Source: Companilactobacillus pabuli
GTDB lineage: Bacteria > Bacillota > Bacilli > Lactobacillales > Lactobacillaceae
Assembly: GCF_014058425.1 (NCBI RefSeq)
Contig: NZ_CP049366.1
Location: 310,001 to 374,000 of the forward strand
Length of the DNA stretch: 64,000 nt
Direction: 5' to 3'
Shown here: positions 1 through 64,000 of the stretch, one piece after another
Layout: every line of letters begins with the position of its first letter
How positions within the stretch are numbered: position 1 is the stretch's first letter
The notes under the pieces: generated by a model
What the model was told of the DNA's origin: nothing
The model's database searches: none
What the model saw: the letters and a program-made list of their open reading frames with translations, nothing else
Position numbers and translations under genes: made by a program

Positions 1-4264
<4,264 letters not shown>

Positions 4265-4274
4265 GAGAACAGAT

Positions 4275-5408
4275 TTGAAAAAATTCTTAAAAACTACAAC
4301 GTTACTATTGATGTGTTCGATTTTTCTAGCTGCCTGTGGTAATCTACAAGATTCCACCCTTTCATCAGGTGGCGGTGATTCTTCGAAGAGTACAGTTCAG
4401 ACAACATCCTCGTCTGATTCAAGTAGTTACGATGTTTTATTAAGTAATGGAAAGTACAAAACTAGTCCAATTTCAGGCTTAACAGCGGCTGATAATAGTA
4501 ATCAGTTCAACAGTAGAAGCTTTGAAAGTGGTTTGATGAAATTGTCCAAAAAGCAATTCTCAACTAATTCATATGTTTTCCAAGAAGGTCAAGTACTTTC
4601 TGCCAGTACCGTTAATAAATGGTTAGCTCGTAAAAGCAAGAAGAATCCAACTGGATTGAATCCAGCTTCTAATGGTTCAACTGCTCCTACTAAGCGAACA
4701 CCAATGTATTTACAACAATTGCTCGAAGAAGATTATCTTCAAAAGCAAGATGGTAAATATAAATTGGCTGGTATTTCAATCGGGGTTGCGATGAACAAGA
4801 TCGATTACTACCAAAAGAAGCAATATGGTGCTACTTACAAGACCACTATTACGGAAGCAGAACAAAAAGAACAAGGTCAACGAATTGCCAAAGAAATAGT
4901 TCAACGCTTGCGTAAAGAAGATAAAGTGGGTAATATTCCTATTGTTGTGGGATTATATTCAGTAGCCCCTGAGGATACTTTAGTTGGAGGAAATTATTTC
5001 CAATATTCCTTCAGTAAGAGTGGCGAATTAGGTAGCTTTAAAGATTTGGAATACAAGAGCCAAATGTTGCCAGTTGTTAATGGTGATACTGCAATTAGCA
5101 GTAGTGATTCTGACGCCTTTTCTAACTTTAAGACACACATCCAAGATTACTTCCCTAATCTTTCTGGTGTTACAGCTCAGGCTCATTACGATGGCACAGA
5201 CCTCAAATCATTGGATGTTACGATCAATACCCAATTTGATGGTTTAGCTCAAATTACTAGCTTTACTCAATTCGTTCAACAGAGTGCAACTAAATACTTA
5301 CCATCTGGAGCTGATTTGGATATTAATATTCAAACAGTTGACGAGCAACAAGCCGTTGTAACTAGAACTAATGGTAAGTTCTATTCACATGTTTATGATG
5401 CAGATTAA
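4275..5408 (+). CDS. camS: CamS family sex pheromone lipoprotein
   Basis: Membrane-anchored lipoprotein of the CamS family, whose processed signal peptides act as sex pheromones in enterococci; the cellular role of the mature protein is not settled. I place the start at a TTG (4275) because AGGAG lies seven bases upstream and this gives a clean lipoprotein signal (MKKFLKTT, then a hydrophobic stretch ending LAAC). A longer frame starting at 4221 would overlap ligA and spoil the signal peptide. A Ser/Thr/Gly-rich linker follows the lipidated cysteine. The position between ligA and gatC is the conserved Lactobacillales arrangement. Confidence 0.9.
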   Translation: MKKFLKTTTLLLMCSIFLAACGNLQDSTLSSGGGDSSKSTVQTTSSSDSSSYDVLLSNGKYKTSPISGLTAADNSNQFNSRSFESGLMKLSKKQFSTNSYVFQEGQVLSASTVNKWLARKSKKNPTGLNPASNGSTAPTKRTPMYLQQLLEEDYLQKQDGKYKLAGISIGVAMNKIDYYQKKQYGATYKTTITEAEQKEQGQRIAKEIVQRLRKEDKVGNIPIVVGLYSVAPEDTLVGGNYFQYSFSKSGELGSFKDLEYKSQMLPVVNGDTAISSSDSDAFSNFKTHIQDYFPNLSGVTAQAHYDGTDLKSLDVTINTQFDGLAQITSFTQFVQQSATKYLPSGADLDINIQTVDEQQAVVTRTNGKFYSHVYDAD

Positions 5409-5422
5409 AAAAGGAGAAACTT

Positions 5423-5722
5423 ATGATTTCAAAAGATGAAATTTTACACGTTGCCACATTGGCTAATTTGAAATTCCAACCTGACGAAGTTGATAGTTTT
5501 GTCGATCAATTAGATAAGATCGTCAACATGGAAAGTAAACTATCAAGCGTTGATACAACTGGAATTGAACCTACATACAATATGGGTGACACAAGTACAG
5601 TCTTCCGTGAAGATAAGGGGATTCATACTCAAACTAGAGAACAAATGCTTGAGAATGTTCCTGAAACTGATAACAACCTTATCAAGGTACCAACAATTGT
5701 TGACAAGGAGGACGACGAATAG
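5423..5722 (+). CDS. gatC: Asp/Glu-tRNA amidotransferase subunit C
   Basis: Small subunit of GatCAB, which converts Glu-tRNA(Gln) (and Asp-tRNA(Asn)) to the cognate amidated tRNA and stabilises GatA. The 99-residue length is typical. It has the family N-terminus ([15 protein letters not shown]) and the C-terminal belt segment ending in [10 protein letters not shown]. An AAGGAG motif precedes the ATG. It begins 14 bp after camS and its stop overlaps the start of gatA by one base. Confidence 0.95.
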
Positions 5723-7179
5723 TGGATTACATGAAGGAAACAATCAATTCATTGCACCAAAAACTTGCTGACAAAGAGTTGACTGCCCAAGATTTAACAC
5801 AACAAACTTTAGATGATATCAATGCTAAAGAAGACAAACTAAATGCCTTTATCACCGTTAACGATAAGGCTGTTGATGATGCTAAAAAGATTGACGAAAA
5901 AGGAATCAACGGACGTTTAAGTGGTATTCCAATCGCTATCAAGGATAATATCGTCACAAATGGCATCAAGACTACTGCTGCAAGTAAGATCTTGTACAAC
6001 TTTATGCCAGTTTACAGTGCTACAGTTCTAGAAAAACTAGAAAATGCTGGTGCAATTGATATTGGTAAGACTAACCTTGATGAATTTGCTATGGGTTCAT
6101 CTACTGAAACATCACACTTTGGAACAACTAAGAATCCTTGGGACTTTAGTCGTGTTCCTGGTGGTTCTTCAGGTGGTTCTGCTGCTGCTGTTGCAAGTGG
6201 TGACGTGGTAGCCGCTTTGGGTACAGATACTGGTGGTTCAATCAGACAACCTGCTGCCTTTAATGGAATCTTTGGTATCAAACCAACATACGGTCGTGTT
6301 TCTCGTTGGGGCGTTATTGCCTTTGCTTCAAGTCTTGACCAAGTTGGTGTAATGTCAAAACGTGTTGAAGATTCAGCTGAAGTTCTTTCTGTAATTGCTG
6401 GTCATGATGATCATGATTCAACTAGCTCAGAAAAAGAAGTTCCCGACTATCGCGCTAACTTGAACAAAGATATGACAGGCGTTAAGATTGCTGTTCCTAA
6501 AGAGTTCTATCATGAAGGAACACATCCAGATGTCTTGGACAATGTTAATAAAGCACTAGATGCTTACAAGAAGATGGGAGCTACTGTTGAAGAAGTTAGC
6601 TTGCCATCATTGAAGCATGCCGTTGAAGTTTATTACATTCTAGCTTCCAGTGAAGCTTCATCTAACCTTCAAAGATATGATGGTGTTAGATATGGTTACC
6701 GTGCTAAGGATGTTAAGAACATCAAAGACTTGTTTGTAAACTCAAGATCTGAAGGATTCGGTGATGAAGTAAAACGTCGTATCATGCTTGGTACTTTTGC
6801 TTTATCTGCTGGTGCTTACGATGCTTACTTCAAGAAAGCTGCACAAGTAAGAACTATCTTTATCAATGAAATGACAGATGTCTTAAAAGACTACGATTTA
6901 ATTATGGGACCATCAACAACTACACCTGCTTTCAAGATTGGTGAAAAAGTTGACGATCCATTGGCAATGTACATGAATGATATTTTGACTATTCCTGCTA
7001 ACTTGGCTGGATTGCCTGCTGCTTCAGTACCTGCAGGTTTAGCTGACGGTATGCCAGTTGGTCTACAAATTATTGGTAAGCCATTTGCTGAACAAGATGT
7101 CTTCAATGCAGCCTATGCTTTGCAAGAAGAAAATAAATTCTATGAACAAATACCAACTGCACTTAAGGGGGAAGACTAA
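5722..7179 (+). CDS. gatA: Asp/Glu-tRNA amidotransferase subunit A
   Basis: Glutaminase subunit of GatCAB; releases ammonia from glutamine and channels it to GatB. The amidase-signature triad is visible as K74 (IAIKDNI), S149 (GGSSGGSA) and S173 ([10 protein letters not shown]), with the spacing expected for GatA. I choose the GTG at 5722 over the ATG at 5731 because AAGGAGG (5705-5711) sits 10 bases before the GTG but 19 before the ATG. The gene overlaps gatC by one base and gatB by one base, indicating translational coupling. Confidence 0.96.
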
Positions 7180-8609
7180 TGAATTTTGAAACAACTATCG
7201 GACTAGAAGTTCACGTTGAACTAAAGACTAAGTCCAAGATGTACAGTCCTTCACCAGTTGCTTATGGTGCTGAATCTAACGTTAATACCAATGTGATTGA
7301 CTTTGGTTTTCCAGGAACATTACCAACTGTAAATAAAAATGGTTATCGTCTAGGTATTATGGTGGCTTTGGCTTTAAATGCTGAAATCGAACGCCATACA
7401 CACTTTGACCGTAAGAACTACTTCTACCCAGATAATCCAAAGGCTTACCAAATTACTCAACAAGACAAGCCATTGGGTCATGATGGTTATGTTGAAATCG
7501 AAGTTGATGGACAAAAGAAGAAAATCGGTGTTGAAGAACTTCACGTCGAAGAAGATGCTGGTAAGAATACCCACGGTAACAACGGTTACTCATACGTTGA
7601 TTTGAACCGTCAGGGTACTCCTTTAATTGAAATTGTTTCAAAGCCTGATATGCATTCTCCTGAAGAAGCTTATCAATATCTAGAAAACCTTCGTAAGATT
7701 ATCCAGTTTACTGGTGCATCTGATGTTAAGATGGAAGAAGGTTCAATGCGTGTTGATACTAATATTTCAATTCGCCCAGTCGGCTCAGATACTTATGGTA
7801 CAAAAGTCGAATTGAAGAACTTGAACTCATTCAACCACGTTAAGTTGGGTCTAGCTTATGAGGAAAAGCGTCAAGCTAATATCTTGAAACAAGGTGGACA
7901 CATCGGTCAAGAAACTAGACGTTTTGATGAAAAGACTGGCGAAACATTCCTAATGCGTGTTAAGTCCGGTGCTGATGATTACCGTTACTTCCCAGAACCT
8001 GACTTGCCAGATTACGATATTTCACCTGACTGGATTGCTGAAATCAAAGCTAACTTGCCAGAATCAGCTGCCAAAAGACGTGTTCGTTACATCAATGAAC
8101 TAGGTATTCCTGAATATGATGCTGGCGTTTTGACGGATACTAAGGAAATGTCTGACTTCTTTGACGAAGCCGTTTCTTACAAAGCTAATCCAAAGCTAGT
8201 TTCTAACTGGTTGATGGGTGAAGTTAATGGTTACTTGAATGAAAAGAAAGTTGGTTTGTTAGATACTAAGTTGACACCAGAACACTTAGCTAAGATGATC
8301 AATTTGATTTCTGATGGAACAATTTCTTCTAAGATTGCTAAGAAAGTCTTCAAGGAAACAATCAGTAATGGAACAGAACCAGAAGAATGGGTTAAGTCTA
8401 AGGGTCTTGTTCAAGAATCTGATCCTGCTGTCTTGAAACCAATGATTTTGGAAGTCTTGGATAACAATCAACAATCAATCGATGACTTTAAGAACGGTAA
8501 AGATCGTGCTGTTGGTTACTTGGTTGGTCAAATCATGAAACAAACACACGGACAAGCTAACCCTAAAGTCGTTAACAAGATTTTGATGGCAGAGTTAAAT
8601 AGTCGTTAG
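7179..8609 (+). CDS. gatB: Asp/Glu-tRNA amidotransferase subunit B
   Basis: tRNA-binding kinase/amidotransferase subunit of GatCAB. It phosphorylates the misacylated aminoacyl group and transfers ammonia to it. The 476 residues carry the family signature ([12 protein letters not shown] at the N-terminus), metal and ATP-binding segments ([18 protein letters not shown]) and the C-terminal YqeY-like tail domain ([17 protein letters not shown]). Its ATG overlaps the gatA stop codon. Confidence 0.97.
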
Positions 8610-8621
8610 TGAGGGAAAGAT

Positions 8622-9629
8622 ATGCGTGCTAGACTGATATATAATCCAACTTCGGGTCATGAGACCATGAACAGTAATGTTGGAGACATTTTGAATATTA
8701 TTGAAAAAGCTGGTTATGAGGCTAGTGCCTATCGAACGACACCGAAAAAAAACTCAGCTCAAAATGAAGCCAGACGAGTAGCTAAAGAGGGTTTTGAGTT
8801 AATAGTTGCTGCTGGTGGGGATGGTACGATCAATGAAGTTGTTAACGGAATTGCTGATTTAGACAAACGTCCAGAATTAGCAATTATTCCGGCCGGAACA
8901 ACTAATGATTACGCCAGAGCTTTGAAGATTCCCCGTGATGATGTAGTTGAAGCAGCTAAAATTATTCTTAAAGGACAAAAATTGCCAGTCGACATTGGTC
9001 AAGCTGGTGAAAAGTACTTTATCAATATTGCTGGTGGTGGGTCGATGACCGAATTGACTTATGAGGTTCCTTCAGCTTATAAATCAATTTTGGGATACTT
9101 GGCTTATCTTGTTAAAGGTGCTGAATTACTACCACGAGTTAGTCCAGTTGATATGCACATTGAATACGATGATGGCGTATTTGATGGTAAAGCAACGATG
9201 TTTTTGATTGGATTGACTAATTCAATCGGTGGGATGGAACAAATTGCCCCTGACTCAGTAATTGGTGACGGAACGTTCTCATTGATCATCGTTAAAGAAA
9301 CTAATTTACGTGATCTAGTTCATTTGATTGCGTTAGTTCTTAATGGTGGTCGCCACGTTTACAATCCAAAGGTTATTTATACTAAGACGAAGAAAATTTC
9401 AGTTCACGCCAATGATGGCAATCGTCTGATGGTTAATCTTGATGGTGAATATGGTGGGGATGCGCCAATGGTGTTCACTAATTTGCATAATCATTTGAAA
9501 ATTTATGCGGATGTGGATTCTATTCCGCTCAAAGCAATTGATACATCAACTCTTAGTGAAAAAGATGCTGGTGAAAAAATCATCGAAGAAGAAAAAAATC
9601 TTGATGATGATGAAAAAGAAGATAAATAA
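8622..9629 (+). CDS. dagK: Diacylglycerol kinase (DagK/DgkB family lipid kinase)
   Basis: Soluble lipid kinase of the DAGK catalytic family; phosphorylates diacylglycerol to phosphatidate so that lipid released by lipoteichoic acid synthesis is recycled. Motifs: YNPTSG near the N-terminus, the nucleotide loop GGDGTINEVVNG near residue 66, and PAGTTNDYARAL. The 335 residues end in an acidic tail (EEEKNLDDDEKEDK) that is probably disordered. Position directly after gatB is usual in lactobacilli. A structured repeat lies between this gene and the next. Confidence 0.92.
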   Translation: MRARLIYNPTSGHETMNSNVGDILNIIEKAGYEASAYRTTPKKNSAQNEARRVAKEGFELIVAAGGDGTINEVVNGIADLDKRPELAIIPAGTTNDYARALKIPRDDVVEAAKIILKGQKLPVDIGQAGEKYFINIAGGGSMTELTYEVPSAYKSILGYLAYLVKGAELLPRVSPVDMHIEYDDGVFDGKATMFLIGLTNSIGGMEQIAPDSVIGDGTFSLIIVKETNLRDLVHLIALVLNGGRHVYNPKVIYTKTKKISVHANDGNRLMVNLDGEYGGDAPMVFTNLHNHLKIYADVDSIPLKAIDTSTLSEKDAGEKIIEEEKNLDDDEKEDK

Positions 9630-10003
9630 AAAAAGAATTTAGAAGTGGATCATATTGATTCTTTCTTAGTTAGGTTAGTATTTAAATCGCTGTCACACCG
9701 ACTAGATAACGTTTCGTTTCTTTTATATCAAATAATTGGAAGATAAAGAATAGAACAACTATCTAGTCCGGAATAGCGAAGAAAATTGGCTCAGATGTGA
9801 AATTTCTCTTGGCAATTTATTGCCTAGTGAAAGGTCGAGCTTGAAGACTTTGCCCGAATTTGGGCTTAGCAAAGGCTCCAAGTCGTGCCCACATCGTTCC
9901 AGCCAAATTTTCTTCGCTATGGAGGACGGGAATACTTCAACTAACTAAGGTTAAGAAAGAATCTCATTTTTGGACACTTCTTTTTTCTATGTATAGGTGA
10001 AAA
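9630..10003 (+). other. 374-bp intergenic region folding as one nested structure around repeat copy R1
   Basis: No coding sequence. The outer arms AGAAGTG (about 9641) and CACTTCT (about 9975, followed by a T-run) look like the split halves of a dagK terminator. Inside them GATTCTTTC (9657) and TTAGTTAG pair with CTAACTAA (9941) and GAAAGAATC (9955). GACTAGATA (9700) pairs with TATCTAGTC (9760). Repeat copy R1 occupies the centre. The arrangement suggests the repeat sits in, or grew within, the loop of a terminator. Confidence 0.6.
9768..9930 (+). repeat. Y-shaped structured repeat, copy R1 (diverged)
   Basis: One of five ~160-bp related intergenic elements. The basal stem pairs TAGCGAAGAAAATTGGCT with AGCCAAATTTTCTTCGCTA, leaving one bulged A. 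A second short stem (GATGTG/CACATC) opens into two hairpins: TTGGCAA/TTGCC, and CTTTGC/GCAAAG inside CGAGCTTG/CAAGTCG. Compared with R3, R4 and R6, several stem positions differ on both strands so that pairing is kept. The unpaired GGCTCAG and CGTTCCAGCC segments are conserved. Confidence 0.8.
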
Positions 10004-11362
10004 ATGGAAAAACCAAATTTAAAAAAGAACCAAGAAATAGAATTGAATATTGAGGATTTGTCATACGAAGGTAAAGGTGTTGCTAAGGTTGACGACTTTA
10101 CACTCTTTGTTGATAATGCTTTGCCAAATGAAACGGTTAAAGCGGTTATTACTCGTGTGAATAAAAACTTCGGTTTTGCGAGAACTTTGAAAGTCTTGAA
10201 GGAATCTCCAGATCGTGTTCATGATATCGATGCCGTTTATGCTCAAACTGGAATTGCTCCTTTGAGTCATTTGAAGTACGACAAGCAACTTGAATTTAAA
10301 CGCAACCAAGTCGTAACTGACTTTGATAAGATTGGATTGAAGGATGTCGTCGTTAACAAAACTGTTGGAATGGAATCACCATTCAATTACCGTAACAAGG
10401 CCCAAGTGCCCGTACGCCAAGTTAATGGTAAATTGACAACTGGTTTTTATCGTCGTCGCTCACATGATTTAGTACCAATGGAAAACTTCTTGATTCAAGA
10501 CCCTAAGATTGATGCTGAAATCTTGCGTGTGCGTGATATTTTGCGTAAATACAATGTTCGTGGCTACGATGAAAAGAACCAAAAGGGTCAAATCAGAACT
10601 ATCATGGTACGTCGTGCTTACTTTACTGGTGAAATGATGGTTGTCTTAGTTTCTCGTACACCAGATATTTCTCATTACAAAGACATCACTAAAGAGATTT
10701 TGGATAATCCAGAAGTTAAGTCATTGTTCTTAAATGTTAATTCAAAAAACACTAACGTGATTTTTGGTCAAAAGATGACTTTACTCGGTGGTAAGAAGTA
10801 CATTGATGACAAGATTTTAGGACACACTTATCGAATCTCACCACGTTCTTTCTACCAAGTTAACCCTGTTCAAACTCAAAACTTGTATCAAATGGCTATC
10901 GACAAGGCTGAACTTACAGGTAAAGAAAATGTTGTCGATGCTTATTCTGGTATCGGTACGATCGGTTTGTCACTAGCTGACAAGGCTAAACACGTTACTG
11001 GTATTGAAGTTATCGAAGATGCTGTTAAAGATGCTGACCAAAATGCTAAACTTAACAACATTACAAACGCTGACTTCGTTGTTGGTAAGACCGAAGACGT
11101 GTTGGATGAATGGGCTAAGAATGATATCTCAGTCGATGTTTTGATGGTCGATCCTCCACGTAAAGGTTTGGCTAGTTCTTTGATTGATTCATTGAAGAAT
11201 ATCAAACCAGAAAAAATCGTTTATATCAGTTGTAACCCAGCCACTTTGGCTCGTGATTTGTCATTGTTAAGCGATACTTATGAAATTGGCGATGTGACAC
11301 CAGTTGATATGTTCCCAATGACGAACCATATTGAAAGTGTTACTCAACTTAAATTGAAATAA
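10004..11362 (+). CDS. rlmD: 23S rRNA (uracil-5-)-methyltransferase, RlmD/RlmCD (RumA-like)
   Basis: SAM-dependent enzyme making 5-methyluridine in 23S rRNA. N-terminal TRAM RNA-binding domain (residues ~8-65), then the methyltransferase fold with VVDAYSGIGTIGLSLA, VDPPRKGL and the catalytic cysteine C410 in YISCNPATLARD. Where RumA relatives carry the iron-sulfur ligands (CGGC followed by LQHLSY), this protein reads QTGIAPLSHLKYDKQL, so the cluster is absent. The start is supported by a GGTGAA motif. A hairpin terminator follows. Confidence 0.92.
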   Translation: MEKPNLKKNQEIELNIEDLSYEGKGVAKVDDFTLFVDNALPNETVKAVITRVNKNFGFARTLKVLKESPDRVHDIDAVYAQTGIAPLSHLKYDKQLEFKRNQVVTDFDKIGLKDVVVNKTVGMESPFNYRNKAQVPVRQVNGKLTTGFYRRRSHDLVPMENFLIQDPKIDAEILRVRDILRKYNVRGYDEKNQKGQIRTIMVRRAYFTGEMMVVLVSRTPDISHYKDITKEILDNPEVKSLFLNVNSKNTNVIFGQKMTLLGGKKYIDDKILGHTYRISPRSFYQVNPVQTQNLYQMAIDKAELTGKENVVDAYSGIGTIGLSLADKAKHVTGIEVIEDAVKDADQNAKLNNITNADFVVGKTEDVLDEWAKNDISVDVLMVDPPRKGLASSLIDSLKNIKPEKIVYISCNPATLARDLSLLSDTYEIGDVTPVDMFPMTNHIESVTQLKLK

Positions 11363-11368
11363 TTATTA

Positions 11369-11409
11369 AAAAATTCCTTCGAAAATTTATTTTTTTGAAG
11401 GAATTTTTT
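11369..11409 (+). terminator. Intrinsic terminator after rlmD
   Basis: Stem AAAAATTCCTTC / GAAGGAATTTTTT separated by a 16-base AT-rich loop, ending in a T-run. It begins 6 bp after the rlmD stop codon. Confidence 0.8.
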
Positions 11410-11504
11410 GTATACCATTTATTAATAAATCAAAAAACAAGAATATTCAATGTAAATTGGATAAAATAAATGCAAAAGACAATATGAAGAAATAAGGTAA
11501 TGTG

Positions 11505-11693
11505 ATGAAAATAATTTTTGCGATTGGGGCAATTTTAATAGCAATATGGCAAATCTTTGTTTCCAAACAGTATTTCGACAATATAAAAAAGCAATCGAGT
11601 CCAGTTATTTTGTCCTTGATTGCTTTGATATTTAGTTTAATTTTTGCGGCCGTATTGTTGATTTGGGGTGTCAAAACTTTGATTGGTTTCTAA
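11505..11693 (+). CDS. Small two-TM membrane protein, unknown function
   Basis: A 62-residue protein I do not recognise as a named family. Two hydrophobic segments (residues ~3-18 and ~36-60) are separated by a short basic and polar stretch (SKQYFDNIKKQSSP), predicting a helical hairpin in the membrane. I choose ATG 11505 over the adjacent GTG 11502 because AAGG lies seven bases before the ATG. It stands alone between the rlmD terminator and a convergent hydrolase gene whose stop is immediately adjacent. Confidence 0.6.
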   Translation: MKIIFAIGAILIAIWQIFVSKQYFDNIKKQSSPVILSLIALIFSLIFAAVLLIWGVKTLIGF

Positions 11694-12563
11694 TCAGGGT
11701 TTGGGCACTTTTTTATTTGGCGTCTGATTCATACCGTTACCGACCACGTACTGATGGAAGATATTGATGAATTGTTCGCTATCGATCATATCGGAGTGTT
11801 GGGCTTTTGAACCGGTTAAGGTAATTAAGGTATAGCGCTTGATGTGACCTTCGTAAATGTACTTACCAGCATCGACACTGCCTAGTGGAACGATTCCATC
11901 GTCAGTGTACAATTGAGTTCCAGCGATTGAATAATAAGTTAGATCTGTTGGAATTTTATCTCGATTTTTAATCAATTCGTGGAGCATTTGAGTCCGGTTG
12001 GCAGTGTTCTTTTCTTCAAAGTTATAAGGAGTTCCGACTGTCAGCATATGGTTGACACTGATTGAGGAATCATCGAAATAATCTTCAAAGAAATAAGTCC
12101 AAATTAAGCCACCGTTAGAATGTCCAAAGGCATTAAAGGTATTGAAACGGTATCTCTGTTTAAGCTTGTTAAAAGCAATATTAAACCAAGCAGCTTGTTT
12201 CTTGATATTGGAATAGCCATCGTTGTTATTTTCAAAACCAACGACGATGAATGGCTGATTATCATTTGCTCGAACCTTGCCTGTGTAGGTGATCTTGCCA
12301 TCTGTGTGAACGGTCATCTTTAAAAGAGAATGATGTTCGCCATATTGATTGTTGATTGTCTTGACCAAATCATCGAAGCGATTGGCTGTAGCACTAGAGC
12401 CGGGAATCATAATGATTGGTGACATTGGTGAATTGTACCGTCCCGCCAAAGTGGTGACATTTTTTCTCGTCCAAATGTAAGAGGGCACACCTAACATGAT
12501 AAAAATTAAGATCAAAAAGATAAGATATTTAATATTTCTATTTTTTCTGAATTCACGGCGCAT
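11694..12563 (-). CDS. DUF915-family alpha/beta hydrolase, membrane-anchored
   Basis: Predicted extracellular serine hydrolase of the DUF915 type common in lactobacilli; the substrate is unknown. The N-terminus has a basic start (MRREFRKNRN) and one hydrophobic segment (residues ~13-30) with no clear cleavage site, so it is probably a signal anchor. The nucleophile elbow GHSNGG is near residue 147, preceded by the oxyanion-region motif IMIPGSSAT. Its start overlaps the stop of the upstream EIIC gene by one base, so the two are probably one transcript. A paralogue lies at 53569-54420. Confidence 0.85.
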   Translation of the reverse strand: MRREFRKNRNIKYLIFLILIFIMLGVPSYIWTRKNVTTLAGRYNSPMSPIIMIPGSSATANRFDDLVKTINNQYGEHHSLLKMTVHTDGKITYTGKVRANDNQPFIVVGFENNNDGYSNIKKQAAWFNIAFNKLKQRYRFNTFNAFGHSNGGLIWTYFFEDYFDDSSISVNHMLTVGTPYNFEEKNTANRTQMLHELIKNRDKIPTDLTYYSIAGTQLYTDDGIVPLGSVDAGKYIYEGHIKRYTLITLTGSKAQHSDMIDSEQFINIFHQYVVGNGMNQTPNKKVPKP

Positions 12564-13882
12564 TATTTAACACCTTCTTCAAGACCTAGATTATCCAATA
12601 TTTTGACCTTAGCAGCCATTTTGACAAAGGGGATATAAATCCATGTTGAAATAATTACGGCTAAAATAGAGAACATTAAAGCCCTCCAGCTGCCGTTTGT
12701 ACCAATGAAGGCAATTAGTGGTCCCGGAGTTCCAATGGGCACAGGATAGACGCTAGGTGGCATTAAATGCAGAGCTATGGCAATAGCTGCCATTAACATG
12801 TTAGCAATTGGTGCCAAGATAAATGGAATCAAGAAGATAATATTGAACAAGACAGGGATTCCTGTCATAACGCCACTGCCAATATTAAAGATGCTAGGGA
12901 TCATAGCCCAACGAGCAACTGTTTGAAAATCTTTGTCTTTAGAAACAATTAAGATAGCGATAATCAAGCCTAAAATTGAGCCGGTTCCACCAAAAGTAGC
13001 AAAAGCATGATAAAGGGTGGAACTTGTGAAAGGATTAGGAGCGTTCCAAGCAGTGTGTTTTTCTAGGGCATAGTTCAAATTGACAGTTGAGAGGACGTCC
13101 ATTTTCTCAACGCCAAGAGCTGAATAAGTTCCGGACCAACCGAAGAAAGACATGATCAAAGTGTAGATTGAAAAGATCAATGTTTTGAACAATTGAGCCC
13201 AGTCATTGTTAGAAGTATATTCAGAAGCAAGTGAATTGATAAAGTTGCCGGGAGCTTCTGAATAATAAGTGATATTGATGAAAGTACTAAACAGCATTGC
13301 AATCAATAGTGAAAAAATGATTGGTTTCAATGAAATAAAAGTTCTTTCTAAGACGTTGTTATTAGGTTGAGTATCAGGGATTTGCTTACTGCATTTCTTG
13401 AATAACCATCCAATAAAAATACCCCAAAGGATTGCGAAGAGTAGTCCCTTCATTCCTAAGATTTGAGGATGAAAAGAGATTGGTTGAATTTTTGAATATG
13501 AGTAATCGACGATCAGAAAGGAACTGACACCAGTAATACCAGCCAATTGATCATCACGATTGAAATATTTGGCACTATATTTAGCGGCTCCAAAGACTGC
13601 AATTACCGACACCCAACCGAGTGACATGTTGTATAAGCCGGATGCGATATTTTCCAATTGTCGATAAATAAAATCATTGCCAATCGTAGGAAAAACATCA
13701 GTTAAAAAGCCTTCTTTTCCCAAGACAATGGTTTGAATTATTTTGATAAAACTACCGAATAAGGCGAACGGAAAAATCAATAATAAAGTCCGTTGAATTA
13801 TTCGATACAACAGTAATTTTTGAATCTTTAAAGTTAAATGAATTAATTTTTCTTCGAATTTATTATTAAATTGAACTTTCAT
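12563..13882 (-). CDS. PTS sugar transporter EIIC (lactose/cellobiose type), orphan
   Basis: Membrane channel component of a phosphotransferase system with about ten hydrophobic segments and the family C-terminal motif (PVPIGTPGPLIAFIGTNG). No EIIA or EIIB domain is fused, and none is encoded nearby. The protein therefore either borrows EIIB from elsewhere or has a non-transport role. It is translationally coupled to the DUF915 hydrolase. The sugar cannot be deduced. Confidence 0.85.
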   Translation of the reverse strand: MKVQFNNKFEEKLIHLTLKIQKLLLYRIIQRTLLLIFPFALFGSFIKIIQTIVLGKEGFLTDVFPTIGNDFIYRQLENIASGLYNMSLGWVSVIAVFGAAKYSAKYFNRDDQLAGITGVSSFLIVDYSYSKIQPISFHPQILGMKGLLFAILWGIFIGWLFKKCSKQIPDTQPNNNVLERTFISLKPIIFSLLIAMLFSTFINITYYSEAPGNFINSLASEYTSNNDWAQLFKTLIFSIYTLIMSFFGWSGTYSALGVEKMDVLSTVNLNYALEKHTAWNAPNPFTSSTLYHAFATFGGTGSILGLIIAILIVSKDKDFQTVARWAMIPSIFNIGSGVMTGIPVLFNIIFLIPFILAPIANMLMAAIAIALHLMPPSVYPVPIGTPGPLIAFIGTNGSWRALMFSILAVIISTWIYIPFVKMAAKVKILDNLGLEEGVK

Positions 13883-14105
13883 GAAAAGGCCTCAATTTAT
13901 TTCATTTGTGGTTCCAAGAAAAGTATAACCTCAAACAAAAAAAGCTGCCATTATAAAGAACATTTAAATAATTGGAATATTGAATAATAAGTTTAATATT
14001 ATTTTTAATGAAAATATATAATTTAAATTATTTAAATATAGAAAAAATAAAAAATTAAGCTTACTATTGACATGAATAACAGGCTTTCATATTGGAGGGG
14101 TGAAA

Positions 14106-15977
14106 ATGAGAGAAAAATTTTTTCATAGGTCTTTTTATATCTGGTTGATAGTTTTGTTGTCAGTTAGTTTAGTTTTTGTTTTAGGTTCTACAAGAACAGT
14201 ATCTGCTGATATTAATAGCGCAGATGAACCAGAGGTTGGGACAGTAACTAATGATGATAGTGGACAAATTCCAGCTAAGTTATATTTAAATATATCTTAT
14301 AAGGGCAAGGTTATACAAAATGAACGAATAGAATGTGAATTAAGACCATATCAAAAAGATAATCTTGCTGATGGTCAAGAAGTGTCAATGGATAAGTTGT
14401 ATTCAAATGGATCTTATGAGCCTGTCGATGGACATTATAAACTTTCAGATGGATCTGAAGTTTTTCCTACAAATTCATATTATTTAAAATGGGATAGTGA
14501 AAAGAAGCAATTATATTTAACTGATAAAGATAATGAAATTTTTTCGTTTAGTAAAACGGGAAACTCTGAATCCATAATGCCCGTTCAATTTTCCAAAATA
14601 TCTATGGGCTTTTACTATTATGCCAGTAATAATGATGATTTAATTGGAACAGCTACGGCAACTGGGACGTTGGAAAATAATAAATTTACGATTGATGTTC
14701 CAGAGAAGCCAGAAAAATTTTCAAATTTAAATTATGATGCATATAGTGGGGATTATAACCTGTATAAGGGCAGTCCAATTAATTTAGACGGGAGTAATCT
14801 TAGTCTTTCGACGAGTGATGATAAGAATAATCCACATAATTATATTTTTTATCGGAATATCCATCTTTCAATACCTAATGTAGGTTTTTACCGGACAATT
14901 TATTTGAATGATATTGTTTATTCATCTAGAAAATATACGGTGCCATCAAATGCTACGACTTTTACTGGATACAATGAAAGTTCAAATGAAATTCCTAAAG
15001 ATGCTGAACTCTATGATACATATGCGGGATACTATATTAAGGACTTCACATTGGGTGGTGTTATTTCCGAAAAGGATGTTGCTGATCGTCTTTCTTTAAA
15101 AGATAATAAGATTTATGATTATGGGAATATTGACAGTGATACGTTTCTGACAAAGATATATAGTCAAAATCGTCTCTTTGGAATGTATTCTAATGGTTAC
15201 GTCACATTAGATTATTATTACCAAAGGAAAGATAATCCTAAAACCAGTTCACAAGATGTGCTATTGCATACAAACTTAGGTGATAAAATAGTTCGTGTTG
15301 AAGGAGATATTCCGTCTAAAGATATTAAAGTTGATGTTCCAGTTGTTGATGGTTATAAAAAGGGTTCTGTCACAGCATCTATTGATGAATCTGGAAAGAT
15401 AACTTTGAAAGATCCTGATGGAAATGTCAATGATGAAAAAAGTTTATATGATTATGTAAAGGGAACTGATGATTCTGGTTCATCATCAACTCCAACTAAA
15501 CCAGAACCAAGTATTCCATCTCATTCAAGTTCTTCAGTGCATAAAGTTGAACCAACTATTACTAAGAAGAATCAACTAGTATCAACTGCAATTTGTAAAG
15601 GCTATGTATCACTGTATAAGATTAGTGGTACCAATATTTCTAAGGTAACTGATCAAGCATTAAGTGCTTTTTCTGATTGGCAAAGTGATGAAATGGTTAC
15701 GATAAATGGAGAAAAATACTATCGAGTAGCTACAAACAAGTGGGTTAAAGACCAAAATGTATATGTTTACCAACCTTTAGATACGGTTGTAAAAACAAAA
15801 CAGAATTTGGTTTATATGAAAAATAATGAATTTAATAATATAACTAATCGAGCTTTAGCTGCTAATAGTAGTTGGAAGGTTGATCGTATTGCTTATTTAG
15901 AACGTGATAGTACTCCTTATTATCGTGTTTCGACCAATGAATTTGTTAGAAAAGATGATATAAATATTGGTAACTAA
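14106..15977 (+). CDS. Secreted surface protein with C-terminal SLAP domains
   Basis: Signal peptide (MREKFFHR, hydrophobic core, cleavage near VSA), a large unassigned exported region, then a segment beginning VLLHTNLGDKIVRVEGDIP that resembles MucBP/Ig-like surface repeats. A Ser/Pro linker (about residues 455-485) leads to two SLAP domains, which in lactobacilli bind the protein noncovalently to cell-wall polymers; the second half contains ALSAFSDWQSDEMVTINGEK and YRVATNKWV. There is no LPxTG. I use ATG 14106 because GGAGG lies seven bases upstream; the GTG at 14100 is inside that site. The sequence is AT-rich compared with the flanking housekeeping genes. Confidence 0.85.
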   Translation: MREKFFHRSFYIWLIVLLSVSLVFVLGSTRTVSADINSADEPEVGTVTNDDSGQIPAKLYLNISYKGKVIQNERIECELRPYQKDNLADGQEVSMDKLYSNGSYEPVDGHYKLSDGSEVFPTNSYYLKWDSEKKQLYLTDKDNEIFSFSKTGNSESIMPVQFSKISMGFYYYASNNDDLIGTATATGTLENNKFTIDVPEKPEKFSNLNYDAYSGDYNLYKGSPINLDGSNLSLSTSDDKNNPHNYIFYRNIHLSIPNVGFYRTIYLNDIVYSSRKYTVPSNATTFTGYNESSNEIPKDAELYDTYAGYYIKDFTLGGVISEKDVADRLSLKDNKIYDYGNIDSDTFLTKIYSQNRLFGMYSNGYVTLDYYYQRKDNPKTSSQDVLLHTNLGDKIVRVEGDIPSKDIKVDVPVVDGYKKGSVTASIDESGKITLKDPDGNVNDEKSLYDYVKGTDDSGSSSTPTKPEPSIPSHSSSSVHKVEPTITKKNQLVSTAICKGYVSLYKISGTNISKVTDQALSAFSDWQSDEMVTINGEKYYRVATNKWVKDQNVYVYQPLDTVVKTKQNLVYMKNNEFNNITNRALAANSSWKVDRIAYLERDSTPYYRVSTNEFVRKDDINIGN

Positions 15978-16021
15978 AAAATACGCTAGCATTGTCGATT
16001 TGACAATACTGGCGTATTTTT
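15978..16021. terminator. Bidirectional terminator between convergent genes
   Basis: Twenty-base arms (AAAAATACGC...TTGTC / GACAATACTGGCGTATTTTT) around a five-base loop. One G-T and one mismatched pair are present. A and T runs on the two sides serve the SLAP gene (+) and the permease gene (-). Confidence 0.88.
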
Positions 16022-16024
16022 GGA

Positions 16025-17362
16025 TTAAGCTCGCTTCTTGTTGAAATAGTGAATGTAATAGACTGGTAAACCTAACAAAGTAATTCCAATTCCCATGAAG
16101 GCTAATCCTGGTTGTCTAATCAAAGTAGAGATAATGATGTAAGCTCCACCAGCTAAGGCAATCAATGGCGGAATCGGATAGAAATTAATCTTGTAAGGAC
16201 GTTCCAATTCTGGTTCGTTGCGACGTAAAATGAATACTCCAATGAACATCATCATTGAGAAAATCCACATCACGAAAACTAACATATCGGTCAAATAATC
16301 AAAACTACCCATGAAAATCATCGCAATAGCAATAATAGTTTGAATCAAGCCTGCATTTGCTGGTACACGAGAGTTTTTAGTCAATTTACCAAAGAACTTT
16401 GGAAAGACGATTTCATCATCAGTTCCCAAAACATAACTAACACGTGGGCCTGTCATAGTGTAGCCATTAACAGAACCAAAGACAGAAATTAAAATACCAA
16501 TTGTAACGATTTTTCCACCGATATCACCGAAAATTCTAATAGCAGCTTCAGAAGCCGCATTTTGGTTTCCAGGGATGAGATGGAAAGGTAAGAATTTGAT
16601 AAAGACAAAGCTGATTGAAACGTAGATTAATGTAATTAAGAATAAACCAACGATAATTGATCTGGATAAGTCTTTTTCTGGACGCTTCATTTCACCGGCC
16701 AAGTTACCAACGTTCATCCAACCGTCAAAGGCAAACATTGTTGCTAACAGTCCACCACCTAATGATGACCAGAAGTTAGCGTGCGTTCCTGAATTGATTG
16801 GAAAAAGTGAAACTGCATGCGTTGATGGTGTAAATAAACCAACAATGATAATCAAAGCAATTGGAACTAATTTGGCAATTAAAGAAATTGATTGAATACT
16901 TCCACCAACTTTGGCACCTAACAAATTAACTAAGTATAAGAAAATTGCCAATATAATAGCGATTGGAATTTGCCAACTGCTAGGAAGATTCAAAAGATTC
17001 ATAACTTGTGTTGCAAAGATAATCGATAATGCGGAAATCCCTGCAGGATAGTAAATAACTGATTGAGCCCAAGCTAAAAGAAATGCTGGAACTTTACCAT
17101 AGATATATTCAATATATTTATAAATACCACCAGCAACGGGTAACGCGGAGGCAAGTTCCGCAACTGTCAAACCAGCGTTGATCGTAATGAAACCAGCTAA
17201 TAGCCAGACTAATATCGTCAAACTAGAAGAGCCAGTAGCCGTTGTAACGCTAGAAATCTTGAAGAAAACTCCACCACCGATAACCAAACCCATAACGGTA
17301 GATAATGCTGGAAAGAAACCTAGATCCCTCTTGAGGCTAAATTTATCTGTTTCGTCGTTCAT
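16025..17362 (-). CDS. APC-superfamily amino acid permease (SteT/LAT-like)
   Basis: Twelve-TM amino-acid transporter or exchanger. The N-terminal motif GLVIGGGVFFKIS in TM1 and the conserved ASALPVAGGIYKYIEY loop identify the family; similarity in layout to the serine/threonine exchanger SteT is suggestive only. I place the start at ATG 17362 (MNDETDKFSLKRDLGF); a TTG 24 bases upstream lies in the region that supplies GAGGGGAG. It is divergent from the oxidoreductase gene. Confidence 0.85.
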   Translation of the reverse strand: MNDETDKFSLKRDLGFFPALSTVMGLVIGGGVFFKISSVTTATGSSSLTILVWLLAGFITINAGLTVAELASALPVAGGIYKYIEYIYGKVPAFLLAWAQSVIYYPAGISALSIIFATQVMNLLNLPSSWQIPIAIILAIFLYLVNLLGAKVGGSIQSISLIAKLVPIALIIIVGLFTPSTHAVSLFPINSGTHANFWSSLGGGLLATMFAFDGWMNVGNLAGEMKRPEKDLSRSIIVGLFLITLIYVSISFVFIKFLPFHLIPGNQNAASEAAIRIFGDIGGKIVTIGILISVFGSVNGYTMTGPRVSYVLGTDDEIVFPKFFGKLTKNSRVPANAGLIQTIIAIAMIFMGSFDYLTDMLVFVMWIFSMMMFIGVFILRRNEPELERPYKINFYPIPPLIALAGGAYIIISTLIRQPGLAFMGIGITLLGLPVYYIHYFNKKRA

Positions 17363-17487
17363 AAGTGAAAAATGTACTCCCCTCAAATGGTTAAAATAAA
17401 ATTATATACCATATTGTTAATACTACGAAACTTTTTTTATGGTAATTACGCTTACATATAAGTAAAATTGAACTTAGAGGTGATTTT

Positions 17488-18483
17488 ATGATTAGTTTAG
17501 GAATAATAGGAACAAATTGGATCACAGAACAATTTATTAAGGCAGTGGATGAGACGAAGACTTTCGAGTTAACACACGTTTACTCAAGAACAATTGAGAA
17601 GGCTCAGAGTTTCGTTGCTGATTTAAAAAAGCAAAACATCGATATGAGTACTGACTTGAATGACTTTTTCAAGAAAGATTTTGATACAGTTTACATTGCA
17701 TCTCCAAATGCTTTGCACTTCAGTCAGGCCAAGTTAGCTATCGAAAATAATAAGAACGTGATTGTGGAAAAACCAAGTACTTCTAACATTCAAGAGTTCA
17801 GTGTTTTGGAAAAGCTGGCTCAAGAAAAGGGTGTTTATATATTTGAAGCTGCTAGACACATTCACGAACCAATTTTTAAGAAGATTGAAGAAATCGTCAA
17901 TAAACATCGTGATGAACTCAGTGGAGCTACATTTTCATATATGAAATATTCGAGTCGTTATGACGCCTATTTAGCGGGTAAGAACCCTAATATTTTTACA
18001 ACTAAATTCTCAGGTGGCGCTTTATATGATTTAGGAGTTTACACGATTTATGATGCGGTTGTCTTATTTGGTCAACCAGAAAAAGTCGAATATAGTGCTG
18101 AATTTCTCAGTTCAGGTATCGATGGCAGCGGTAGTTTGACTTTGAAATATCCAAACTTTGACGTCAATATTATTATCGGTAAGACGAAGAATTCTTACAT
18201 GTCATCCGAAATTTACTTTGGACGTGATACCTTAGTCTTAGATAACGGTGGAGATATCCATCATCTTGACTGGGCTGACGACAATAAGAACGTTACCGAT
18301 ATACCAACTGTTAAGAGTCAAAATCCTATGGATTCTGAAGCAAGAGAATTTGCTAGAATTATGTTGGAAAAAGATACGGCTACTTATGATAAACTGTTAG
18401 GATACGCTAGAATAGTAAACAGAGTTCTAGAACAAGCAAGAACAAGCGCAGGACTTGTTTTTGAAGCAGATGAGGAAAACTAA
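17488..18483 (+). CDS. Gfo/Idh/MocA family oxidoreductase
   Basis: NAD(P)-dependent dehydrogenase. N-terminal Rossmann fold (LGIIGTNWITEQFI) and the family EKP motif (VIVEKPSTSN near residue 93), then the C-terminal alpha/beta domain. At 331 residues it is normal for the family. GAGGTGA precedes the ATG. The substrate cannot be inferred. The following helicase gene starts one base after the stop codon, so the two are co-transcribed. Confidence 0.88.
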   Translation: MISLGIIGTNWITEQFIKAVDETKTFELTHVYSRTIEKAQSFVADLKKQNIDMSTDLNDFFKKDFDTVYIASPNALHFSQAKLAIENNKNVIVEKPSTSNIQEFSVLEKLAQEKGVYIFEAARHIHEPIFKKIEEIVNKHRDELSGATFSYMKYSSRYDAYLAGKNPNIFTTKFSGGALYDLGVYTIYDAVVLFGQPEKVEYSAEFLSSGIDGSGSLTLKYPNFDVNIIIGKTKNSYMSSEIYFGRDTLVLDNGGDIHHLDWADDNKNVTDIPTVKSQNPMDSEAREFARIMLEKDTATYDKLLGYARIVNRVLEQARTSAGLVFEADEEN

Positions 18484-18484
18484 A

Positions 18485-19717
18485 TTGGAAATACCAAAAT
18501 TATATCAAGCTTATTTTAAGCAAAATCATTTTGAAACTTTGACGAAGATTCAAGATGCAGTCTACATGCCTTTTAAAGAAGGTAAGGATTTAGTCGCCAT
18601 GGCACCAACTGGATCTGGTAAAACATTAGGATTCGTTATGCCAATGATTGAGACACTCGTGCCAAAGGATGGTTTGCAAGTGTTGATCTTGGAACCTTCA
18701 CAAGAATTAGCTATGCAAGTTAGAGATGTCATCCAACCATTAGCTAAATTAGTTGACTGTAAAGTCCAAGCTTTGACTGGTGGAGCCAATCCTACTCGTC
18801 AATTGAAGAAATTGAAGGAAAAACCAGAAATTATCGTCGCTACTTTAGGTCGTTTGAATGAATTAACTGAGACCAGAAAAGTTAAACTCGGTAATTTAAA
18901 TACAGTTATCGTCGATGAAGCTGATGAAATGTTGAACGAAAGCAAGCTAGAAAGTGTTAGAAAAACTATTTCACAAATGCCAGCTGATGTACAAATGACT
19001 TTCTTCTCGGCTACTGGCAACGATATTTTCCAAGACATGCACAAGTGGTTTGGTCAAGATTTCTTAGTTATTGATCAAAGAAATGACACTAGTTATACAG
19101 CTGGAATCAAGCATTATTTTGTTGATGCTAACAGTGAATTTATCAAAAATGCGATGTTACGTGAATTAGCTCATGATAAGAAATTCTTAGGAATTGTCTT
19201 CTTTAATAATTCTCGTTCATTGCACAAAGCTATCAGTGATATGAATCATGACAAGACTAATTTCGTAACGTTAGATAGCAAGATGTCCTCACAACAAAGA
19301 AAGACGGCTATCCAATTGTTCTCTAACAAGCGCGTTAACTTGTTATTGACGACTGATGTGGCCGCTCGTGGAATGGATATTGATGATGTTAATACGATCG
19401 TCAACTACATGATTCCTCGTGATAATAGTGAGTATGTTCACCGTGCTGGTCGTACTGGAAGAATGGGTAAGAGCGGTAATGTGATTACTTTTGGTAACAG
19501 TCATGATATGAGAAACTTACAAGACATCGTTGATGTAACGCTTAAAAAAGTCTACATTGACCATGAGGGCAAGCTTACTAAGCAGCCAACTTTTGATAAA
19601 AAGAAGCGCTATAACGCTAAAAATAAATCAAAAAATGTTTCAAAACCTAAGAAACGTTTGCGTGATCAAAAGAATAAAGGTAAACGTAAATTTCATAAAA
19701 ATGAAGAATCAAACTAA
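18485..19717 (+). CDS. DEAD-box ATP-dependent RNA helicase
   Basis: RNA helicase with Q motif region (FETLTKIQDAVY), motif I APTGSGKT, PSQELAMQV, motif II VDEADEM, motif III FFSATG, TTDVAARGMDID and HRAGRTGRMG, then a lysine/arginine-rich tail of about 40 residues typical of RNA-binding helicases of the CshB/YfmL kind. I choose the TTG at 18485 because GAGGA ends eight bases upstream. The alternatives at 18455 and 18470 overlap the previous gene. Confidence 0.9.
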   Translation: MEIPKLYQAYFKQNHFETLTKIQDAVYMPFKEGKDLVAMAPTGSGKTLGFVMPMIETLVPKDGLQVLILEPSQELAMQVRDVIQPLAKLVDCKVQALTGGANPTRQLKKLKEKPEIIVATLGRLNELTETRKVKLGNLNTVIVDEADEMLNESKLESVRKTISQMPADVQMTFFSATGNDIFQDMHKWFGQDFLVIDQRNDTSYTAGIKHYFVDANSEFIKNAMLRELAHDKKFLGIVFFNNSRSLHKAISDMNHDKTNFVTLDSKMSSQQRKTAIQLFSNKRVNLLLTTDVAARGMDIDDVNTIVNYMIPRDNSEYVHRAGRTGRMGKSGNVITFGNSHDMRNLQDIVDVTLKKVYIDHEGKLTKQPTFDKKKRYNAKNKSKNVSKPKKRLRDQKNKGKRKFHKNEESN

Positions 19718-19763
19718 GTTAGAATCTACACACTTTTTGCGTTAAAATAAAAAGTGTGTTTAT

Positions 19764-19837
19764 GGTCCCTTGGCCCAGTTGGATAGAGCAACTGCCTCCT
19801 AAGCAGTAGGTCCCCGGTTCGATCCCGGGAGGGATCA
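19764..19837 (+). tRNA. tRNA-Arg (anticodon CCT)
   Basis: A full cloverleaf: acceptor GGTCCCT/AGGGATC with one G-T pair, a D arm GCCC/GAGC with one mismatch, anticodon stem ACTGC/GCAGT with loop CTCCTAA (anticodon CCT at 19798-19800, reading AGG), and T arm CCCGG-TTCGATC-CCGGG. The 3' CCA is not encoded. A hairpin of ACACACTTTTT/AAAAAGTGTGT lies just upstream (19728-19759). Confidence 0.96.
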
Positions 19838-19856
19838 TTATCAAGTGATAAGTGAA

Positions 19857-19903
19857 CAAAAATAGAGTCATAAATGTTGGGTAAACATTGTGGCTCTATT
19901 TTT
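19857..19903 (+). terminator. Terminator after tRNA-Arg
   Basis: Long hairpin with AAAATAGAGTC on the left and GGCTCTATTTTT on the right, ending in a T-run, between the tRNA and the thioesterase gene. Confidence 0.8.
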
Positions 19904-19922
19904 ATAAATTAAGGAGGAAACC

Positions 19923-20426
19923 ATGCAAAACTTAAAATGTAGCGATACTTTATCAATTAGCAATCATCGTGTCTTTTCATCTGATTTAAATGAACACAAT
20001 ACTGTCTTTGGTGGTAAGACTTTGATGACGATTGACGACAACTCATCGATTGCGGCATCACGAATTGCCAGAATCGAGACCGTTACAGCATCAATTGATC
20101 AAGTTAATTTTATTTTGCCATTCGGTTTGCAAGATTCGATGTGTACAGAATCTTACGTATCTGGTGTTGGTAGTCGCTCAATCGAAGTTTTCACTAAAAT
20201 AATTGGTGAACATTTGAAGACAGGGAAGAGATTTCTTGGATTGACTTGTTTTTCAACTTTTGTCGTAACGGACAAGAATATCGTTTTACCAAATATCGTA
20301 CCTGATAATGATGAGGCGGAATACGTTTGCAGTGGCTATCAAGAACGTCAATCACAGCGTCTAAAGAAATTGTTAGAACAAGAGAAATTTAATCAAAATA
20401 TCAGTCTGAAATTTCCTTGGCAATAA
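19923..20426 (+). CDS. Acyl-CoA thioesterase (hotdog fold, YkhA-like)
   Basis: Single hotdog-domain thioesterase that hydrolyses acyl-CoA. Family features: a DLNEHNTVFGGKTLMTIDD segment near residue 21 carrying the substrate and active-site loop, and a VDQVNF-like strand (ASIDQVNFILP). At 167 residues it matches cytosolic YkhA-type enzymes. AAGGAGG precedes the ATG by six bases. It is a monocistronic gene after a terminator. Confidence 0.87.
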   Translation: MQNLKCSDTLSISNHRVFSSDLNEHNTVFGGKTLMTIDDNSSIAASRIARIETVTASIDQVNFILPFGLQDSMCTESYVSGVGSRSIEVFTKIIGEHLKTGKRFLGLTCFSTFVVTDKNIVLPNIVPDNDEAEYVCSGYQERQSQRLKKLLEQEKFNQNISLKFPWQ

Positions 20427-20507
20427 GCTTTTCCTGAGTTAGAAATCTTGTAATATTCCAGTTTGGTATATAATTATATATATAACAAATTAAGGAGAGG
20501 CGATTAG

Positions 20508-21650
20508 TTGAAGCAACAAAAATCTAAATTACAAGATGTCAGTCAGGGTGATATTCATAATTATGATTCAATTTTGAAGTATTTTAATGATGAGCCAGCT
20601 ATTCAAAACAAAAAATCGGTTTACCATTCGATAACGTTTGTAACAACCGGAATAATTGAATTTGACGGTGGACAGACGACGATGTTACATTTAGGTACTT
20701 TGTTGAGTCAAAAGGGTTATGAGGTTTATTACTTGAGTTACGTTCCACAATCACAAGAAGAGATGGAGCGTAACGCTGAAGCTAATTATGAAAACTATCA
20801 AGGTACTTGCTTGAGTTATGAACATTTGGATACTCATCAATCAGATATATGGTTTGCCACTTTATGGGAATCTGCTTACGTAATTAAAAATAAGCCTGGT
20901 TATAAAATGTATTTTGTTCAAGATTATGAACCATACTTTTATCCTTATGGTGATCGTTATCAATTGGCTAAAAAATCGTATAATTTAGGCTTGCACATGA
21001 TTTCTTTAGGACCTTGGTGTGCCAAGATGATTGAAGAAAATTGTCCTAATCACGGTAAAATTGATCAAATAACATTCCCAGTTGATTTGGCCAATTATCC
21101 ATTTAAAAAACGAAATTTTGATAAATATGAGAGCAAGAAAACGTTTGATTTAGCTGTTTATACTAAGTGGGACAGTCCTAGACGTGCTCCCATCAATTTA
21201 CAGATGGTATTGAAAAATACTGAACGATTATTGGAAGAAAAAGATGGTATTCGATTAAGAATCCATTATTTTGGTTCGACTAAAGATAAGAAGTTTATTA
21301 ATGGTGAGAACTTAGGTAAATTAAGTAAAGCTGAAATGAACGATTTGTATAGAAAATGCGATTTTGGTATTGCGCCTTCAATGACAAACTTTTCATTAGT
21401 ACCATTCGAAATGATGAGTACTGGTTTGCCATTTATTGATTTCAAAGAAGGAACCGGAAAGTATTTTATTCCTAATGAATTTTCTTTCAGTGTTGCCATG
21501 GATGAAAAAGCTTTAGTTGATTTGTTTATGACTGTTAAGGAGCATGTAAATTATTTGAAAGAAAATAATGATAAAACTCAACAGTTCTTGCAGACAATCC
21601 AATGGACGCACACATTAAATGATTTTGTAAAAATAATTGAAAATATTTAA
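20508..21650 (+). CDS. Glycosyltransferase (GT4/WsaF-like)
   Basis: Predicted GT-B glycosyltransferase with a family-4-like C-terminal nucleotide-sugar domain (CDFGIAPSMTNFSLVPFEMMSTGLPFI) and an N-terminal domain resembling rhamnosyltransferase WsaF. No signal or TM segments. Donor and acceptor are unknown; a cell-wall polysaccharide role is inferred. The start is TTG, with AAGGAGAGG eight bases before it. An insertion sequence begins 12 bp after the stop. Confidence 0.78.
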   Translation: MKQQKSKLQDVSQGDIHNYDSILKYFNDEPAIQNKKSVYHSITFVTTGIIEFDGGQTTMLHLGTLLSQKGYEVYYLSYVPQSQEEMERNAEANYENYQGTCLSYEHLDTHQSDIWFATLWESAYVIKNKPGYKMYFVQDYEPYFYPYGDRYQLAKKSYNLGLHMISLGPWCAKMIEENCPNHGKIDQITFPVDLANYPFKKRNFDKYESKKTFDLAVYTKWDSPRRAPINLQMVLKNTERLLEEKDGIRLRIHYFGSTKDKKFINGENLGKLSKAEMNDLYRKCDFGIAPSMTNFSLVPFEMMSTGLPFIDFKEGTGKYFIPNEFSFSVAMDEKALVDLFMTVKEHVNYLKENNDKTQQFLQTIQWTHTLNDFVKIIENI

Positions 21651-21691
21651 GTAAAATAAAAAGGCTCTTTGTCAAATCGTATTGATGAATG

Positions 21692-21734
21692 ATTTTGAGC
21701 TCATTGAGCATCCTCATCAAGGATGCTCTTTTTC
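21692..21734. terminator. Hairpin at left IS end
   Basis: Stem GAGCATCC / GGATGCTC with a seven-base loop followed by TTTTT. It would terminate transcription from the upstream glycosyltransferase gene into the IS; it may belong to the element. Confidence 0.65.
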
Positions 21735-22987
21735 TATGCACAAATCAGTCTTATTCTTTTAATAAAGTGTTCAAGATTTCTAAAGCCATAAGAATTTCTT
21801 TTTAGTTTCTTTATCTTTCCAATGGTGCCCTCTAGAGGGCCATTGGAATATGGCAATAAGCAACTATTTTTCACATAATCTATGTTTTTTCGTAACGTTG
21901 TAATGGCTGTATCCATTGCAGTTCCATTTCTTTTATATCCAGAAGTAGTTTCCTGAAGTAGATTTATGTCATGATATCTTATTGATCTTTGAATACTCTG
22001 ATAAGTACCATAAGCTTCCTTGAAAATTGGTATTTCATCAGTAGCTATATCGATGACATTTTGAATAGTCGTAAATTCATTTATGCCGACAATAAATTTT
22101 ATATGAGTATCGTCTACATCTTCCTCTGGAAGATGATATAGACGCCAATCAGATTTCATTGCTTTATATATACGAGATTTTTTATCAGGCAATTTTTTTA
22201 AAGAATTGATACGTACTTGATCCAAGGCTCTACTACAAAGTTGAACTATATGAAACCTATCTACGACAATGCGAGCATTGGGGAATATACGATGAACGAC
22301 TAATTGATAGTTGGCATTTAAGTCGATTGATACGGTTTTTACAGCTTGTCGTTCCGATAAGCTGTAATTATTTATAAAGTGTTCAGTTATTGTTTTAGAC
22401 AGTCTGTCATGTATCAATTCGACCAATCGATGCGTATCCGCATCGATGGCGATAAATGTAAAAATATTTTTTACGGATCTAAACTCATCAAAACAAAGAT
22501 TTTCTGGCAAATGCGCACATCTATTAGGAATTTTGGTATTACTATATAAAATCCTACTTACAGTATTGGCTGAAATACCGATGACTTTAGCTATTGATGA
22601 CAGAGTAAATGATTCTTTAGCCATGGAAAAGATTCTATTCTTAATCTGTTTGGTCATAGTATGATTTTTTATCAATAGATCACTGTGGGCACCGCAGGTG
22701 CTTCCACAGTTCCTACACAGGAATCGTTGCTTTCTTAGTACTAGGTGGTACTCGATACCATTAAAGCTAGCTAATCTTGCATTAGTGGTTCTTTTACCAT
22801 TTTTAACTAGTGTATTCATTCCACATTGAGGGCACCTATATAAAGAATAAGATAGTTCAGCATTCACTATTTTAATGTGTTTTATAACGCCACGTTTTTT
22901 TATCTTGGCATCCTTTACTGAAACATTTTTTATATTATTGTCTTTTATGTCTAGTGCACATAGTATAGAATTGTCTTGGGACATCAT
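21734..22987 (-). CDS. ISL3-family transposase
   Basis: DDE transposase of the ISL3 group, 417 residues and apparently intact. An N-terminal zinc ribbon (CPQCG near residue 54 and CRNCG near 94) is followed by a helix-turn-helix (SSIAKVIGISANTVSRIL). The RNase-H-like catalytic core holds aspartates in FIAIDADTHRLVEL and VSIDLNANY, and RIVVDRFHIVQ. A C-terminal segment has NGPLEGTIGKIKKLKRNS, typical of the family. Confidence 0.93.
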   Translation of the reverse strand: MMSQDNSILCALDIKDNNIKNVSVKDAKIKKRGVIKHIKIVNAELSYSLYRCPQCGMNTLVKNGKRTTNARLASFNGIEYHLVLRKQRFLCRNCGSTCGAHSDLLIKNHTMTKQIKNRIFSMAKESFTLSSIAKVIGISANTVSRILYSNTKIPNRCAHLPENLCFDEFRSVKNIFTFIAIDADTHRLVELIHDRLSKTITEHFINNYSLSERQAVKTVSIDLNANYQLVVHRIFPNARIVVDRFHIVQLCSRALDQVRINSLKKLPDKKSRIYKAMKSDWRLYHLPEEDVDDTHIKFIVGINEFTTIQNVIDIATDEIPIFKEAYGTYQSIQRSIRYHDINLLQETTSGYKRNGTAMDTAITTLRKNIDYVKNSCLLPYSNGPLEGTIGKIKKLKRNSYGFRNLEHFIKRIRLICA

Positions 22988-23069
22988 TGTTCACTCCTGT
23001 TTGATTTGGTTTGGTCGCTTAAATCTTAACACGAGAACAGTGATGTTCTTTTTTTATTTCAAAGAGTAT

Positions 23070-23155
23070 AAAAAAACTGGTATTGATTGTTCATCAATAC
23101 CAGAAAGTTTAGAACCAATAAAAAGACCAGAAGTCATATGATTTCTGGTCTTTTT
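23070..23155 (-). terminator. Two tandem terminators for the SLAP protein gene
   Basis: Hairpin 1 (23120-23155) has arms AAAAAGACCAGAA/TTTCTGGTCTTTTT. Hairpin 2 (23070-23103) has arms CTGGTATTGAT/ATCAATACCAG and reads into seven Ts on the - strand. Together they separate the surface-protein gene from the downstream transposase. Confidence 0.78.
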
Positions 23156-23166
23156 GATATAAGAGA

Positions 23167-24999
23167 TTAGATTAAATCGTTAGCGCTGACCCATTCGTTA
23201 GTAGCTACACGGTACATTGTTTGACCATTGATAGTTGCTGATTTGTCAGTTCTCCAAGCTGTGTTCTTAGCTAAAGCACGGTTAGTAACTTTTTGACCAT
23301 TGGCTTGGTATAATCTAGCATCATTCTTTGTGAAGACATTTTGGTTGAGTGGTGTAACTTCTAGTCCATCAGCTAATTTAGCCCATTCGTTAGTAGCCAC
23401 ACGTAAGTAATTTACACCATCGAGGTTCATTAATTTATCGGCATGCCATGATGAATCTCCACCTAGAGCACGGTTCTTTAATGCATTACCATTTTCATCG
23501 AATAAAGTTGCGATTGTGTTTGGTAGTGCGTAGAAAGTAGTTTGGTGGTTAGAGATTGATTTGGTGTGAGTTGGTTTTGTTGTTGGTTTTTCTGTTTCTG
23601 GTTTGTTGTTGTTATGATTTTGTGTATCAGAATTGTTAGAAGATGAACTAGAGTTTGTTGTAGTTATAGCGTCCTCTGGAATTATAACTTGACCATTTTC
23701 ACCATATTCAATATCGCCAGCCCAAAGTGTAAATTTATCGTTTGTTTTTATTTGATTACCATCACGGTCAGAAATAAAAGCTTTTTCTATTTTTTTATTT
23801 TTATCAAAGTTTAATGTTATAAATCCTTTAGGCGGATTGATTTCAGTGATACTTCCATTTTTTATTTTCAAAAATGAGAAGGTACTAATAGATCCGGTGC
23901 CATCATTTTTGATCATATTAATATTAGTTGTATATTCATTTTTTAAATTGTTGAGATCGGTTCTTATTGCTTTTATTTCTTCTGAAGTTTTATCGAGAGT
24001 CACTTTATTTGTTAGTTCATCTAATTTTTCTGCATAAGTTTCATAAGCATCTTCTAAAATCTTGTTAGGACCTAAAAAAAATTTATGACTATTTTTTTCA
24101 ATTGTTAAATCAGATTTTAGTGCTTCAACTTCTGATTGTGCTGCTTTGATTGTTGTTTTTTCACTATCGATAGTCAAATCACTATTTGAGGTCACTTTAC
24201 CATCAGCGGATATATTGATGGTACCAGATAATCCAGTAAGACTACCTTTACTTATATCAATATCAGAAGTAGAACTGCCTGATTCGGTAGGTACGTCTGT
24301 AATAGTTGTAGTAGAAGTTGTATCGTTGGATGATTTAACTGAGACTGTAATATCATTTAGTAAAATTTTATTTTGATAGTCTTGTTGTAATTGATTCATT
24401 TGAGTTTTTAATTCATTTATTTCTTTAATAGATTTAATTTCTGCGTTATCAAGCTTTTCATTAGTTTCAGTGATGAATTTTTGAATGTTTTTAGTAGTTG
24501 TTGTTGAACCGTTTAATGAATCAATTGGAACTGAACTTTTGAATTCATCATAATCAGGGATGAATTCGTCAAGGGCATTTTTTACATTTTCTGGACTTTT
24601 ATCGCCAGTAGTATCGACTATTGGTAATTGTCCTTTGCCGTTAACCTTAGTAGAATCTATTGTTACAGTACCATTTTCATTAAGCGTGAATGATACGTGG
24701 TAATCATTTGTTGATTCAGTATCGTTTTTTGGATTAACAATAAAATAATTTGCTGGAAGAGTTAATTCTACGTCTTCAGCAACGCCAGTTTCCTTAAAAG
24801 TGTGTGTTACAGAAATACTTCCAACTTCCTTTGATTCAATATCATAAGTTTTTACGTCAAACGTTTTCGTTAATGAATCTTGGTTTTGATTTTCCGATTC
24901 AGCCGTTTCATCAGCCAAAACCGTAGTAGCGTTACTTACTGGTGCAGCGAGTGTTAGTGCAATAATCCCTAAAACAATTGGTCCATAATGTTTCTTCAT
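23167..24999 (-). CDS. Secreted SLAP-domain surface protein
   Basis: Starts at MKKHYG, where GGAGGG lies seven bases upstream. A signal peptide ends near VLADE. The exported region contains two similar helical, coiled-coil-like modules (around KLDNAEIKSIKEINELKTQM and KLDELTNKVTLDKTSEEIKA) alternating with beta-rich segments (GKVTSNSDLTIDS). A Ser/Asn/Thr/Pro linker leads to two C-terminal SLAP cell-wall binding domains (YRVATNEWVS at the end). Second of three SLAP proteins in this window; function of the exposed part is unknown. Confidence 0.87.
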   Translation of the reverse strand: MKKHYGPIVLGIIALTLAAPVSNATTVLADETAESENQNQDSLTKTFDVKTYDIESKEVGSISVTHTFKETGVAEDVELTLPANYFIVNPKNDTESTNDYHVSFTLNENGTVTIDSTKVNGKGQLPIVDTTGDKSPENVKNALDEFIPDYDEFKSSVPIDSLNGSTTTTKNIQKFITETNEKLDNAEIKSIKEINELKTQMNQLQQDYQNKILLNDITVSVKSSNDTTSTTTITDVPTESGSSTSDIDISKGSLTGLSGTINISADGKVTSNSDLTIDSEKTTIKAAQSEVEALKSDLTIEKNSHKFFLGPNKILEDAYETYAEKLDELTNKVTLDKTSEEIKAIRTDLNNLKNEYTTNINMIKNDGTGSISTFSFLKIKNGSITEINPPKGFITLNFDKNKKIEKAFISDRDGNQIKTNDKFTLWAGDIEYGENGQVIIPEDAITTTNSSSSSNNSDTQNHNNNKPETEKPTTKPTHTKSISNHQTTFYALPNTIATLFDENGNALKNRALGGDSSWHADKLMNLDGVNYLRVATNEWAKLADGLEVTPLNQNVFTKNDARLYQANGQKVTNRALAKNTAWRTDKSATINGQTMYRVATNEWVSANDLI

Positions 25000-25091
25000 A
25001 TCTAATCCCTCCATGTGGTTGTTTACAAGAAAAATATATCAAATCAAGACGACATCTCTTGTCGTTTTGTTACATTGAGGAAAATTTGTTT

Positions 25092-25115
25092 AAAAAAAAC
25101 AGGCTTAGTATACCT
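25092..25115 (-). terminator. Terminator after MFS gene
   Basis: On the - strand GCAGG-TATACTAAG-CCTGT is followed by a run of Ts, just past the stop of the MFS transporter gene. Confidence 0.6.
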
Positions 25116-25121
25116 GCTTAA

Positions 25122-26291
25122 TTATTTAATAGCTGAATTTTCGATAATTCGATTCAATTGTAAGTTTACTAGTAATGCGCCAATGGCAAATAAGACTGCT
25201 CCGAAGCCGACATTATTTAATCCAACGTTACCAACGATGATTGACCCAAAAGCTGAGCCTAATGATATTCCTAAATTAGAAGTAATTGGATTCAACGATG
25301 AGGCTAAAGCAACTGCTTGAGGATAAGACTCCTCAGCAATATTTAAGAAATGAATCTGAATAGGTGCGTTGATTAAGTACATGACGACACCAATCACAAT
25401 TAAGTTAATCAAGCCAAAGTATTTGTAGTGTATCAAGAATGGTAAAGCTAATAAGATAAAGATTTCGGCACCATAAACTTTAGGCATGAATTTCAAACCG
25501 CCATGTTCAGAAATTCGGCCGGATAATTGATTACTAGCTAATGATGCAAAACCGTAAACGGCTAAGAAGATACTCAAACTACCAACTGAGAAACCTAAAG
25601 TTCCGTACAATGGTTGTAAATAAGTATAAATTACGTAAATAGCGGCAATGGCAAAGAATGGTAGAAAGAATCCGACGTAAATTCTAGAATCTTTAATTAA
25701 ATCTAATTGGCGCTTAAGCGGACTGTTGATTTTTTCCAAGTCTTTTGGCAAAGATAACATCAACAAGATAAGCGTTATAACGCTGACGATGGAGATAATA
25801 AAAAAGGTCATTCGCCAGTCAAAAACAGCACTGATGGCCGTACTAAAGGGCACTCCGAAGACTGAAGCAATACTAAAGCCAGAGAAAATCCAGGATACAA
25901 CACTACCTTGTTTAGAACGTGGTGCAATCACGCTGGAAAAGGTCATTGAAAGGGAAATGATGGCACCAGCGACCATAGCTGAGATAACTCGAGAAATTAT
26001 CAGAACAGTGTAGGTAGTCGCAAAACCACTTAAAGTATTACCGGTAATGAAAATAACGGTCAGCCCCAAAAGTGTGTAGTAGCGATTAAAATTACCTAAT
26101 AATGACGTTATGATTGGTGTACTGATGGCGTAAATCAATCCGTAGGCGGTAATTAGTAAACCAACGTTTGCGATGGATACGTGATAAGTTTTAGAAATAT
26201 TGGAGAGAACTCCCATGACTAAGAATTCGTTGTTGCCAAGTACGAATGATAATAAGACGAGCATGGCAGTTTGGAATTTGTAATTATGCAT
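25122..26291 (-). CDS. MFS transporter (AraJ-like, DHA1 type)
   Basis: Twelve-TM major facilitator. N-terminal LGNNEFLVMGVLSNISKTY matches the AraJ/YdhP-type drug and sugar efflux group, with motif-A-like and antiporter-type segments (SRVISAMVAGAIISLS). I use ATG 26291 (MHNYKFQTAML), which gives a normal N-terminus; the frame is open another 51 bases to a TTG, and no strong ribosome-binding site precedes either. It is downstream of a MarR gene on the same strand and probably under its control. Confidence 0.8.
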   Translation of the reverse strand: MHNYKFQTAMLVLLSFVLGNNEFLVMGVLSNISKTYHVSIANVGLLITAYGLIYAISTPIITSLLGNFNRYYTLLGLTVIFITGNTLSGFATTYTVLIISRVISAMVAGAIISLSMTFSSVIAPRSKQGSVVSWIFSGFSIASVFGVPFSTAISAVFDWRMTFFIISIVSVITLILLMLSLPKDLEKINSPLKRQLDLIKDSRIYVGFFLPFFAIAAIYVIYTYLQPLYGTLGFSVGSLSIFLAVYGFASLASNQLSGRISEHGGLKFMPKVYGAEIFILLALPFLIHYKYFGLINLIVIGVVMYLINAPIQIHFLNIAEESYPQAVALASSLNPITSNLGISLGSAFGSIIVGNVGLNNVGFGAVLFAIGALLVNLQLNRIIENSAIK

Positions 26292-26349
26292 AATGTTAAC
26301 CGAACTTTCATTTATATTTGGGCAAAGAAAAAAGAATCGCAAAGGATTC

Positions 26350-26787
26350 TTAATGTAAGTTAGTAGCCAAAATCATATCGCGTAGTTCAGAAAAATCCTT
26401 ACTAGCAAAGGATTCTTGTAGAGCTTCGTCGACGATTTTAGCAGTTTCTTTAAAATGATTGATCCCTGATTGGGTAATTTGTAAGCAAACTTCTTTTTGA
26501 TTTTCATTACTGTGATAACGAATGATAGGCTTACAAGGCTTATTTTCCAGTCTAACGGCCATTCTGGAAACGGCAGCTGAACTGAGATGTAAGGAGTCTT
26601 TAATTTCTAACAAGCTAGCTTTAGAGTCATATTGATCGTAAAGGTAATGTAAGAAACTAAATTCTGCAGGTGATAAATCATACTTAATCAAGATTTTTTC
26701 AAGCTTGGTCTGAATGTCATTTTCAAAATGTTTCATATTCAACCAAGTGCAAACATTTGATGGTTGATTGATAATAATCACCTCCAA
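26350..26787 (-). CDS. MarR-family transcriptional regulator
   Basis: Winged-helix regulator with SPAEFSFLHYLYDQ, a recognition region SLHLSSAAVSRMAVRLENK, and dimerisation helices at both ends. The 5' end is unresolved. A near-perfect GGAGGTGA (26785-26778 on the - strand) is followed by ATT ATT ATC with no ATG until 26736, which has no ribosome-binding site. Translation may begin at a rare AUU or AUC about 5-8 bases after the Shine-Dalgarno; the TTG at 26787 overlaps it. A palindrome overlapping the -35 box suggests autorepression. The MFS gene next to it is the likely target. Confidence 0.8.
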   Translation of the reverse strand: MEVIIINQPSNVCTWLNMKHFENDIQTKLEKILIKYDLSPAEFSFLHYLYDQYDSKASLLEIKDSLHLSSAAVSRMAVRLENKPCKPIIRYHSNENQKEVCLQITQSGINHFKETAKIVDEALQESFASKDFSELRDMILATNLH

Positions 26788-26813
26788 TAAAAAATATTAA
26801 CGATTTAGTATTA

Positions 26814-26842
26814 TGCAACAATTTTATTGCTTGTGCAAGCAA
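26814..26842 (-). promoter_or_regulatory. marR promoter with palindromic operator
   Basis: The palindrome TTGCTTG-TG-CAAGCAA (26827-26842) has seven-base arms. On the - strand its end supplies the -35 TTGCAC, then 17 bases, then CATAAT. This is the layout of an autoregulated MarR operon. It lies between marR and the divergent DUF3290 gene, so both directions may respond. Confidence 0.65.
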
Positions 26843-26907
26843 AGAATATTCGCCATGATTGGGCAATTTGCTATACTAATCGTATAAAAGTAGACGAGGG
26901 GATAAAG

Positions 26908-27357
26908 ATGAATTTTTATTCGTATCAATATTTGGTTGATCACAACAATGAACCGAATTTCCTATTTATTATAGGAATTATTATCTTGGCTGTAGCAATT
27001 TTTGTAACTGCTTTTTTGTATTTTAGAAACCGCTCTGATAATAAATATCGTGATTTATTAATCATTTTTGCATTTGGTATTTTCTTATTTATAGGTATCA
27101 ATTACAACAATTACGAGCAACAGTTGGATATTAGTAACAAGACTAGTCAAACATTAGATTTGATGACATCAGTTGCCAAAGAAAAGAAGGTTTCTAAAAA
27201 GAAACTTTATTCAAATAATTCTAGTTTGACTGAAGGCATGCTGATCAAAGCGGGCAAAAATATTTATCGGGTCAGTTTTGACAATAACTTGAGTAGCTAC
27301 ACATTAACGAAAACTAGCATCATTAGCTCACAAAAAATAAATCTGATTAAGAAATAG
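26908..27357 (+). CDS. DUF3290 membrane protein
   Basis: Protein of 149 residues starting at MNFYSYQYLVDHNNEPNF, with GAGGGG in place before ATG 26908. Two N-terminal TM helices (residues ~18-40 and ~47-63) are followed by a soluble domain with a basic patch (KEKKVSKKKL). DUF3290 genes are commonly paired with DUF421 genes, as here (8 bp gap). The pair is thought to form one membrane complex; function unknown. Confidence 0.82.
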   Translation: MNFYSYQYLVDHNNEPNFLFIIGIIILAVAIFVTAFLYFRNRSDNKYRDLLIIFAFGIFLFIGINYNNYEQQLDISNKTSQTLDLMTSVAKEKKVSKKKLYSNNSSLTEGMLIKAGKNIYRVSFDNNLSSYTLTKTSIISSQKINLIKK

Positions 27358-27365
27358 GTGAAACA

Positions 27366-27995
27366 ATGGTCTTACAATATGGTGATTTAACTCTTAAATT
27401 TATTATTGGATTTCTATTCATGGTTTTGCAGATCAACTTATTTGGTCGTGGTAATATTGCGCCAACTAGTGCAATCGACCAACTTCAAAACTATGTTTTA
27501 GGTGGAATCGTTGGTGGTATGATTTACAATTCCAGTATTACGATTTTACAATTTACATTAGTCTTGTTGATTTGGACTTTGGTAGTCTTCGTGGCCAAAT
27601 TCTTAACTAATCACAATAATTTGTTTAGAAAGGTCATTCAAGGTGATCCTAAAGTTATTGTGAAAAATGGCAAGATTGATGTCAATTTAGCTCTGAAAAA
27701 TGGATTGTCAGCTAATGATTTATCTTTTAAATTGCGTCAAGCTGGGATTATGGATATTAGAAATGTTAAACGGGCTGTCTTTGAACGTAATGGTCAATTA
27801 ACGATCATTATGAAAAATGAAGATAATCTCAAATATCCGGTGATTTTGGATGGTCAAATTGATCACGATGAATTGGAAGCTATTGGCAAAGACAACGAAT
27901 GGATTGAAAAAGAATTAGAAAAGCGTGACTTGGAACCCTCTGATATTTATATGGCTAATTATATTGATGGCCAATTAGTAGTTTATAAATATTAA
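27366..27995 (+). CDS. DUF421 (YetF-like) membrane protein
   Basis: Three N-terminal TM helices, then the soluble YetF/DUF421 double domain (GDPKVIVKNGKIDVNLALKNGLSANDL and a second segment ending VVYKY). 209 residues, complete. AGGTGAAAC precedes the ATG. It forms an operon with the DUF3290 gene. Biochemical role not established. Confidence 0.85.
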   Translation: MVLQYGDLTLKFIIGFLFMVLQINLFGRGNIAPTSAIDQLQNYVLGGIVGGMIYNSSITILQFTLVLLIWTLVVFVAKFLTNHNNLFRKVIQGDPKVIVKNGKIDVNLALKNGLSANDLSFKLRQAGIMDIRNVKRAVFERNGQLTIIMKNEDNLKYPVILDGQIDHDELEAIGKDNEWIEKELEKRDLEPSDIYMANYIDGQLVVYKY

Positions 27996-28074
27996 GTTAG
28001 GTACTCCGAAACGATTTTTATTAAGCGTATAACTGTATTAGAATAGAACTGTAATAAATTTTGGTGGTGATAAC

Positions 28075-28245
28075 ATGGCAAGTGGTTCTAAGGCATTCTC
28101 TGTGTTCATGCTAATTTTTTATGCGATATTGTTGTACTTTGTTTTCGCTGATAAAAATATGATTGCGATGTATATGATGGCAATCGGCATGTTTGTAGAG
28201 GCTTTAGTAAATTGTATTTGCACGTTTCGATCAAAGACTAAATAG
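28075..28245 (+). CDS. 56-residue membrane protein, unknown
   Basis: Short frame of 56 codons. Translation begins MASGSKAFSVFMLIFYAILL and gives two hydrophobic helices, split by an acidic/basic turn (ADKN), with a basic C-terminus (FRSKTK). A weak GGTGG ribosome-binding motif precedes the ATG. It lies between the DUF421 gene and the multicopper oxidase gene, 14 bp before the latter, so the two may be co-transcribed. No family recognised. Confidence 0.6.
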   Translation: MASGSKAFSVFMLIFYAILLYFVFADKNMIAMYMMAIGMFVEALVNCICTFRSKTK

Positions 28246-28259
28246 GGTGGCGATTATAA

Positions 28260-29723
28260 ATGTCAGATTCAAAAGTTTACAATGATTACTTTTTTGATGA
28301 ACCAATTTTTGACTTGCACGACGGTGGGTATATTCCACTAGAAAAGGCTGATGTAAAAGATCAACCATTGAACATTCCTGCAGTCATCAAGCCGGATAAG
28401 GTAGATGGAAATGACGTCTACTACACAATTACAGCTCAAGAGGGAGAAACACAGATCCTTCCTGGTAAGAAGACTAAGACTTGGGGTTACAACGCTTCAT
28501 TGCTTGGTCAAACAATTATCTTTAAACAAGGTGTACACTATCACATTCACCTCGTTAATAAATTGTCAGAAGTTACTACTTTCCACTGGCATGGTTTAAA
28601 TGTTACTGGACCAGTTGTTGATGGTGGACCACACGCTCCAGTTTATCCAGATGGCAGTCGTGATATTGACTTTACTTTGGATCAACCAGCTCAAACAGAT
28701 TGGCTCCATCCACATCCATGTCCAAATACAGCTCGTCAGGTTTGGAACGGATTGGCTGCAGCAGTAGTTGTAACAGATGATGAAGAAGCTAAACTTCCAT
28801 TCCCAAGAAATTATGGTGTCGATGATATTCCAGTTATTTTGCAAGATAGAAGTTATCACGATAATCAACTAGATTACAAAGCTGATTACGATGTTGATGG
28901 TACTTTAGGTAAATATGCCTTAGTTAACGGCACTATCAATGGCGTCTTCAATGTCACAACTCAAAGAGTTCGTTTAAGAATGTTAAATGGCTCTGATCGT
29001 CGTGAATGGAGATTGCATTTTGATGATAACCATGAGTTTACTCAAATCGCTTCTGATGGTGGTACTTTGCCTGAACCAGTTAAGTTCACTAAATTGATGT
29101 TGACTTGTGCTGAACGTGCTGAAGTTATCGTTGATTTTGGTGATAAAAAGCCAGACGATGTCGTTACTTTGATGACAGATGATATGCCAATTATGAAATT
29201 TAAGATTGGTGAATTTGCCAAAGATGATACGAAGTTACCAGAACACTTAACAACTATCGATGCACCAAAGGTTACACCAGGACTTCCTGTAACAAGAACT
29301 GTTATGTCAGGGATGGACGATCAAGTTCGTTTGGATGGAAAACTCTTTGATATGCAAAGAATTGATCGTAAACAAAAAGTTGGCGATACTGTCCTTTGGG
29401 ATGTTGTTAATACCAATGATATGGATGGCGGTATGATTCACCCATTCCACATGCATGGTTGCCAATTCTTAGTTCTTAGCCGTAATGGTAAAGAACCTTA
29501 TCCTAATGAGCATGGTTGGAAGGATACTGTTGGTGTCAATGCCGGTGAAACAGTTAGAATTGCTGTTCAATTCACTAAATTCGGTGTTTACATGTATCAC
29601 TGCCACATTCTAGAACATGAAGATACTGGTATGATGGCTCAAATTGAAGCATACGATCCAAATCATGAACACAAATATCACTTAATTAGTATGGATGAAA
29701 TGAATCATCCAAAAAATAAGTAA
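28260..29723 (+). CDS. Multicopper oxidase, cytoplasmic (no signal peptide)
   Basis: Three-cupredoxin laccase-like oxidase coupling one-electron substrate oxidation to reduction of O2 to water. All four copper motifs are present: HWHGLN, LHPHP, HPFHMHGCQF and YHCHILEHEDTGMM (Cys plus axial Met of the type 1 site). The 487 residues start MSDSKVYNDYFFDEP with neither Sec nor Tat signal, so it is predicted intracellular. The natural substrate (metal, phenol or amine) cannot be read from sequence. GGTGGCGA precedes the ATG. Confidence 0.9.
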   Translation: MSDSKVYNDYFFDEPIFDLHDGGYIPLEKADVKDQPLNIPAVIKPDKVDGNDVYYTITAQEGETQILPGKKTKTWGYNASLLGQTIIFKQGVHYHIHLVNKLSEVTTFHWHGLNVTGPVVDGGPHAPVYPDGSRDIDFTLDQPAQTDWLHPHPCPNTARQVWNGLAAAVVVTDDEEAKLPFPRNYGVDDIPVILQDRSYHDNQLDYKADYDVDGTLGKYALVNGTINGVFNVTTQRVRLRMLNGSDRREWRLHFDDNHEFTQIASDGGTLPEPVKFTKLMLTCAERAEVIVDFGDKKPDDVVTLMTDDMPIMKFKIGEFAKDDTKLPEHLTTIDAPKVTPGLPVTRTVMSGMDDQVRLDGKLFDMQRIDRKQKVGDTVLWDVVNTNDMDGGMIHPFHMHGCQFLVLSRNGKEPYPNEHGWKDTVGVNAGETVRIAVQFTKFGVYMYHCHILEHEDTGMMAQIEAYDPNHEHKYHLISMDEMNHPKNK

Positions 29724-29725
29724 AA

Positions 29726-29816
29726 TTGACAATTTTTTTGACTAGCTCTAAACTCGACTAGTAAAGTTTGTCAATAAAAAGAGGCAATACTAACATTTGT
29801 TGGTATTGCCTCTTTT
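29726..29816 (+). terminator. Inverted repeat plus intrinsic terminator after multicopper oxidase
   Basis: First an imperfect hairpin (TTGACAA ... TTGTCAA enclosing GACTAG/CTAGT), then a strong stem AAAAGAGGCAATACTAACA / TGTTGGTATTGCCTCTTTT (29778-29816) ending in Ts. Confidence 0.8.
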
Positions 29817-29834
29817 AAGAAGAAGGACAGTTAA

Positions 29835-30482
29835 GTGGGTAAATTTAAAGTTCGTTTAGGATATTTGATATTTGCGATTGTTTTAGATGCTTTTTCGAAC
29901 GCGGTAATGATTGACAGCAATATGGGCAGTGCCGTTTGGATGTCTTCAGCGGTCAATATTTCGTCATTTTTGCATTCGCCGTATGGAACGACCTTGTTTG
30001 TTTATGCCGTTATCGTCACGATTGCTAATCAAATTTTGTTGAGAAAATTTGACAGTCATATTTTTATTTCCAATTTATTATTCTCATTTCCTTTTAGCTA
30101 TTTAGTGGGAATTTTTTCTAATGTTTTAAATCCTTTAAATATGAGTCAGCTTCCATTTATAATCAGACTATTGATTAATATTTTAGGATTGATTGGTGTT
30201 TCAATCGGAACTTCAATTTATCAAAGATGCAATTTGATTCAACATCCAAATGATGAGTTAGCTTACTTATTACGTTTCAAATATTTACATGGATCAGCTG
30301 GTTGGGGCCAGTTGCTAAGCTATACGCCACCAGTTGTGATTATGATTATTTGTTTCGTTTTGACAGGCAATATTTTGTCAGTAGGAATCGGGACTATTCT
30401 GGCAATGTTTTTCCAAGGTGTCATCATTGGTATTTCAGATAAAATTGTCGTTCCTTCATTAAAGCATCACTATTCATTTTAG
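29835..30482 (+). CDS. YczE/YyaS/YitT-family membrane protein
   Basis: 215-residue polytopic protein with five to six TM helices. Family features are the NMGSAVWMS segment in the first loop and SIGTSIYQRCNLIQHPNDELAYLLR. Function of this family is poorly defined. The start is GTG 29835 with AAGGA just upstream. A short stem-loop region with a terminator follows the gene. Confidence 0.8.
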   Translation: MGKFKVRLGYLIFAIVLDAFSNAVMIDSNMGSAVWMSSAVNISSFLHSPYGTTLFVYAVIVTIANQILLRKFDSHIFISNLLFSFPFSYLVGIFSNVLNPLNMSQLPFIIRLLINILGLIGVSIGTSIYQRCNLIQHPNDELAYLLRFKYLHGSAGWGQLLSYTPPVVIMIICFVLTGNILSVGIGTILAMFFQGVIIGISDKIVVPSLKHHYSF

Positions 30483-30505
30483 AAAAATTGTTCAATTGTC
30501 TTGCG

Positions 30506-30605
30506 ATAGTAGCTCACATGGTTTACTATGACTAATAGGGACTACCAGATTTAAAAACAACTGATTCCTTCCCGACGGTGAGATTAATTTCTCACTATTT
30601 TTTTT
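30506..30605 (+). terminator. Stem-loops and terminator behind the YczE-like gene
   Basis: ATAGTA/TACTAT hairpin (30506-30529), with an alternative GTAG/CTAC pairing to 30542-30545. Then a terminator GTGAGA-TTAATT-TCTCAC with eight Ts (30578-30605). This could be only a 3' UTR; no known riboswitch core is recognisable. Confidence 0.55.
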
Positions 30606-30640
30606 GGCTTAAGTGGGGATTTAATAAAAATATTTGTATA

Positions 30641-30691
30641 AAAAAGGACCCGTCGAATGTAATTCAAAATTACAGTTTGACGGGTCCTTTT
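30641..30691. terminator. Terminator after first GGDEF gene
   Basis: Stem AAAAGGACCCGTC / GACGGGTCCTTTT with inner GTAAT/ATTAC pairing. It ends 6 bp before the - strand gene's stop and can act in both directions. Confidence 0.82.
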
Positions 30692-30697
30692 AATTAT

Positions 30698-31906
30698 TTA
30701 TGGTTCTATTTTTTTCTCATCGAAGTCTATTGTCTGACCTTCAACCGTCAAACGATTACGACCAGAATTTTTGGATTCGTACAAATATTTGTCGACACGA
30801 TTGAATAGATCATCAAAACTTGAGTCGGTATTCTTTAATTGTGAAATACCAAATGAGATACTGACATTTAGCTTTTGTCCTTTTAAAAATAGCGGTGTAT
30901 TGACTAAAGAATCACGTAAATCTTTAACAATAGGGGTGCACTGCTCAGGTGTTTTGCCACGGAAGATGATAATGAATTCCTCACCACCAAAGCGGAATAG
31001 TTGGCCTTTAGTGTCTGTCAAAAACATTTCACGTTCCATCGTATGAGCAACGTGCTTAAGTACTTCATCGCCTGTAGAGTGTCCATATTGATCGTTAAAT
31101 TCTTTAGAATGGTCGATATCGAACATCGTTACTGTTAAAGGAACTTTTTCACTATGATAAGTTTGATAAATTTCTTGAGCAGTTTTATCTAAATTGGCTC
31201 GATTTCTAATTCCTGTCAGTTCGTCATAATTGACTTGTACTTGTAAATCGTTGTAGGTTAGCATTGTTTCTTGAACCTTTTTAGCACAAAATCGGATAAT
31301 CGACATGTAGATCAAGAAGACAATTAACATATTGGCAATTTCATAAATTGGAAAGCTGTGGTCGACCCATAACAAGACCCACCAAGATAAACCAAAGAGT
31401 GTCTGTAAGAATAAGTATTTCCATTCTGAATTTTGAAGCTTTTCCGTTTGTAGATAAATGAAAATGACTATAGCTACTAGGAAAATATACGATGCGATAA
31501 AAAATGGTAAGTCTTTATTTTCCAAACGTTCAATATTCATTGAATTGTAATAGACAAAGGGCATTAAGATATTTATCCATAAAGTGATTTGATTTCTGAT
31601 CAAATACATACAATATAACAAGATTGTCAATTGTGCATTGGCATATAACCAACCATTATTGATTGAACCACTGTTCAAAATGTGGAAAATTTGTTGCAAA
31701 AGTATCATGCTAATTGCTAAGACGAATCCCTCAGTTAAATGAGCAATTAATCTTTGATAAAGTGGAGAAGAATTGCTGATTCTTCGTTCGAGTGAGTAAG
31801 CCACAATTGTGATTATTGTAATTAATCCAATCGTAACAAGCGTGATAATTGCTGAATTGATATTCAGATAATTATTCATAATACGTTCTAAGATAATGTT
31901 TGGCAC
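30698..31906 (-). CDS. Membrane diguanylate cyclase (GGDEF), copy 1
   Basis: Six or seven N-terminal TM helices (residues ~15-225), then a GGDEF domain making c-di-GMP from two GTP. Active-site loop FRFGGEEFIII is intact; the metal-binding FDIDHSKEFNDQYGHSTGDEVL segment is present. The RxxD inhibitory site expected just before the loop is absent (DTKG), so product inhibition is unlikely. The start is GTG 31906 with GAGGGG upstream. Closely resembles the protein at 36979-38184 in layout and sequence. Confidence 0.9.
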   Translation of the reverse strand: MPNIILERIMNNYLNINSAIITLVTIGLITIITIVAYSLERRISNSSPLYQRLIAHLTEGFVLAISMILLQQIFHILNSGSINNGWLYANAQLTILLYCMYLIRNQITLWINILMPFVYYNSMNIERLENKDLPFFIASYIFLVAIVIFIYLQTEKLQNSEWKYLFLQTLFGLSWWVLLWVDHSFPIYEIANMLIVFLIYMSIIRFCAKKVQETMLTYNDLQVQVNYDELTGIRNRANLDKTAQEIYQTYHSEKVPLTVTMFDIDHSKEFNDQYGHSTGDEVLKHVAHTMEREMFLTDTKGQLFRFGGEEFIIIFRGKTPEQCTPIVKDLRDSLVNTPLFLKGQKLNVSISFGISQLKNTDSSFDDLFNRVDKYLYESKNSGRNRLTVEGQTIDFDEKKIEP

Positions 31907-32174
31907 GATTACCCCTCAATTTAAAATTTTTAAGCATGACTAATTTTGATATTTAGCATGTTTTTTTTATCACATACTCTACATTATACGAGATAATTCA
32001 TGAGATGTATAAGGTAAATTTAAATTATTATTTTACCAAAAAATTAATTAGTAAAAAAGATATTTAAACATTTATGGATAAAATGAGTTATTATAATATA
32101 AATAGATAATTACAAAATTATGTTTTAAATTCAGATTATTGAATATATATTTTATATAAAATGAGGGATTAGCA

Positions 32175-33530
32175 ATGAAAGTAGTAGTTATAGGTTGTAC
32201 TCATGCGGGGACTGCTGCTGTGGAACAAATTCTGGCAGAACACCCTGGAACGAAAGTTACAGTTTACGAAAGAGACGATAATATTTCATTTCTATCTTGT
32301 GGGATTGCACTTTATTTAGGGCATAAAGTAAAGCATCTTGAAGACATGTTCTACGCAGATCCTAAAGATTTGGAAAAACTCGGGGCTAAAGTTTATATGA
32401 AGCATGATGTTTTAAAAATAGATTCAAAGAATAAAACTATCATGTGCGAAGATATGAAGACCCATCAAATTATCAACGACACTTATGATAAATTGATTAT
32501 GACCACCGGATCAACTGTTGCGGTGCCACCAATCATGGGAATTTCTGATACAAGAATTTTAATGTGTAAGAGTTATGCACAGGCAGAAGCAATTTATGAA
32601 ACTGCCAAAAAGTATAAGCACATTGCCATCGTTGGTGGTGGCTATATCGGTGTAGAACTAGCGGAAAGTTATGCTAATACTGATCATGATGTTTCGTTGA
32701 TTCAATCACGTGATCAAGTTTTAAATAATTATTTGGACAAAGATATGTCACAAAATGTTATTAACTTGCTAAAAGAACATGAAGTAAATATTTATTTGAA
32801 CGAACGAGTAACAGGTTTTACTAGAGATGAAGATGATAATGTTGTAATCGAAACTACCAAAGATGATCATAAAGCAGATCTTGTAATCGTCTGCACAGGT
32901 TTCGTCGCCAATACGGAATTGTTACGAGGTCAAGTCGATATGGATCGCCATGGGGCCATTATTATCAACGAATATACGCAAACATCTGATCCTGATATTT
33001 ATGCGGCTGGGGATGCTTGTACAGTAATTTTTAATCCGACTGGTAAACATGCTTATATGCCACTAGCTACTAATGCTATTCGTCAGGGTGCTTTGGCAGG
33101 AACCAATGTCTTTGGCAATACTAAAAAATATATGGGTACTCAAGCTACATCTGCTATGGAATTATTCGGTTATACGATTGCTTCAACCGGTTTGACATTA
33201 CGGCATGCTTTACATAGTAATATTAATGCTGATACGGTAATTTATCACGATTACTATCGTCCCAAATACATGCCAACGACTGAGATGTTGACAGTTAGAT
33301 TAGTTTACAACAAAGATAACCATTTGATTTTAGGTGCACAGTTCTTCAGCAAACACGAAGTGGCTCAATCGGCTAATACTTTGTCGGTCTGCATCCAAAA
33401 TAAAAACACAATTGATGATTTAGCATACATGGACATGTTGTTCCAGCCAAATTATGATAATCCGTTTAATTATTTAAATTTGGTTGCACAAGAAGCAGTA
33501 GCTAAAGAAAGAGAAGCTAAAACAAACTAA
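32175..33530 (+). CDS. nox: NADH oxidase / CoA-disulfide-reductase family flavoprotein, copy 1
   Basis: FAD-dependent pyridine-nucleotide disulfide oxidoreductase that typically reduces O2 to water with NADH in lactobacilli. FAD-binding GCTHAGTAAVEQIL, redox cysteine C42 (SFLSCGIALYLG), NAD-binding GGGYIGVELAES, and the second FAD motif (TSDPDIYAAGDAC). 451 residues. GAGGGAT precedes the ATG. The upstream 268 bp is AT-rich and holds only promoter-like sequence. A close paralogue lies 1.65 kb downstream. Confidence 0.92.
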   Translation: MKVVVIGCTHAGTAAVEQILAEHPGTKVTVYERDDNISFLSCGIALYLGHKVKHLEDMFYADPKDLEKLGAKVYMKHDVLKIDSKNKTIMCEDMKTHQIINDTYDKLIMTTGSTVAVPPIMGISDTRILMCKSYAQAEAIYETAKKYKHIAIVGGGYIGVELAESYANTDHDVSLIQSRDQVLNNYLDKDMSQNVINLLKEHEVNIYLNERVTGFTRDEDDNVVIETTKDDHKADLVIVCTGFVANTELLRGQVDMDRHGAIIINEYTQTSDPDIYAAGDACTVIFNPTGKHAYMPLATNAIRQGALAGTNVFGNTKKYMGTQATSAMELFGYTIASTGLTLRHALHSNINADTVIYHDYYRPKYMPTTEMLTVRLVYNKDNHLILGAQFFSKHEVAQSANTLSVCIQNKNTIDDLAYMDMLFQPNYDNPFNYLNLVAQEAVAKEREAKTN

Positions 33531-33582
33531 AAAAGGGAATTTCTTCAAGATAGTTTTGGTTCTTAAGTTAGGTTACTGTTAG

Positions 33583-33699
33583 ATGTCGTCGTCCATTCTG
33601 CTTTGTGGACGCTGGAACGTACTGGGCGCAACTTTAAGCCAATTCCAGAACCGGGAACAGTCTTAAAGCTGCCACCCCCGACTGGAAAACGGCATTTAT
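33583..33699 (-). repeat. Shorter structured element R2 (type II)
   Basis: Related to the reverse strand of the Y-shaped repeats: it shares GTCGTCC, GCTGGAACG and an ACTT..AGCC segment. ATGTCGT pairs with ACGGCAT, closing a structure with local hairpins GTCCA/TGGAC and ACTTTAAG/CTTAAAG. It lacks the second arm. The copy at 41155 has ACGACAT, keeping the closing helix. Confidence 0.65.
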
Positions 33700-33726
33700 T
33701 GTTTATTTCAAGTGATTCAAGCTAAA

Positions 33727-33783
33727 AAATAGCACCTATTCAGATATAGTCGATCAACGGCTGCCATTATCTGAATAGATGCT
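33727..33783. repeat. GCATC-type hairpin module, copy at R2
   Basis: Arms CTATTCAGATA / TATCTGAATAG inside GCACC/GATGC, with a conserved TAGTCGA loop start. The same module recurs at 41267 and 55058, where the variable stem positions change on both sides. It sits between convergent genes and can terminate both. Confidence 0.7.
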
Positions 33784-33796
33784 TATTTGTTTTCGT

Positions 33797-34480
33797 TTAA
33801 AATTTATCGTCGTTTGGTTCTAGTTTAAGCAAACGAGGTTTGCCATAATAATATCCTTGTCTTAAGTCAATTTCCAAAGAATCGGCTAATTGATCATCGT
33901 GATCGTCTTCAATACCTTCTAGAATAAAACGCAAATTGTGTTCTTTACTAAAATCACGCCAAAAGATGACCTTTTTTTCAATATCAGGGTCTCGTAATTT
34001 TTCTCCAAAATTTTGAATGGCAAATTTGATCTCGGAAGCCAATGGAACTAATTCTTTGATGTTTTCTAGTTGATTAACACCAGTCCCACAATCATCTAGA
34101 GAAAAATCCATACCATAATCAATGAAGTCTTTTATTAAGGGAATTAATTGTGAATTGGGCCAATTTTGGTCAGGGGCGTCCTCAGTCAGTTCAACGACTA
34201 ATCGTAAGGGACGTAAAATCCTTTGCGCTTCTATAATAGCTGTGCGAACTTCTGGATCCATCAATTGATTACGATTGATATTAACCGAGACAGAACCAAT
34301 TTTGAGTGATAATAATTTAGTTGTTGCAATTAAGACTGAGGCCATCGTGTGTGAGGGGATATCCGAAAAGTTATGGGGCGGTCTCCATCCTTGCTCAGTC
34401 TTTTTCTTCATCAATAACTCATAACCTATTAAAGAGTTATTAAATTTGTCAAGCTGAGGCTGAATAAAAAATCTGTACAT
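33797..34480 (-). CDS. Stand-alone EAL-domain c-di-GMP phosphodiesterase
   Basis: A single EAL domain without sensor or TM regions, 227 residues. The signature is GYELLMKK. Catalytic positions seem complete: VNINRNQL (Asn), ELTED (Glu), LDDCGTG (Asp-Asp), EIKFA (Lys), EGIED (Glu) and QGYYYGKP (Gln). Predicted to linearise c-di-GMP in the cytoplasm, opposing the two GGDEF proteins on either side. Convergent with the first NADH oxidase gene. Confidence 0.9.
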   Translation of the reverse strand: MYRFFIQPQLDKFNNSLIGYELLMKKKTEQGWRPPHNFSDIPSHTMASVLIATTKLLSLKIGSVSVNINRNQLMDPEVRTAIIEAQRILRPLRLVVELTEDAPDQNWPNSQLIPLIKDFIDYGMDFSLDDCGTGVNQLENIKELVPLASEIKFAIQNFGEKLRDPDIEKKVIFWRDFSKEHNLRFILEGIEDDHDDQLADSLEIDLRQGYYYGKPRLLKLEPNDDKF

Positions 34481-34541
34481 AACAAACTCCTTTTGACAAT
34501 CTTCTAATTCCCAAAGTCATGTTAAATCTATGGTAATGGTA

Positions 34542-34976
34542 CTACAAGTCTAGTTTCATGTCATGATGCAAGATGCCGGCTTCTTTGTATTGTTCGCCAA
34601 CGACTTTAAAACCTAGTTTAGTATAAAACATTTGGGCGTGATCCTGTGCACCTAGAATAACATACTGATAATCATGCTTTTTAGCAAAATCGAAAATATA
34701 TTTTAACAATTCTGAACCAAGATGCTTTTGGCGATATTCTTTTAAGACCGCTACACGTTGAATGTGAATTCCGTTGTCTGTGGTTACGAAAAATCTAGCA
34801 GTTGCCATTGGGGTTTGATCATCGTACAGAACAAAATGAGTACAATGATCTTCCAATTTATCAATTTCGATATTTTCAGGAACATTTTGTTCTTTTACAA
34901 AGACCGTTGTTCTAATTTTTAAACTATCATGATAAATTTCAGAGTTTATATCATTTGTATATTTTATTTGATGCAT
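34542..34976 (-). CDS. GNAT-family N-acetyltransferase
   Basis: Small acetyl-CoA-dependent acyltransferase similar in layout to YjcF/ElaA-type GNATs. The acetyl-CoA loop is VAVLKEYRQKHLGSELLKYI and the C-terminal motif is ALGAQDHAQMFYTKLGFKVVG-like (here VILGAQDHAQMFYTK). I use the ATG at 34976 (MHQIKYTND) because GGGAGCTG sits suitably upstream. Substrate unknown. It lies 61 bp upstream of the EAL gene on the same strand. Confidence 0.85.
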   Translation of the reverse strand: MHQIKYTNDINSEIYHDSLKIRTTVFVKEQNVPENIEIDKLEDHCTHFVLYDDQTPMATARFFVTTDNGIHIQRVAVLKEYRQKHLGSELLKYIFDFAKKHDYQYVILGAQDHAQMFYTKLGFKVVGEQYKEAGILHHDMKLDL

Positions 34977-35181
34977 CTTATTCAGCTCCCTAAATAAAAA
35001 AGTCAACACAAGATAATTATATTACAAATACTGCTCGATTTTTGTTCTATTTTTGATATAAAAAAATACAATTTTTAAAAAAGCGAATAATTTTATGCTT
35101 GATATAATTTACATATATATTGTGTTATGCTTAAAAGAATGGAATGAGTATACAAATGTACAGTAGAGGAGGAACCGACGA

Positions 35182-36534
35182 ATGAAAGTTATTGTTGTCG
35201 GATGTACACATGCTGGAACAGCTGCAGTTGAACAAATATTAACAAAGCATCCGGAGACTAAGGTAACGGTCTATGAACGCGATGATAACATTGCCTTTCT
35301 ATCTTGTGGGATTGCTTTGTATTTAGGAAGAATCGTTAACCGTCTTGAGGATATGTTTTATGCGGATCCTACCACACTTGAAGGTTACGGTGCTGAAGTT
35401 CATATGAAGCACAACGTCTTGAAAATTGATTCAAAAAATAAAAAAATTGTTGTTCAAGATTTACAAACTCAGGAAATTTTTGAAGATACTTATGATAAGT
35501 TGATCATGACAACTGGTTCTGAAGTTGGTGTACCGCCAATCAAGGGAATGGATAATCAAAGAGTTCTATTGTGTAAGAGTTATGCTCAAGCTAAGAAAAT
35601 TTATGAATCAGCATTAAATTATCCAAGCATTGCGATCGTTGGTGCTGGATATGTTGGGGTTGAATTAGCTGAAAGTTATGCTAACACAGTTCACGAGGTA
35701 TCTTTGATTCAATCACGTGATCAGATTTTAAATAATTACGTAGATGATGGTTTGTCACAAGAAATCATTGATAAATTAAAAGAACATGATGTGAAAGTTC
35801 ATCTTGGTGAAAGGGTATCTGAAATTGAAGATGGCGAACAATTAACTATTAAGACTAAAGCTGGCCATGATTATAAAGCTGATTTAGTAATTGTTTGTAC
35901 TGGATTCTTTGCCAACACTGATTTGTTGCGTGGACAAGTTCAAATGGATGGCTACGGTGCTATCATTATTAATGATTACATGCAAACATCAAATCCTGAT
36001 ATTTATGCGGGTGGAGATTCCTGTGTAGTTAAATTCAATCCAACTGGGGAATACCGTTACATCCCACTAGCATCTAGTGCCGTTCGTCAAGGTACTTTAG
36101 CGGGAATCAATATTTTCGGTAACATTCGTAAATATATGGGAACCCAAGCTACAACTGCAATGGAAATCTTTGGCTATACTTTGGCTGAAACTGGTTTAAC
36201 TTATAAAAAAGCCATCGCCAATGGTATCAATGCGGATTATGTAGTCTATAAAGATTACTATCGTCCAAACTATATGCCAACGACTGATATGTTAACAATC
36301 TACTTAGTTTACGACAAAGATACGCGTAAAGTTTTAGGTGCACAACTATTCAGCAAGCACGAAGTAGCCCAATCTGCTAATGCTGTTTCAATTTGTATTC
36401 AAAATGATAATACAATTGATGATCTAGCTTATGTCGATATGTTATTCCAACCAAATTATGATAATCCATTTAATTATTTGAATCTGGTTGCACAAATGGC
36501 AATTGATAAAGAAGATAAAATTGATAAAAAGTAA
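35182..36534 (+). CDS. nox: NADH oxidase family flavoprotein, copy 2
   Basis: Paralogue of the protein at 32175-33530, clearly alike along the whole length, including C42 in AFLSCGIALYLG, the GAGYVGVELAES NAD site and the C-terminal LFQPNYDNPFNYLNLVAQ. Presumed H2O-forming NADH oxidase. GAGGAGG precedes the ATG. It has its own AT-rich promoter region and is followed by a terminator. Confidence 0.92.
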   Translation: MKVIVVGCTHAGTAAVEQILTKHPETKVTVYERDDNIAFLSCGIALYLGRIVNRLEDMFYADPTTLEGYGAEVHMKHNVLKIDSKNKKIVVQDLQTQEIFEDTYDKLIMTTGSEVGVPPIKGMDNQRVLLCKSYAQAKKIYESALNYPSIAIVGAGYVGVELAESYANTVHEVSLIQSRDQILNNYVDDGLSQEIIDKLKEHDVKVHLGERVSEIEDGEQLTIKTKAGHDYKADLVIVCTGFFANTDLLRGQVQMDGYGAIIINDYMQTSNPDIYAGGDSCVVKFNPTGEYRYIPLASSAVRQGTLAGINIFGNIRKYMGTQATTAMEIFGYTLAETGLTYKKAIANGINADYVVYKDYYRPNYMPTTDMLTIYLVYDKDTRKVLGAQLFSKHEVAQSANAVSICIQNDNTIDDLAYVDMLFQPNYDNPFNYLNLVAQMAIDKEDKIDKK

Positions 36535-36538
36535 CTGT

Positions 36539-36582
36539 AAAAGAACCTCACTAATTTCGATTAGCTTGAGGTTCTTTTTTTT
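36539..36582 (+). terminator. Terminator after second NADH oxidase gene
   Basis: Stem AAGAACCTCA / TGAGGTTCTT with inner CTAAT/ATTAG and eight Ts. Confidence 0.88.
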
Positions 36583-36654
36583 GTTAGGCGTATTTCCGGA
36601 CTAGGGATTTGATGCTATTTGTTTAGTCATAAAAAAATAAAACTACTATCTAGT

Positions 36655-36814
36655 CCGGAATAGCAAAGAAAATTGGCTCAGTAGTGAAATTATTCTTAGC
36701 AACTTGTTGCTTAGAATAAGGCCGAGTTTTGAGATTTTGCGCACTTGGTTTATGCAAAAGCTCAAAATCGTGCCCACTACGTTCCAGCCAAATTTTCTTT
36801 GCTATGGAAGACGG
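36655..36814 (+). repeat. Y-shaped structured repeat, copy R3
   Basis: Basal stem TAGCAAAGAAAATTGGCT / AGCCAAATTTTCTTTGCTA with one bulged A, second stem GTAGTG/CACTAC, hairpin TTATTCTTAGCAAC/GTTGCTTAGAATAA, and hairpin CGAGTTTTGAG/CTCAAAATCG containing TTTTGC/GCAAAA. Near-identical to R4 and R6 (two to four differences over 160 bp). Preceded by CCGGACTAG, which is an inverted match to its own CTAGTCCGG start. The 444-bp gap between nox and GGDEF copy 2 otherwise holds a terminator and AT-rich sequence. Confidence 0.85.
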
Positions 36815-36978
36815 AATATTACACTATTTAAAAATACAATTAGTAATTTTTATAGAAAAAAATTAAAATATAAATTCACTTTTTTGAATAGCTTTTTTTC
36901 TTGTCGAAATGTATATTAAAAAAGGCGTTTCGAATGCTAGAATTTTTGTAGTTAATAGAATACTTTGAGGGTGATCAT

Positions 36979-38184
36979 ATGGGTTTAGGTGAAATCATTC
37001 GGATTTGCTTGAGCACTAATGCCTTAGTTACCGGAATCGTGACGGTCGGGCTAATAACCATCATCACCTATATTGCACTTACTTTTGAAAAAGATATTGA
37101 ATTATCTTCAGATTGGGCAAATAAATTAGTTTCTGGATTATCAGAAGTCATTTTGCTTTTTACAGCGAGTTTTGTCATTATTAAAGCTTTTGAAAGTCTA
37201 ACAGTAGGTAGTCAAATCGAATTGGGCAGCTTGTTCATTAATGCAGAATTGACGTTGTTTTTTTATTTTATGTTTATTTTTAATAATCGATTGATAGTCG
37301 TGTTAAATATTGCCTTGCCTTTGTTGTATTACTTAGTTTCTGATTCTCAACAGCATCAGGAAATAGTATGGCCTTTATTTATTGGCGCTTATGTATTATT
37401 AGCAATCATTACCGAATATCTTTATAGTCACAAGGATGAATTATACATTTTTGATTATAAGTATATCCTTGGACAAGTTTTATTTGGAACTTGTTGGTGG
37501 TGCTTGTTATGGCTGAACTACCATTGGCCTTTAGCTAACATTATTGGAATGTTGATATTATTCGAAGTCTATATGTTTATAGCTCGGATTATTGAAATAA
37601 AAATGCAGAATTATTTTTATGCTTTTAATCGGTTGAAAAAGAAAGTCAATTACGATGCCTTAACGGGTGTCAGAAATCGTGGTAATTTAAATAAATTTTC
37701 AAAAGTAGTTTATGATGAGCATCGTAAAGATCTATGGAAACCTTTGACTGTCATTATTTTTGATATTGATGGCTTTAAAAGTTTCAACGATCGCTACGGG
37801 CACGATATAGGGGATCAAGTGCTTCGGTACGTATCGCATTTGGTTGAGAGAGAACTTCATCTAGATAATAATGGGGGTAAAATATTTCGCTATGGTGGAG
37901 AAGAATTTCTCATTATCATTGAAGGAATCAATGGTGCTGAAAGTGTTAAGTTAGTTAAATCTATCAATAAGACTTTGAAAAATGTTCCACTTTTTACACA
38001 GGATATGAGTTTGAGCATTACTTTATCCTTTGGTGTGACCACTTTAAGGTCTACAGATAAATCCTTCAGCGACGTTTTCAGACGAGCTGATCGTTATTTG
38101 TATCAATCTAAGAATAGTGGGCGGAATTCTTTTACTGTTGAAGGACAGACACAGTCGAATGAAGACAAACAAAAAAACCAGTAG
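36979..38184 (+). CDS. Membrane diguanylate cyclase (GGDEF), copy 2
   Basis: Paralogue of the protein at 30698-31906: multiple N-terminal TM helices, then a GGDEF domain with FDIDGFKSFNDRYGHDIGDQVL and the active loop FRYGGEEFLIII. No RxxD inhibitory site precedes the loop (NGGK). 401 residues. GAGGGTGA precedes the ATG. Predicted to make c-di-GMP at the membrane in response to an unknown signal; the TM region has no recognised sensor fold. Confidence 0.9.
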   Translation: MGLGEIIRICLSTNALVTGIVTVGLITIITYIALTFEKDIELSSDWANKLVSGLSEVILLFTASFVIIKAFESLTVGSQIELGSLFINAELTLFFYFMFIFNNRLIVVLNIALPLLYYLVSDSQQHQEIVWPLFIGAYVLLAIITEYLYSHKDELYIFDYKYILGQVLFGTCWWCLLWLNYHWPLANIIGMLILFEVYMFIARIIEIKMQNYFYAFNRLKKKVNYDALTGVRNRGNLNKFSKVVYDEHRKDLWKPLTVIIFDIDGFKSFNDRYGHDIGDQVLRYVSHLVERELHLDNNGGKIFRYGGEEFLIIIEGINGAESVKLVKSINKTLKNVPLFTQDMSLSITLSFGVTTLRSTDKSFSDVFRRADRYLYQSKNSGRNSFTVEGQTQSNEDKQKNQ

Positions 38185-38207
38185 GTGGGGTACCTGACTG
38201 GTTTTTT
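38169..38207. terminator. Bidirectional terminator behind GGDEF copy 2
   Basis: Arms AAAAAACCAGT and ACTGGTTTTTT with inner AGGT/ACCT. It serves the + strand GGDEF gene and would also end a - strand RNA starting near 38512. Confidence 0.82.
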
Positions 38208-38512
38208 AGGTTGATCGATAGGAGCAAGAAATTAATTTACGTCATTGAATGATGGGGTATTCAATGAATCGGGGAGATTATTATGATCCGTTGTATTTTT
38301 GGGCAAATTTAAGAAATGAGTTTTTTTCTCCTATCGGCGTTGTAATTGGGAGTTACAACTTATCAACTGAATATCTAGAATAAGCATCTATGCATAGACA
38401 ATTTATTCTATATGGGAGGCAAAAATAAACTTTGAAAAGCTTATTCTAGACTTGGCAAAGTATATATTTTAGCCCCTCCTTCCTCTATGTTAGCGCTTTC
38501 TCTCATTGGTAC
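38170..38512 (-). ncRNA. Candidate cre-associated structured RNA on - strand (RNA C)
   Basis: The 535-bp gap between GGDEF copy 2 and fba has a strong - strand promoter, no substantial reading frame, and a terminator about 340 bases downstream. Helices between them: CTAGAATAAGC (38375) with GCTTATTCTAG (38439), GTTGTAA (38339) with TTACAAC (38353), CGATAGGAG (38216) with CTCCTATCG (38328), and TCATTGAAT (38242) with ATTCAATGA (38259). A - strand CCTCCC (near 38414-38419) sits in the first large loop, resembling the Shine-Dalgarno-binding motifs of Firmicutes sRNAs. Function is inferred only. Confidence 0.55.
38487..38501 (-). promoter_or_regulatory. cre-like site just downstream of RNA C promoter
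   Basis: ATGTTAGCGCTTTCT fits 14 of 15 positions of the CcpA site WTGNAANCGNWNNCW. It lies at about +11 to +25 of the predicted transcript, a repressing position. Confidence 0.6.
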
Positions 38513-38518
38513 AAAGTC

Positions 38519-38547
38519 ATTATAGCAAGTTTCTTTTTATTTCACAA
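38519..38547 (-). promoter_or_regulatory. Promoter of RNA C
   Basis: On the - strand TTGTGA (38547-38542), 17 bases, then TATAAT (38524-38519) preceded by TGC, an extended -10. Start expected near 38512. Confidence 0.7.
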
Positions 38548-38675
38548 TTCAAAAGCTCATGACATGTAGATGGATTGATTGAAGAAAATACTTAAGTAAT
38601 AGGTAGTTTAGAGGTTTTAAGCATAGTAAGAACTTTTTTAAAATATTGTTGGATATTTCACAAAGTTTCAAAGCA

Positions 38676-38707
38676 TAAAAAAAGACGAAGATCGAAATCT
38701 TCGTCTT
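38676..38707 (-). terminator. Terminator after fba
   Basis: AAGACGAAGAT / ATCTTCGTCTT around a CGAA loop, with a run of Ts on the - strand. Confidence 0.88.
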
Positions 38708-38719
38708 AATAAAAATTTA

Positions 38720-39589
38720 TTACTTGATTGATGGTGTACCGAACCATTTGATACGTTCGATAGTTGTATCAGTAATAGCTTTTGTACCAGGTGCAAGCAA
38801 CTTACGTGGGTCATAACCCTTAGCAGCAACATCCAAGTCTTTCTTGTCTTCGATGTATTCACGTGTAGCTTTAGCAAAGGCCAATTGTAATTCAGTATTA
38901 ACGTTAACCTTTGAAATACCCATTGAGATAGCCTTAACGATTTGTTCCTTAGGGATACCTGAACCACCATGCAATACAAGTGGTGTTGAGATTTCAGCAG
39001 CTAATTCTTGTAGACGGTCAAAGCTTAGACCCTTCCAGTTGTCAGGGTAAACACCATGGATGTTACCAATACCAACAGCTAGGTAGTCAACGCCAGTAGC
39101 AGCAAGTGTCTTAGCTTCTTCAACATCAGCTAATTCACCAAGACCAGTAATACCATCTTCAGTACCACCGATTGAACCAACTTCAGCTTCAACAGACATA
39201 CCCTTAGCGTGAGCTAATTTAACGATTTCCTTTGTCTTTTCAAGGTTTTCGTCGAATGGTAAGTCATGACCATCGAACATAACTGAGTTGTAACCAACTT
39301 CGATACATTCTTTGGCAGCTTCGTAGTTACCATGATCCAAGTGCATTACAACTGGAACTGTAATACCCATTGATTTGATTGTGTCTTGTACAAGGTGTAG
39401 ACATAATTCGTAACCACCCATGTACTTAGCAGCACCCATTGATGTTTGAACCAAGATAGGTGTTTGTGTTTCTTGGGCAGCAGCTAAAATACCACGTGTC
39501 CATTCCAAGTCGTTGATGTTAAAAGCACCAACAGCATATTTGCCTTTACGGGCATTGTTGAAAATTTCGTTACCGTTTGTTAAAACCAT
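38720..39589 (-). CDS. fba: Class II fructose-bisphosphate aldolase
   Basis: Zinc-dependent aldolase cleaving fructose-1,6-bisphosphate into dihydroxyacetone phosphate and glyceraldehyde-3-phosphate. Zn and catalytic segments: VMHLDHGNYEAAKE, MFDGHDLPFDENLEKT, VGNIHGVY and LVLHGGSGIP; phosphate loop KVNVNTELQ. I start at MVLTNGNEIFNNA (39589), preceded by GGAGG at seven bases, rather than at 39616. Length 289 is standard. Monocistronic. Confidence 0.96.
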   Translation of the reverse strand: MVLTNGNEIFNNARKGKYAVGAFNINDLEWTRGILAAAQETQTPILVQTSMGAAKYMGGYELCLHLVQDTIKSMGITVPVVMHLDHGNYEAAKECIEVGYNSVMFDGHDLPFDENLEKTKEIVKLAHAKGMSVEAEVGSIGGTEDGITGLGELADVEEAKTLAATGVDYLAVGIGNIHGVYPDNWKGLSFDRLQELAAEISTPLVLHGGSGIPKEQIVKAISMGISKVNVNTELQLAFAKATREYIEDKKDLDVAAKGYDPRKLLAPGTKAITDTTIERIKWFGTPSIK

Positions 39590-39693
39590 CGATAATCCTC
39601 CAAAAATTCCATTCATTATTTGAATACATTAATAATTCTAACTCAAAAGAGATAAAATTCCTACAATTTTTAACAAACTATTTCAGTAAACGC

Positions 39694-39876
39694 TTACCGA
39701 AAATGAAAATAACAGTAAAAGGCTATCAGGTAAAGAATAATTAGAAAGATTAAAATATACCACCAATATTTTTTCCCTGCAGATTTAATAAGTGTATTGT
39801 AAATTGCGATGACAGCAAAAAATGCGACTAGGGTGGTGAGAATGCTTAAAATTATTAAAACTGGTAAATTTAACAT
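39694..39876 (-). CDS. Small two-TM membrane protein, unknown
   Basis: A 60-residue frame with two long hydrophobic helices (residues ~2-27 and ~38-58) separated by KSAGKKYWWY. No family recognised. Ribosome-binding support is weak (AAAAGG about 14 bases before the ATG). It lies between fba and the divergent wecB gene. Reasonable as a small membrane protein but not certain. Confidence 0.45.
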   Translation of the reverse strand: MLNLPVLIILSILTTLVAFFAVIAIYNTLIKSAGKKYWWYILIFLIILYLIAFYCYFHFR

Positions 39877-39980
39877 GTTGGGATAACCGACCTTTTTTCA
39901 GAAAATAAGAGAAAACCTAACTACCTATATTAATACAGATATCTTTGATATACTGGAACTAATTTATTGAGGTGATAATT

Positions 39981-41123
39981 TTGAAGAAAATTAAAGTTAT
40001 GACTGTTTTTGGTACAAGACCAGAAGCAATTAAAATGGCACCACTAGTTTTGAAATTAAAGCAAAATAGTGATCGTTTTGAAACTGTAACAGTTGTTACG
40101 GCACAACACCGTGAAATGCTCGACTCAGTTTTGGAAATTTTTAAAATCAAACCAGACTACGACTTGAACATTATGAAAGAACGCCAAACTCTAAGTGGAA
40201 TCACAGGACTAGTTTTGAAGGAATTAGATAGCATTATCGAAAAAGAAACTCCTGATATTATTTTAGTTCATGGTGATACAACGACGACCTTCAGTGCAGC
40301 TCTTTCAGCATTTTACCACCAAACAGCTATTGGACACGTAGAAGCAGGATTGAGAACTTGGAATAAGTACTCACCATGGCCAGAAGAAATGAACCGTCAA
40401 ATGACTGATGATTTGACTGACCTTTACTTTGCTCCAACAAATGAAAGTAAAGCTAACTTGTTGAAAGAAAATCATCATGGTGAAAATATCTTTGTAACTG
40501 GTAATACAGCTATCGATGCTTTGAGAAGCACTGTTCATAAAGATTATCATCACGATATTTTGGATGTCATCGATCCTGATAAGAAGATGATTTTGATTAC
40601 TATGCACCGTCGTGAAAATCAAGGTGAGCCAATGAAGCAAGTCTTCAAAGCAATGAAGAAAGTTGTTGCTAAACACGATGACATTGAATTAGTTTATCCA
40701 GTGCACTTGAATCCAGTTGTTCAACAAACTGCCAAAGATATTTTAGGTGGCGTTGATCGAATTCATTTGATCGAACCACTAGACGTTGTCGATTTCCATA
40801 ACTTAGCATCTAGAAGTTACTTTATCATGACTGATTCCGGTGGTGTTCAAGAAGAGGCACCTTCATTAGGAAAACCTGTTTTGGTATTGCGTGATACGAC
40901 AGAACGTCCTGAAGGTGTAGAAGCCGGTACATTGAAGTTGGTCGGAACTGATGCCGATGTAGTTGAAAAAGAAATGACTAACTTGATTACTAATAAAGAC
41001 GAGTATGATCGTATGGCTAATGCAAAGAATCCTTATGGTGATGGTAAAGCATCTGAAAGAATTCTCGATTCAATTAGTTATTACTTCAAACAAACTGATC
41101 AAAGACCAGACGAATTTAAATAG
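39981..41123 (+). CDS. wecB: UDP-N-acetylglucosamine 2-epimerase (non-hydrolysing)
   Basis: Interconverts UDP-GlcNAc and UDP-ManNAc, feeding teichoic-acid or capsule linkage units. GT-B fold epimerase signature: MTVFGTRPEAIKMAPLV at the start, VHGDTTTTFSAALSAFY, GHVEAGLRT, MHRRENQG, and DSGGVQEEAPSLGKPVLVLR. 380 residues from the TTG at 39981, where GAGGTGA lies five bases upstream; the GTG at 39972 is inside that site. Confidence 0.94.
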   Translation: MKKIKVMTVFGTRPEAIKMAPLVLKLKQNSDRFETVTVVTAQHREMLDSVLEIFKIKPDYDLNIMKERQTLSGITGLVLKELDSIIEKETPDIILVHGDTTTTFSAALSAFYHQTAIGHVEAGLRTWNKYSPWPEEMNRQMTDDLTDLYFAPTNESKANLLKENHHGENIFVTGNTAIDALRSTVHKDYHHDILDVIDPDKKMILITMHRRENQGEPMKQVFKAMKKVVAKHDDIELVYPVHLNPVVQQTAKDILGGVDRIHLIEPLDVVDFHNLASRSYFIMTDSGGVQEEAPSLGKPVLVLRDTTERPEGVEAGTLKLVGTDADVVEKEMTNLITNKDEYDRMANAKNPYGDGKASERILDSISYYFKQTDQRPDEFK

Positions 41124-41154
41124 TAAAAAATAACTTTAGTAGAGTTACCATTAG

Positions 41155-41236
41155 ATGTCGTCGTCCGTTCTGCTTTGTGGACGCTGGAACGTACTGAGCA
41201 TCCACAAGGCTGCCACTACTGATTGAATAACGACAT
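41155..41236 (-). repeat. Shorter structured element in R4 (type II)
   Basis: Closely similar to the first part of R2: ATGTCGT pairs perfectly with ACGACAT, enclosing GTCCG/TGGAC and GCTGGAACGTACTG. The middle is shorter than in R2. It faces the type I copy that follows it. Confidence 0.65.
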
Positions 41237-41266
41237 TTATTGTTTACTTCAGGTAAATTAAAAAGC

Positions 41267-41312
41267 ATCAATTCAGATATAGTCGATTAACTATTTATCT
41301 GAATTGATGCTT
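41267..41312. repeat. GCATC-type hairpin module, copy at R4
   Basis: Arms GCATCAATTCAGAT / ATCTGAATTGATGC are perfect. Compared with the copies at 33727 and 55058, stem positions change on both sides. Confidence 0.75.
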
Positions 41313-41350
41313 ATTTGTTTGGTCATAAAGATATAGAATCACTGTCTAGT

Positions 41351-41510
41351 CCGGAATGGCAAAGAAAATTGGCTCAGTAGTGAAGTTATTCTTAGCAACT
41401 TGTTGCTTAGAATAAGGTCGAGTTTTGAGATTTTGCGCACTTGGTTTATGCAAAAGCTCAAAATCGTGCCCACTACGTTCCAGCCAAATTTTCTTTGCTA
41501 TGGAGGACGG
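41351..41510 (+). repeat. Y-shaped structured repeat, copy R4
   Basis: Near-identical to R3 with about four differences. Same basal stem with bulged A, second stem GTAGTG/CACTAC and two hairpins. It lies between wecB and the convergent GtrA gene. The 400-bp gap consists almost wholly of repeat modules. Confidence 0.85.
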
Positions 41511-41523
41511 AATATTGCACTAT

Positions 41524-41985
41524 TTAAGCCTCATTGCGGCTTTTTCGTTTCTCTTTAAGATTTTTCAAGCGTTCAATCAAATGACGATTTTGATAATTGA
41601 AAATCAACTTTGAAGAGAAGTAATTGAATAACCCTACGATCAATTGGTCAACGGCTTTGACAATCAAATTGTTCCAAGGGAAAATCCAAACTGCTACGAT
41701 CATGAAGACATCATCAAAAATCAACGAGAAAATTCTTGAAACTAAGAAGTAAAAGCCTTCTTTGATTAGCTTCTTAGGATTTTCGATTTCTGATTTAAAA
41801 ACATACAACTTAGTTACGAAAAATGAAAAGAAGTTGGAAATAAACCAAGCAATAGTATTAGCTATCCACAGGGTAATGTGGAAATAGTTGTGTGATAGGT
41901 CAAAGATACCGATATTGATCAGTGATGCTAGAAAGCCAAAGAAGCAATACACCCAAAAATTACGATATTTTTTAATTAATTCCAT
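41524..41985 (-). CDS. GtrA-like membrane protein
   Basis: Four-TM GtrA/DPMS-associated family protein of 153 residues, usually involved in moving lipid-linked sugars across the membrane for wall or polysaccharide glycosylation. TM helices at about residues 10-30, 37-57, 77-100 and 105-130, with a very basic C-terminus (RLKNLKEKRKSRNEA). No glycosyltransferase partner is adjacent. Two bp separate it from the upstream flavodoxin gene, so they are probably co-transcribed. Confidence 0.83.
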   Translation of the reverse strand: MELIKKYRNFWVYCFFGFLASLINIGIFDLSHNYFHITLWIANTIAWFISNFFSFFVTKLYVFKSEIENPKKLIKEGFYFLVSRIFSLIFDDVFMIVAVWIFPWNNLIVKAVDQLIVGLFNYFSSKLIFNYQNRHLIERLKNLKEKRKSRNEA

Positions 41986-41987
41986 GA

Positions 41988-42443
41988 CTAAAGGTCCATT
42001 TCTTGAGCCTTTTTGTAAATTGACTCTGCAAAATGATCTAAATTATCAATGTCATCTTGTTCAGGGTCTAATTCGACTTTGACTGATTGAGCACCTCTAG
42101 TGGCTCCGACTTGTTCGAAGATTTTGCCAAATTCATCAACGGCACGACAGAAATCTTCGTAAAAAGTATCACCAGAACCACAGACACCATAAACTTTACC
42201 TGATAGATCAAGATCTTGCATATCATCATAGAAGTCTAAGGCTTCATCAGGGACGATACCTTGATCATAGGTATAACTCGCTACCACACAAATATCACTA
42301 TCTTCGAAATCAGCTGCGTCGGTTTGAGAAACTTCACTCATGTCGACCTCGCAACCTAATTCTTCAAATTTTTCTGTTAAAACATATGCGATATCTTCAT
42401 CATTACCAGTGATACTGGCAAATACGATTTTTACTTTTGTCAT
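41988..42443 (-). CDS. Flavodoxin
   Basis: Small FMN electron carrier, 151 residues. The FMN phosphate loop is FASITGNDEDIAY near residue 9, with isoalloxazine-contacting loops around ASYTYDQGIVP and GSGDTFYEDFC. Rich in Asp and Glu, as usual. The start at MTKVKIVF (42443) is supported by GAGGCGA nine bases upstream; a longer frame begins at 42461. Confidence 0.92.
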   Translation of the reverse strand: MTKVKIVFASITGNDEDIAYVLTEKFEELGCEVDMSEVSQTDAADFEDSDICVVASYTYDQGIVPDEALDFYDDMQDLDLSGKVYGVCGSGDTFYEDFCRAVDEFGKIFEQVGATRGAQSVKVELDPEQDDIDNLDHFAESIYKKAQEMDL

Positions 42444-42573
42444 AATTAATTGTCGCCTCATTTATTTATATCTTGGGATATTATAGCAAATATTGAATTT
42501 GACAGCTATCCAATTAAAAAAACTACGACAATGTTATAATGAAAATAACATTTTTGAAGGGACATGTTAAAAC

Positions 42574-43368
42574 GTGATTACATTAAAATCTGCAAGAGAA
42601 ATCGAAGGAATGCAAAAATCTGGAGAATTGCTTGCTAACACACACATTGGTTTGCGCGATATTATCAAACCAGGAATTTCCTCAATGGAAATTGAAAATT
42701 TTGCAAATGACTATATCGAATCTCACGGTGGTCGTCCATCTGAAAAGGGATTTGAAGGTTATAAATATGCCACTTGCGTCTGTGTCAACGATGAAGTTGC
42801 TCATGGAATTCCTCGCAAGAATTTGATTCTAAAAAGTGGGGATGTTTTAAAAGTCGATATGACTGTCAATTTAAATGGCTATGAAAGTGATTCATGTTGG
42901 ACTTATGCTGTAGGGGATATTTCAGCAGAAGACCAAAAGTTGATGGACGTAACTCACAAAGCTTTGTACTTAGGAATTGACCAAGCGGTCGTTGGTAACC
43001 GTTTAGGCGATATCGGTTATGCTATTCAACATTATGTTGAAGATGAAAACCACATGGGAGACGTTCGAGATTTGATTGGACATGGAATCCAACCTACAAT
43101 GCACGAAGCTCCTAATGTTCCTCACTACGGAGAACCAGGTCAAGGTTTAAGGTTACGTGAAGGTATGACGATTACAATCGAACCAATGGTTAATTTAGGT
43201 ACTTGGGAAATCAAAGATAAATTTGTCAAAGCCGATGGTTGGGAATATTTTGTTTCTGCCGATGGTACTGATTCTGCTCAATATGAACATACTATTGCTA
43301 TTACCAAAGATGGTCCTAAGATTTTGACATCACAAGATCCAGAATACGATGCTAAATATTTACTATAA
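42574..43368 (+). CDS. map: Methionine aminopeptidase
   Basis: Type I MetAP removing N-terminal Met from nascent proteins. Metal ligands can be placed in DMTVNLNGYESDSCW (Asp pair), GHGIQPTMHEAP (His), TIEPMV (Glu) and QYEHTIAI (Glu). 264 residues, slightly longer at the C-terminus than the minimal enzyme. GTG start with GAAGGGA about nine bases upstream. Confidence 0.95.
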   Translation: MITLKSAREIEGMQKSGELLANTHIGLRDIIKPGISSMEIENFANDYIESHGGRPSEKGFEGYKYATCVCVNDEVAHGIPRKNLILKSGDVLKVDMTVNLNGYESDSCWTYAVGDISAEDQKLMDVTHKALYLGIDQAVVGNRLGDIGYAIQHYVEDENHMGDVRDLIGHGIQPTMHEAPNVPHYGEPGQGLRLREGMTITIEPMVNLGTWEIKDKFVKADGWEYFVSADGTDSAQYEHTIAITKDGPKILTSQDPEYDAKYLL

Positions 43369-43381
43369 TGTTGGTGAAATA

Positions 43382-44341
43382 ATGGATGATAATAAACAGC
43401 AGGTGCCATTATTTAAACAATCGGTAAAAAAAAGAGAGAAATTTATCGGTTTCGTTAAATATGTTACCCAGGCAATGAGCGACTCGAATGTACCCATGGC
43501 TTCAAAGGCAATCACATATTATATCCTGTTGTCGTTATTTCCAGCAGTTATTATTGTTGGAAATTTGATTCCACTATTACGATTAGATAAACCAACCGTG
43601 ATCAGCTACATTGAATTCATTTTGCCAGACGATCTTCATCACTATTTATTGCCGACAATCGTAAAGGTTTTGTCTAATTCTAATAGAGGTATCTTGTCAG
43701 TTGGTATTGTTGTGGCTCTTTGGGCTATTTCCCGAGGCTTGAATATTGTACAGATGACCATGAATGAAGCTTATGGTTTGGATGTAAATAGTTTATTTGT
43801 TGAAAAAACCTTCCTAAATTACATCATTCGTCGTGGGTTAGCTTTCTTTACGACCTTGATGTTGTTAATTGTTGGTGTGGCAGCAATCGTAACGTTTACA
43901 TTTGGACAAGTTTTTTTGAACTGGCTAATTCCGTTGTTACACGTGAATTCGCGTTGGTTAGATGAATTTACACGATGGAAATGGCCGTTCGCTATTGTTA
44001 TAATGATTTTGATCGTTTTTGCTTTATTTTATTTTTTACCTAATATTCGCCTCAAATTTTATTACATAATAACTGGTACCATCATTACTAGTATTGGCCT
44101 TTTAGGTTTGTCTCAATTGTTCTCATATTATTTGAAATACTTTGGGTCAGCCTGGGACAACTATGGTGCAATTGGTGCTATTATTGTGTTTTTGTTGTGG
44201 GTGAATATGTCAGTGACAATCTTTTTATTTGGAAATGCAATTAACGTTGCTTTCGCCGAGTCACTCGGTGGTCCATATTTAAGGAAAAGTACTGGTCGAT
44301 TAACTAGTTATTTGCAGTCGCATGAAAAGGAGAATAATTAA
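43382..44341 (+). CDS. YihY/BrkB family membrane protein
   Basis: Six-TM protein of the YihY (UPF0761) family, 319 residues from ATG 43382; the frame extends 33 bases further into map but GGTGA lies before this ATG. Conserved segments: [38 protein letters not shown] and [20 protein letters not shown]. Function is unsettled; it is not ribonuclease BN as once annotated. Its stop overlaps the galU start codon. Confidence 0.88.
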
Positions 44342-45255
44342 TGAAAGTCAGAAAAGCAATTATCCCAGCCGCAGGATTAGGAACAAGATTCCTACCAGCA
44401 ACTAAGGCTTTGGCTAAGGAAATGTTACCAATCGTTGATAAGCCAACAATTCAATTTATCGTTGAAGAGGCTAAGGCTTCAGGGATTGAGGATATTTTAA
44501 TTATTACTGGTAAAAACAAGCGTTCTATTGAAGATCACTTTGATTCTGTACCAGAATTGGAACAAAACCTTGAATCTAAGAATAAAACAGAATTATTGAA
44601 GGTAGTTCAAGATACAACTAACCTTGGTGTTAACTTGTATTACAGTCGTCAAGCTCATCCAAATGGTTTAGGTGATGCTGTTGCTCAAGCTAGATCATTT
44701 ATCGCCGATGAACCTTTCGTGGTTATGTTAGGTGACGATTTGATGAAGGATAAGGTTCCTTTGACAAAACAATTAATTGAAGACTATGAAAAGACTCATG
44801 CTTCAACGATTGCCGTTATGAGAGTCCCAGAAAAGGATGTTTCAAAATACGGTGTTATTGATCCTGAAGGTGAAAATGAACCCGGTTTGTTCAACGTTAA
44901 GAAGTTCGTTGAAAAGCCAAAAATTGAAGATGCTCCAAGTAATTTAGCTATTATTGGTCGTTATTTGTTAACTCCAGAAATTTTCGATCTACTAGCAACT
45001 CAAAAACCAGGTGCTGGTAACGAAATTCAATTAACAGATGCTATTGACCGTATGAATAAAACTCAACGTGTCTTCGCCCATGAATTTAAGGGTGAAAGAT
45101 TCGATGTCGGTAACAAGTTTGGTTACGTTAAGACTAATATCGAATATGGACTCACTCATCCCGAAGTTGAAGGTGAATTGAAGCCATACATTCTTAACCT
45201 TGCTAAGAAACTTCAAGCCGAAGAAAAAACTGCAACTAAGAAATCTTCAAAATAA
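44341..45255 (+). CDS. galU: UTP-glucose-1-phosphate uridylyltransferase
   Basis: Makes UDP-glucose from UTP and glucose-1-phosphate for glycolipid, teichoic acid and Leloir metabolism. Nucleotidyltransferase motif [20 protein letters not shown] at the N-terminus, VMLGDDL and FVEKP (uridyl and sugar binding), and [13 protein letters not shown] near the C-terminus. 304 residues with a Lys/Thr/Ser tail. Translationally coupled to the preceding YihY gene. It supplies UDP-glucose needed by the galKT enzymes at 56.4-59.0 kb. Confidence 0.96.
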
Positions 45256-45540
45256 TTAACCGAGTAATAAACAGTCATTAGCAACTCTGAAACCAAAGAG
45301 TTGTTGATGGCTGTTTTTATTGTTGAAGAAAACAGGCATTTCATAGTATTCCTTTTTATTGAGGAGAACTAAGAATTCCCAATTTTTAAGGCCGTGCAAA
45401 TTAGTAGCCGTCTTTAAAATCACTTCATCATCGATGATTTCAATGTCAACAACGGGTAAATTTTTATCCGCAGTTTCCACGAAGATTCGATTATTTTTTT
45501 TGAAATCATTTAACAATAAGATTAAATCAATAGTACGCAT
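45256..45540 (-). CDS. Conserved hypothetical, 94 residues
   Basis: I do not recognise the family. The protein is soluble with mixed charged and hydrophobic strands (VVDIEIIDDEVILKTAT) and no signal or TM. GGTGG lies about seven bases before the ATG. It is convergent with galU, its stop adjacent to the galU stop, and divergent from the thiolase gene. Confidence 0.6.
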   Translation of the reverse strand: MRTIDLILLLNDFKKNNRIFVETADKNLPVVDIEIIDDEVILKTATNLHGLKNWEFLVLLNKKEYYEMPVFFNNKNSHQQLFGFRVANDCLLLG

Positions 45541-45634
45541 AAGAAATTTCCACCACTTTTATTTGTTTTTCTCGCTTAATTAAATTATTATTAAGGCTTA
45601 AGGATATTTTACCAAGTTTGAAGGGACATGAAAT

Positions 45635-46798
45635 ATGGATCCAATAGTAATTATAGACGCAAAGAGAACTGCCATCGGTAAATTCAGAGGTCAATTTGCT
45701 GATTTGACAGCAGTTCAATTAGGAACACAACTAGTTTCTAAGTTGTTAAAAAAGAATCATCTCGACCCCAAATTAGTTGATCAATTTATTTTTGGAAATG
45801 TTTATCAGACTGGTATGGGACAAAATACAGCCAGACAAATTGAATTAAATGCTGGCGGACGTGTTGATGCTACAGCCATGACAATCAATCAAGTTTGTGG
45901 CTCAGGGATGAAAGCCATTTATGAAGGAATTTCAGCTATTACAATGGGTAACGCTGATATTGTCGTCAGTGGTGGAGTTGAAAGCATGTCAAATGCTCCA
46001 TTCTACGCACCAAGAACTGGCAAGATGGAAGTTTCCCCTAAATTGTCAGATGCTTTGTTCAACGATGGTTTGAATGATGCTTTCAGTCACTTGCCAATGG
46101 GTTTGACGGCTGAAAATGTCGCTAAAAAATTCCACATTACTAGAGAGCAACAAGATGAATTTGCTTTCCAATCACACCAAAAGGCTCATAAAGCAGAAGA
46201 TAAATTAGCACGAGAAATTATTCCAATCGAAGTCAACGGCGAAGAAATCACTACGGATCAATCAATTCGTCCAACTACGACTTTGGAACAAATGGGCAAT
46301 TTGAGAACAGTTTTCGATAAGAAGGGAACTGTTACAGCTGGCAATTCTTCACCAATCAATGATGGTGCAGCTGCTTTGATTTTGATGAGAGCTAGTCGTG
46401 CTAAAGAATTAGGTCTAGACTATGTAGCTCAAATCACTGGTTACACAGAAGTTGGAATTGACCCTAACTATATGGGCTATGCACCTTATTATGCAATCAA
46501 AAAGTATTTCAAGCGTTATCAAACTGACTTAGCTGATTACGACTTATTTGAAGTTAATGAAGCTTTTGCAGCTCAAGCAGTTGCTGTCGGTCGCGACTTA
46601 GAGATTCCAAATGATAAATTAAATATTTACGGAGGGGCAATTGCCTTAGGTCATCCACTTGGAGCAACCGGAACGAGAATGATTGCTACTTTGATCAACT
46701 CATTACAACAAGAAAATAAGACAACCGGTTTAGCATCACTTTGCATTGGTGGTGGCATGGGCATGGCTATGGGTGTCGAACTTAATGAAAATCTATGA
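45635..46798 (+). CDS. Acetyl-CoA C-acetyltransferase (thiolase)
   Basis: Condenses two acetyl-CoA to acetoacetyl-CoA, the first step of the mevalonate route. Acylated cysteine C88 in INQVCGSGMKAIYEG, the NEAFAAQAVA motif, GGAIALGHPLGATGTRM (His) and SLCIGGGMGMAM (second Cys). 387 residues. GAAGGGA precedes the ATG. First gene of an operon with HMG-CoA reductase and synthase; the next gene overlaps it by 14 bp. Confidence 0.95.
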   Translation: MDPIVIIDAKRTAIGKFRGQFADLTAVQLGTQLVSKLLKKNHLDPKLVDQFIFGNVYQTGMGQNTARQIELNAGGRVDATAMTINQVCGSGMKAIYEGISAITMGNADIVVSGGVESMSNAPFYAPRTGKMEVSPKLSDALFNDGLNDAFSHLPMGLTAENVAKKFHITREQQDEFAFQSHQKAHKAEDKLAREIIPIEVNGEEITTDQSIRPTTTLEQMGNLRTVFDKKGTVTAGNSSPINDGAAALILMRASRAKELGLDYVAQITGYTEVGIDPNYMGYAPYYAIKKYFKRYQTDLADYDLFEVNEAFAAQAVAVGRDLEIPNDKLNIYGGAIALGHPLGATGTRMIATLINSLQQENKTTGLASLCIGGGMGMAMGVELNENL

Positions 46799-48026
46799 GT
46801 TAACTCTTGAACAAAGAATTAAATACTTGCTTGAAAATGAGTATATTAATCAACGACAGGCTGATTCATTGCTGAAACGTCAAACTATTTCAAAAGATTT
46901 AGCTGATAGTTTGAGTGAAAACCAAATCGGCAGTTTTAGTTTGCCTTATGGTTTTGCCACTGACTTCTTAGTTAATGGCAAAGACTATATAGTACCGATG
47001 ACGATTGAAGAACCATCAGTTGTGGCCGCGGCTTCAAATGGTGCTAAAAGAATCAAGAATAGCGGTGGTTTCAAAGCTTTCCCATCTAAACGTATCGTTT
47101 ATGGCCAGATTGTTTTGGAAAAAATTACTGATGTTGATTTTGAACAATTAGAACAAAACAATTCAGAAATTTTTAGTTTCGCTCAAAATGCCCATCCAAG
47201 TTTACTTAAACGTGGTGGTGGCGTTGTGTCGTTGAAATTCAATCGCTATGACGAGTTTACTGAAATTGAATTAGGGATTGATACTGTTGATGCAATGGGT
47301 GCCAATATGGTCAACACAATTTTAGAAAAAACGGCTCACAAAATTGTTGAATTAACTAATGATGACGTTTTGTGTAGTATTTTGTCCAACAGTGGTCAAG
47401 GTCAGGTCATTACCGTTGAAGCAAGAGTTGATTTTGCTCAATTAGGGACGAAAAACATGGCTGGTGAGCAAGTTGCCAATAGAATCGTCCAATTATCCAA
47501 CTTTGCTCAAAAGTCGATTAAACGTGCAATTACGCACAATAAAGGTATCATGAATGGAATCGATGCAGTCTTATTAGCTACAGGAAATGATTTCCGAGCT
47601 CAAGAGGCAGCTGCTCATAGTTTTGCTTTTGAATCAGGACAGTATCAGCCATTCAGCGAGTGGCACATTGAAGATAATCAATTGGTTGGAACTTTGAAGA
47701 TGCCAATTGAACTAGGTAGCGTTGGTGGTGCTATTAGAGCGTTGCCAATGGCTCAATTAAGTTTAGCAATTATGAAAATTGAAAATAGTCAGGAATTGCA
47801 ATCAGTTGTTGGTGCGGTTGGCTTGGCTAATAATTTATCAGCTATCAGAGCTTTAGTTACAACTGGTATTCAAGCTGGTCACATGGGGTTACAGAGTAAG
47901 TCCTTAGCAGTTTCTGCTGGAGCAATCGGTTCTGAAATTCACTTAGTTGCTGAAAAATTGAATCAAACTAAAGATTATACAATCAAGAATGCTGAAAATA
48001 TTTTGAAAGAGTTGAGAGAAAAATAA
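46785..48026 (+). CDS. mvaA: Hydroxymethylglutaryl-CoA reductase, degradative/class II type
   Basis: Reduces HMG-CoA to mevalonate. Motifs: LPYGFATDFLVNGKDYIVPM, VEEPSVVAAASNGAK-like segment (here IEEPSVVAAASNGAK, catalytic Glu), DAMGANMVNT (class II signature) and GHMGLQSKSLAVSAGA with the catalytic His near the C-terminus. I place the start at ATG 46785 (MKIYELTLEQRI); the frame runs 39 bases further upstream inside the thiolase gene. Confidence 0.95.
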   Translation: MKIYELTLEQRIKYLLENEYINQRQADSLLKRQTISKDLADSLSENQIGSFSLPYGFATDFLVNGKDYIVPMTIEEPSVVAAASNGAKRIKNSGGFKAFPSKRIVYGQIVLEKITDVDFEQLEQNNSEIFSFAQNAHPSLLKRGGGVVSLKFNRYDEFTEIELGIDTVDAMGANMVNTILEKTAHKIVELTNDDVLCSILSNSGQGQVITVEARVDFAQLGTKNMAGEQVANRIVQLSNFAQKSIKRAITHNKGIMNGIDAVLLATGNDFRAQEAAAHSFAFESGQYQPFSEWHIEDNQLVGTLKMPIELGSVGGAIRALPMAQLSLAIMKIENSQELQSVVGAVGLANNLSAIRALVTTGIQAGHMGLQSKSLAVSAGAIGSEIHLVAEKLNQTKDYTIKNAENILKELREK

Positions 48027-49180
48027 TGGATATAGGTATTGATAAAATAGGCTTTTATGTACCAAAGGATTATATTGATATTGTTGAATTAGCTAAGAGA
48101 AGAGACGTTGATCCTAATAAATTTACGATTGGAATCGGTCAAGATAAACAAGCTGTTCCATTGCCTCATCAAGACGCTGTAACAATGGCTGCTAGTTCAG
48201 CTGACAGTATTTTGACAGATGACGATAAGAAGAATTTAGGGATGATGATTGTCGGAACTGAAAGCAGTGTCGATGAATCTAAGTCAACTGCCGCCTTTTT
48301 GATGGATTTGTTAGATTTGCCAGAAGATATTCGTGCATATGAAATCAAGCAAGCTTGTTATGGAGCTACCGCTGGATTACAAACTGCTTATGATTTTGTC
48401 AGTTTAAATCCTGATAAAAAGGTTTTAGTCATCGCAACTGATATTGCCCGCTACGGTATCAAGACACCTGGAGAAGTCACTCAAGGTGCTGGATCAGTTG
48501 CTATGTTGATCAGCCAAAACCCACGAGTTTTGAAATTAAATCACGAATCAGTTTACATGACGAAGAATGTCGGTGATTTCTGGCGTCCAACATTCTCAAA
48601 GACAGCTTTTGCTAGAGGAAAATTCTCTAATGAAATTTACGTTAATTTCTTTGAAACTTTATGGACTAAATTCCAAAATAAATATTCTGTGACAGCAGAT
48701 GACTTTTCTACGATGCTTTTCCACATCCCTTATACAAAGATGGGAACTAAAGCTTTGCGAACTCTAGAAGGGAAGGTTTCCGATGAGAAATATGCTGAAT
48801 TGACAGACCACTATCAAAATAGTATTAAATTCAGTCGAGATGTTGGTAATCTTTATACAGGTTCACTTTATCTAGGCTTATTGTCATATTTAGTTAATGG
48901 TGCTCAAGCTGATGAAAACGTCTTGATGTTTAGCTACGGTTCAGGGGCCGTTGGTGAATTGTTCAGTGCCAAAATTCAACCAGATTTTGAACAAGTTATC
49001 AACAAGCAAGCTCTAGTAGATATGCTAAATAATCGTCAAAAAATCAGCATCGATGAGTACGAAAAAATTTATCAAATTGAATATAAAAATGACACAATCG
49101 TTGATCCAACAACTATTAGTGACAAATTCTATTTGAGTGAGATCAAAGAAAATGAACGTATTTATAAAAAGTTAAAATAA
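48026..49180 (+). CDS. mvaS: Hydroxymethylglutaryl-CoA synthase
   Basis: Condenses acetyl-CoA with acetoacetyl-CoA to HMG-CoA. The nucleophile is C111 (EIKQACYGATAGLQ), the same number as in the studied staphylococcal enzyme. Other conserved parts: TESSVDESKS, FHIPYTKMGTKAL (His) and MFSYGSGAVGELFS. 384 residues. Its ATG overlaps the mvaA stop. Last gene of the operon; directly followed by the promoter of the first tandem RNA, with no separate terminator visible. Confidence 0.96.
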   Translation: MDIGIDKIGFYVPKDYIDIVELAKRRDVDPNKFTIGIGQDKQAVPLPHQDAVTMAASSADSILTDDDKKNLGMMIVGTESSVDESKSTAAFLMDLLDLPEDIRAYEIKQACYGATAGLQTAYDFVSLNPDKKVLVIATDIARYGIKTPGEVTQGAGSVAMLISQNPRVLKLNHESVYMTKNVGDFWRPTFSKTAFARGKFSNEIYVNFFETLWTKFQNKYSVTADDFSTMLFHIPYTKMGTKALRTLEGKVSDEKYAELTDHYQNSIKFSRDVGNLYTGSLYLGLLSYLVNGAQADENVLMFSYGSGAVGELFSAKIQPDFEQVINKQALVDMLNNRQKISIDEYEKIYQIEYKNDTIVDPTTISDKFYLSEIKENERIYKKLK

Positions 49181-49184
49181 AATA

Positions 49185-49213
49185 TTGTAAACGCTTTCTT
49201 AAGATGTTATATT
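49185..49213 (+). promoter_or_regulatory. Promoter and cre site of tandem RNA A
   Basis: TTGTAA (49185-49190), 17 bases, TATATT (49208-49213) with an extended -10 TG at 49205. A full 15/15 match to the CcpA site WTGNAANCGNWNNCW (49185-49199) covers the -35 box, so carbon catabolite repression is expected. Start near 49220. Confidence 0.8.
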
Positions 49214-49219
49214 AAAGAC

Positions 49220-49585
49220 GTGGTAAAGATGAAGTGTCAAGAACTGTAGCCCTAAAAAGATTTTGATTCAGAAAATGTTATCGTTTTCCAGGAGATGGTA
49301 GGATTAGTCTAGAACAAATAAAAATTAAGGTAGTACAGTTCAACGGCATTTTAGGAACTAGCGAAAAAAGTTAACATAAGATCGACCTAATTAGTAGTAG
49401 TCGCGCAAGCTCAATACATAGTTTGCTAGGATCCTATAGTTGAACTAACATAAGTAGTACATATTCATATATAGTAAGATATGTTTCAGGTAGTAAGATT
49501 CATTTAACGTTGATGAAACTGCAGTAAATTTCATCTTACCACTTATATCTAACTAGGGACTTCCAACTCACGGAAGTCCTTTTTT
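49220..49585 (+). ncRNA. Tandem structured RNA, copy A (~366 nt)
   Basis: Noncoding transcript bounded by a promoter and an intrinsic terminator. The 5' end GTGGTAAAGATGAA pairs with TTCATCTTACCAC (49530-49542) with one bulged base, closing the molecule. GAACTGTA (49241) pairs with TACAGTTC (49334), overlapping an alternative GTTCAAC (49338) with GTTGAAC (49439). GATGAAA (49512) pairs with TTTCATC (49529), competing with the closing helix. Long blocks are identical in copy B. It is not tmRNA, RNase P or 6S RNA by their conserved cores. Family not recognised. Confidence 0.75.
49557..49585 (+). terminator. Terminator of RNA A
   Basis: GGACTTCC-AACTCAC-GGAAGTCC followed by six Ts. Confidence 0.9.
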
Positions 49586-49623
49586 ATTGTCAAAAAAAAT
49601 CCGTACTGTCTACAGCGTCAAAG

Positions 49624-49652
49624 TTGTAAACGGTTACGGAAGGTGCTATATT
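49624..49652 (+). promoter_or_regulatory. Promoter and cre site of tandem RNA B
   Basis: TTGTAA (49624-49629), 17 bases, TATATT (49647-49652) with extended -10 TGC, the same geometry as RNA A. The cre TTGTAAACGGTTACG fits 14 of 15 positions and covers the -35 box. Start near 49659. Confidence 0.8.
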
Positions 49653-49658
49653 ATAGAT

Positions 49659-50033
49659 GTGGTAAAGATGAAGTGTCAGGAACTGTAGCCCTGAATGATT
49701 TTGATTAAGAAAGTTTTATCTCTGAAGTTTGGTAAGATTAGTACAAAGCAAATGAAAGTTAGAGTCAGTACAGTTCAACGACATTTTTGGGACTAGTGCC
49801 AAAAGTTAACATAAGATCGACCTAAAAAGTAGTCGCGCAAACTCAATACATGTTGCATTAGGATCCATTAGTTGAACAATATACATGTGTTAATAAAGTA
49901 AGATATGTTGCAAGTAGTAAGATTTAGAATTTAGATTCAATGTTTAAGTTTTAAAGTTGATGAAACTACAGTAAATTTCATCTTGCCACTTATATCTAAC
50001 TGAGGACTCCCAGAGTGTGGGAGTTCTTTTTTT
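49659..50033 (+). ncRNA. Tandem structured RNA, copy B (~375 nt)
   Basis: Second copy, strongly diverged in some stretches but identical in blocks, such as AACATAAGATCGACCTAA and CGCGCAA. The closing helix is kept although its 3' arm reads TTGCCAC instead of TTACCAC (U-A becomes U-G). GAACTGTA (49680) with TACAGTTC (49769), GTTCAAC (49773) with GTTGAAC (49871), and GATGAAA with TTTCATC are all retained. Both RNAs also carry the six-codon frame ATG AAG TGT CAR GAA CTG TAG at the 5' end, without a clear ribosome-binding site. Confidence 0.75.
50004..50033 (+). terminator. Terminator of RNA B
   Basis: GGACTCCC-AGAGTGT-GGGAGTTC followed by seven Ts; it shares only the GGACT start with the RNA A terminator. 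Confidence 0.9.
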
Positions 50034-50131
50034 ATGCTTAAATATACAAATCAGCAATCTCAAGCAATAATCATTGGTCAAAGCTAGAACTCGCCGTAAA
50101 ATGTGGTAAATATTAAAAGAGGCGAGTAGCC

Positions 50132-50293
50132 ATGAAAAAGCTATTACAATTGATCCTGGTTATCATTGATCTTTGCATAATGATTACTGCACCGTTAGTT
50201 ATTGCAATAATTGCTTTTGTTATAGGGATGTTATTTCTATTCCACTATATTTTTGATTTTGAAGAAAAAACTGAACATACAAAAAAAGATTGA
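50132..50293 (+). CDS. 53-residue membrane protein, unknown
   Basis: Short frame beginning MKKLLQLILVIIDLCIMI, with one or two hydrophobic helices (residues ~4-38) and a charged C-terminus (DFEEKTEHTKKD). AGAGGCGAG precedes the ATG. It lies between RNA B and a convergent SLAP-3D gene and shares a terminator with it. No family recognised. Confidence 0.6.
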   Translation: MKKLLQLILVIIDLCIMITAPLVIAIIAFVIGMLFLFHYIFDFEEKTEHTKKD

Positions 50294-50319
50294 ACCCCTC
50301 ACAGATTCAATCTTTTTTA
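50281..50319. terminator. Bidirectional terminator
   Basis: AAAAAAGATTGAA / TTCAATCTTTTTT around an 11-base loop, shared by the small + strand gene and the SLAP-3D gene. Confidence 0.85.
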
Positions 50320-50334
50320 TTTGTCTATTTAATT

Positions 50335-51123
50335 TTAGCCAATTACTTGAACAGTAACGTTTTGACGACCAAATTGTAATGCTTGTGAATTAGGCATTGC
50401 GATGTCTAATTGGTTAGGATTGCTGTAAGCGAATAGTCCTGTATCATTAACAACACGGTCATAAGTATTACCACTACCGTCAGTAATTCTTAAGTGTGTA
50501 CCCTTAGGGAATTTTGAAAGGTTGGCAGCAACACCGCTGTAACCCATGTTTGAACCTAAAACAACAGGATCGTAAGCTGTGGCAGACATTGTCAAAGTTT
50601 GTTTAACGTTGTCGTTTGAAAGGTATTCACCATTGATCCAACGACTTTTACCAACATCATACCAAGTAGTACCGTTGGCATCAGTTTTGCTTTCGTAAAC
50701 GTGGACTGTAGAGCCACCATTTACTGAGCCAACATAGTTACCATTTGGTGCATCATAGAGGTTTACACCACCATTATTCTTAACGTACATATCTTTGTCT
50801 AAAGAAACTGCTGGAGCTTCAGTAGATAGGTCAGTAGCTGCAACCCATGTGTTTGTGGCTACTTGGTAATATGTTACGCCATTAACGTTAGTAATTTTGT
50901 TTGTAATCCAAGCTGACTTGTTAGCTAGGCTACGACTTGTTGTGGACATTGTATCATTTGACAATGAGTAAAGTTGTGCCCCATTGTTATTTGTAATATA
51001 TATAACACTACTAGTATCGATTGATGCAACTGCAGCATTAACAGTTTGTGTTTGTGTACTGATTCCCATTAATGCAAGTGTTGTAACTGTTAGTATGGAT
51101 GCTGCAATTTTTTTGATCTTCAT
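50335..51123 (-). CDS. Secreted SLAP + 3D-domain protein
   Basis: 262 residues: signal peptide ending near VNAAVA, two SLAP/SH3-like wall-binding units (residues ~38-100 and ~110-170, the first with YYQVATNTWVAATDLS), and a C-terminal 3D double-psi barrel domain (MSATAYDP, KFPKGTHLRI, VNDTGLFAY, LDIAMPNSQAL) holding the conserved aspartates. In other Firmicutes 3D domains occur in peptidoglycan lytic or resuscitation-type proteins. A wall-turnover role is inferred. Third SLAP protein in the window. Confidence 0.83.
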   Translation of the reverse strand: MKIKKIAASILTVTTLALMGISTQTQTVNAAVASIDTSSVIYITNNNGAQLYSLSNDTMSTTSRSLANKSAWITNKITNVNGVTYYQVATNTWVAATDLSTEAPAVSLDKDMYVKNNGGVNLYDAPNGNYVGSVNGGSTVHVYESKTDANGTTWYDVGKSRWINGEYLSNDNVKQTLTMSATAYDPVVLGSNMGYSGVAANLSKFPKGTHLRITDGSGNTYDRVVNDTGLFAYSNPNQLDIAMPNSQALQFGRQNVTVQVIG

Positions 51124-51306
51124 TATAAAATGATTCCCCCGAATTATAAAAACTTGTATTTGTTTTTATTAATTTTTCTCAACGGAAATAATCATATAAC
51201 GTCTAGACCAAGAAATGTTGAATATAACCCAACTGTAAATTAGTTATAACTGAACTGTAAAAGGTACGTAATCGTATTGAAATACAAAATAGTCAAAAAA
51301 CACTAA

Positions 51307-51786
51307 TTATTTTTCTGAATATTTTTTAATTCCTTCAAGCATGTCGTCAATGTTGTTGACCATCATACCATTCATTTTGATCAAACCGATTGTGTAATTG
51401 TTGATATAAGCAAAAGGATTTTCTCCGATAGTCTTAACAGCCTCAAGCTTTTCAGGGTTTTCGAAACCGTGTTGACGTAGGTCAGTATAAACGCCAATAA
51501 CAGGTATTTCTTTACCGAAGGCCAGACCAATTTCAGAAGCTACACCATCGTCCATTGTGTCACCATCTAGGATAGCTACTACTAAATCAGAAGAAAGAAG
51601 TTCTTTATTGTCTTCTTGAGCAATTTTAATTGAATCAGCGTAATTCATTTTGTCATTAATGTCGCCATTTTCTTGAGGAAGATAGACCTCAATGTTACCG
51701 TCCATCTTTCTGATTTTCTCAACCACATATTCGTTAAACATACGGTCAGCTAAAGCAAACAATCCGTTGGCAAAATAGATTTTCAT
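51307..51786 (-). CDS. Nucleoside 2-deoxyribosyltransferase family protein
   Basis: Transfers deoxyribose between bases in nucleotide salvage, or acts as a deoxynucleoside-5'-monophosphate N-glycosidase relative. Family features: N-terminal KIYFANGLFALADR, DLVVAILDGDTMDDGVASEIGLAFG (active-site Asp/Glu region) and a C-terminal NNYTIGLIKMNG. I choose MKIYFANG (51786), preceded by AAGGA, over the frame start at 51834. 159 residues. Confidence 0.87.
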   Translation of the reverse strand: MKIYFANGLFALADRMFNEYVVEKIRKMDGNIEVYLPQENGDINDKMNYADSIKIAQEDNKELLSSDLVVAILDGDTMDDGVASEIGLAFGKEIPVIGVYTDLRQHGFENPEKLEAVKTIGENPFAYINNYTIGLIKMNGMMVNNIDDMLEGIKKYSEK

Positions 51787-51874
51787 TATTATTAAATCCT
51801 TCTTTCTTTTATTTGTTCTGTAATATTTTAGCATGTATAAATGGATAAAAGATATTTAGTTTGGTAAAAATATG

Positions 51875-52040
51875 CCGTCGTCCACAAAAGTCTTGTGATT
51901 GGCTGGAACGCTGGCGACGCCACTTGGAGCCTTTGCTAAGCCCAAGACCGGGCGAAGTCTTCAAGCTGGGTCTTATTCTAAGCGATAAATCGCTAAGAAT
52001 AATTTGCCGGCTGAGCCATCACAAGACTTTTGTTACCGAC
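51875..52040 (-). repeat. Y-shaped structured repeat, copy R5 (most diverged)
   Basis: Reverse-oriented copy. The basal stem has an entirely different sequence (ACAAAAGTCTTGTGATGGCT with AGCCAATCACAAGACTTTTGT) but still forms 20 pairs with the same single bulged A beside GGCT/AGCC. Hairpin TTATTCTTAGCGA/TCGCTTAGAATAA and a second arm with GCCC/GGGC are retained, as is CGTTCCAGCC. Strong evidence that the fold is what is conserved. Confidence 0.8.
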
Positions 52041-52186
52041 TAAATTTCATCTGCTATTTGAAATACATTGTTTAATAGCGAAACATACGCAATATACCAT
52101 TTTTTATAAAATAAAATATTCCAATATTTAATAGAAAGTTTTATTAAAATAGAAGTTTTAAATAGTTAATTTGTATATACAATTTA

Positions 52187-52290
52187 CCTGTGAGATTCAA
52201 AAGCACAAGAATCCGATTTGTTTTAGTTTCCACCAGGGGGACGGGCTCGGATTTGAGGGCTGTGGTTTTGAATCCTACTACCTCACTTTT
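52187..52290. other. Long imperfect hairpin, possible structured RNA
   Basis: Nested helices GTGAG/CTCAC (52190 and 52282), GATTCAAAA/TTTTGAATC (52194 and 52266) and AATCCGA/TCGGATT (52210 and 52247) enclose a G-rich apex (CCAGGGGGACGGG). TTTT follows on the + strand. The strand is uncertain. It does not match SRP, 6S or a T-box. Together with R5 and the ilvE terminator this fills the 560-bp gap upstream of the deoxyribosyltransferase gene. Confidence 0.5.
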
Positions 52291-52304
52291 CTTAACAATA
52301 TATG

Positions 52305-52339
52305 AAAAAAGGTCGCAGACATTAATCTGCGGCCTTTTT
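52305..52339 (-). terminator. Terminator after ilvE
   Basis: AAAAAGGCCGCAGA / TCTGCGACCTTTTTT read on the - strand. Confidence 0.88.
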
Positions 52340-52348
52340 GATTAGTTA

Positions 52349-53380
52349 TTATTCTACTACTTGAACCCAACCTTCAGGTGCTTCAACAGTACCGAATTGA
52401 ATTCCAGTTAATGTATCATACAATTTCTTAGTTACAGGACCAACTTCAGTTTCACTGTAGAAGACGTGAAGGTTGCCGTTGTGTTCCAAACCACCAATAG
52501 GTGAGATAACAGCGGCAGTACCACAAGCACCGGCTTCAGCAAATCTGTCTAGTTGATCAATATATACGTCGCCTTCTTCAGCGCCAAGTCCCAAACGGTT
52601 CTTAGCTAACCAAAGTAGTGAGTATTTAGTGATGCTTGGAAGAATAGAAGGTGATTTAGGTGTTACAAAGACATTGTCCTTAGTAATACCAAAGAAGTTA
52701 GCTGATCCAACTTCTTCAATCTTCTTATGTTCGATTGGATCCAAGTAAACACAATCGGCAAAGCCATTATCGTGAGCTTTAGCACCAGGATAAAGACTAG
52801 CGGCATAGTTACCACCAACTTTACTTTGACCAGTACCTTTATGAGCAGCACGGTCGTATTGTGAAGTAGTGAAGTTAACTGGTGTAAGTCCACCCTTGAA
52901 GTAATTACCAACTGGCATTGCGAAGATGGTAAAGATGTATTCTGGGGCAGCGTGGACACCGATTTGTTCACCAGTACCGATAATCAAAGGACGAATATAA
53001 AGTGTGGCACCATTGCCATAAGGTGGTACGAAGTCAGCATTAGCTTTTACAACTGATTTTACTGCTTCTACGAATTTGTCTTCTGGGAAAACAGGCATCA
53101 AGAGTCGTTCACATGAGTCCTTTAAACGTTTAGCATTGCGGTCGGGTCTGAACAATTGAATTTTGCCATCTGGAGTACGATAAGCTTTCATACCTTCAAA
53201 AGCTGCTTGACCGTAGTGCAAGACTGGGGAAGCCTCACTAATGTGAAGTGTACTATCTTCTGTTAGTCCAGCATCTTGCCATGCGCCGTCTTTCCAATGT
53301 GCAGTAAAACGGTAAGGTAAGTCCATATAATTGAAACCTAGATTGTTCCAATCAATTTTTGTTGCATCTGCTTTTGCCAT
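52349..53380 (-). CDS. ilvE: Branched-chain amino acid aminotransferase
   Basis: PLP-dependent fold-type IV transaminase interconverting branched-chain amino acids and 2-oxo acids. The PLP lysine is in TGQSKVGGNYAASL; other signatures are HYGQAAFEGMKAYR, RLLMPVFPED and EVGSANFFGI, with a C-terminal AEAGACGTAAVISPIG. 343 residues. AGGAGATA lies before the ATG. No other branched-chain biosynthesis genes are nearby, so a catabolic or flavour-type role is as likely. Confidence 0.95.
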   Translation of the reverse strand: MAKADATKIDWNNLGFNYMDLPYRFTAHWKDGAWQDAGLTEDSTLHISEASPVLHYGQAAFEGMKAYRTPDGKIQLFRPDRNAKRLKDSCERLLMPVFPEDKFVEAVKSVVKANADFVPPYGNGATLYIRPLIIGTGEQIGVHAAPEYIFTIFAMPVGNYFKGGLTPVNFTTSQYDRAAHKGTGQSKVGGNYAASLYPGAKAHDNGFADCVYLDPIEHKKIEEVGSANFFGITKDNVFVTPKSPSILPSITKYSLLWLAKNRLGLGAEEGDVYIDQLDRFAEAGACGTAAVISPIGGLEHNGNLHVFYSETEVGPVTKKLYDTLTGIQFGTVEAPEGWVQVVE

Positions 53381-53406
53381 ATTTTATATCTCCTTTGTTA
53401 AATTTT

Positions 53407-53443
53407 ATCTAATAAATTAATAACATTATTAAATTTATTAGAT
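53407..53443 (-). promoter_or_regulatory. Near-perfect 37-bp palindrome in ilvE leader
   Basis: Arms ATCTAATAAATT and AATTTATTAGAT, with inner AATAA/TTATT, between the ilvE promoter and its ribosome-binding site. It could be an operator or an mRNA hairpin. It does not match a T-box. Confidence 0.6.
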
Positions 53444-53445
53444 TC

Positions 53446-53474
53446 ATAATAGTTAACATGCCAAAAAGTGTCAA
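53446..53474 (-). promoter_or_regulatory. ilvE promoter
   Basis: On the - strand TTGACA (53474-53469), 17 bases, TATTAT (53451-53446). Confidence 0.78.
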
Positions 53475-53568
53475 TGATAAATTGGAATTTTTTTAATGAT
53501 TCTTTTGATTAAGCAAAATTATGAAAACTGGGTACAATAGGGATGATATAGATTAGGAGTGATTTAAT

Positions 53569-54420
53569 TTGAGCAAAAAGAAAATAAATATTGCTATAAT
53601 TATGGTTTTTTTGTTGCTGATTGGTGGAATATTCACCTTCAGTAATTCGACTCAAGCGGCTACTAAAAAGAAGTACGTCCAAGAATCGATTCCTACCATC
53701 TTTTTTCACGGCTATGCCAGCAGTTACCATGCTGAAGAACAAATGACTGGGGCTATTAAAAAAGCCGGTGTAACGAAGACTATTGTGCGTGTTAACGTCA
53801 GTCCTAACGGTTATGCTAAGATGATTGGTTCAATTCCTAAAAAAGCTAAAAATCCTATCGTTGAGGTAAATTTTGACAACAGTCGCAATGGCGATTACCA
53901 CACTCAAGGCCAGTGGGCTAAAAATGTTATCAAAGTTGTTCAGGAAGATTACAAGTGTAAGAAAGTTAATCTAGTCGGACATTCAATGGGAAATATGGCA
54001 ATCAATTACTATATTTTGGACAATCCCGGTTTGAAAGGCTTACCTAAAATTAATAAAGTCGTCGATATTGCCGGTCATTTTGATGGCATAATCGATGAGG
54101 ATGATGAGCCTAATGAAACAACACTTGATAAAAATGGTAAGCCGGATCGAATGAATTCTTTCTATAAAGAATTATTAACTTTGAGAAAGACTTATCCTAA
54201 AAATATTAAAGTATTAAATATTTATGGTGATAAAGATGACGGGACTCATTCTGATGGGGCGGTAACCAATGCTTCTTCTAAGTCTTTGAAGTATTTAATT
54301 TCAGGACGTGCTAAGTCTTATCAAGAAAAGAAAATCGTCGGTAAGATGGCAGCACATAGCAAGTTGCATGAGAATAAACAAGTCGACAAAATATTGATCA
54401 ACTTCCTATTTAAAAAATAA
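53569..54420 (+). CDS. DUF915-family secreted alpha/beta hydrolase
   Basis: 283 residues with a signal peptide (MSKKKINIAIIMVF..., likely cleavage after TQAA). Hydrolase features: TIFFHGYASSYHAEEQM (oxyanion region), nucleophile elbow GHSMGN near residue 139, and late Asp and His (GDKDDGTHSDGAV, AAHSKLHENK). Start TTG with AGGAGTGA upstream. Paralogue of the protein at 11694-12563, but with a cleavable-looking signal. The substrate is unknown; family members are often called cell-surface hydrolases. Confidence 0.86.
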   Translation: MSKKKINIAIIMVFLLLIGGIFTFSNSTQAATKKKYVQESIPTIFFHGYASSYHAEEQMTGAIKKAGVTKTIVRVNVSPNGYAKMIGSIPKKAKNPIVEVNFDNSRNGDYHTQGQWAKNVIKVVQEDYKCKKVNLVGHSMGNMAINYYILDNPGLKGLPKINKVVDIAGHFDGIIDEDDEPNETTLDKNGKPDRMNSFYKELLTLRKTYPKNIKVLNIYGDKDDGTHSDGAVTNASSKSLKYLISGRAKSYQEKKIVGKMAAHSKLHENKQVDKILINFLFKK

Positions 54421-54421
54421 T

Positions 54422-54481
54422 TAAAAAAGAACTATTAAATATTAAACTCCTAGAGAGAATATATTTAATAGTTCTTTTTTA
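54422..54481. terminator. Bidirectional terminator
   Basis: AAAAAAGAACTATTAAATAT / ATATTTAATAGTTCTTTTTT, between the convergent hydrolase and DUF1516 genes. Confidence 0.85.
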
Positions 54482-54820
54482 AGCAAATGGATACCATCCG
54501 GCAAGCGCAAAGCCGATTAAAGCAGTGACGATACAAAATATAATGACTGCCCAAATCAGTGATTTATTGATAGTTTTTTGAGCAAAAGCAATTTCAACCA
54601 ATGCAATAAATATTAATGCCACAATTATTTTTACAATCAATAGCATTGGTTCAACTGACCAAGCTCTGATTGCTAATTTGATACCGGTAATGATGATAAC
54701 GATATAACCAACACGCGTGATCATTTCGTAAATCTTTGTGTGTGAATTAGTAAATAATGCCAAAAGAATCATGATTGCCATGACTATCCAAGTAATTAAA
54801 TGCGTCCATAACCAACCCAT
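54479..54820 (-). CDS. DUF1516 (YisL-like) membrane protein
   Basis: 113-residue protein with four TM helices nearly filling the chain and very few charged residues (WLWTHLITWIVMAIMILLAL at the start). Matches the YisL/UPF0344 family in length and layout. Function unknown. GGAGG precedes the ATG. Confidence 0.82.
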   Translation of the reverse strand: MGWLWTHLITWIVMAIMILLALFTNSHTKIYEMITRVGYIVIIITGIKLAIRAWSVEPMLLIVKIIVALIFIALVEIAFAQKTINKSLIWAVIIFCIVTALIGFALAGWYPFA

Positions 54821-54855
54821 ATTTTGCCTCCTTGATACACTTTAATCTTAGCATT

Positions 54856-55015
54856 CCGTCCTCCATAGCAAAGAAAATTTGGCTTGAACGTAGTGGGCAC
54901 GATTTTGAGCTTTTGCATAAACCAAGTGCGCAAAATCTCAAAACTCGGCCTTATTCTAAGCAACAAGTTGCTAAGAATAATTTCACTACTGAGCCAATTT
55001 TCTTTGCTATTCCGG
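54856..55015 (-). repeat. Y-shaped structured repeat, copy R6
   Basis: Reverse-oriented and near-identical to R3 (two differences over 160 bp). It lies between the SHOCT gene and the DUF1516 gene and points the same way as both. Confidence 0.85.
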
Positions 55016-55057
55016 ACTAGATAGTAGTTTTATATTTTTATGGCTAAACAAATAAGC

Positions 55058-55105
55058 ATCCATTCAAAAATAGTCAAAACGACAATATTTGAATGGATGC
55101 TATTT
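55058..55105. repeat. GCATC-type hairpin module, copy at R6
   Basis: Arms GCATCCATTCAAA / TTTGAATGGATGC, with compensatory changes relative to the copies at 33727 and 41267. The linker from here to R6 (TTATTTGTTTAGCC-like) is also shared with the R4 locus. Confidence 0.75.
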
Positions 55106-55117
55106 TTTGCTTTTATA

Positions 55118-55345
55118 TTATTTCAATAAATTTTCTTTTCTCTTGCGATAGTCATCATCAGAAACATTACCTTTGGCGTATTCTTGATCAAGAATTTCTA
55201 AGGCACTAGTTTTTGAATGATTGCGGTTATTGTTGAGTAAGTACAAGACAACTAAAGCAACTAATAGAATGATGATTCCATAGAACCAAAATCCAGAACC
55301 CATGAAACCACCACCGAAACCACGACAATTAGCAAATCCCATCAT
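55118..55345 (-). CDS. SHOCT-domain small membrane protein
   Basis: 75 residues from ATG 55345 (AAGGAAG eight bases upstream; a GTG nine bases further is inside that site). A glycine-rich start (GFGGGFMGSGF), one TM helix (residues ~20-40), then a C-terminal SHOCT motif (ALEILDQEYAKGNVSDDDYRKRKENLL). SHOCT modules are short oligomerisation or tethering motifs; the role here is unknown. Confidence 0.85.
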   Translation of the reverse strand: MMGFANCRGFGGGFMGSGFWFYGIIILLVALVVLYLLNNNRNHSKTSALEILDQEYAKGNVSDDDYRKRKENLLK

Positions 55346-55415
55346 AGTTATCACTTCCTTAAAGTATTTCTATTTTAATTGTAAGGAAGAAGTATTTTAG
55401 GAGCAATCAAACTGC

Positions 55416-56405
55416 TTAGTTGGTACTTTGGCGGAAGACTAATTTTGTAGCTAGAATGACTTTTTTGGCAACGTGTCGAGGGTTAGTTAAGACATCTTGG
55501 ATTGAATCGACAGCTGTCTCTCCCATTTGAATTGTGGCCACAGCGACTGAGCTGAGTTCAGGATTTACGAGACTAGCTATGGAAGTGTCATTGAAACTAA
55601 AGATTTGAACTTGGTCAGGCACAGAAATTTGTTCTTCCTGCAGAGCCTTCAGGGCACCACTAGCCATTGGGTCGTTAGAAATGAAGAAGGCTTTTGGCAA
55701 ATTGGGCAACATTTTAATAGCTTGTTTCATTTGTTGATAACCGGATTCCTTCGTGAAATCACCCTTGAAACAAAGTTCAGCTTTAAAAATACTGTGCTTG
55801 TTCATAGCCTGTTGAAAACTATTGAAGCGAAAGTCGGGGATGATTCGTTTGTCATCAGTGGAAGTTTCTTCGCCATAGATTAAACCAATATCAGAAATAT
55901 TTTGACTAGCAAAGTAGTCAATAACTTGTTCAATACCGTAATTGAAATCAGGTAAAACTGTATCAAAACCCTTAGCAAATTGGTCATCGTCAATGAAGAC
56001 TAAATTGGAACTGATTCGTTTCATAGTCATTACTTGGTCTGAACTGAATTTTCCGATAGCAATGATTCCGTCGATGTCATTTGGAATTTGTTCCAAGTCA
56101 TTGTGAAAGATTCTTAATATTTCAAAGCCGTATTTAGGAGCTTGTTGTTCGATACCTTCACGAATCGTCATATAGTAGAGGTCATCTTGTTCTTTTGATT
56201 CGGAATACCACTGAACTAAGGCGATGTGCTTTTGAAAACGAGAATTCTTGTGATTGGCTTTTTGATAGTTTAAGTCAGTCGCAATTTTTAGAATATTAGT
56301 CCGTGTTTGATCAGTGACTGATAAAGTCAAATCGTTGTTTAAAACTCGTGAAACTGTAGCGGCAGAAACGTGAGCTTTTTTGGCAATATCTCGTAAAGTA
56401 GCCAT
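55416..56405 (-). CDS. galR: LacI-family regulator of the galactose operon
   Basis: N-terminal LacI HTH (ATLRDIAKKAHVSAATVSRVLNND) followed by a periplasmic-binding-protein-like effector domain; 329 residues. It is the last gene behind galK and galT and its start overlaps the galT stop, so it probably regulates this operon. It has the Lactobacillus GalR arrangement; the effector (galactose or a derivative) is inferred from context. Confidence 0.9.
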   Translation of the reverse strand: MATLRDIAKKAHVSAATVSRVLNNDLTLSVTDQTRTNILKIATDLNYQKANHKNSRFQKHIALVQWYSESKEQDDLYYMTIREGIEQQAPKYGFEILRIFHNDLEQIPNDIDGIIAIGKFSSDQVMTMKRISSNLVFIDDDQFAKGFDTVLPDFNYGIEQVIDYFASQNISDIGLIYGEETSTDDKRIIPDFRFNSFQQAMNKHSIFKAELCFKGDFTKESGYQQMKQAIKMLPNLPKAFFISNDPMASGALKALQEEQISVPDQVQIFSFNDTSIASLVNPELSSVAVATIQMGETAVDSIQDVLTNPRHVAKKVILATKLVFRQSTN

Positions 56406-57850
56406 TATGAAAGACTTCCTATGAATTTATCGAAGGCCTTTTGACCTTGAGTGTTCCACTTGAAAACTCCAGCATCTTCAAGTACACGACCAAAGACTAA
56501 ACCAGTTTCTTTGTCGACGATTTCTGATACATTATCTTCATTGAAGTCGTATTTCTTCTGAAGTTGATCAGCCCAAGTCTTGTGATAGTCTGCCATTTGA
56601 TTAGGTTGTTTGAGTAAATAACGTTCAACTTCTTTTAGTTCATCTTTCAAGCGAGCTGGTAAAATTGCCCGACCCATAACTTCAATTAAACCGATATTTT
56701 CTTTTTTGATGTGTTGAACATCTTGATGGGGATGAAAGATACCGTCAGGGAATTCTTTTGAAGTTTGATTGTCACGTAAGACGATGTCTAAAACATAATT
56801 TTCGCCGTTTTTGTAAGCAATCGGTGTGACAGTGTGATGACGAACTCCTTTAGTAAAGGCTCTAACGTCAACAGTTTCATCAGAATAATTTTTCCAGTTT
56901 TCGTGAATCAAAGTGGCAGCGGCAATCAATTGTTCAGGGTCAGCACTAGTTAAACGAATTGTTGAAAGAGGCCATTTGACGATACCAGCTTTAACATCTT
57001 TTATTGGAAGTGAAATAGCACGATCAATTTTAGCTTTCATCATTGGAAATTGGTGACGTCCGCCTTGATAGTGGTCATGACTGAGCATTGAGCCACCAAC
57101 GATTGGTAAATCAGCGTTACTACCGACAAAGTATTGTGGGAAGATACGAATGATTTCTAGCAAATTATTGAATGTATGTTGATTGATGATCATTGGTTGA
57201 TGAACTTTATTTAAGAAGATAGCATGCTCGTTGAAATAAGCGTAAGGCGAATATTGGAAGCCCCAAGTTTGTCCACCAAGGATAAAGCGAATGATACGGT
57301 GGTTGCTTCTGGCTGGATATCCGAGTCGTCCTAAATAGCCTTCATTTTCCATACATAGTTGACATTTAGGATAACCAGTTTGTTTCTGTTTGCCAGCTAG
57401 AGCGATAGCTTTGGGGTCTTTTTCTGGTTTAGATAAGTTAATAGTAATTTCCAGATTTCCATAATCAGTTTTGACTTGATAAGAAATATTTTTGGCAATC
57501 GCTTTGACTTTGATGTAGTCATTGTCTTGACTTAATTTGTAGAAATAATTAGTAGCCGTTTCGGGACTTTTTTGATAAAGATTCCAAAACTTAGCGTTAA
57601 CTTTAGAAGGCAATGGTGTTACGAAATCCATCAGTTGATCATTGAGAATTTCCTTAGCAGTTTGATTATCTTCAATTTTGCCATTTTTGATAGCTGTTTT
57701 AATTAAAGCAGTTTTTATATCATCATCGGTTTGATGATTGTCGTCACCAACTAATGCACAGATACGATTATATAAATAAGTTTTGTCGAGTTCTTGATAG
57801 TCGTTGTCAGAATTAACGATTAAATCGACAAATTGGTCAACACAGGACAT
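56405..57850 (-). CDS. galT: UDP-glucose-hexose-1-phosphate uridylyltransferase, class II
   Basis: Exchanges UMP between UDP-glucose and galactose-1-phosphate in the Leloir pathway. 481 residues, the Firmicutes-type GalT rather than the shorter E. coli type. Characteristic segments are CQLCMENEGYLGRLGYPAR, SNADLPIVGGSMLSHDHYQG with the histidines near residue 260, and RDNQTSKEFPDGIFHPH. Its ATG overlaps the galK stop. Confidence 0.95.
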   Translation of the reverse strand: MSCVDQFVDLIVNSDNDYQELDKTYLYNRICALVGDDNHQTDDDIKTALIKTAIKNGKIEDNQTAKEILNDQLMDFVTPLPSKVNAKFWNLYQKSPETATNYFYKLSQDNDYIKVKAIAKNISYQVKTDYGNLEITINLSKPEKDPKAIALAGKQKQTGYPKCQLCMENEGYLGRLGYPARSNHRIIRFILGGQTWGFQYSPYAYFNEHAIFLNKVHQPMIINQHTFNNLLEIIRIFPQYFVGSNADLPIVGGSMLSHDHYQGGRHQFPMMKAKIDRAISLPIKDVKAGIVKWPLSTIRLTSADPEQLIAAATLIHENWKNYSDETVDVRAFTKGVRHHTVTPIAYKNGENYVLDIVLRDNQTSKEFPDGIFHPHQDVQHIKKENIGLIEVMGRAILPARLKDELKEVERYLLKQPNQMADYHKTWADQLQKKYDFNEDNVSEIVDKETGLVFGRVLEDAGVFKWNTQGQKAFDKFIGSLS

Positions 57851-59034
57851 TATTTTTCCACCTCAGAGATTTTGATTTCACTTGGTCCGTCAGCAATTTC
57901 AGCAATGTAAAAGTCAGCTTTGTAGCCAATCTTTTCTTGATAAATTTGGCCGACATTTTTCTTAAATGATTCGACTTGGTCTTTCTGAACGAAGGCAATC
58001 GCACAACCACCGAATCCAGCTCCGACCATTCGAGCACCGAGAACGCCATCTTGTTGCCAAGCAGCTTCAACTAAAGTATCAAGTTCAACGCCAGTTACTT
58101 CATAATCATAGTGGAGTGAAATGTGAGAAGCGTTGACGAGTTTGCCAAATTCAGTTAAGTTGTTTTCCTTTAGATATTTGATAGCTTTAAGAGTTCTTTG
58201 ATTTTCAAATACTGCATGACGAGCACGACGAATTAAAATATCATCGTTGATTAAATAAGAATTGCGGTCGAATTCGTCGATTGATAATTCGCCCAGAGAT
58301 TTGATATTTAATTTAGTTTGAAGGAGAGCTAGAGCTTGTTCACATTGACTACGACGTTCGTTGTACTTGGAATCAGCTAAAGCACGTTGCTTGTTTGTAT
58401 TCATGATTACAATCACGTGGTCGCCGAGTTCGACTGGGGCATAGTGATATTCCATTGTATTAGTATCGAGTAAGATAGCTTGGTCTTTTTTACCCATACC
58501 AACGGCAAATTCGTCCATGATTCCGGAGTTGACGCCGATGTATTTATTTTCGTTTTGTTGGCCCATTTTTACGAGATCAATTTGGTCGATTCCAAGCTGG
58601 AAGACGTCATTTAAAATATTACCCATTAGTAATTCGATTGAAGCAGAAGATGACAATCCAGCACCATCGGGTAAGTTGCCATGAACGTAAATGTTAAAGC
58701 CGTGGTCAATCTTATAACCAGCTTGTTGAATTAAGTAAATCATCCCTTTAAGATAATTTGACCAGTTGTCTTCTTTTTTATAAGTTAAGTCGTCTAGTGT
58801 GACGGAAATAATCCCAGTGTCTGGCAAGTTAGCAGAATACATTTGGATTGTTTCATCATCTCGATTACCAAAAGCAGCGTAAGTTCCCAAACTGATAGCA
58901 CAAGGGAAAACGTTACCCCCATTGTAGTCGGTATGTTCACCGATTAGATTGATTCTACCAGGTGAGAAAAAGAGTTTTTCAGCAGTTTCGTTAAAAATAT
59001 CTTGATAGCCTTGTAAAATTTCTTTCGTATCCAT
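57850..59034 (-). CDS. galK: Galactokinase
   Basis: GHMP kinase phosphorylating alpha-galactose at C1. Signature FSPGRINLIGEHTDYNGG near residue 25, the ATP loop GAGLSSSASIELL near 120, and GARMVGAGFGGCAIAFV near the C-terminus. I use the second ATG (59034) because GGAGA lies directly in front of the first. First gene of galK-galT-galR; no galE or galM is present in the window. A cre-like site lies 40 bp upstream. Confidence 0.95.
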   Translation of the reverse strand: MDTKEILQGYQDIFNETAEKLFFSPGRINLIGEHTDYNGGNVFPCAISLGTYAAFGNRDDETIQMYSANLPDTGIISVTLDDLTYKKEDNWSNYLKGMIYLIQQAGYKIDHGFNIYVHGNLPDGAGLSSSASIELLMGNILNDVFQLGIDQIDLVKMGQQNENKYIGVNSGIMDEFAVGMGKKDQAILLDTNTMEYHYAPVELGDHVIVIMNTNKQRALADSKYNERRSQCEQALALLQTKLNIKSLGELSIDEFDRNSYLINDDILIRRARHAVFENQRTLKAIKYLKENNLTEFGKLVNASHISLHYDYEVTGVELDTLVEAAWQQDGVLGARMVGAGFGGCAIAFVQKDQVESFKKNVGQIYQEKIGYKADFYIAEIADGPSEIKISEVEK

Positions 59035-59072
59035 AATCATTCTCCATTTTTACTAAATATTTACTTAACAAA

Positions 59073-59087
59073 ATGATAGCGCTTTCC
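59073..59087 (-). promoter_or_regulatory. cre-like / GalR-like operator upstream of galK
   Basis: ATGATAGCGCTTTCC has the CGCT core of CcpA and LacI-family sites and fits 13 of 15 cre positions. It lies in the galK-degV divergent region, so it could bind CcpA, GalR or both. Confidence 0.6.
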
Positions 59088-59182
59088 AGCAACTAAAACA
59101 AGTAGTATAGATTTAATTATTCCTATAAAATGTTATTATTATATGCATGAGTGCCCATACTGGAAAAAAGAGGAAGAAACCA

Positions 59183-60049
59183 ATGAAAACGGCAGTGGTA
59201 ACTGATACAGCGTCTTATTTGACACCGGAACAAATTAAAAAATATAACATTACTGTTTTACCAATTACAGTTATTTTGGGGAACAAGCAGTACAAAGAAA
59301 CCGAAGAATTAACCGATCAAGAATTCTTTGATTATTTACGTAACGAAAAAGAATTGCCAACAACTTCTCAAGTATCAATGGGACAAATTCAAGAAGCCTA
59401 TGACCGTCTAGTTGATGAAGGCTACGATACGATTATTTCGATTCATTTGTCATTAGGAATTACTTCCTTTATGGACAATTTGAGAATGTTCGTTAAGAGC
59501 TATGACAAGGCTAAAGTTTATCCGTTCGATTCAATGGCAGCTAGTGGTGCAGAAGCTGATTTAGTCATGATGGCAGGATTATTGGCACAACAAGGCGTTG
59601 AACCAGATGAAATCATCAAAAAATTAGAAGATTTGAGAGCTTCTACGCATATCTTGTTTGCAGTTGATGACTTGAAGCATTTGAGTAGAACTGGACGATT
59701 GAGCAATCACTCTGCTATCATCGGTAGTCTGTTGAATGTGAAACCATTGTTGACCTTTAAAGATGGTAAAATTTATGCGATTGCTAAAGAAAGAACTATG
59801 CATCGTGCTTATAGAATGATTGCTTCAGAAATTAAGAAATATACAGAAGAACACCCAGATAGGAATTTACACATCACGATTGTCGATTCAAACAATCGTG
59901 AAATGCTAGATAAGTGGTCAAATGATTTTCAAGAAGATTTTCCTAAAGCTAGAGTTTCCAAGAGTCATTTAGGACCAGCTATCAGTGTTCATACAGGTGA
60001 AAAGACTATGGGCGTTGTCTGGGATAAGGATTTTATAAATGAAAACTAG
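59183..60049 (+). CDS. DegV family fatty-acid-binding protein
   Basis: Fatty-acid-binding protein; the family supplies exogenous fatty acid to the FakA kinase as FakB. Features: VVTDTASYLTPEQIKKY, TTSQVSMGQIQEAY (fatty-acid contact TS/QVS), DSMAASGAEADLVMMAG and the DDLKHLSRTGRLS loop. I start at MKTAVVTD (59183), preceded by AGAGGAAG. A downstream VOC protein gene overlaps by 11 bp. No fakA here. Confidence 0.88.
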   Translation: MKTAVVTDTASYLTPEQIKKYNITVLPITVILGNKQYKETEELTDQEFFDYLRNEKELPTTSQVSMGQIQEAYDRLVDEGYDTIISIHLSLGITSFMDNLRMFVKSYDKAKVYPFDSMAASGAEADLVMMAGLLAQQGVEPDEIIKKLEDLRASTHILFAVDDLKHLSRTGRLSNHSAIIGSLLNVKPLLTFKDGKIYAIAKERTMHRAYRMIASEIKKYTEEHPDRNLHITIVDSNNREMLDKWSNDFQEDFPKARVSKSHLGPAISVHTGEKTMGVVWDKDFINEN

Positions 60050-60389
60050 AGTTGTATTGTATGTCAATGATGTTGATATGAGTGTTGATTTTTGGACGAT
60101 GGAGTTTGGTGGCGAAGTCTCTGATCGTCAAACTTTGAATGGTGGCTATCAAAATGTCATCATTAAAGTTTCTGCAGAAATGGAATTGTCGATTTTTCCT
60201 AAAGACTATATTCACATTTATGCCCCAGAAATCCCTGAAACTGTGCCATCATTGATGTTTTTCTCAGAAGATTTTTATCGCTTACATGAGGAGATTTTGA
60301 GTGCCAGTGAAATCAGTGAAGTAAATGGTGTTTTGACCTTTAACTTCCAAGATCCCGAAGGAAATATGTTTGTCATGGCAAAAGCATAG
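60039..60389 (+). CDS. VOC (glyoxalase/bleomycin-resistance-like) family protein
   Basis: 116-residue protein with the VOC beta-alpha-beta fold: RVVLYVNDVDMSVDFWTMEFG at the N-terminus and FNFQDPEGNMFVMAKA at the C-terminus. Metal-binding residues of the glyoxalase type are not obvious, so the activity is unclear. It overlaps the degV stop by 11 bp. Confidence 0.78.
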   Translation: MKTRVVLYVNDVDMSVDFWTMEFGGEVSDRQTLNGGYQNVIIKVSAEMELSIFPKDYIHIYAPEIPETVPSLMFFSEDFYRLHEEILSASEISEVNGVLTFNFQDPEGNMFVMAKA

Positions 60390-60418
60390 GTGAGTCCATT
60401 GTGGATTCATCTTTTTTT
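60388..60418 (+). terminator. Terminator after VOC gene
   Basis: AGGTGAGTCCA-TTG-TGGATTCATCT with seven Ts; two G-T pairs in the stem. Confidence 0.8.
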
Positions 60419-60453
60419 GTACGTTTTGTCCAGTTACTGATTGTATCTTTTGT

Positions 60454-60482
60454 TTGCACAAGTATTCGTATGACCATACACT
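60454..60482 (+). promoter_or_regulatory. GntR promoter with palindromic operator
   Basis: TTGCAC, 17 bases, TACACT. The palindrome GTATG-AC-CATAC (60468-60479) overlaps the -10 box, matching the GTATxxATAC-type sites of HutC/TreR-subfamily GntR repressors, so autorepression is likely. Confidence 0.65.
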
Positions 60483-60511
60483 TTAATTAGCGTCAGAAAG
60501 GAAAAATGCTT

Positions 60512-61219
60512 ATGAATACTTTGCATGAACAATTGTTGGATCAATTGGTTAGTTATGTTCAAACATTACCAGCTAATGCTAAATTACTTTCTGAAAGACA
60601 ATTAGCAAATAAATATCAAGTTTCACGTAATACCGTTCGCTTAGCGTTGCTAGATTTGGAGTCGACTGGCTTAGTCCGCCGCGTTCAAGGTGAGGGGACT
60701 TTTGTCAATCGAATCAATCTTCAAAGTGACCTCGGTAGTAGTTATAAATTTGGACAACAAATGCGCTTGTTAGGGAAAACTCCTAGTACAAAAATTATTA
60801 GTTTTGAAGAAAAAGATGTTAATGCCTATTTTGCTAAAAATCTCAATTTGGAAATTGGCGAGAAAATGTTTAAAGTTAGGCGCTTGCGTTTAGCTGATAA
60901 TGAACCGATGATGCTAGAGAGAAGTTTCTTGCCAGTAAAGTTATTTCCAACTTTGACTAAAGAGATGCTAGAAAATGATTCGATGTATGACGTCTTTGAA
61001 CAAGAATTTGACGAAAAAATTGATTACGCCGATGAGTATTTCTCAGCCGATGTTATCAGTAATTGTGACTGTGAGTCTATGCAGTTAAAACCGGGAACTC
61101 CGTGTTTGCATTTGGAAAGAAAAACCTATGACGAACAAAAGCACATTATTGAGTTTACTTTGAGTACTGCTCGCAGTGATGAGTTTGCTTATCATGTTAG
61201 ACATAATTTGGAAAATTAA
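60512..61219 (+). CDS. GntR-family (HutC/UTRA) regulator
   Basis: Winged-helix GntR domain (SERQLANKYQVSRNTVRLALLDLE) plus a C-terminal UTRA effector domain (residues ~85-235). UTRA regulators usually sense sugar phosphates or amino-sugar phosphates. I use the second ATG (60512), nine bases after AAAGGA. It is convergent with the sucrose PTS gene and has its own autoregulation-type operator; no sugar gene is directly adjacent on its own strand. Confidence 0.82.
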   Translation: MNTLHEQLLDQLVSYVQTLPANAKLLSERQLANKYQVSRNTVRLALLDLESTGLVRRVQGEGTFVNRINLQSDLGSSYKFGQQMRLLGKTPSTKIISFEEKDVNAYFAKNLNLEIGEKMFKVRRLRLADNEPMMLERSFLPVKLFPTLTKEMLENDSMYDVFEQEFDEKIDYADEYFSADVISNCDCESMQLKPGTPCLHLERKTYDEQKHIIEFTLSTARSDEFAYHVRHNLEN

Positions 61220-61254
61220 AAAAGATGCTGAAAATTAGATCGGCATCTTTTTTT
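61218..61254. terminator. Bidirectional terminator
   Basis: AAAAAAGATGC / GCATCTTTTTTT, between the convergent GntR and PTS genes. Confidence 0.85.
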
Positions 61255-61277
61255 GCGCTTATTTGATTTGTGAAGGG

Positions 61278-63224
61278 TTAAGCAGTAGCAACCGGAGTTG
61301 CTTCAAGTGTTGGTTTAGTTAAAACGACGATGTCATCACCTGAAGTGACATCAGATTTGTTCAAGCGGTCAACGTCTGAATATGTGGCACTGTTAGTTAC
61401 AACAACCATAACGGTTGTGTCATAACCGGCAGCTTGAATCTTTTGTAGATCAAAAGTTCCTAATAGATCACCTTTGTTGACGTGTTGTCCTTGTGTGACA
61501 TTGGAATTGAAGTATTGTCCTTTGAGATCAACCGTATCGATTCCTAAGTGAATCAAAATTTCGGCACCGTCATCAGTTTGAATTCCATAGGCGTGTTTAG
61601 TTTCATAAGCAACGGTCAAAGTTCCGTCAGCTACAGCATAAACGTTACCATCACTAGGTTTGATAGCAGCACCCTTACCCATAATTTCAGCTGAAAAAAC
61701 TTGGTCGTTAACTTCGGATAAGTTGATCAATTCGCCACTGACGGGAGCAGCAATCATTTCGTCAGCAACTTCGATATCTTTACCTTCAGAAATAGGGGCG
61801 GCAGTCGTTACTTTGTCGAATTTCTTACCATAGACATATGTCAAAGTGAATCCTAAGGCGATACTGATAATGATACTGATGAAGAATGGTAGATAAGATT
61901 TAGGTGGTAGGGAGATGAAACCGATGATTCCAGCAGCACCTAAAGCACTGGATAGAACGTGGAAAATACCGATAATAATTGAAGAAATACCTGAAGCAAT
62001 CATGGCACAGAAGAATGGGTAACGAAGTCTCAAGTTCACACCAAAGATTGCAGGTTCAGTAATTCCTAGTAAAGCTGAAACACCAGCTGAAGAAGCAAGT
62101 CCTTTTTGCTTTTCGTTTTTAGAAATGAAGAAGACAGCCAGACAGGCGGCACCTTGAGCGGCGTTGGCCATTGAAGCGATTGGGAAGATGAAATCTCCAC
62201 CGGTTTTGGCAATATTAGTTAATAATTGAGTTTCGATAGCAGGGAAACTTTGGTGCAATCCAGTAACTACGATAGGTGAGTAAAAAGTACCAAAGATAGC
62301 CGTACCGATAAAGCCAGTTGTGTTGTACATCCAAACGATACCATTAGTTAAAGCATCGGATAATGTTCTCATAATTGGTCCGACACCGATGAAAGTCAAC
62401 AAGCCAGTGATGATAACGGCAATTAACGGTGTAAAAATAAAATCGGGTGTAGCGGGCATGTGTTTGTGAAGCCATTTTTCAATGGTAGCGAGGATCCAAG
62501 AAACAGCTAGAACAGGTAAAACTTGTCCTTGATATCCAGCTTGAGCGACGTTCATACCGAAGATATTCCAGTAAGTCATTTTGCCAGCAGCCATCACGTT
62601 GGCAACGTCATAACCACTAACCAAACTAGGCATAACCATAGCCATACCAATAGCGGCACCAAGATAAGGATTACCACCAAAACGTTTCGTAGCGGAGAAT
62701 CCAATTAAAATTGGCATGAAAGTAAATGGTGCAGAAGCTAGTAAGTTGATCAGTTCAGAAACACCTTTTAAGCCGGGGTACATTTGAACAACTGATTGAG
62801 CTCCAAAGAGGTCTTGAGAGGTCAAAACATTGTTCAAGGCCATCAATAGACCACCAGCGACTAAAGCAGGAATCAATGGTACAAAAATATCAGAAAGAAG
62901 TTTAACTAAAGCCATTACGGGGTTAGCTTTTTTGCCGTCAGTGGCAAGATTCTTTAAGTCGTCAGGTGTGACTTCTTTTAAGCCGGTTTTTTTGATGAAG
63001 AAATCGTAAACCTTATCAACATCCCCAGGTCCGATAATGATTTGATATTGACCATTGATACTGAAAGTACCTTTTACGTCATCATCATTGTCCAAACCTT
63101 TTTGATCGATTTTTTTAACATCTTTAACTACTAATCTCAATCGAGTAGCACAATGGGCGGCAGCAATTAAGTTATCTTTGCCAACGTATTTGATTACTCG
63201 ATCAGCAACTTGTTCATGATTCAT
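61278..63224 (-). CDS. scrA: Sucrose-type PTS EIIBCA
   Basis: Membrane permease and kinase fusing IIB (phosphocysteine C25 in [10 protein letters not shown]), IIC (about ten TM, residues ~105-470) and IIA (phosphohistidine H559 in [12 protein letters not shown]). 648 residues. Sucrose specificity is inferred from the divergent sucrose-6-phosphate hydrolase gene and the shared operators; fused IIA is typical of lactobacillar sucrose and beta-glucoside PTS. AGGAGGA precedes the ATG. Confidence 0.9.
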
Positions 63225-63246
63225 GATGCGTTCCTCCTAAAAATTC

Positions 63247-63261
63247 ATGTAAGCGCTTTTT
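63247..63261 (-). promoter_or_regulatory. cre-like site in scrA leader
   Basis: ATGTAAGCGCTTTTT fits 14 of 15 cre positions. It lies between the scrA promoter and the ribosome-binding site. Confidence 0.7.
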
Positions 63262-63268
63262 GTAATTT

Positions 63269-63307
63269 AATAATACATGCTTTTTCATAAATGTCAAACG
63301 TTTAACA
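63269..63307 (-). promoter_or_regulatory. scrA promoter and ScrR-type operator
   Basis: Operator TGTCAAACGTTTAACA (63292-63307). On the - strand it supplies the -35 TTGACA, followed after 16 bases by TATTAT. Confidence 0.75.
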
Positions 63308-63370
63308 AAAATACTTTGATGCAATAAATAGTGATTTTTAAAGTGCTTAATGGAATAACATTACATTAAA

Positions 63371-63410
63371 TGTCAAACGATTGACAATTTTATATAAAAA
63401 CGGTTACAAT
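63371..63410 (+). promoter_or_regulatory. scrB promoter and ScrR-type operator
   Basis: Operator TGTCAAACGATTGACA (63371-63386) overlaps the -35 TTGACA (63381-63386); -10 TACAAT follows after 18 bases. A partial cre (AAAACGGTTACA) covers the -10 region. Confidence 0.78.
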
Positions 63411-63442
63411 GATAACTAATCAAGGAAAGTCGAGTTAGAACA

Positions 63443-64000
63443 ATGATTACAGAATGGACGACAAAATTAAGATACTTACCATATAAGGATTGGTCTACAA
63501 AACAAATCGCTGAAATCAAAAATAATATTGCTAATTCTCACTGGCGCTTGGGTTATCACATTCAACCTAGTACCGGATTGATGAATGACCCCAATGGTTT
63601 TTCTTATTTTAACAATCAATGGCATTTGTTTTATCAATCATTTCCTTACGGACCAGTGCATGGTTTGAAAAATTGGACCCACTTAACTTCTAACGATTTG
63701 GTAAATTGGCAAGATCACGGGCCAATATTATTGCCTGGGGATGCTCAAGATAGTCACGGCGCTTATTCTGGTTCAGGTATCGTTGTTGATGACAAATTAT
63801 TCTTAATGTATACCGGAAATGTCAGAGATAAAGACTGGGTCAGACATCCTAAACAAGATGGTGCCTGGTTAGATAGGAATAATCAGCTACAAAAAATTGC
63901 TACACCATTAATTGATCAAGTTAAATCAGGTTTTACTGATCATTTTCGTGACCCCCAAATTATTGAACACGACGGCCAGTATTATTGCTTGATAGGTGCT
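63443..64000 (+). CDS. scrB: Sucrose-6-phosphate hydrolase (GH32), 3' end outside window
   Basis: First 186 codons of a glycoside-hydrolase family 32 invertase, which cleaves sucrose-6-phosphate to glucose-6-phosphate and fructose after PTS uptake. The nucleophile motif is STGLMNDPNGFSYFN near residue 46, and the FRDPQI motif near 170 carries the transition-state stabilising Asp. The translation begins MITEWTTKLRYLPY. Divergent from scrA, with mirrored regulatory sites between them. The reading frame runs off the right edge. Confidence 0.93.
   Translation, partial: MITEWTTKLRYLPYKDWSTKQIAEIKNNIANSHWRLGYHIQPSTGLMNDPNGFSYFNNQWHLFYQSFPYGPVHGLKNWTHLTSNDLVNWQDHGPILLPGDAQDSHGAYSGSGIVVDDKLFLMYTGNVRDKDWVRHPKQDGAWLDRNNQLQKIATPLIDQVKSGFTDHFRDPQIIEHDGQYYCLIGA

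What the first reader, a model, noticed from the sequence alone, without database searches (positions are those of the whole stretch)
49185..50033. Two tandem ~370-nt structured RNAs under cre-overlapped extended -10 promoters
Directly behind mvaS are two consecutive units. Each has TTGTAA-17-TATATT with an extended -10, a cre site over the -35, about 370 nt of strongly conserved noncoding sequence, and its own terminator. The unit repeats as a whole, yet the terminators differ in sequence, so each is functionally maintained. I recognise no known RNA family. A carbon-regulated, duplicated large sRNA is the simplest reading; its role is unknown.
Basis: partly seen in the sequence, partly recalled or inferred. 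Interest (0 to 1): 0.88.

Follow-up and report, generated by a model that had tools for sequence, protein, structure and literature searches.

The report
Genus-specific carbon-regulated large structured RNA
Behind a mevalonate gene sit two copies of a large, folded, non-coding RNA found only in one genus of food lactobacilli, apparently switched off by good sugar supply, in a genus where the usual global regulator 6S RNA could not be found.

Summary
Two tandem units behind mvaS each have TTGTAA-17-TATATT with extended -10, a cre over the -35, about 365 nt of RNA and their own terminator. Rfam has no match, even at E<=5. The RNA occurs in 35 of 36 genomes of the genus (Companilactobacillus, by record titles) and in none of 371 sampled genomes from 39 other genera of the family. 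It has no conserved reading frame. The fold is well supported: 97.1% of cells paired, 29 pairs with changes on both sides against 8.9 in shuffles. The cre lies at one fixed place in 56 of 56 full-length copies. First and second copies form largely separate clades, so the duplication is old.

New here: the genus appears to lack canonical 6S RNA. A 6S model built here matches 144 of 201 family genomes, but nothing credible in the 36 genus genomes, and the usual 6S place between rarA and uspA is closed in 30 of 30 genus loci read.

Best reading: a CcpA-repressed, trans-acting structured regulatory RNA, perhaps a functional stand-in for 6S RNA. It is not a 6S family member. Expression, CcpA binding and targets are inferred, not shown.

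The parts
49185..49213 (+). promoter of copy 1: TTGTAA, 17 nt, TATATT, TG before the -10
   Evidence: in 56 full-length copies TTG at -35 in 56, TATATT in 52, TG in 52
49185..49200 (+). cre (CcpA site) over the -35 of copy 1, 1 mismatch to WTGNAARCGNWWWCAW
49219..49581 (+). copy 1 of the RNA; transcription start inferred at about 49219-49221
49220..49235 (+). P1 5' strand (closing stem; partner 49528-49542)
49236..49347 (+). 5' domain of copy 1: P2, P3, P4 arms (P4 49275-49282 with 49297-49304)
49339..49444 (+). probable pseudoknot of copy 1: 49339-49344 (UUCAAC) with 49439-49444 (GUUGAA)
   Evidence: 87.8% of cells paired, 3 of 6 pairs with changes on both sides
49353..49435 (+). central domain of copy 1: P5 (49353-49364 with 49423-49435) and P6 (49383-49386 with 49400-49403)
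   Evidence: P5 has the strongest covariation
49490..49522 (+). P7 hairpin of copy 1
49528..49542 (+). P1 3' strand of copy 1
49555..49581 (+). intrinsic terminator stem of copy 1, T-run follows
49624..49652 (+). promoter of copy 2: TTGTAA, 17 nt, TATATT, TG before the -10
49624..49639 (+). cre over the -35 of copy 2, 2 mismatches
49658..50028 (+). copy 2 of the RNA, same fold (P1 49659-49674 with 49975-49989)
50002..50028 (+). intrinsic terminator stem of copy 2, T-run follows; differs in sequence from that of copy 1
48026..49180 (+). mvaS (hydroxymethylglutaryl-CoA synthase), the conserved upstream neighbour; RNA within 60 nt of it in 31 of 35 loci
   Evidence: TIGR01835 over its curated cut-off

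Best explanation
It is a genus-specific family of RNA genes, one to three copies per genome and mostly behind mvaS. Each full-length copy makes a structured non-coding RNA of about 365 nt from an extended -10 type promoter. Shown by sequence: the tandem units, the cre over the -35 in every full-length copy, the conserved fold, the lack of a conserved reading frame, the old duplication with both copies kept in many species, the restriction to one genus, and the absence of a recognisable 6S RNA in that genus. Inferred: CcpA with HPr-Ser-P blocks the promoter when a good sugar is present, so the RNA accumulates at sugar limitation. Inferred: it acts in trans, more likely by binding a protein through its conserved internal loops and stem than by an antisense seed. 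Most specific guess (about 0.2): it stands in for 6S RNA as the carbon-controlled global brake on transcription.
For: Found in 35 of 36 genus genomes. Covariance model R1: 25 of 397 family genomes, all own genus; 0 of 371 in 39 other genera; one genome of each of those 39 genera again with laxer filters, none at E<=0.001. GTDB pattern scan: 26 of 27 rows titled Companilactobacillus, the other an uncultured Lactobacillus MAG. Structure: 97.1% of cells paired; 29 pairs with changes on both sides against 8.9 in shuffles, 0 of 500 as high. cre at one fixed place in 56 of 56 full-length copies. ccpA present over its curated cut-off. No conserved ORF. Copy-1 and copy-2 clades. 6S: RF00013 0 of 36 genus genomes; 6S model R2 144 of 201 family genomes, 0 of the 9 own-genus ones in that sample; rarA-uspA closed in 30 of 30 genus loci read. 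In LAB about a third of species carry a cre at the 6S promoter, over the -35, and 6S is 3-fold up in an L. lactis ccpA mutant (PMC8414754: abstract, first part of Results, Discussion, one Methods section and passages read).
Against: No transcript, CcpA binding or partner has been shown. The RNA's shape and length are unlike 6S. One genus genome (G020, 1.5 Mb) lacks both this RNA and a 6S match. R2 also misses 10 other genera, so a 6S too diverged for both models could sit elsewhere in this genus. In 4 of the 5 truncated or decayed extra copies the cre is worse (3, 4, 3 mismatches) or absent; only one keeps a perfect cre. The protein-binding mode rests on the lack of a CU-rich seed and on loop conservation, which is weak.
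Confidence: 0.55

Rival explanations
1. A base-pairing trans sRNA of carbon metabolism, RsaI-like: repressed by CcpA and pairing through conserved unpaired segments (such as GUUAACAUAA, CUCAAUACAU, UAGUAAGAU) with mRNAs.
For: Unpaired segments have many positions over 90% conserved. RsaI of S. aureus is CcpA-repressed and pairs with SD or 3' UTR (PMC9266662, passages only). Multicopy sRNAs are common (recalled).
Against: None of CCUCC, CUCCU, UCCUC, UUCCC or CCCUU occurs in any of 61 copies, counted without the terminators. About 365 nt with a 15-bp closing stem and a probable pseudoknot is large for a pairing sRNA. Targets were not searched.
Confidence: 0.3
2. A true but very diverged 6S RNA, moved to mvaS and duplicated.
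For: 6S is absent from its usual place. The cre over the -35 is as in many LAB 6S genes, and B. subtilis has two 6S RNAs (PMC8414754).
Against: The 6S model R2 with filters off gives nothing above 10 bits on the 4 mvaS loci tested of 35. The RNA is multi-armed, not a rod with a central bubble, and nearly twice as long.
Confidence: 0.05
3. A cis element: 3' UTR of mvaS or leader of a downstream gene.
For: Within 60 nt of mvaS in 31 of 35 loci; in the window no terminator was seen between mvaS and copy 1.
Against: Each copy has its own promoter and terminator. Downstream genes vary among loci, and in 3 of 35 loci the RNA is 248 nt, 1.4 kb and 2.7 kb from mvaS; a fourth is at a contig end.
Confidence: 0.05
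4. An mRNA for a small peptide, or a dual-function RNA.
For: Short ORFs exist in single copies; two closely related copies (L038, L065) share one of 53 aa.
Against: The longest start-to-stop ORFs are 12-53 aa and do not agree in place or sequence over the 56 copies.
Confidence: 0.03

Closest known systems
6S RNA (RF00013), LAB type
   Same: cre over the -35 in about a third of LAB species, own promoter and terminator, closing stem; global regulator (PMC8414754)
   Different: 6S is about 185-190 nt, rod-shaped with a central bubble, single copy in LAB, between rarA and uspA; no covariance match here
RsaI of Staphylococcus aureus
   Same: non-coding RNA repressed by CcpA at high glucose (PMC9266662, passages only)
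   Different: base-pairing sRNA; no Rfam match here
Ornate large RNAs (GOLLD, ROOL, OLE)
   Same: large structured non-coding RNAs; GOLLD is named after Lactobacillales (PMC12286853, search listing only)
   Different: no Rfam match here; no match in the phage, plasmid or viral-contig collections

Membership tests
6S RNA (RF00013) | covariance match | tested here: not met
   RF00013: none in the window at gathering, none at E<=5 at 48900-50300, 0 of 36 genus genomes; R2 filters off nothing above 10 bits on 4 mvaS loci
6S RNA (RF00013) | rod with large central bubble, about 185-190 nt | tested here: not met
   multi-armed fold with probable pseudoknot, about 365 nt
6S RNA (RF00013) | location between rarA and uspA in LAB | tested here: not met
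   mostly behind mvaS; rarA-uspA has no room in 30 of 30 genus loci read
6S RNA (RF00013) | cre over the -35 (frequent in LAB, not defining) | tested here: met
   56 of 56 full-length copies
6S RNA (RF00013) | binds RNA polymerase and templates product RNA | not testable with these tools
   needs an experiment
CcpA-regulated base-pairing sRNA (RsaI-like) | CcpA site at the promoter | tested here: met
   sequence match only
CcpA-regulated base-pairing sRNA (RsaI-like) | conserved C-rich seed complementary to SD (recalled as typical) | tested here: not met
   0 of 61 copies have CCUCC, CUCCU, UCCUC, UUCCC or CCCUU; GCCCU in 39 of 61 (terminators not counted)
CcpA-regulated base-pairing sRNA (RsaI-like) | mRNA targets | not tested
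   no target search was made
Ornate large RNAs (GOLLD, ROOL, OLE) | Rfam covariance match | tested here: not met
Ornate large RNAs (GOLLD, ROOL, OLE) | association with phages or mobile elements (GOLLD, ROOL; recalled) | tested here: not met
   no match in phages or plasmids by blastn, none in viral contigs by pattern

The most novel reading that the evidence does not exclude
The genus lost 6S RNA and replaced it with an unrelated, duplicated, CcpA-controlled RNA that does 6S RNA's job: a non-homologous replacement of a nearly universal transcription regulator. The nearly invariant GAUGAAA/UUUCAUC segments, which can pair either in the closing stem or in a local 3' hairpin (98.3% of cells pairable, no covariation), could be its release switch.
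Probability: 0.2. Interest if true: 0.88.

Novelty: new variant of a known kind. Interest (0 to 1): 0.64.

Why it matters
6S RNA is described as found in nearly all bacteria (abstract of PMC8414754). A genus without a recognisable 6S, but with a carbon-controlled duplicated RNA of another build, lets one test whether 6S function can be replaced, and what such a cell needs at sugar exhaustion. It also adds a well-supported RNA family, with a working covariance model, that Rfam 15 lacks.

Tried and rejected
Rfam at gathering and at E<=5: nothing at the locus. Phage, plasmid and viral collections: nothing. Protein coding: rejected. 6S homology: rejected by RF00013 and R2. Weak R2 hits in the genus: 21 matches in 16 of 36 genomes at E<=1, best 23.5 bits, E 5.1e-4. 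I examined the 10 of 21 that came as loci: 7 lie in open frames of 129-851 aa, 3 in frames of 52-118 aa, and none has rarA, the membrane protein or uspA within 1.5 kb, so I take them as chance. A weak R1 hit in G020 (17.3 bits) has no mvaS or other window neighbour within about 3 kb and looks coding by eye (not tested). Alternative 3' hairpin as a switch: pairable in 98.3% of cells but nearly invariant, so untested. Free covariation scan: many high-scoring column pairs were not in the structure, and I saw no further helix among them. Paper searches on Companilactobacillus with small RNA, on 6S RNA with farciminis, and on CcpA with noncoding RNA and mvaS gave nothing relevant. PMC11109978 was searched for six terms, none present. 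The supplement of PMC8414754, which lists species, could not be read, so whether its authors report a 6S in this genus is not known to me.

Full report
Observation. Each has TTGTAA-17-TATATT with an extended -10 and its own terminator, and the terminators differ. The cre overlaps each -35 with 1 and 2 mismatches. In the window alone promoter-like and cre-like matches are no rarer than chance (5 against 6.5; 53 against 44.5), so the case rests on conservation. Rfam gives nothing for 48900-50300 even at E<=5. The upstream gene is hydroxymethylglutaryl-CoA synthase, mvaS (TIGR01835 over its cut-off).

Distribution. The own genome has just these two copies. In the genus 35 of 36 genomes have the RNA; the miss is G020 with 1.5 Mb. 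Covariance model R1 from 26 copies finds 25 of 397 family genomes, all of the own genus. The listing shows 26 own-genus genomes, which leaves 371 from 39 other genera without a match (strict filters). One genome of each of those 39 genera, searched with laxer filters together with G020, gave no match at E<=0.001; 4 of the 40 had matches at E<=1, best E 0.08. A pattern scan of GTDB genomes gave 27 rows, 26 titled Companilactobacillus and one an uncultured Lactobacillus MAG. The window's genus is inferred from these titles; the species is not established. Phage, plasmid and viral collections gave none.

Copies. R1 finds 61 copies in 35 loci: one in 13, two in 18, three in 4. nhmmer gave 63 pieces, of which 56 full-length copies were used. 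In 31 of 35 loci the first copy lies within 60 nt of mvaS; in L038, L065 and L059 it is 248, 1442 and 2747 nt off, and in L045 no mvaS is on the piece, which is at a contig end. In the tree of 56 copies 14 of 20 first copies form one starred clade and 11 of 20 second copies another; the other forks around them are poorly resolved. The labels need 5 changes each against 16.6 in shuffles. So the duplication is old and both copies were kept in many species. Five extra copies are truncated or decayed: L053 and L056 (third copies) and L061 (second) have the P3-P4 arm cut to a short hairpin but keep a promoter and a terminator by eye; L058 (third) looks decayed; L052 (second) lacks the 3' part. Their cre sites have 3, 4, 3, 9 and 0 mismatches at the fixed place for L053, L056, L061, L058 and L052.

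Promoter. In 56 of 56 full-length copies the best cre begins at the same base. All 56 have TTG at the -35, 52 have TATATT, 52 have the TG, 49 have both. The genome has ccpA above its curated cut-off. That a cre over the -35 represses is knowledge from other Firmicutes, as discussed in PMC8414754, not a test here.

Structure. RNAalifold on 26 copies gave 59 pairs. On 61 copies, with a pseudoknot of 6 pairs added, 97.1% of cells pair, 29 pairs have changes on both sides (8.9 in shuffles, 0 of 500 as high), and sliding the partners by 1-3 columns drops pairing to 36-47%. The alignment was fitted to R1, so it leans towards that structure, and related sequences inflate the shuffle test. P2, P3 and P5 have the best covariation; the double changes in P6 are one sequence each. 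The pseudoknot is paired in 87.8% of cells with 3 of 6 pairs changed on both sides: probable, not certain. P1 is nearly invariant, so it is supported by pairing more than by covariation; it forms in the minimum-energy fold of 56 of 56 copies, folded without terminators. No reading frame is conserved.

The 6S lead. PMC8414754 reports that LAB 6S RNA is single copy, usually lies between rarA and uspA, has a cre over the -35 in about a third of species, and is 3-fold up in an L. lactis ccpA mutant (abstract, first part of Results, Discussion, one Methods section and passages read). RF00013 finds 6S in 0 of 36 genus genomes and in 74 of 201 family genomes. A family model R2 from 29 6S sequences finds 144 of 201 family genomes and 29 of 40 genera, mostly at E below 1e-20; the 29 genomes it was built from are among them. 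It finds 0 of the 9 own-genus genomes in that sample. In all 36 genus genomes R2 gives only weak hits: 21 matches in 16 genomes at E<=1, best 23.5 bits; the 10 examined look like chance. In other genera, 12 of 12 6S loci with long flanks have 6S between rarA and uspA. In the own genus rarA (MgsA_C), a small membrane protein and uspA (Usp) stand together, with 70-86 nt between the aligned ends of the last two, in the 30 loci read; 36 of 36 genomes have rarA. So canonical 6S appears lost. Ten other genera also had no R2 match in the sample, so misses by R2 must be kept in mind. The mvaS RNA is not 6S by model, shape or place, but its promoter logic is that of many LAB 6S genes, and it is nearly genus-wide where 6S is missing. 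G020 lacks both.

Mechanism. Shown: anatomy, conservation, restriction, duplication, absence of a 6S match. Inferred: repression by CcpA, build-up at sugar limitation, action in trans, protein binding. Specific guess: stand-in for 6S, 0.2. Main rival: a base-pairing sRNA like RsaI (PMC9266662, passages), against which speaks the lack of CU-rich seeds in 61 copies counted without terminators. No target search was made.

Novelty. The RNA matches no family of Rfam 15, and my paper searches found no description (open-licence PMC papers only). It is a new family of a known kind of thing, a carbon-controlled structured regulatory RNA, with a possible link to loss of 6S that makes it more than routine.

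Noticed in passing
49275-49290 minus strand: A second cre-like site (1 mismatch) inside copy 1, in the P4 arm; other copies seem to match it less well, judged by eye only.
   Followed up: partly
49679-49650 minus strand: An 11-of-12 sigma-70-like promoter CTGACA-18-TATAAT antisense across the start of copy 2; could give an antisense transcript towards copy 1.
   Followed up: no
L053 2669-2906, L056 3443-3682, L061 3373-3607: Short extra copies with the P3-P4 arm cut to a small hairpin but a promoter and terminator left; L058 3019-3320 looks decayed and has no cre.
   Followed up: partly
G000:C1:2250371, 784540, 1050762: Three rarA/MgsA-type genes in the own genome; of the three loci read, only that at 784540 has uspA beside it, by my reading of the ORFs.
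   Followed up: partly
family sample: Ten other Lactobacillaceae genera gave no match to the 6S model R2; not examined.
   Followed up: no
G020: A 1.5 Mb genome of the same genus that lacks both this RNA and any 6S match.
   Followed up: partly
55416-56405 minus strand: A LacI-family regulator gene, best NCBIfam match EbgR below its cut-off.
   Followed up: no
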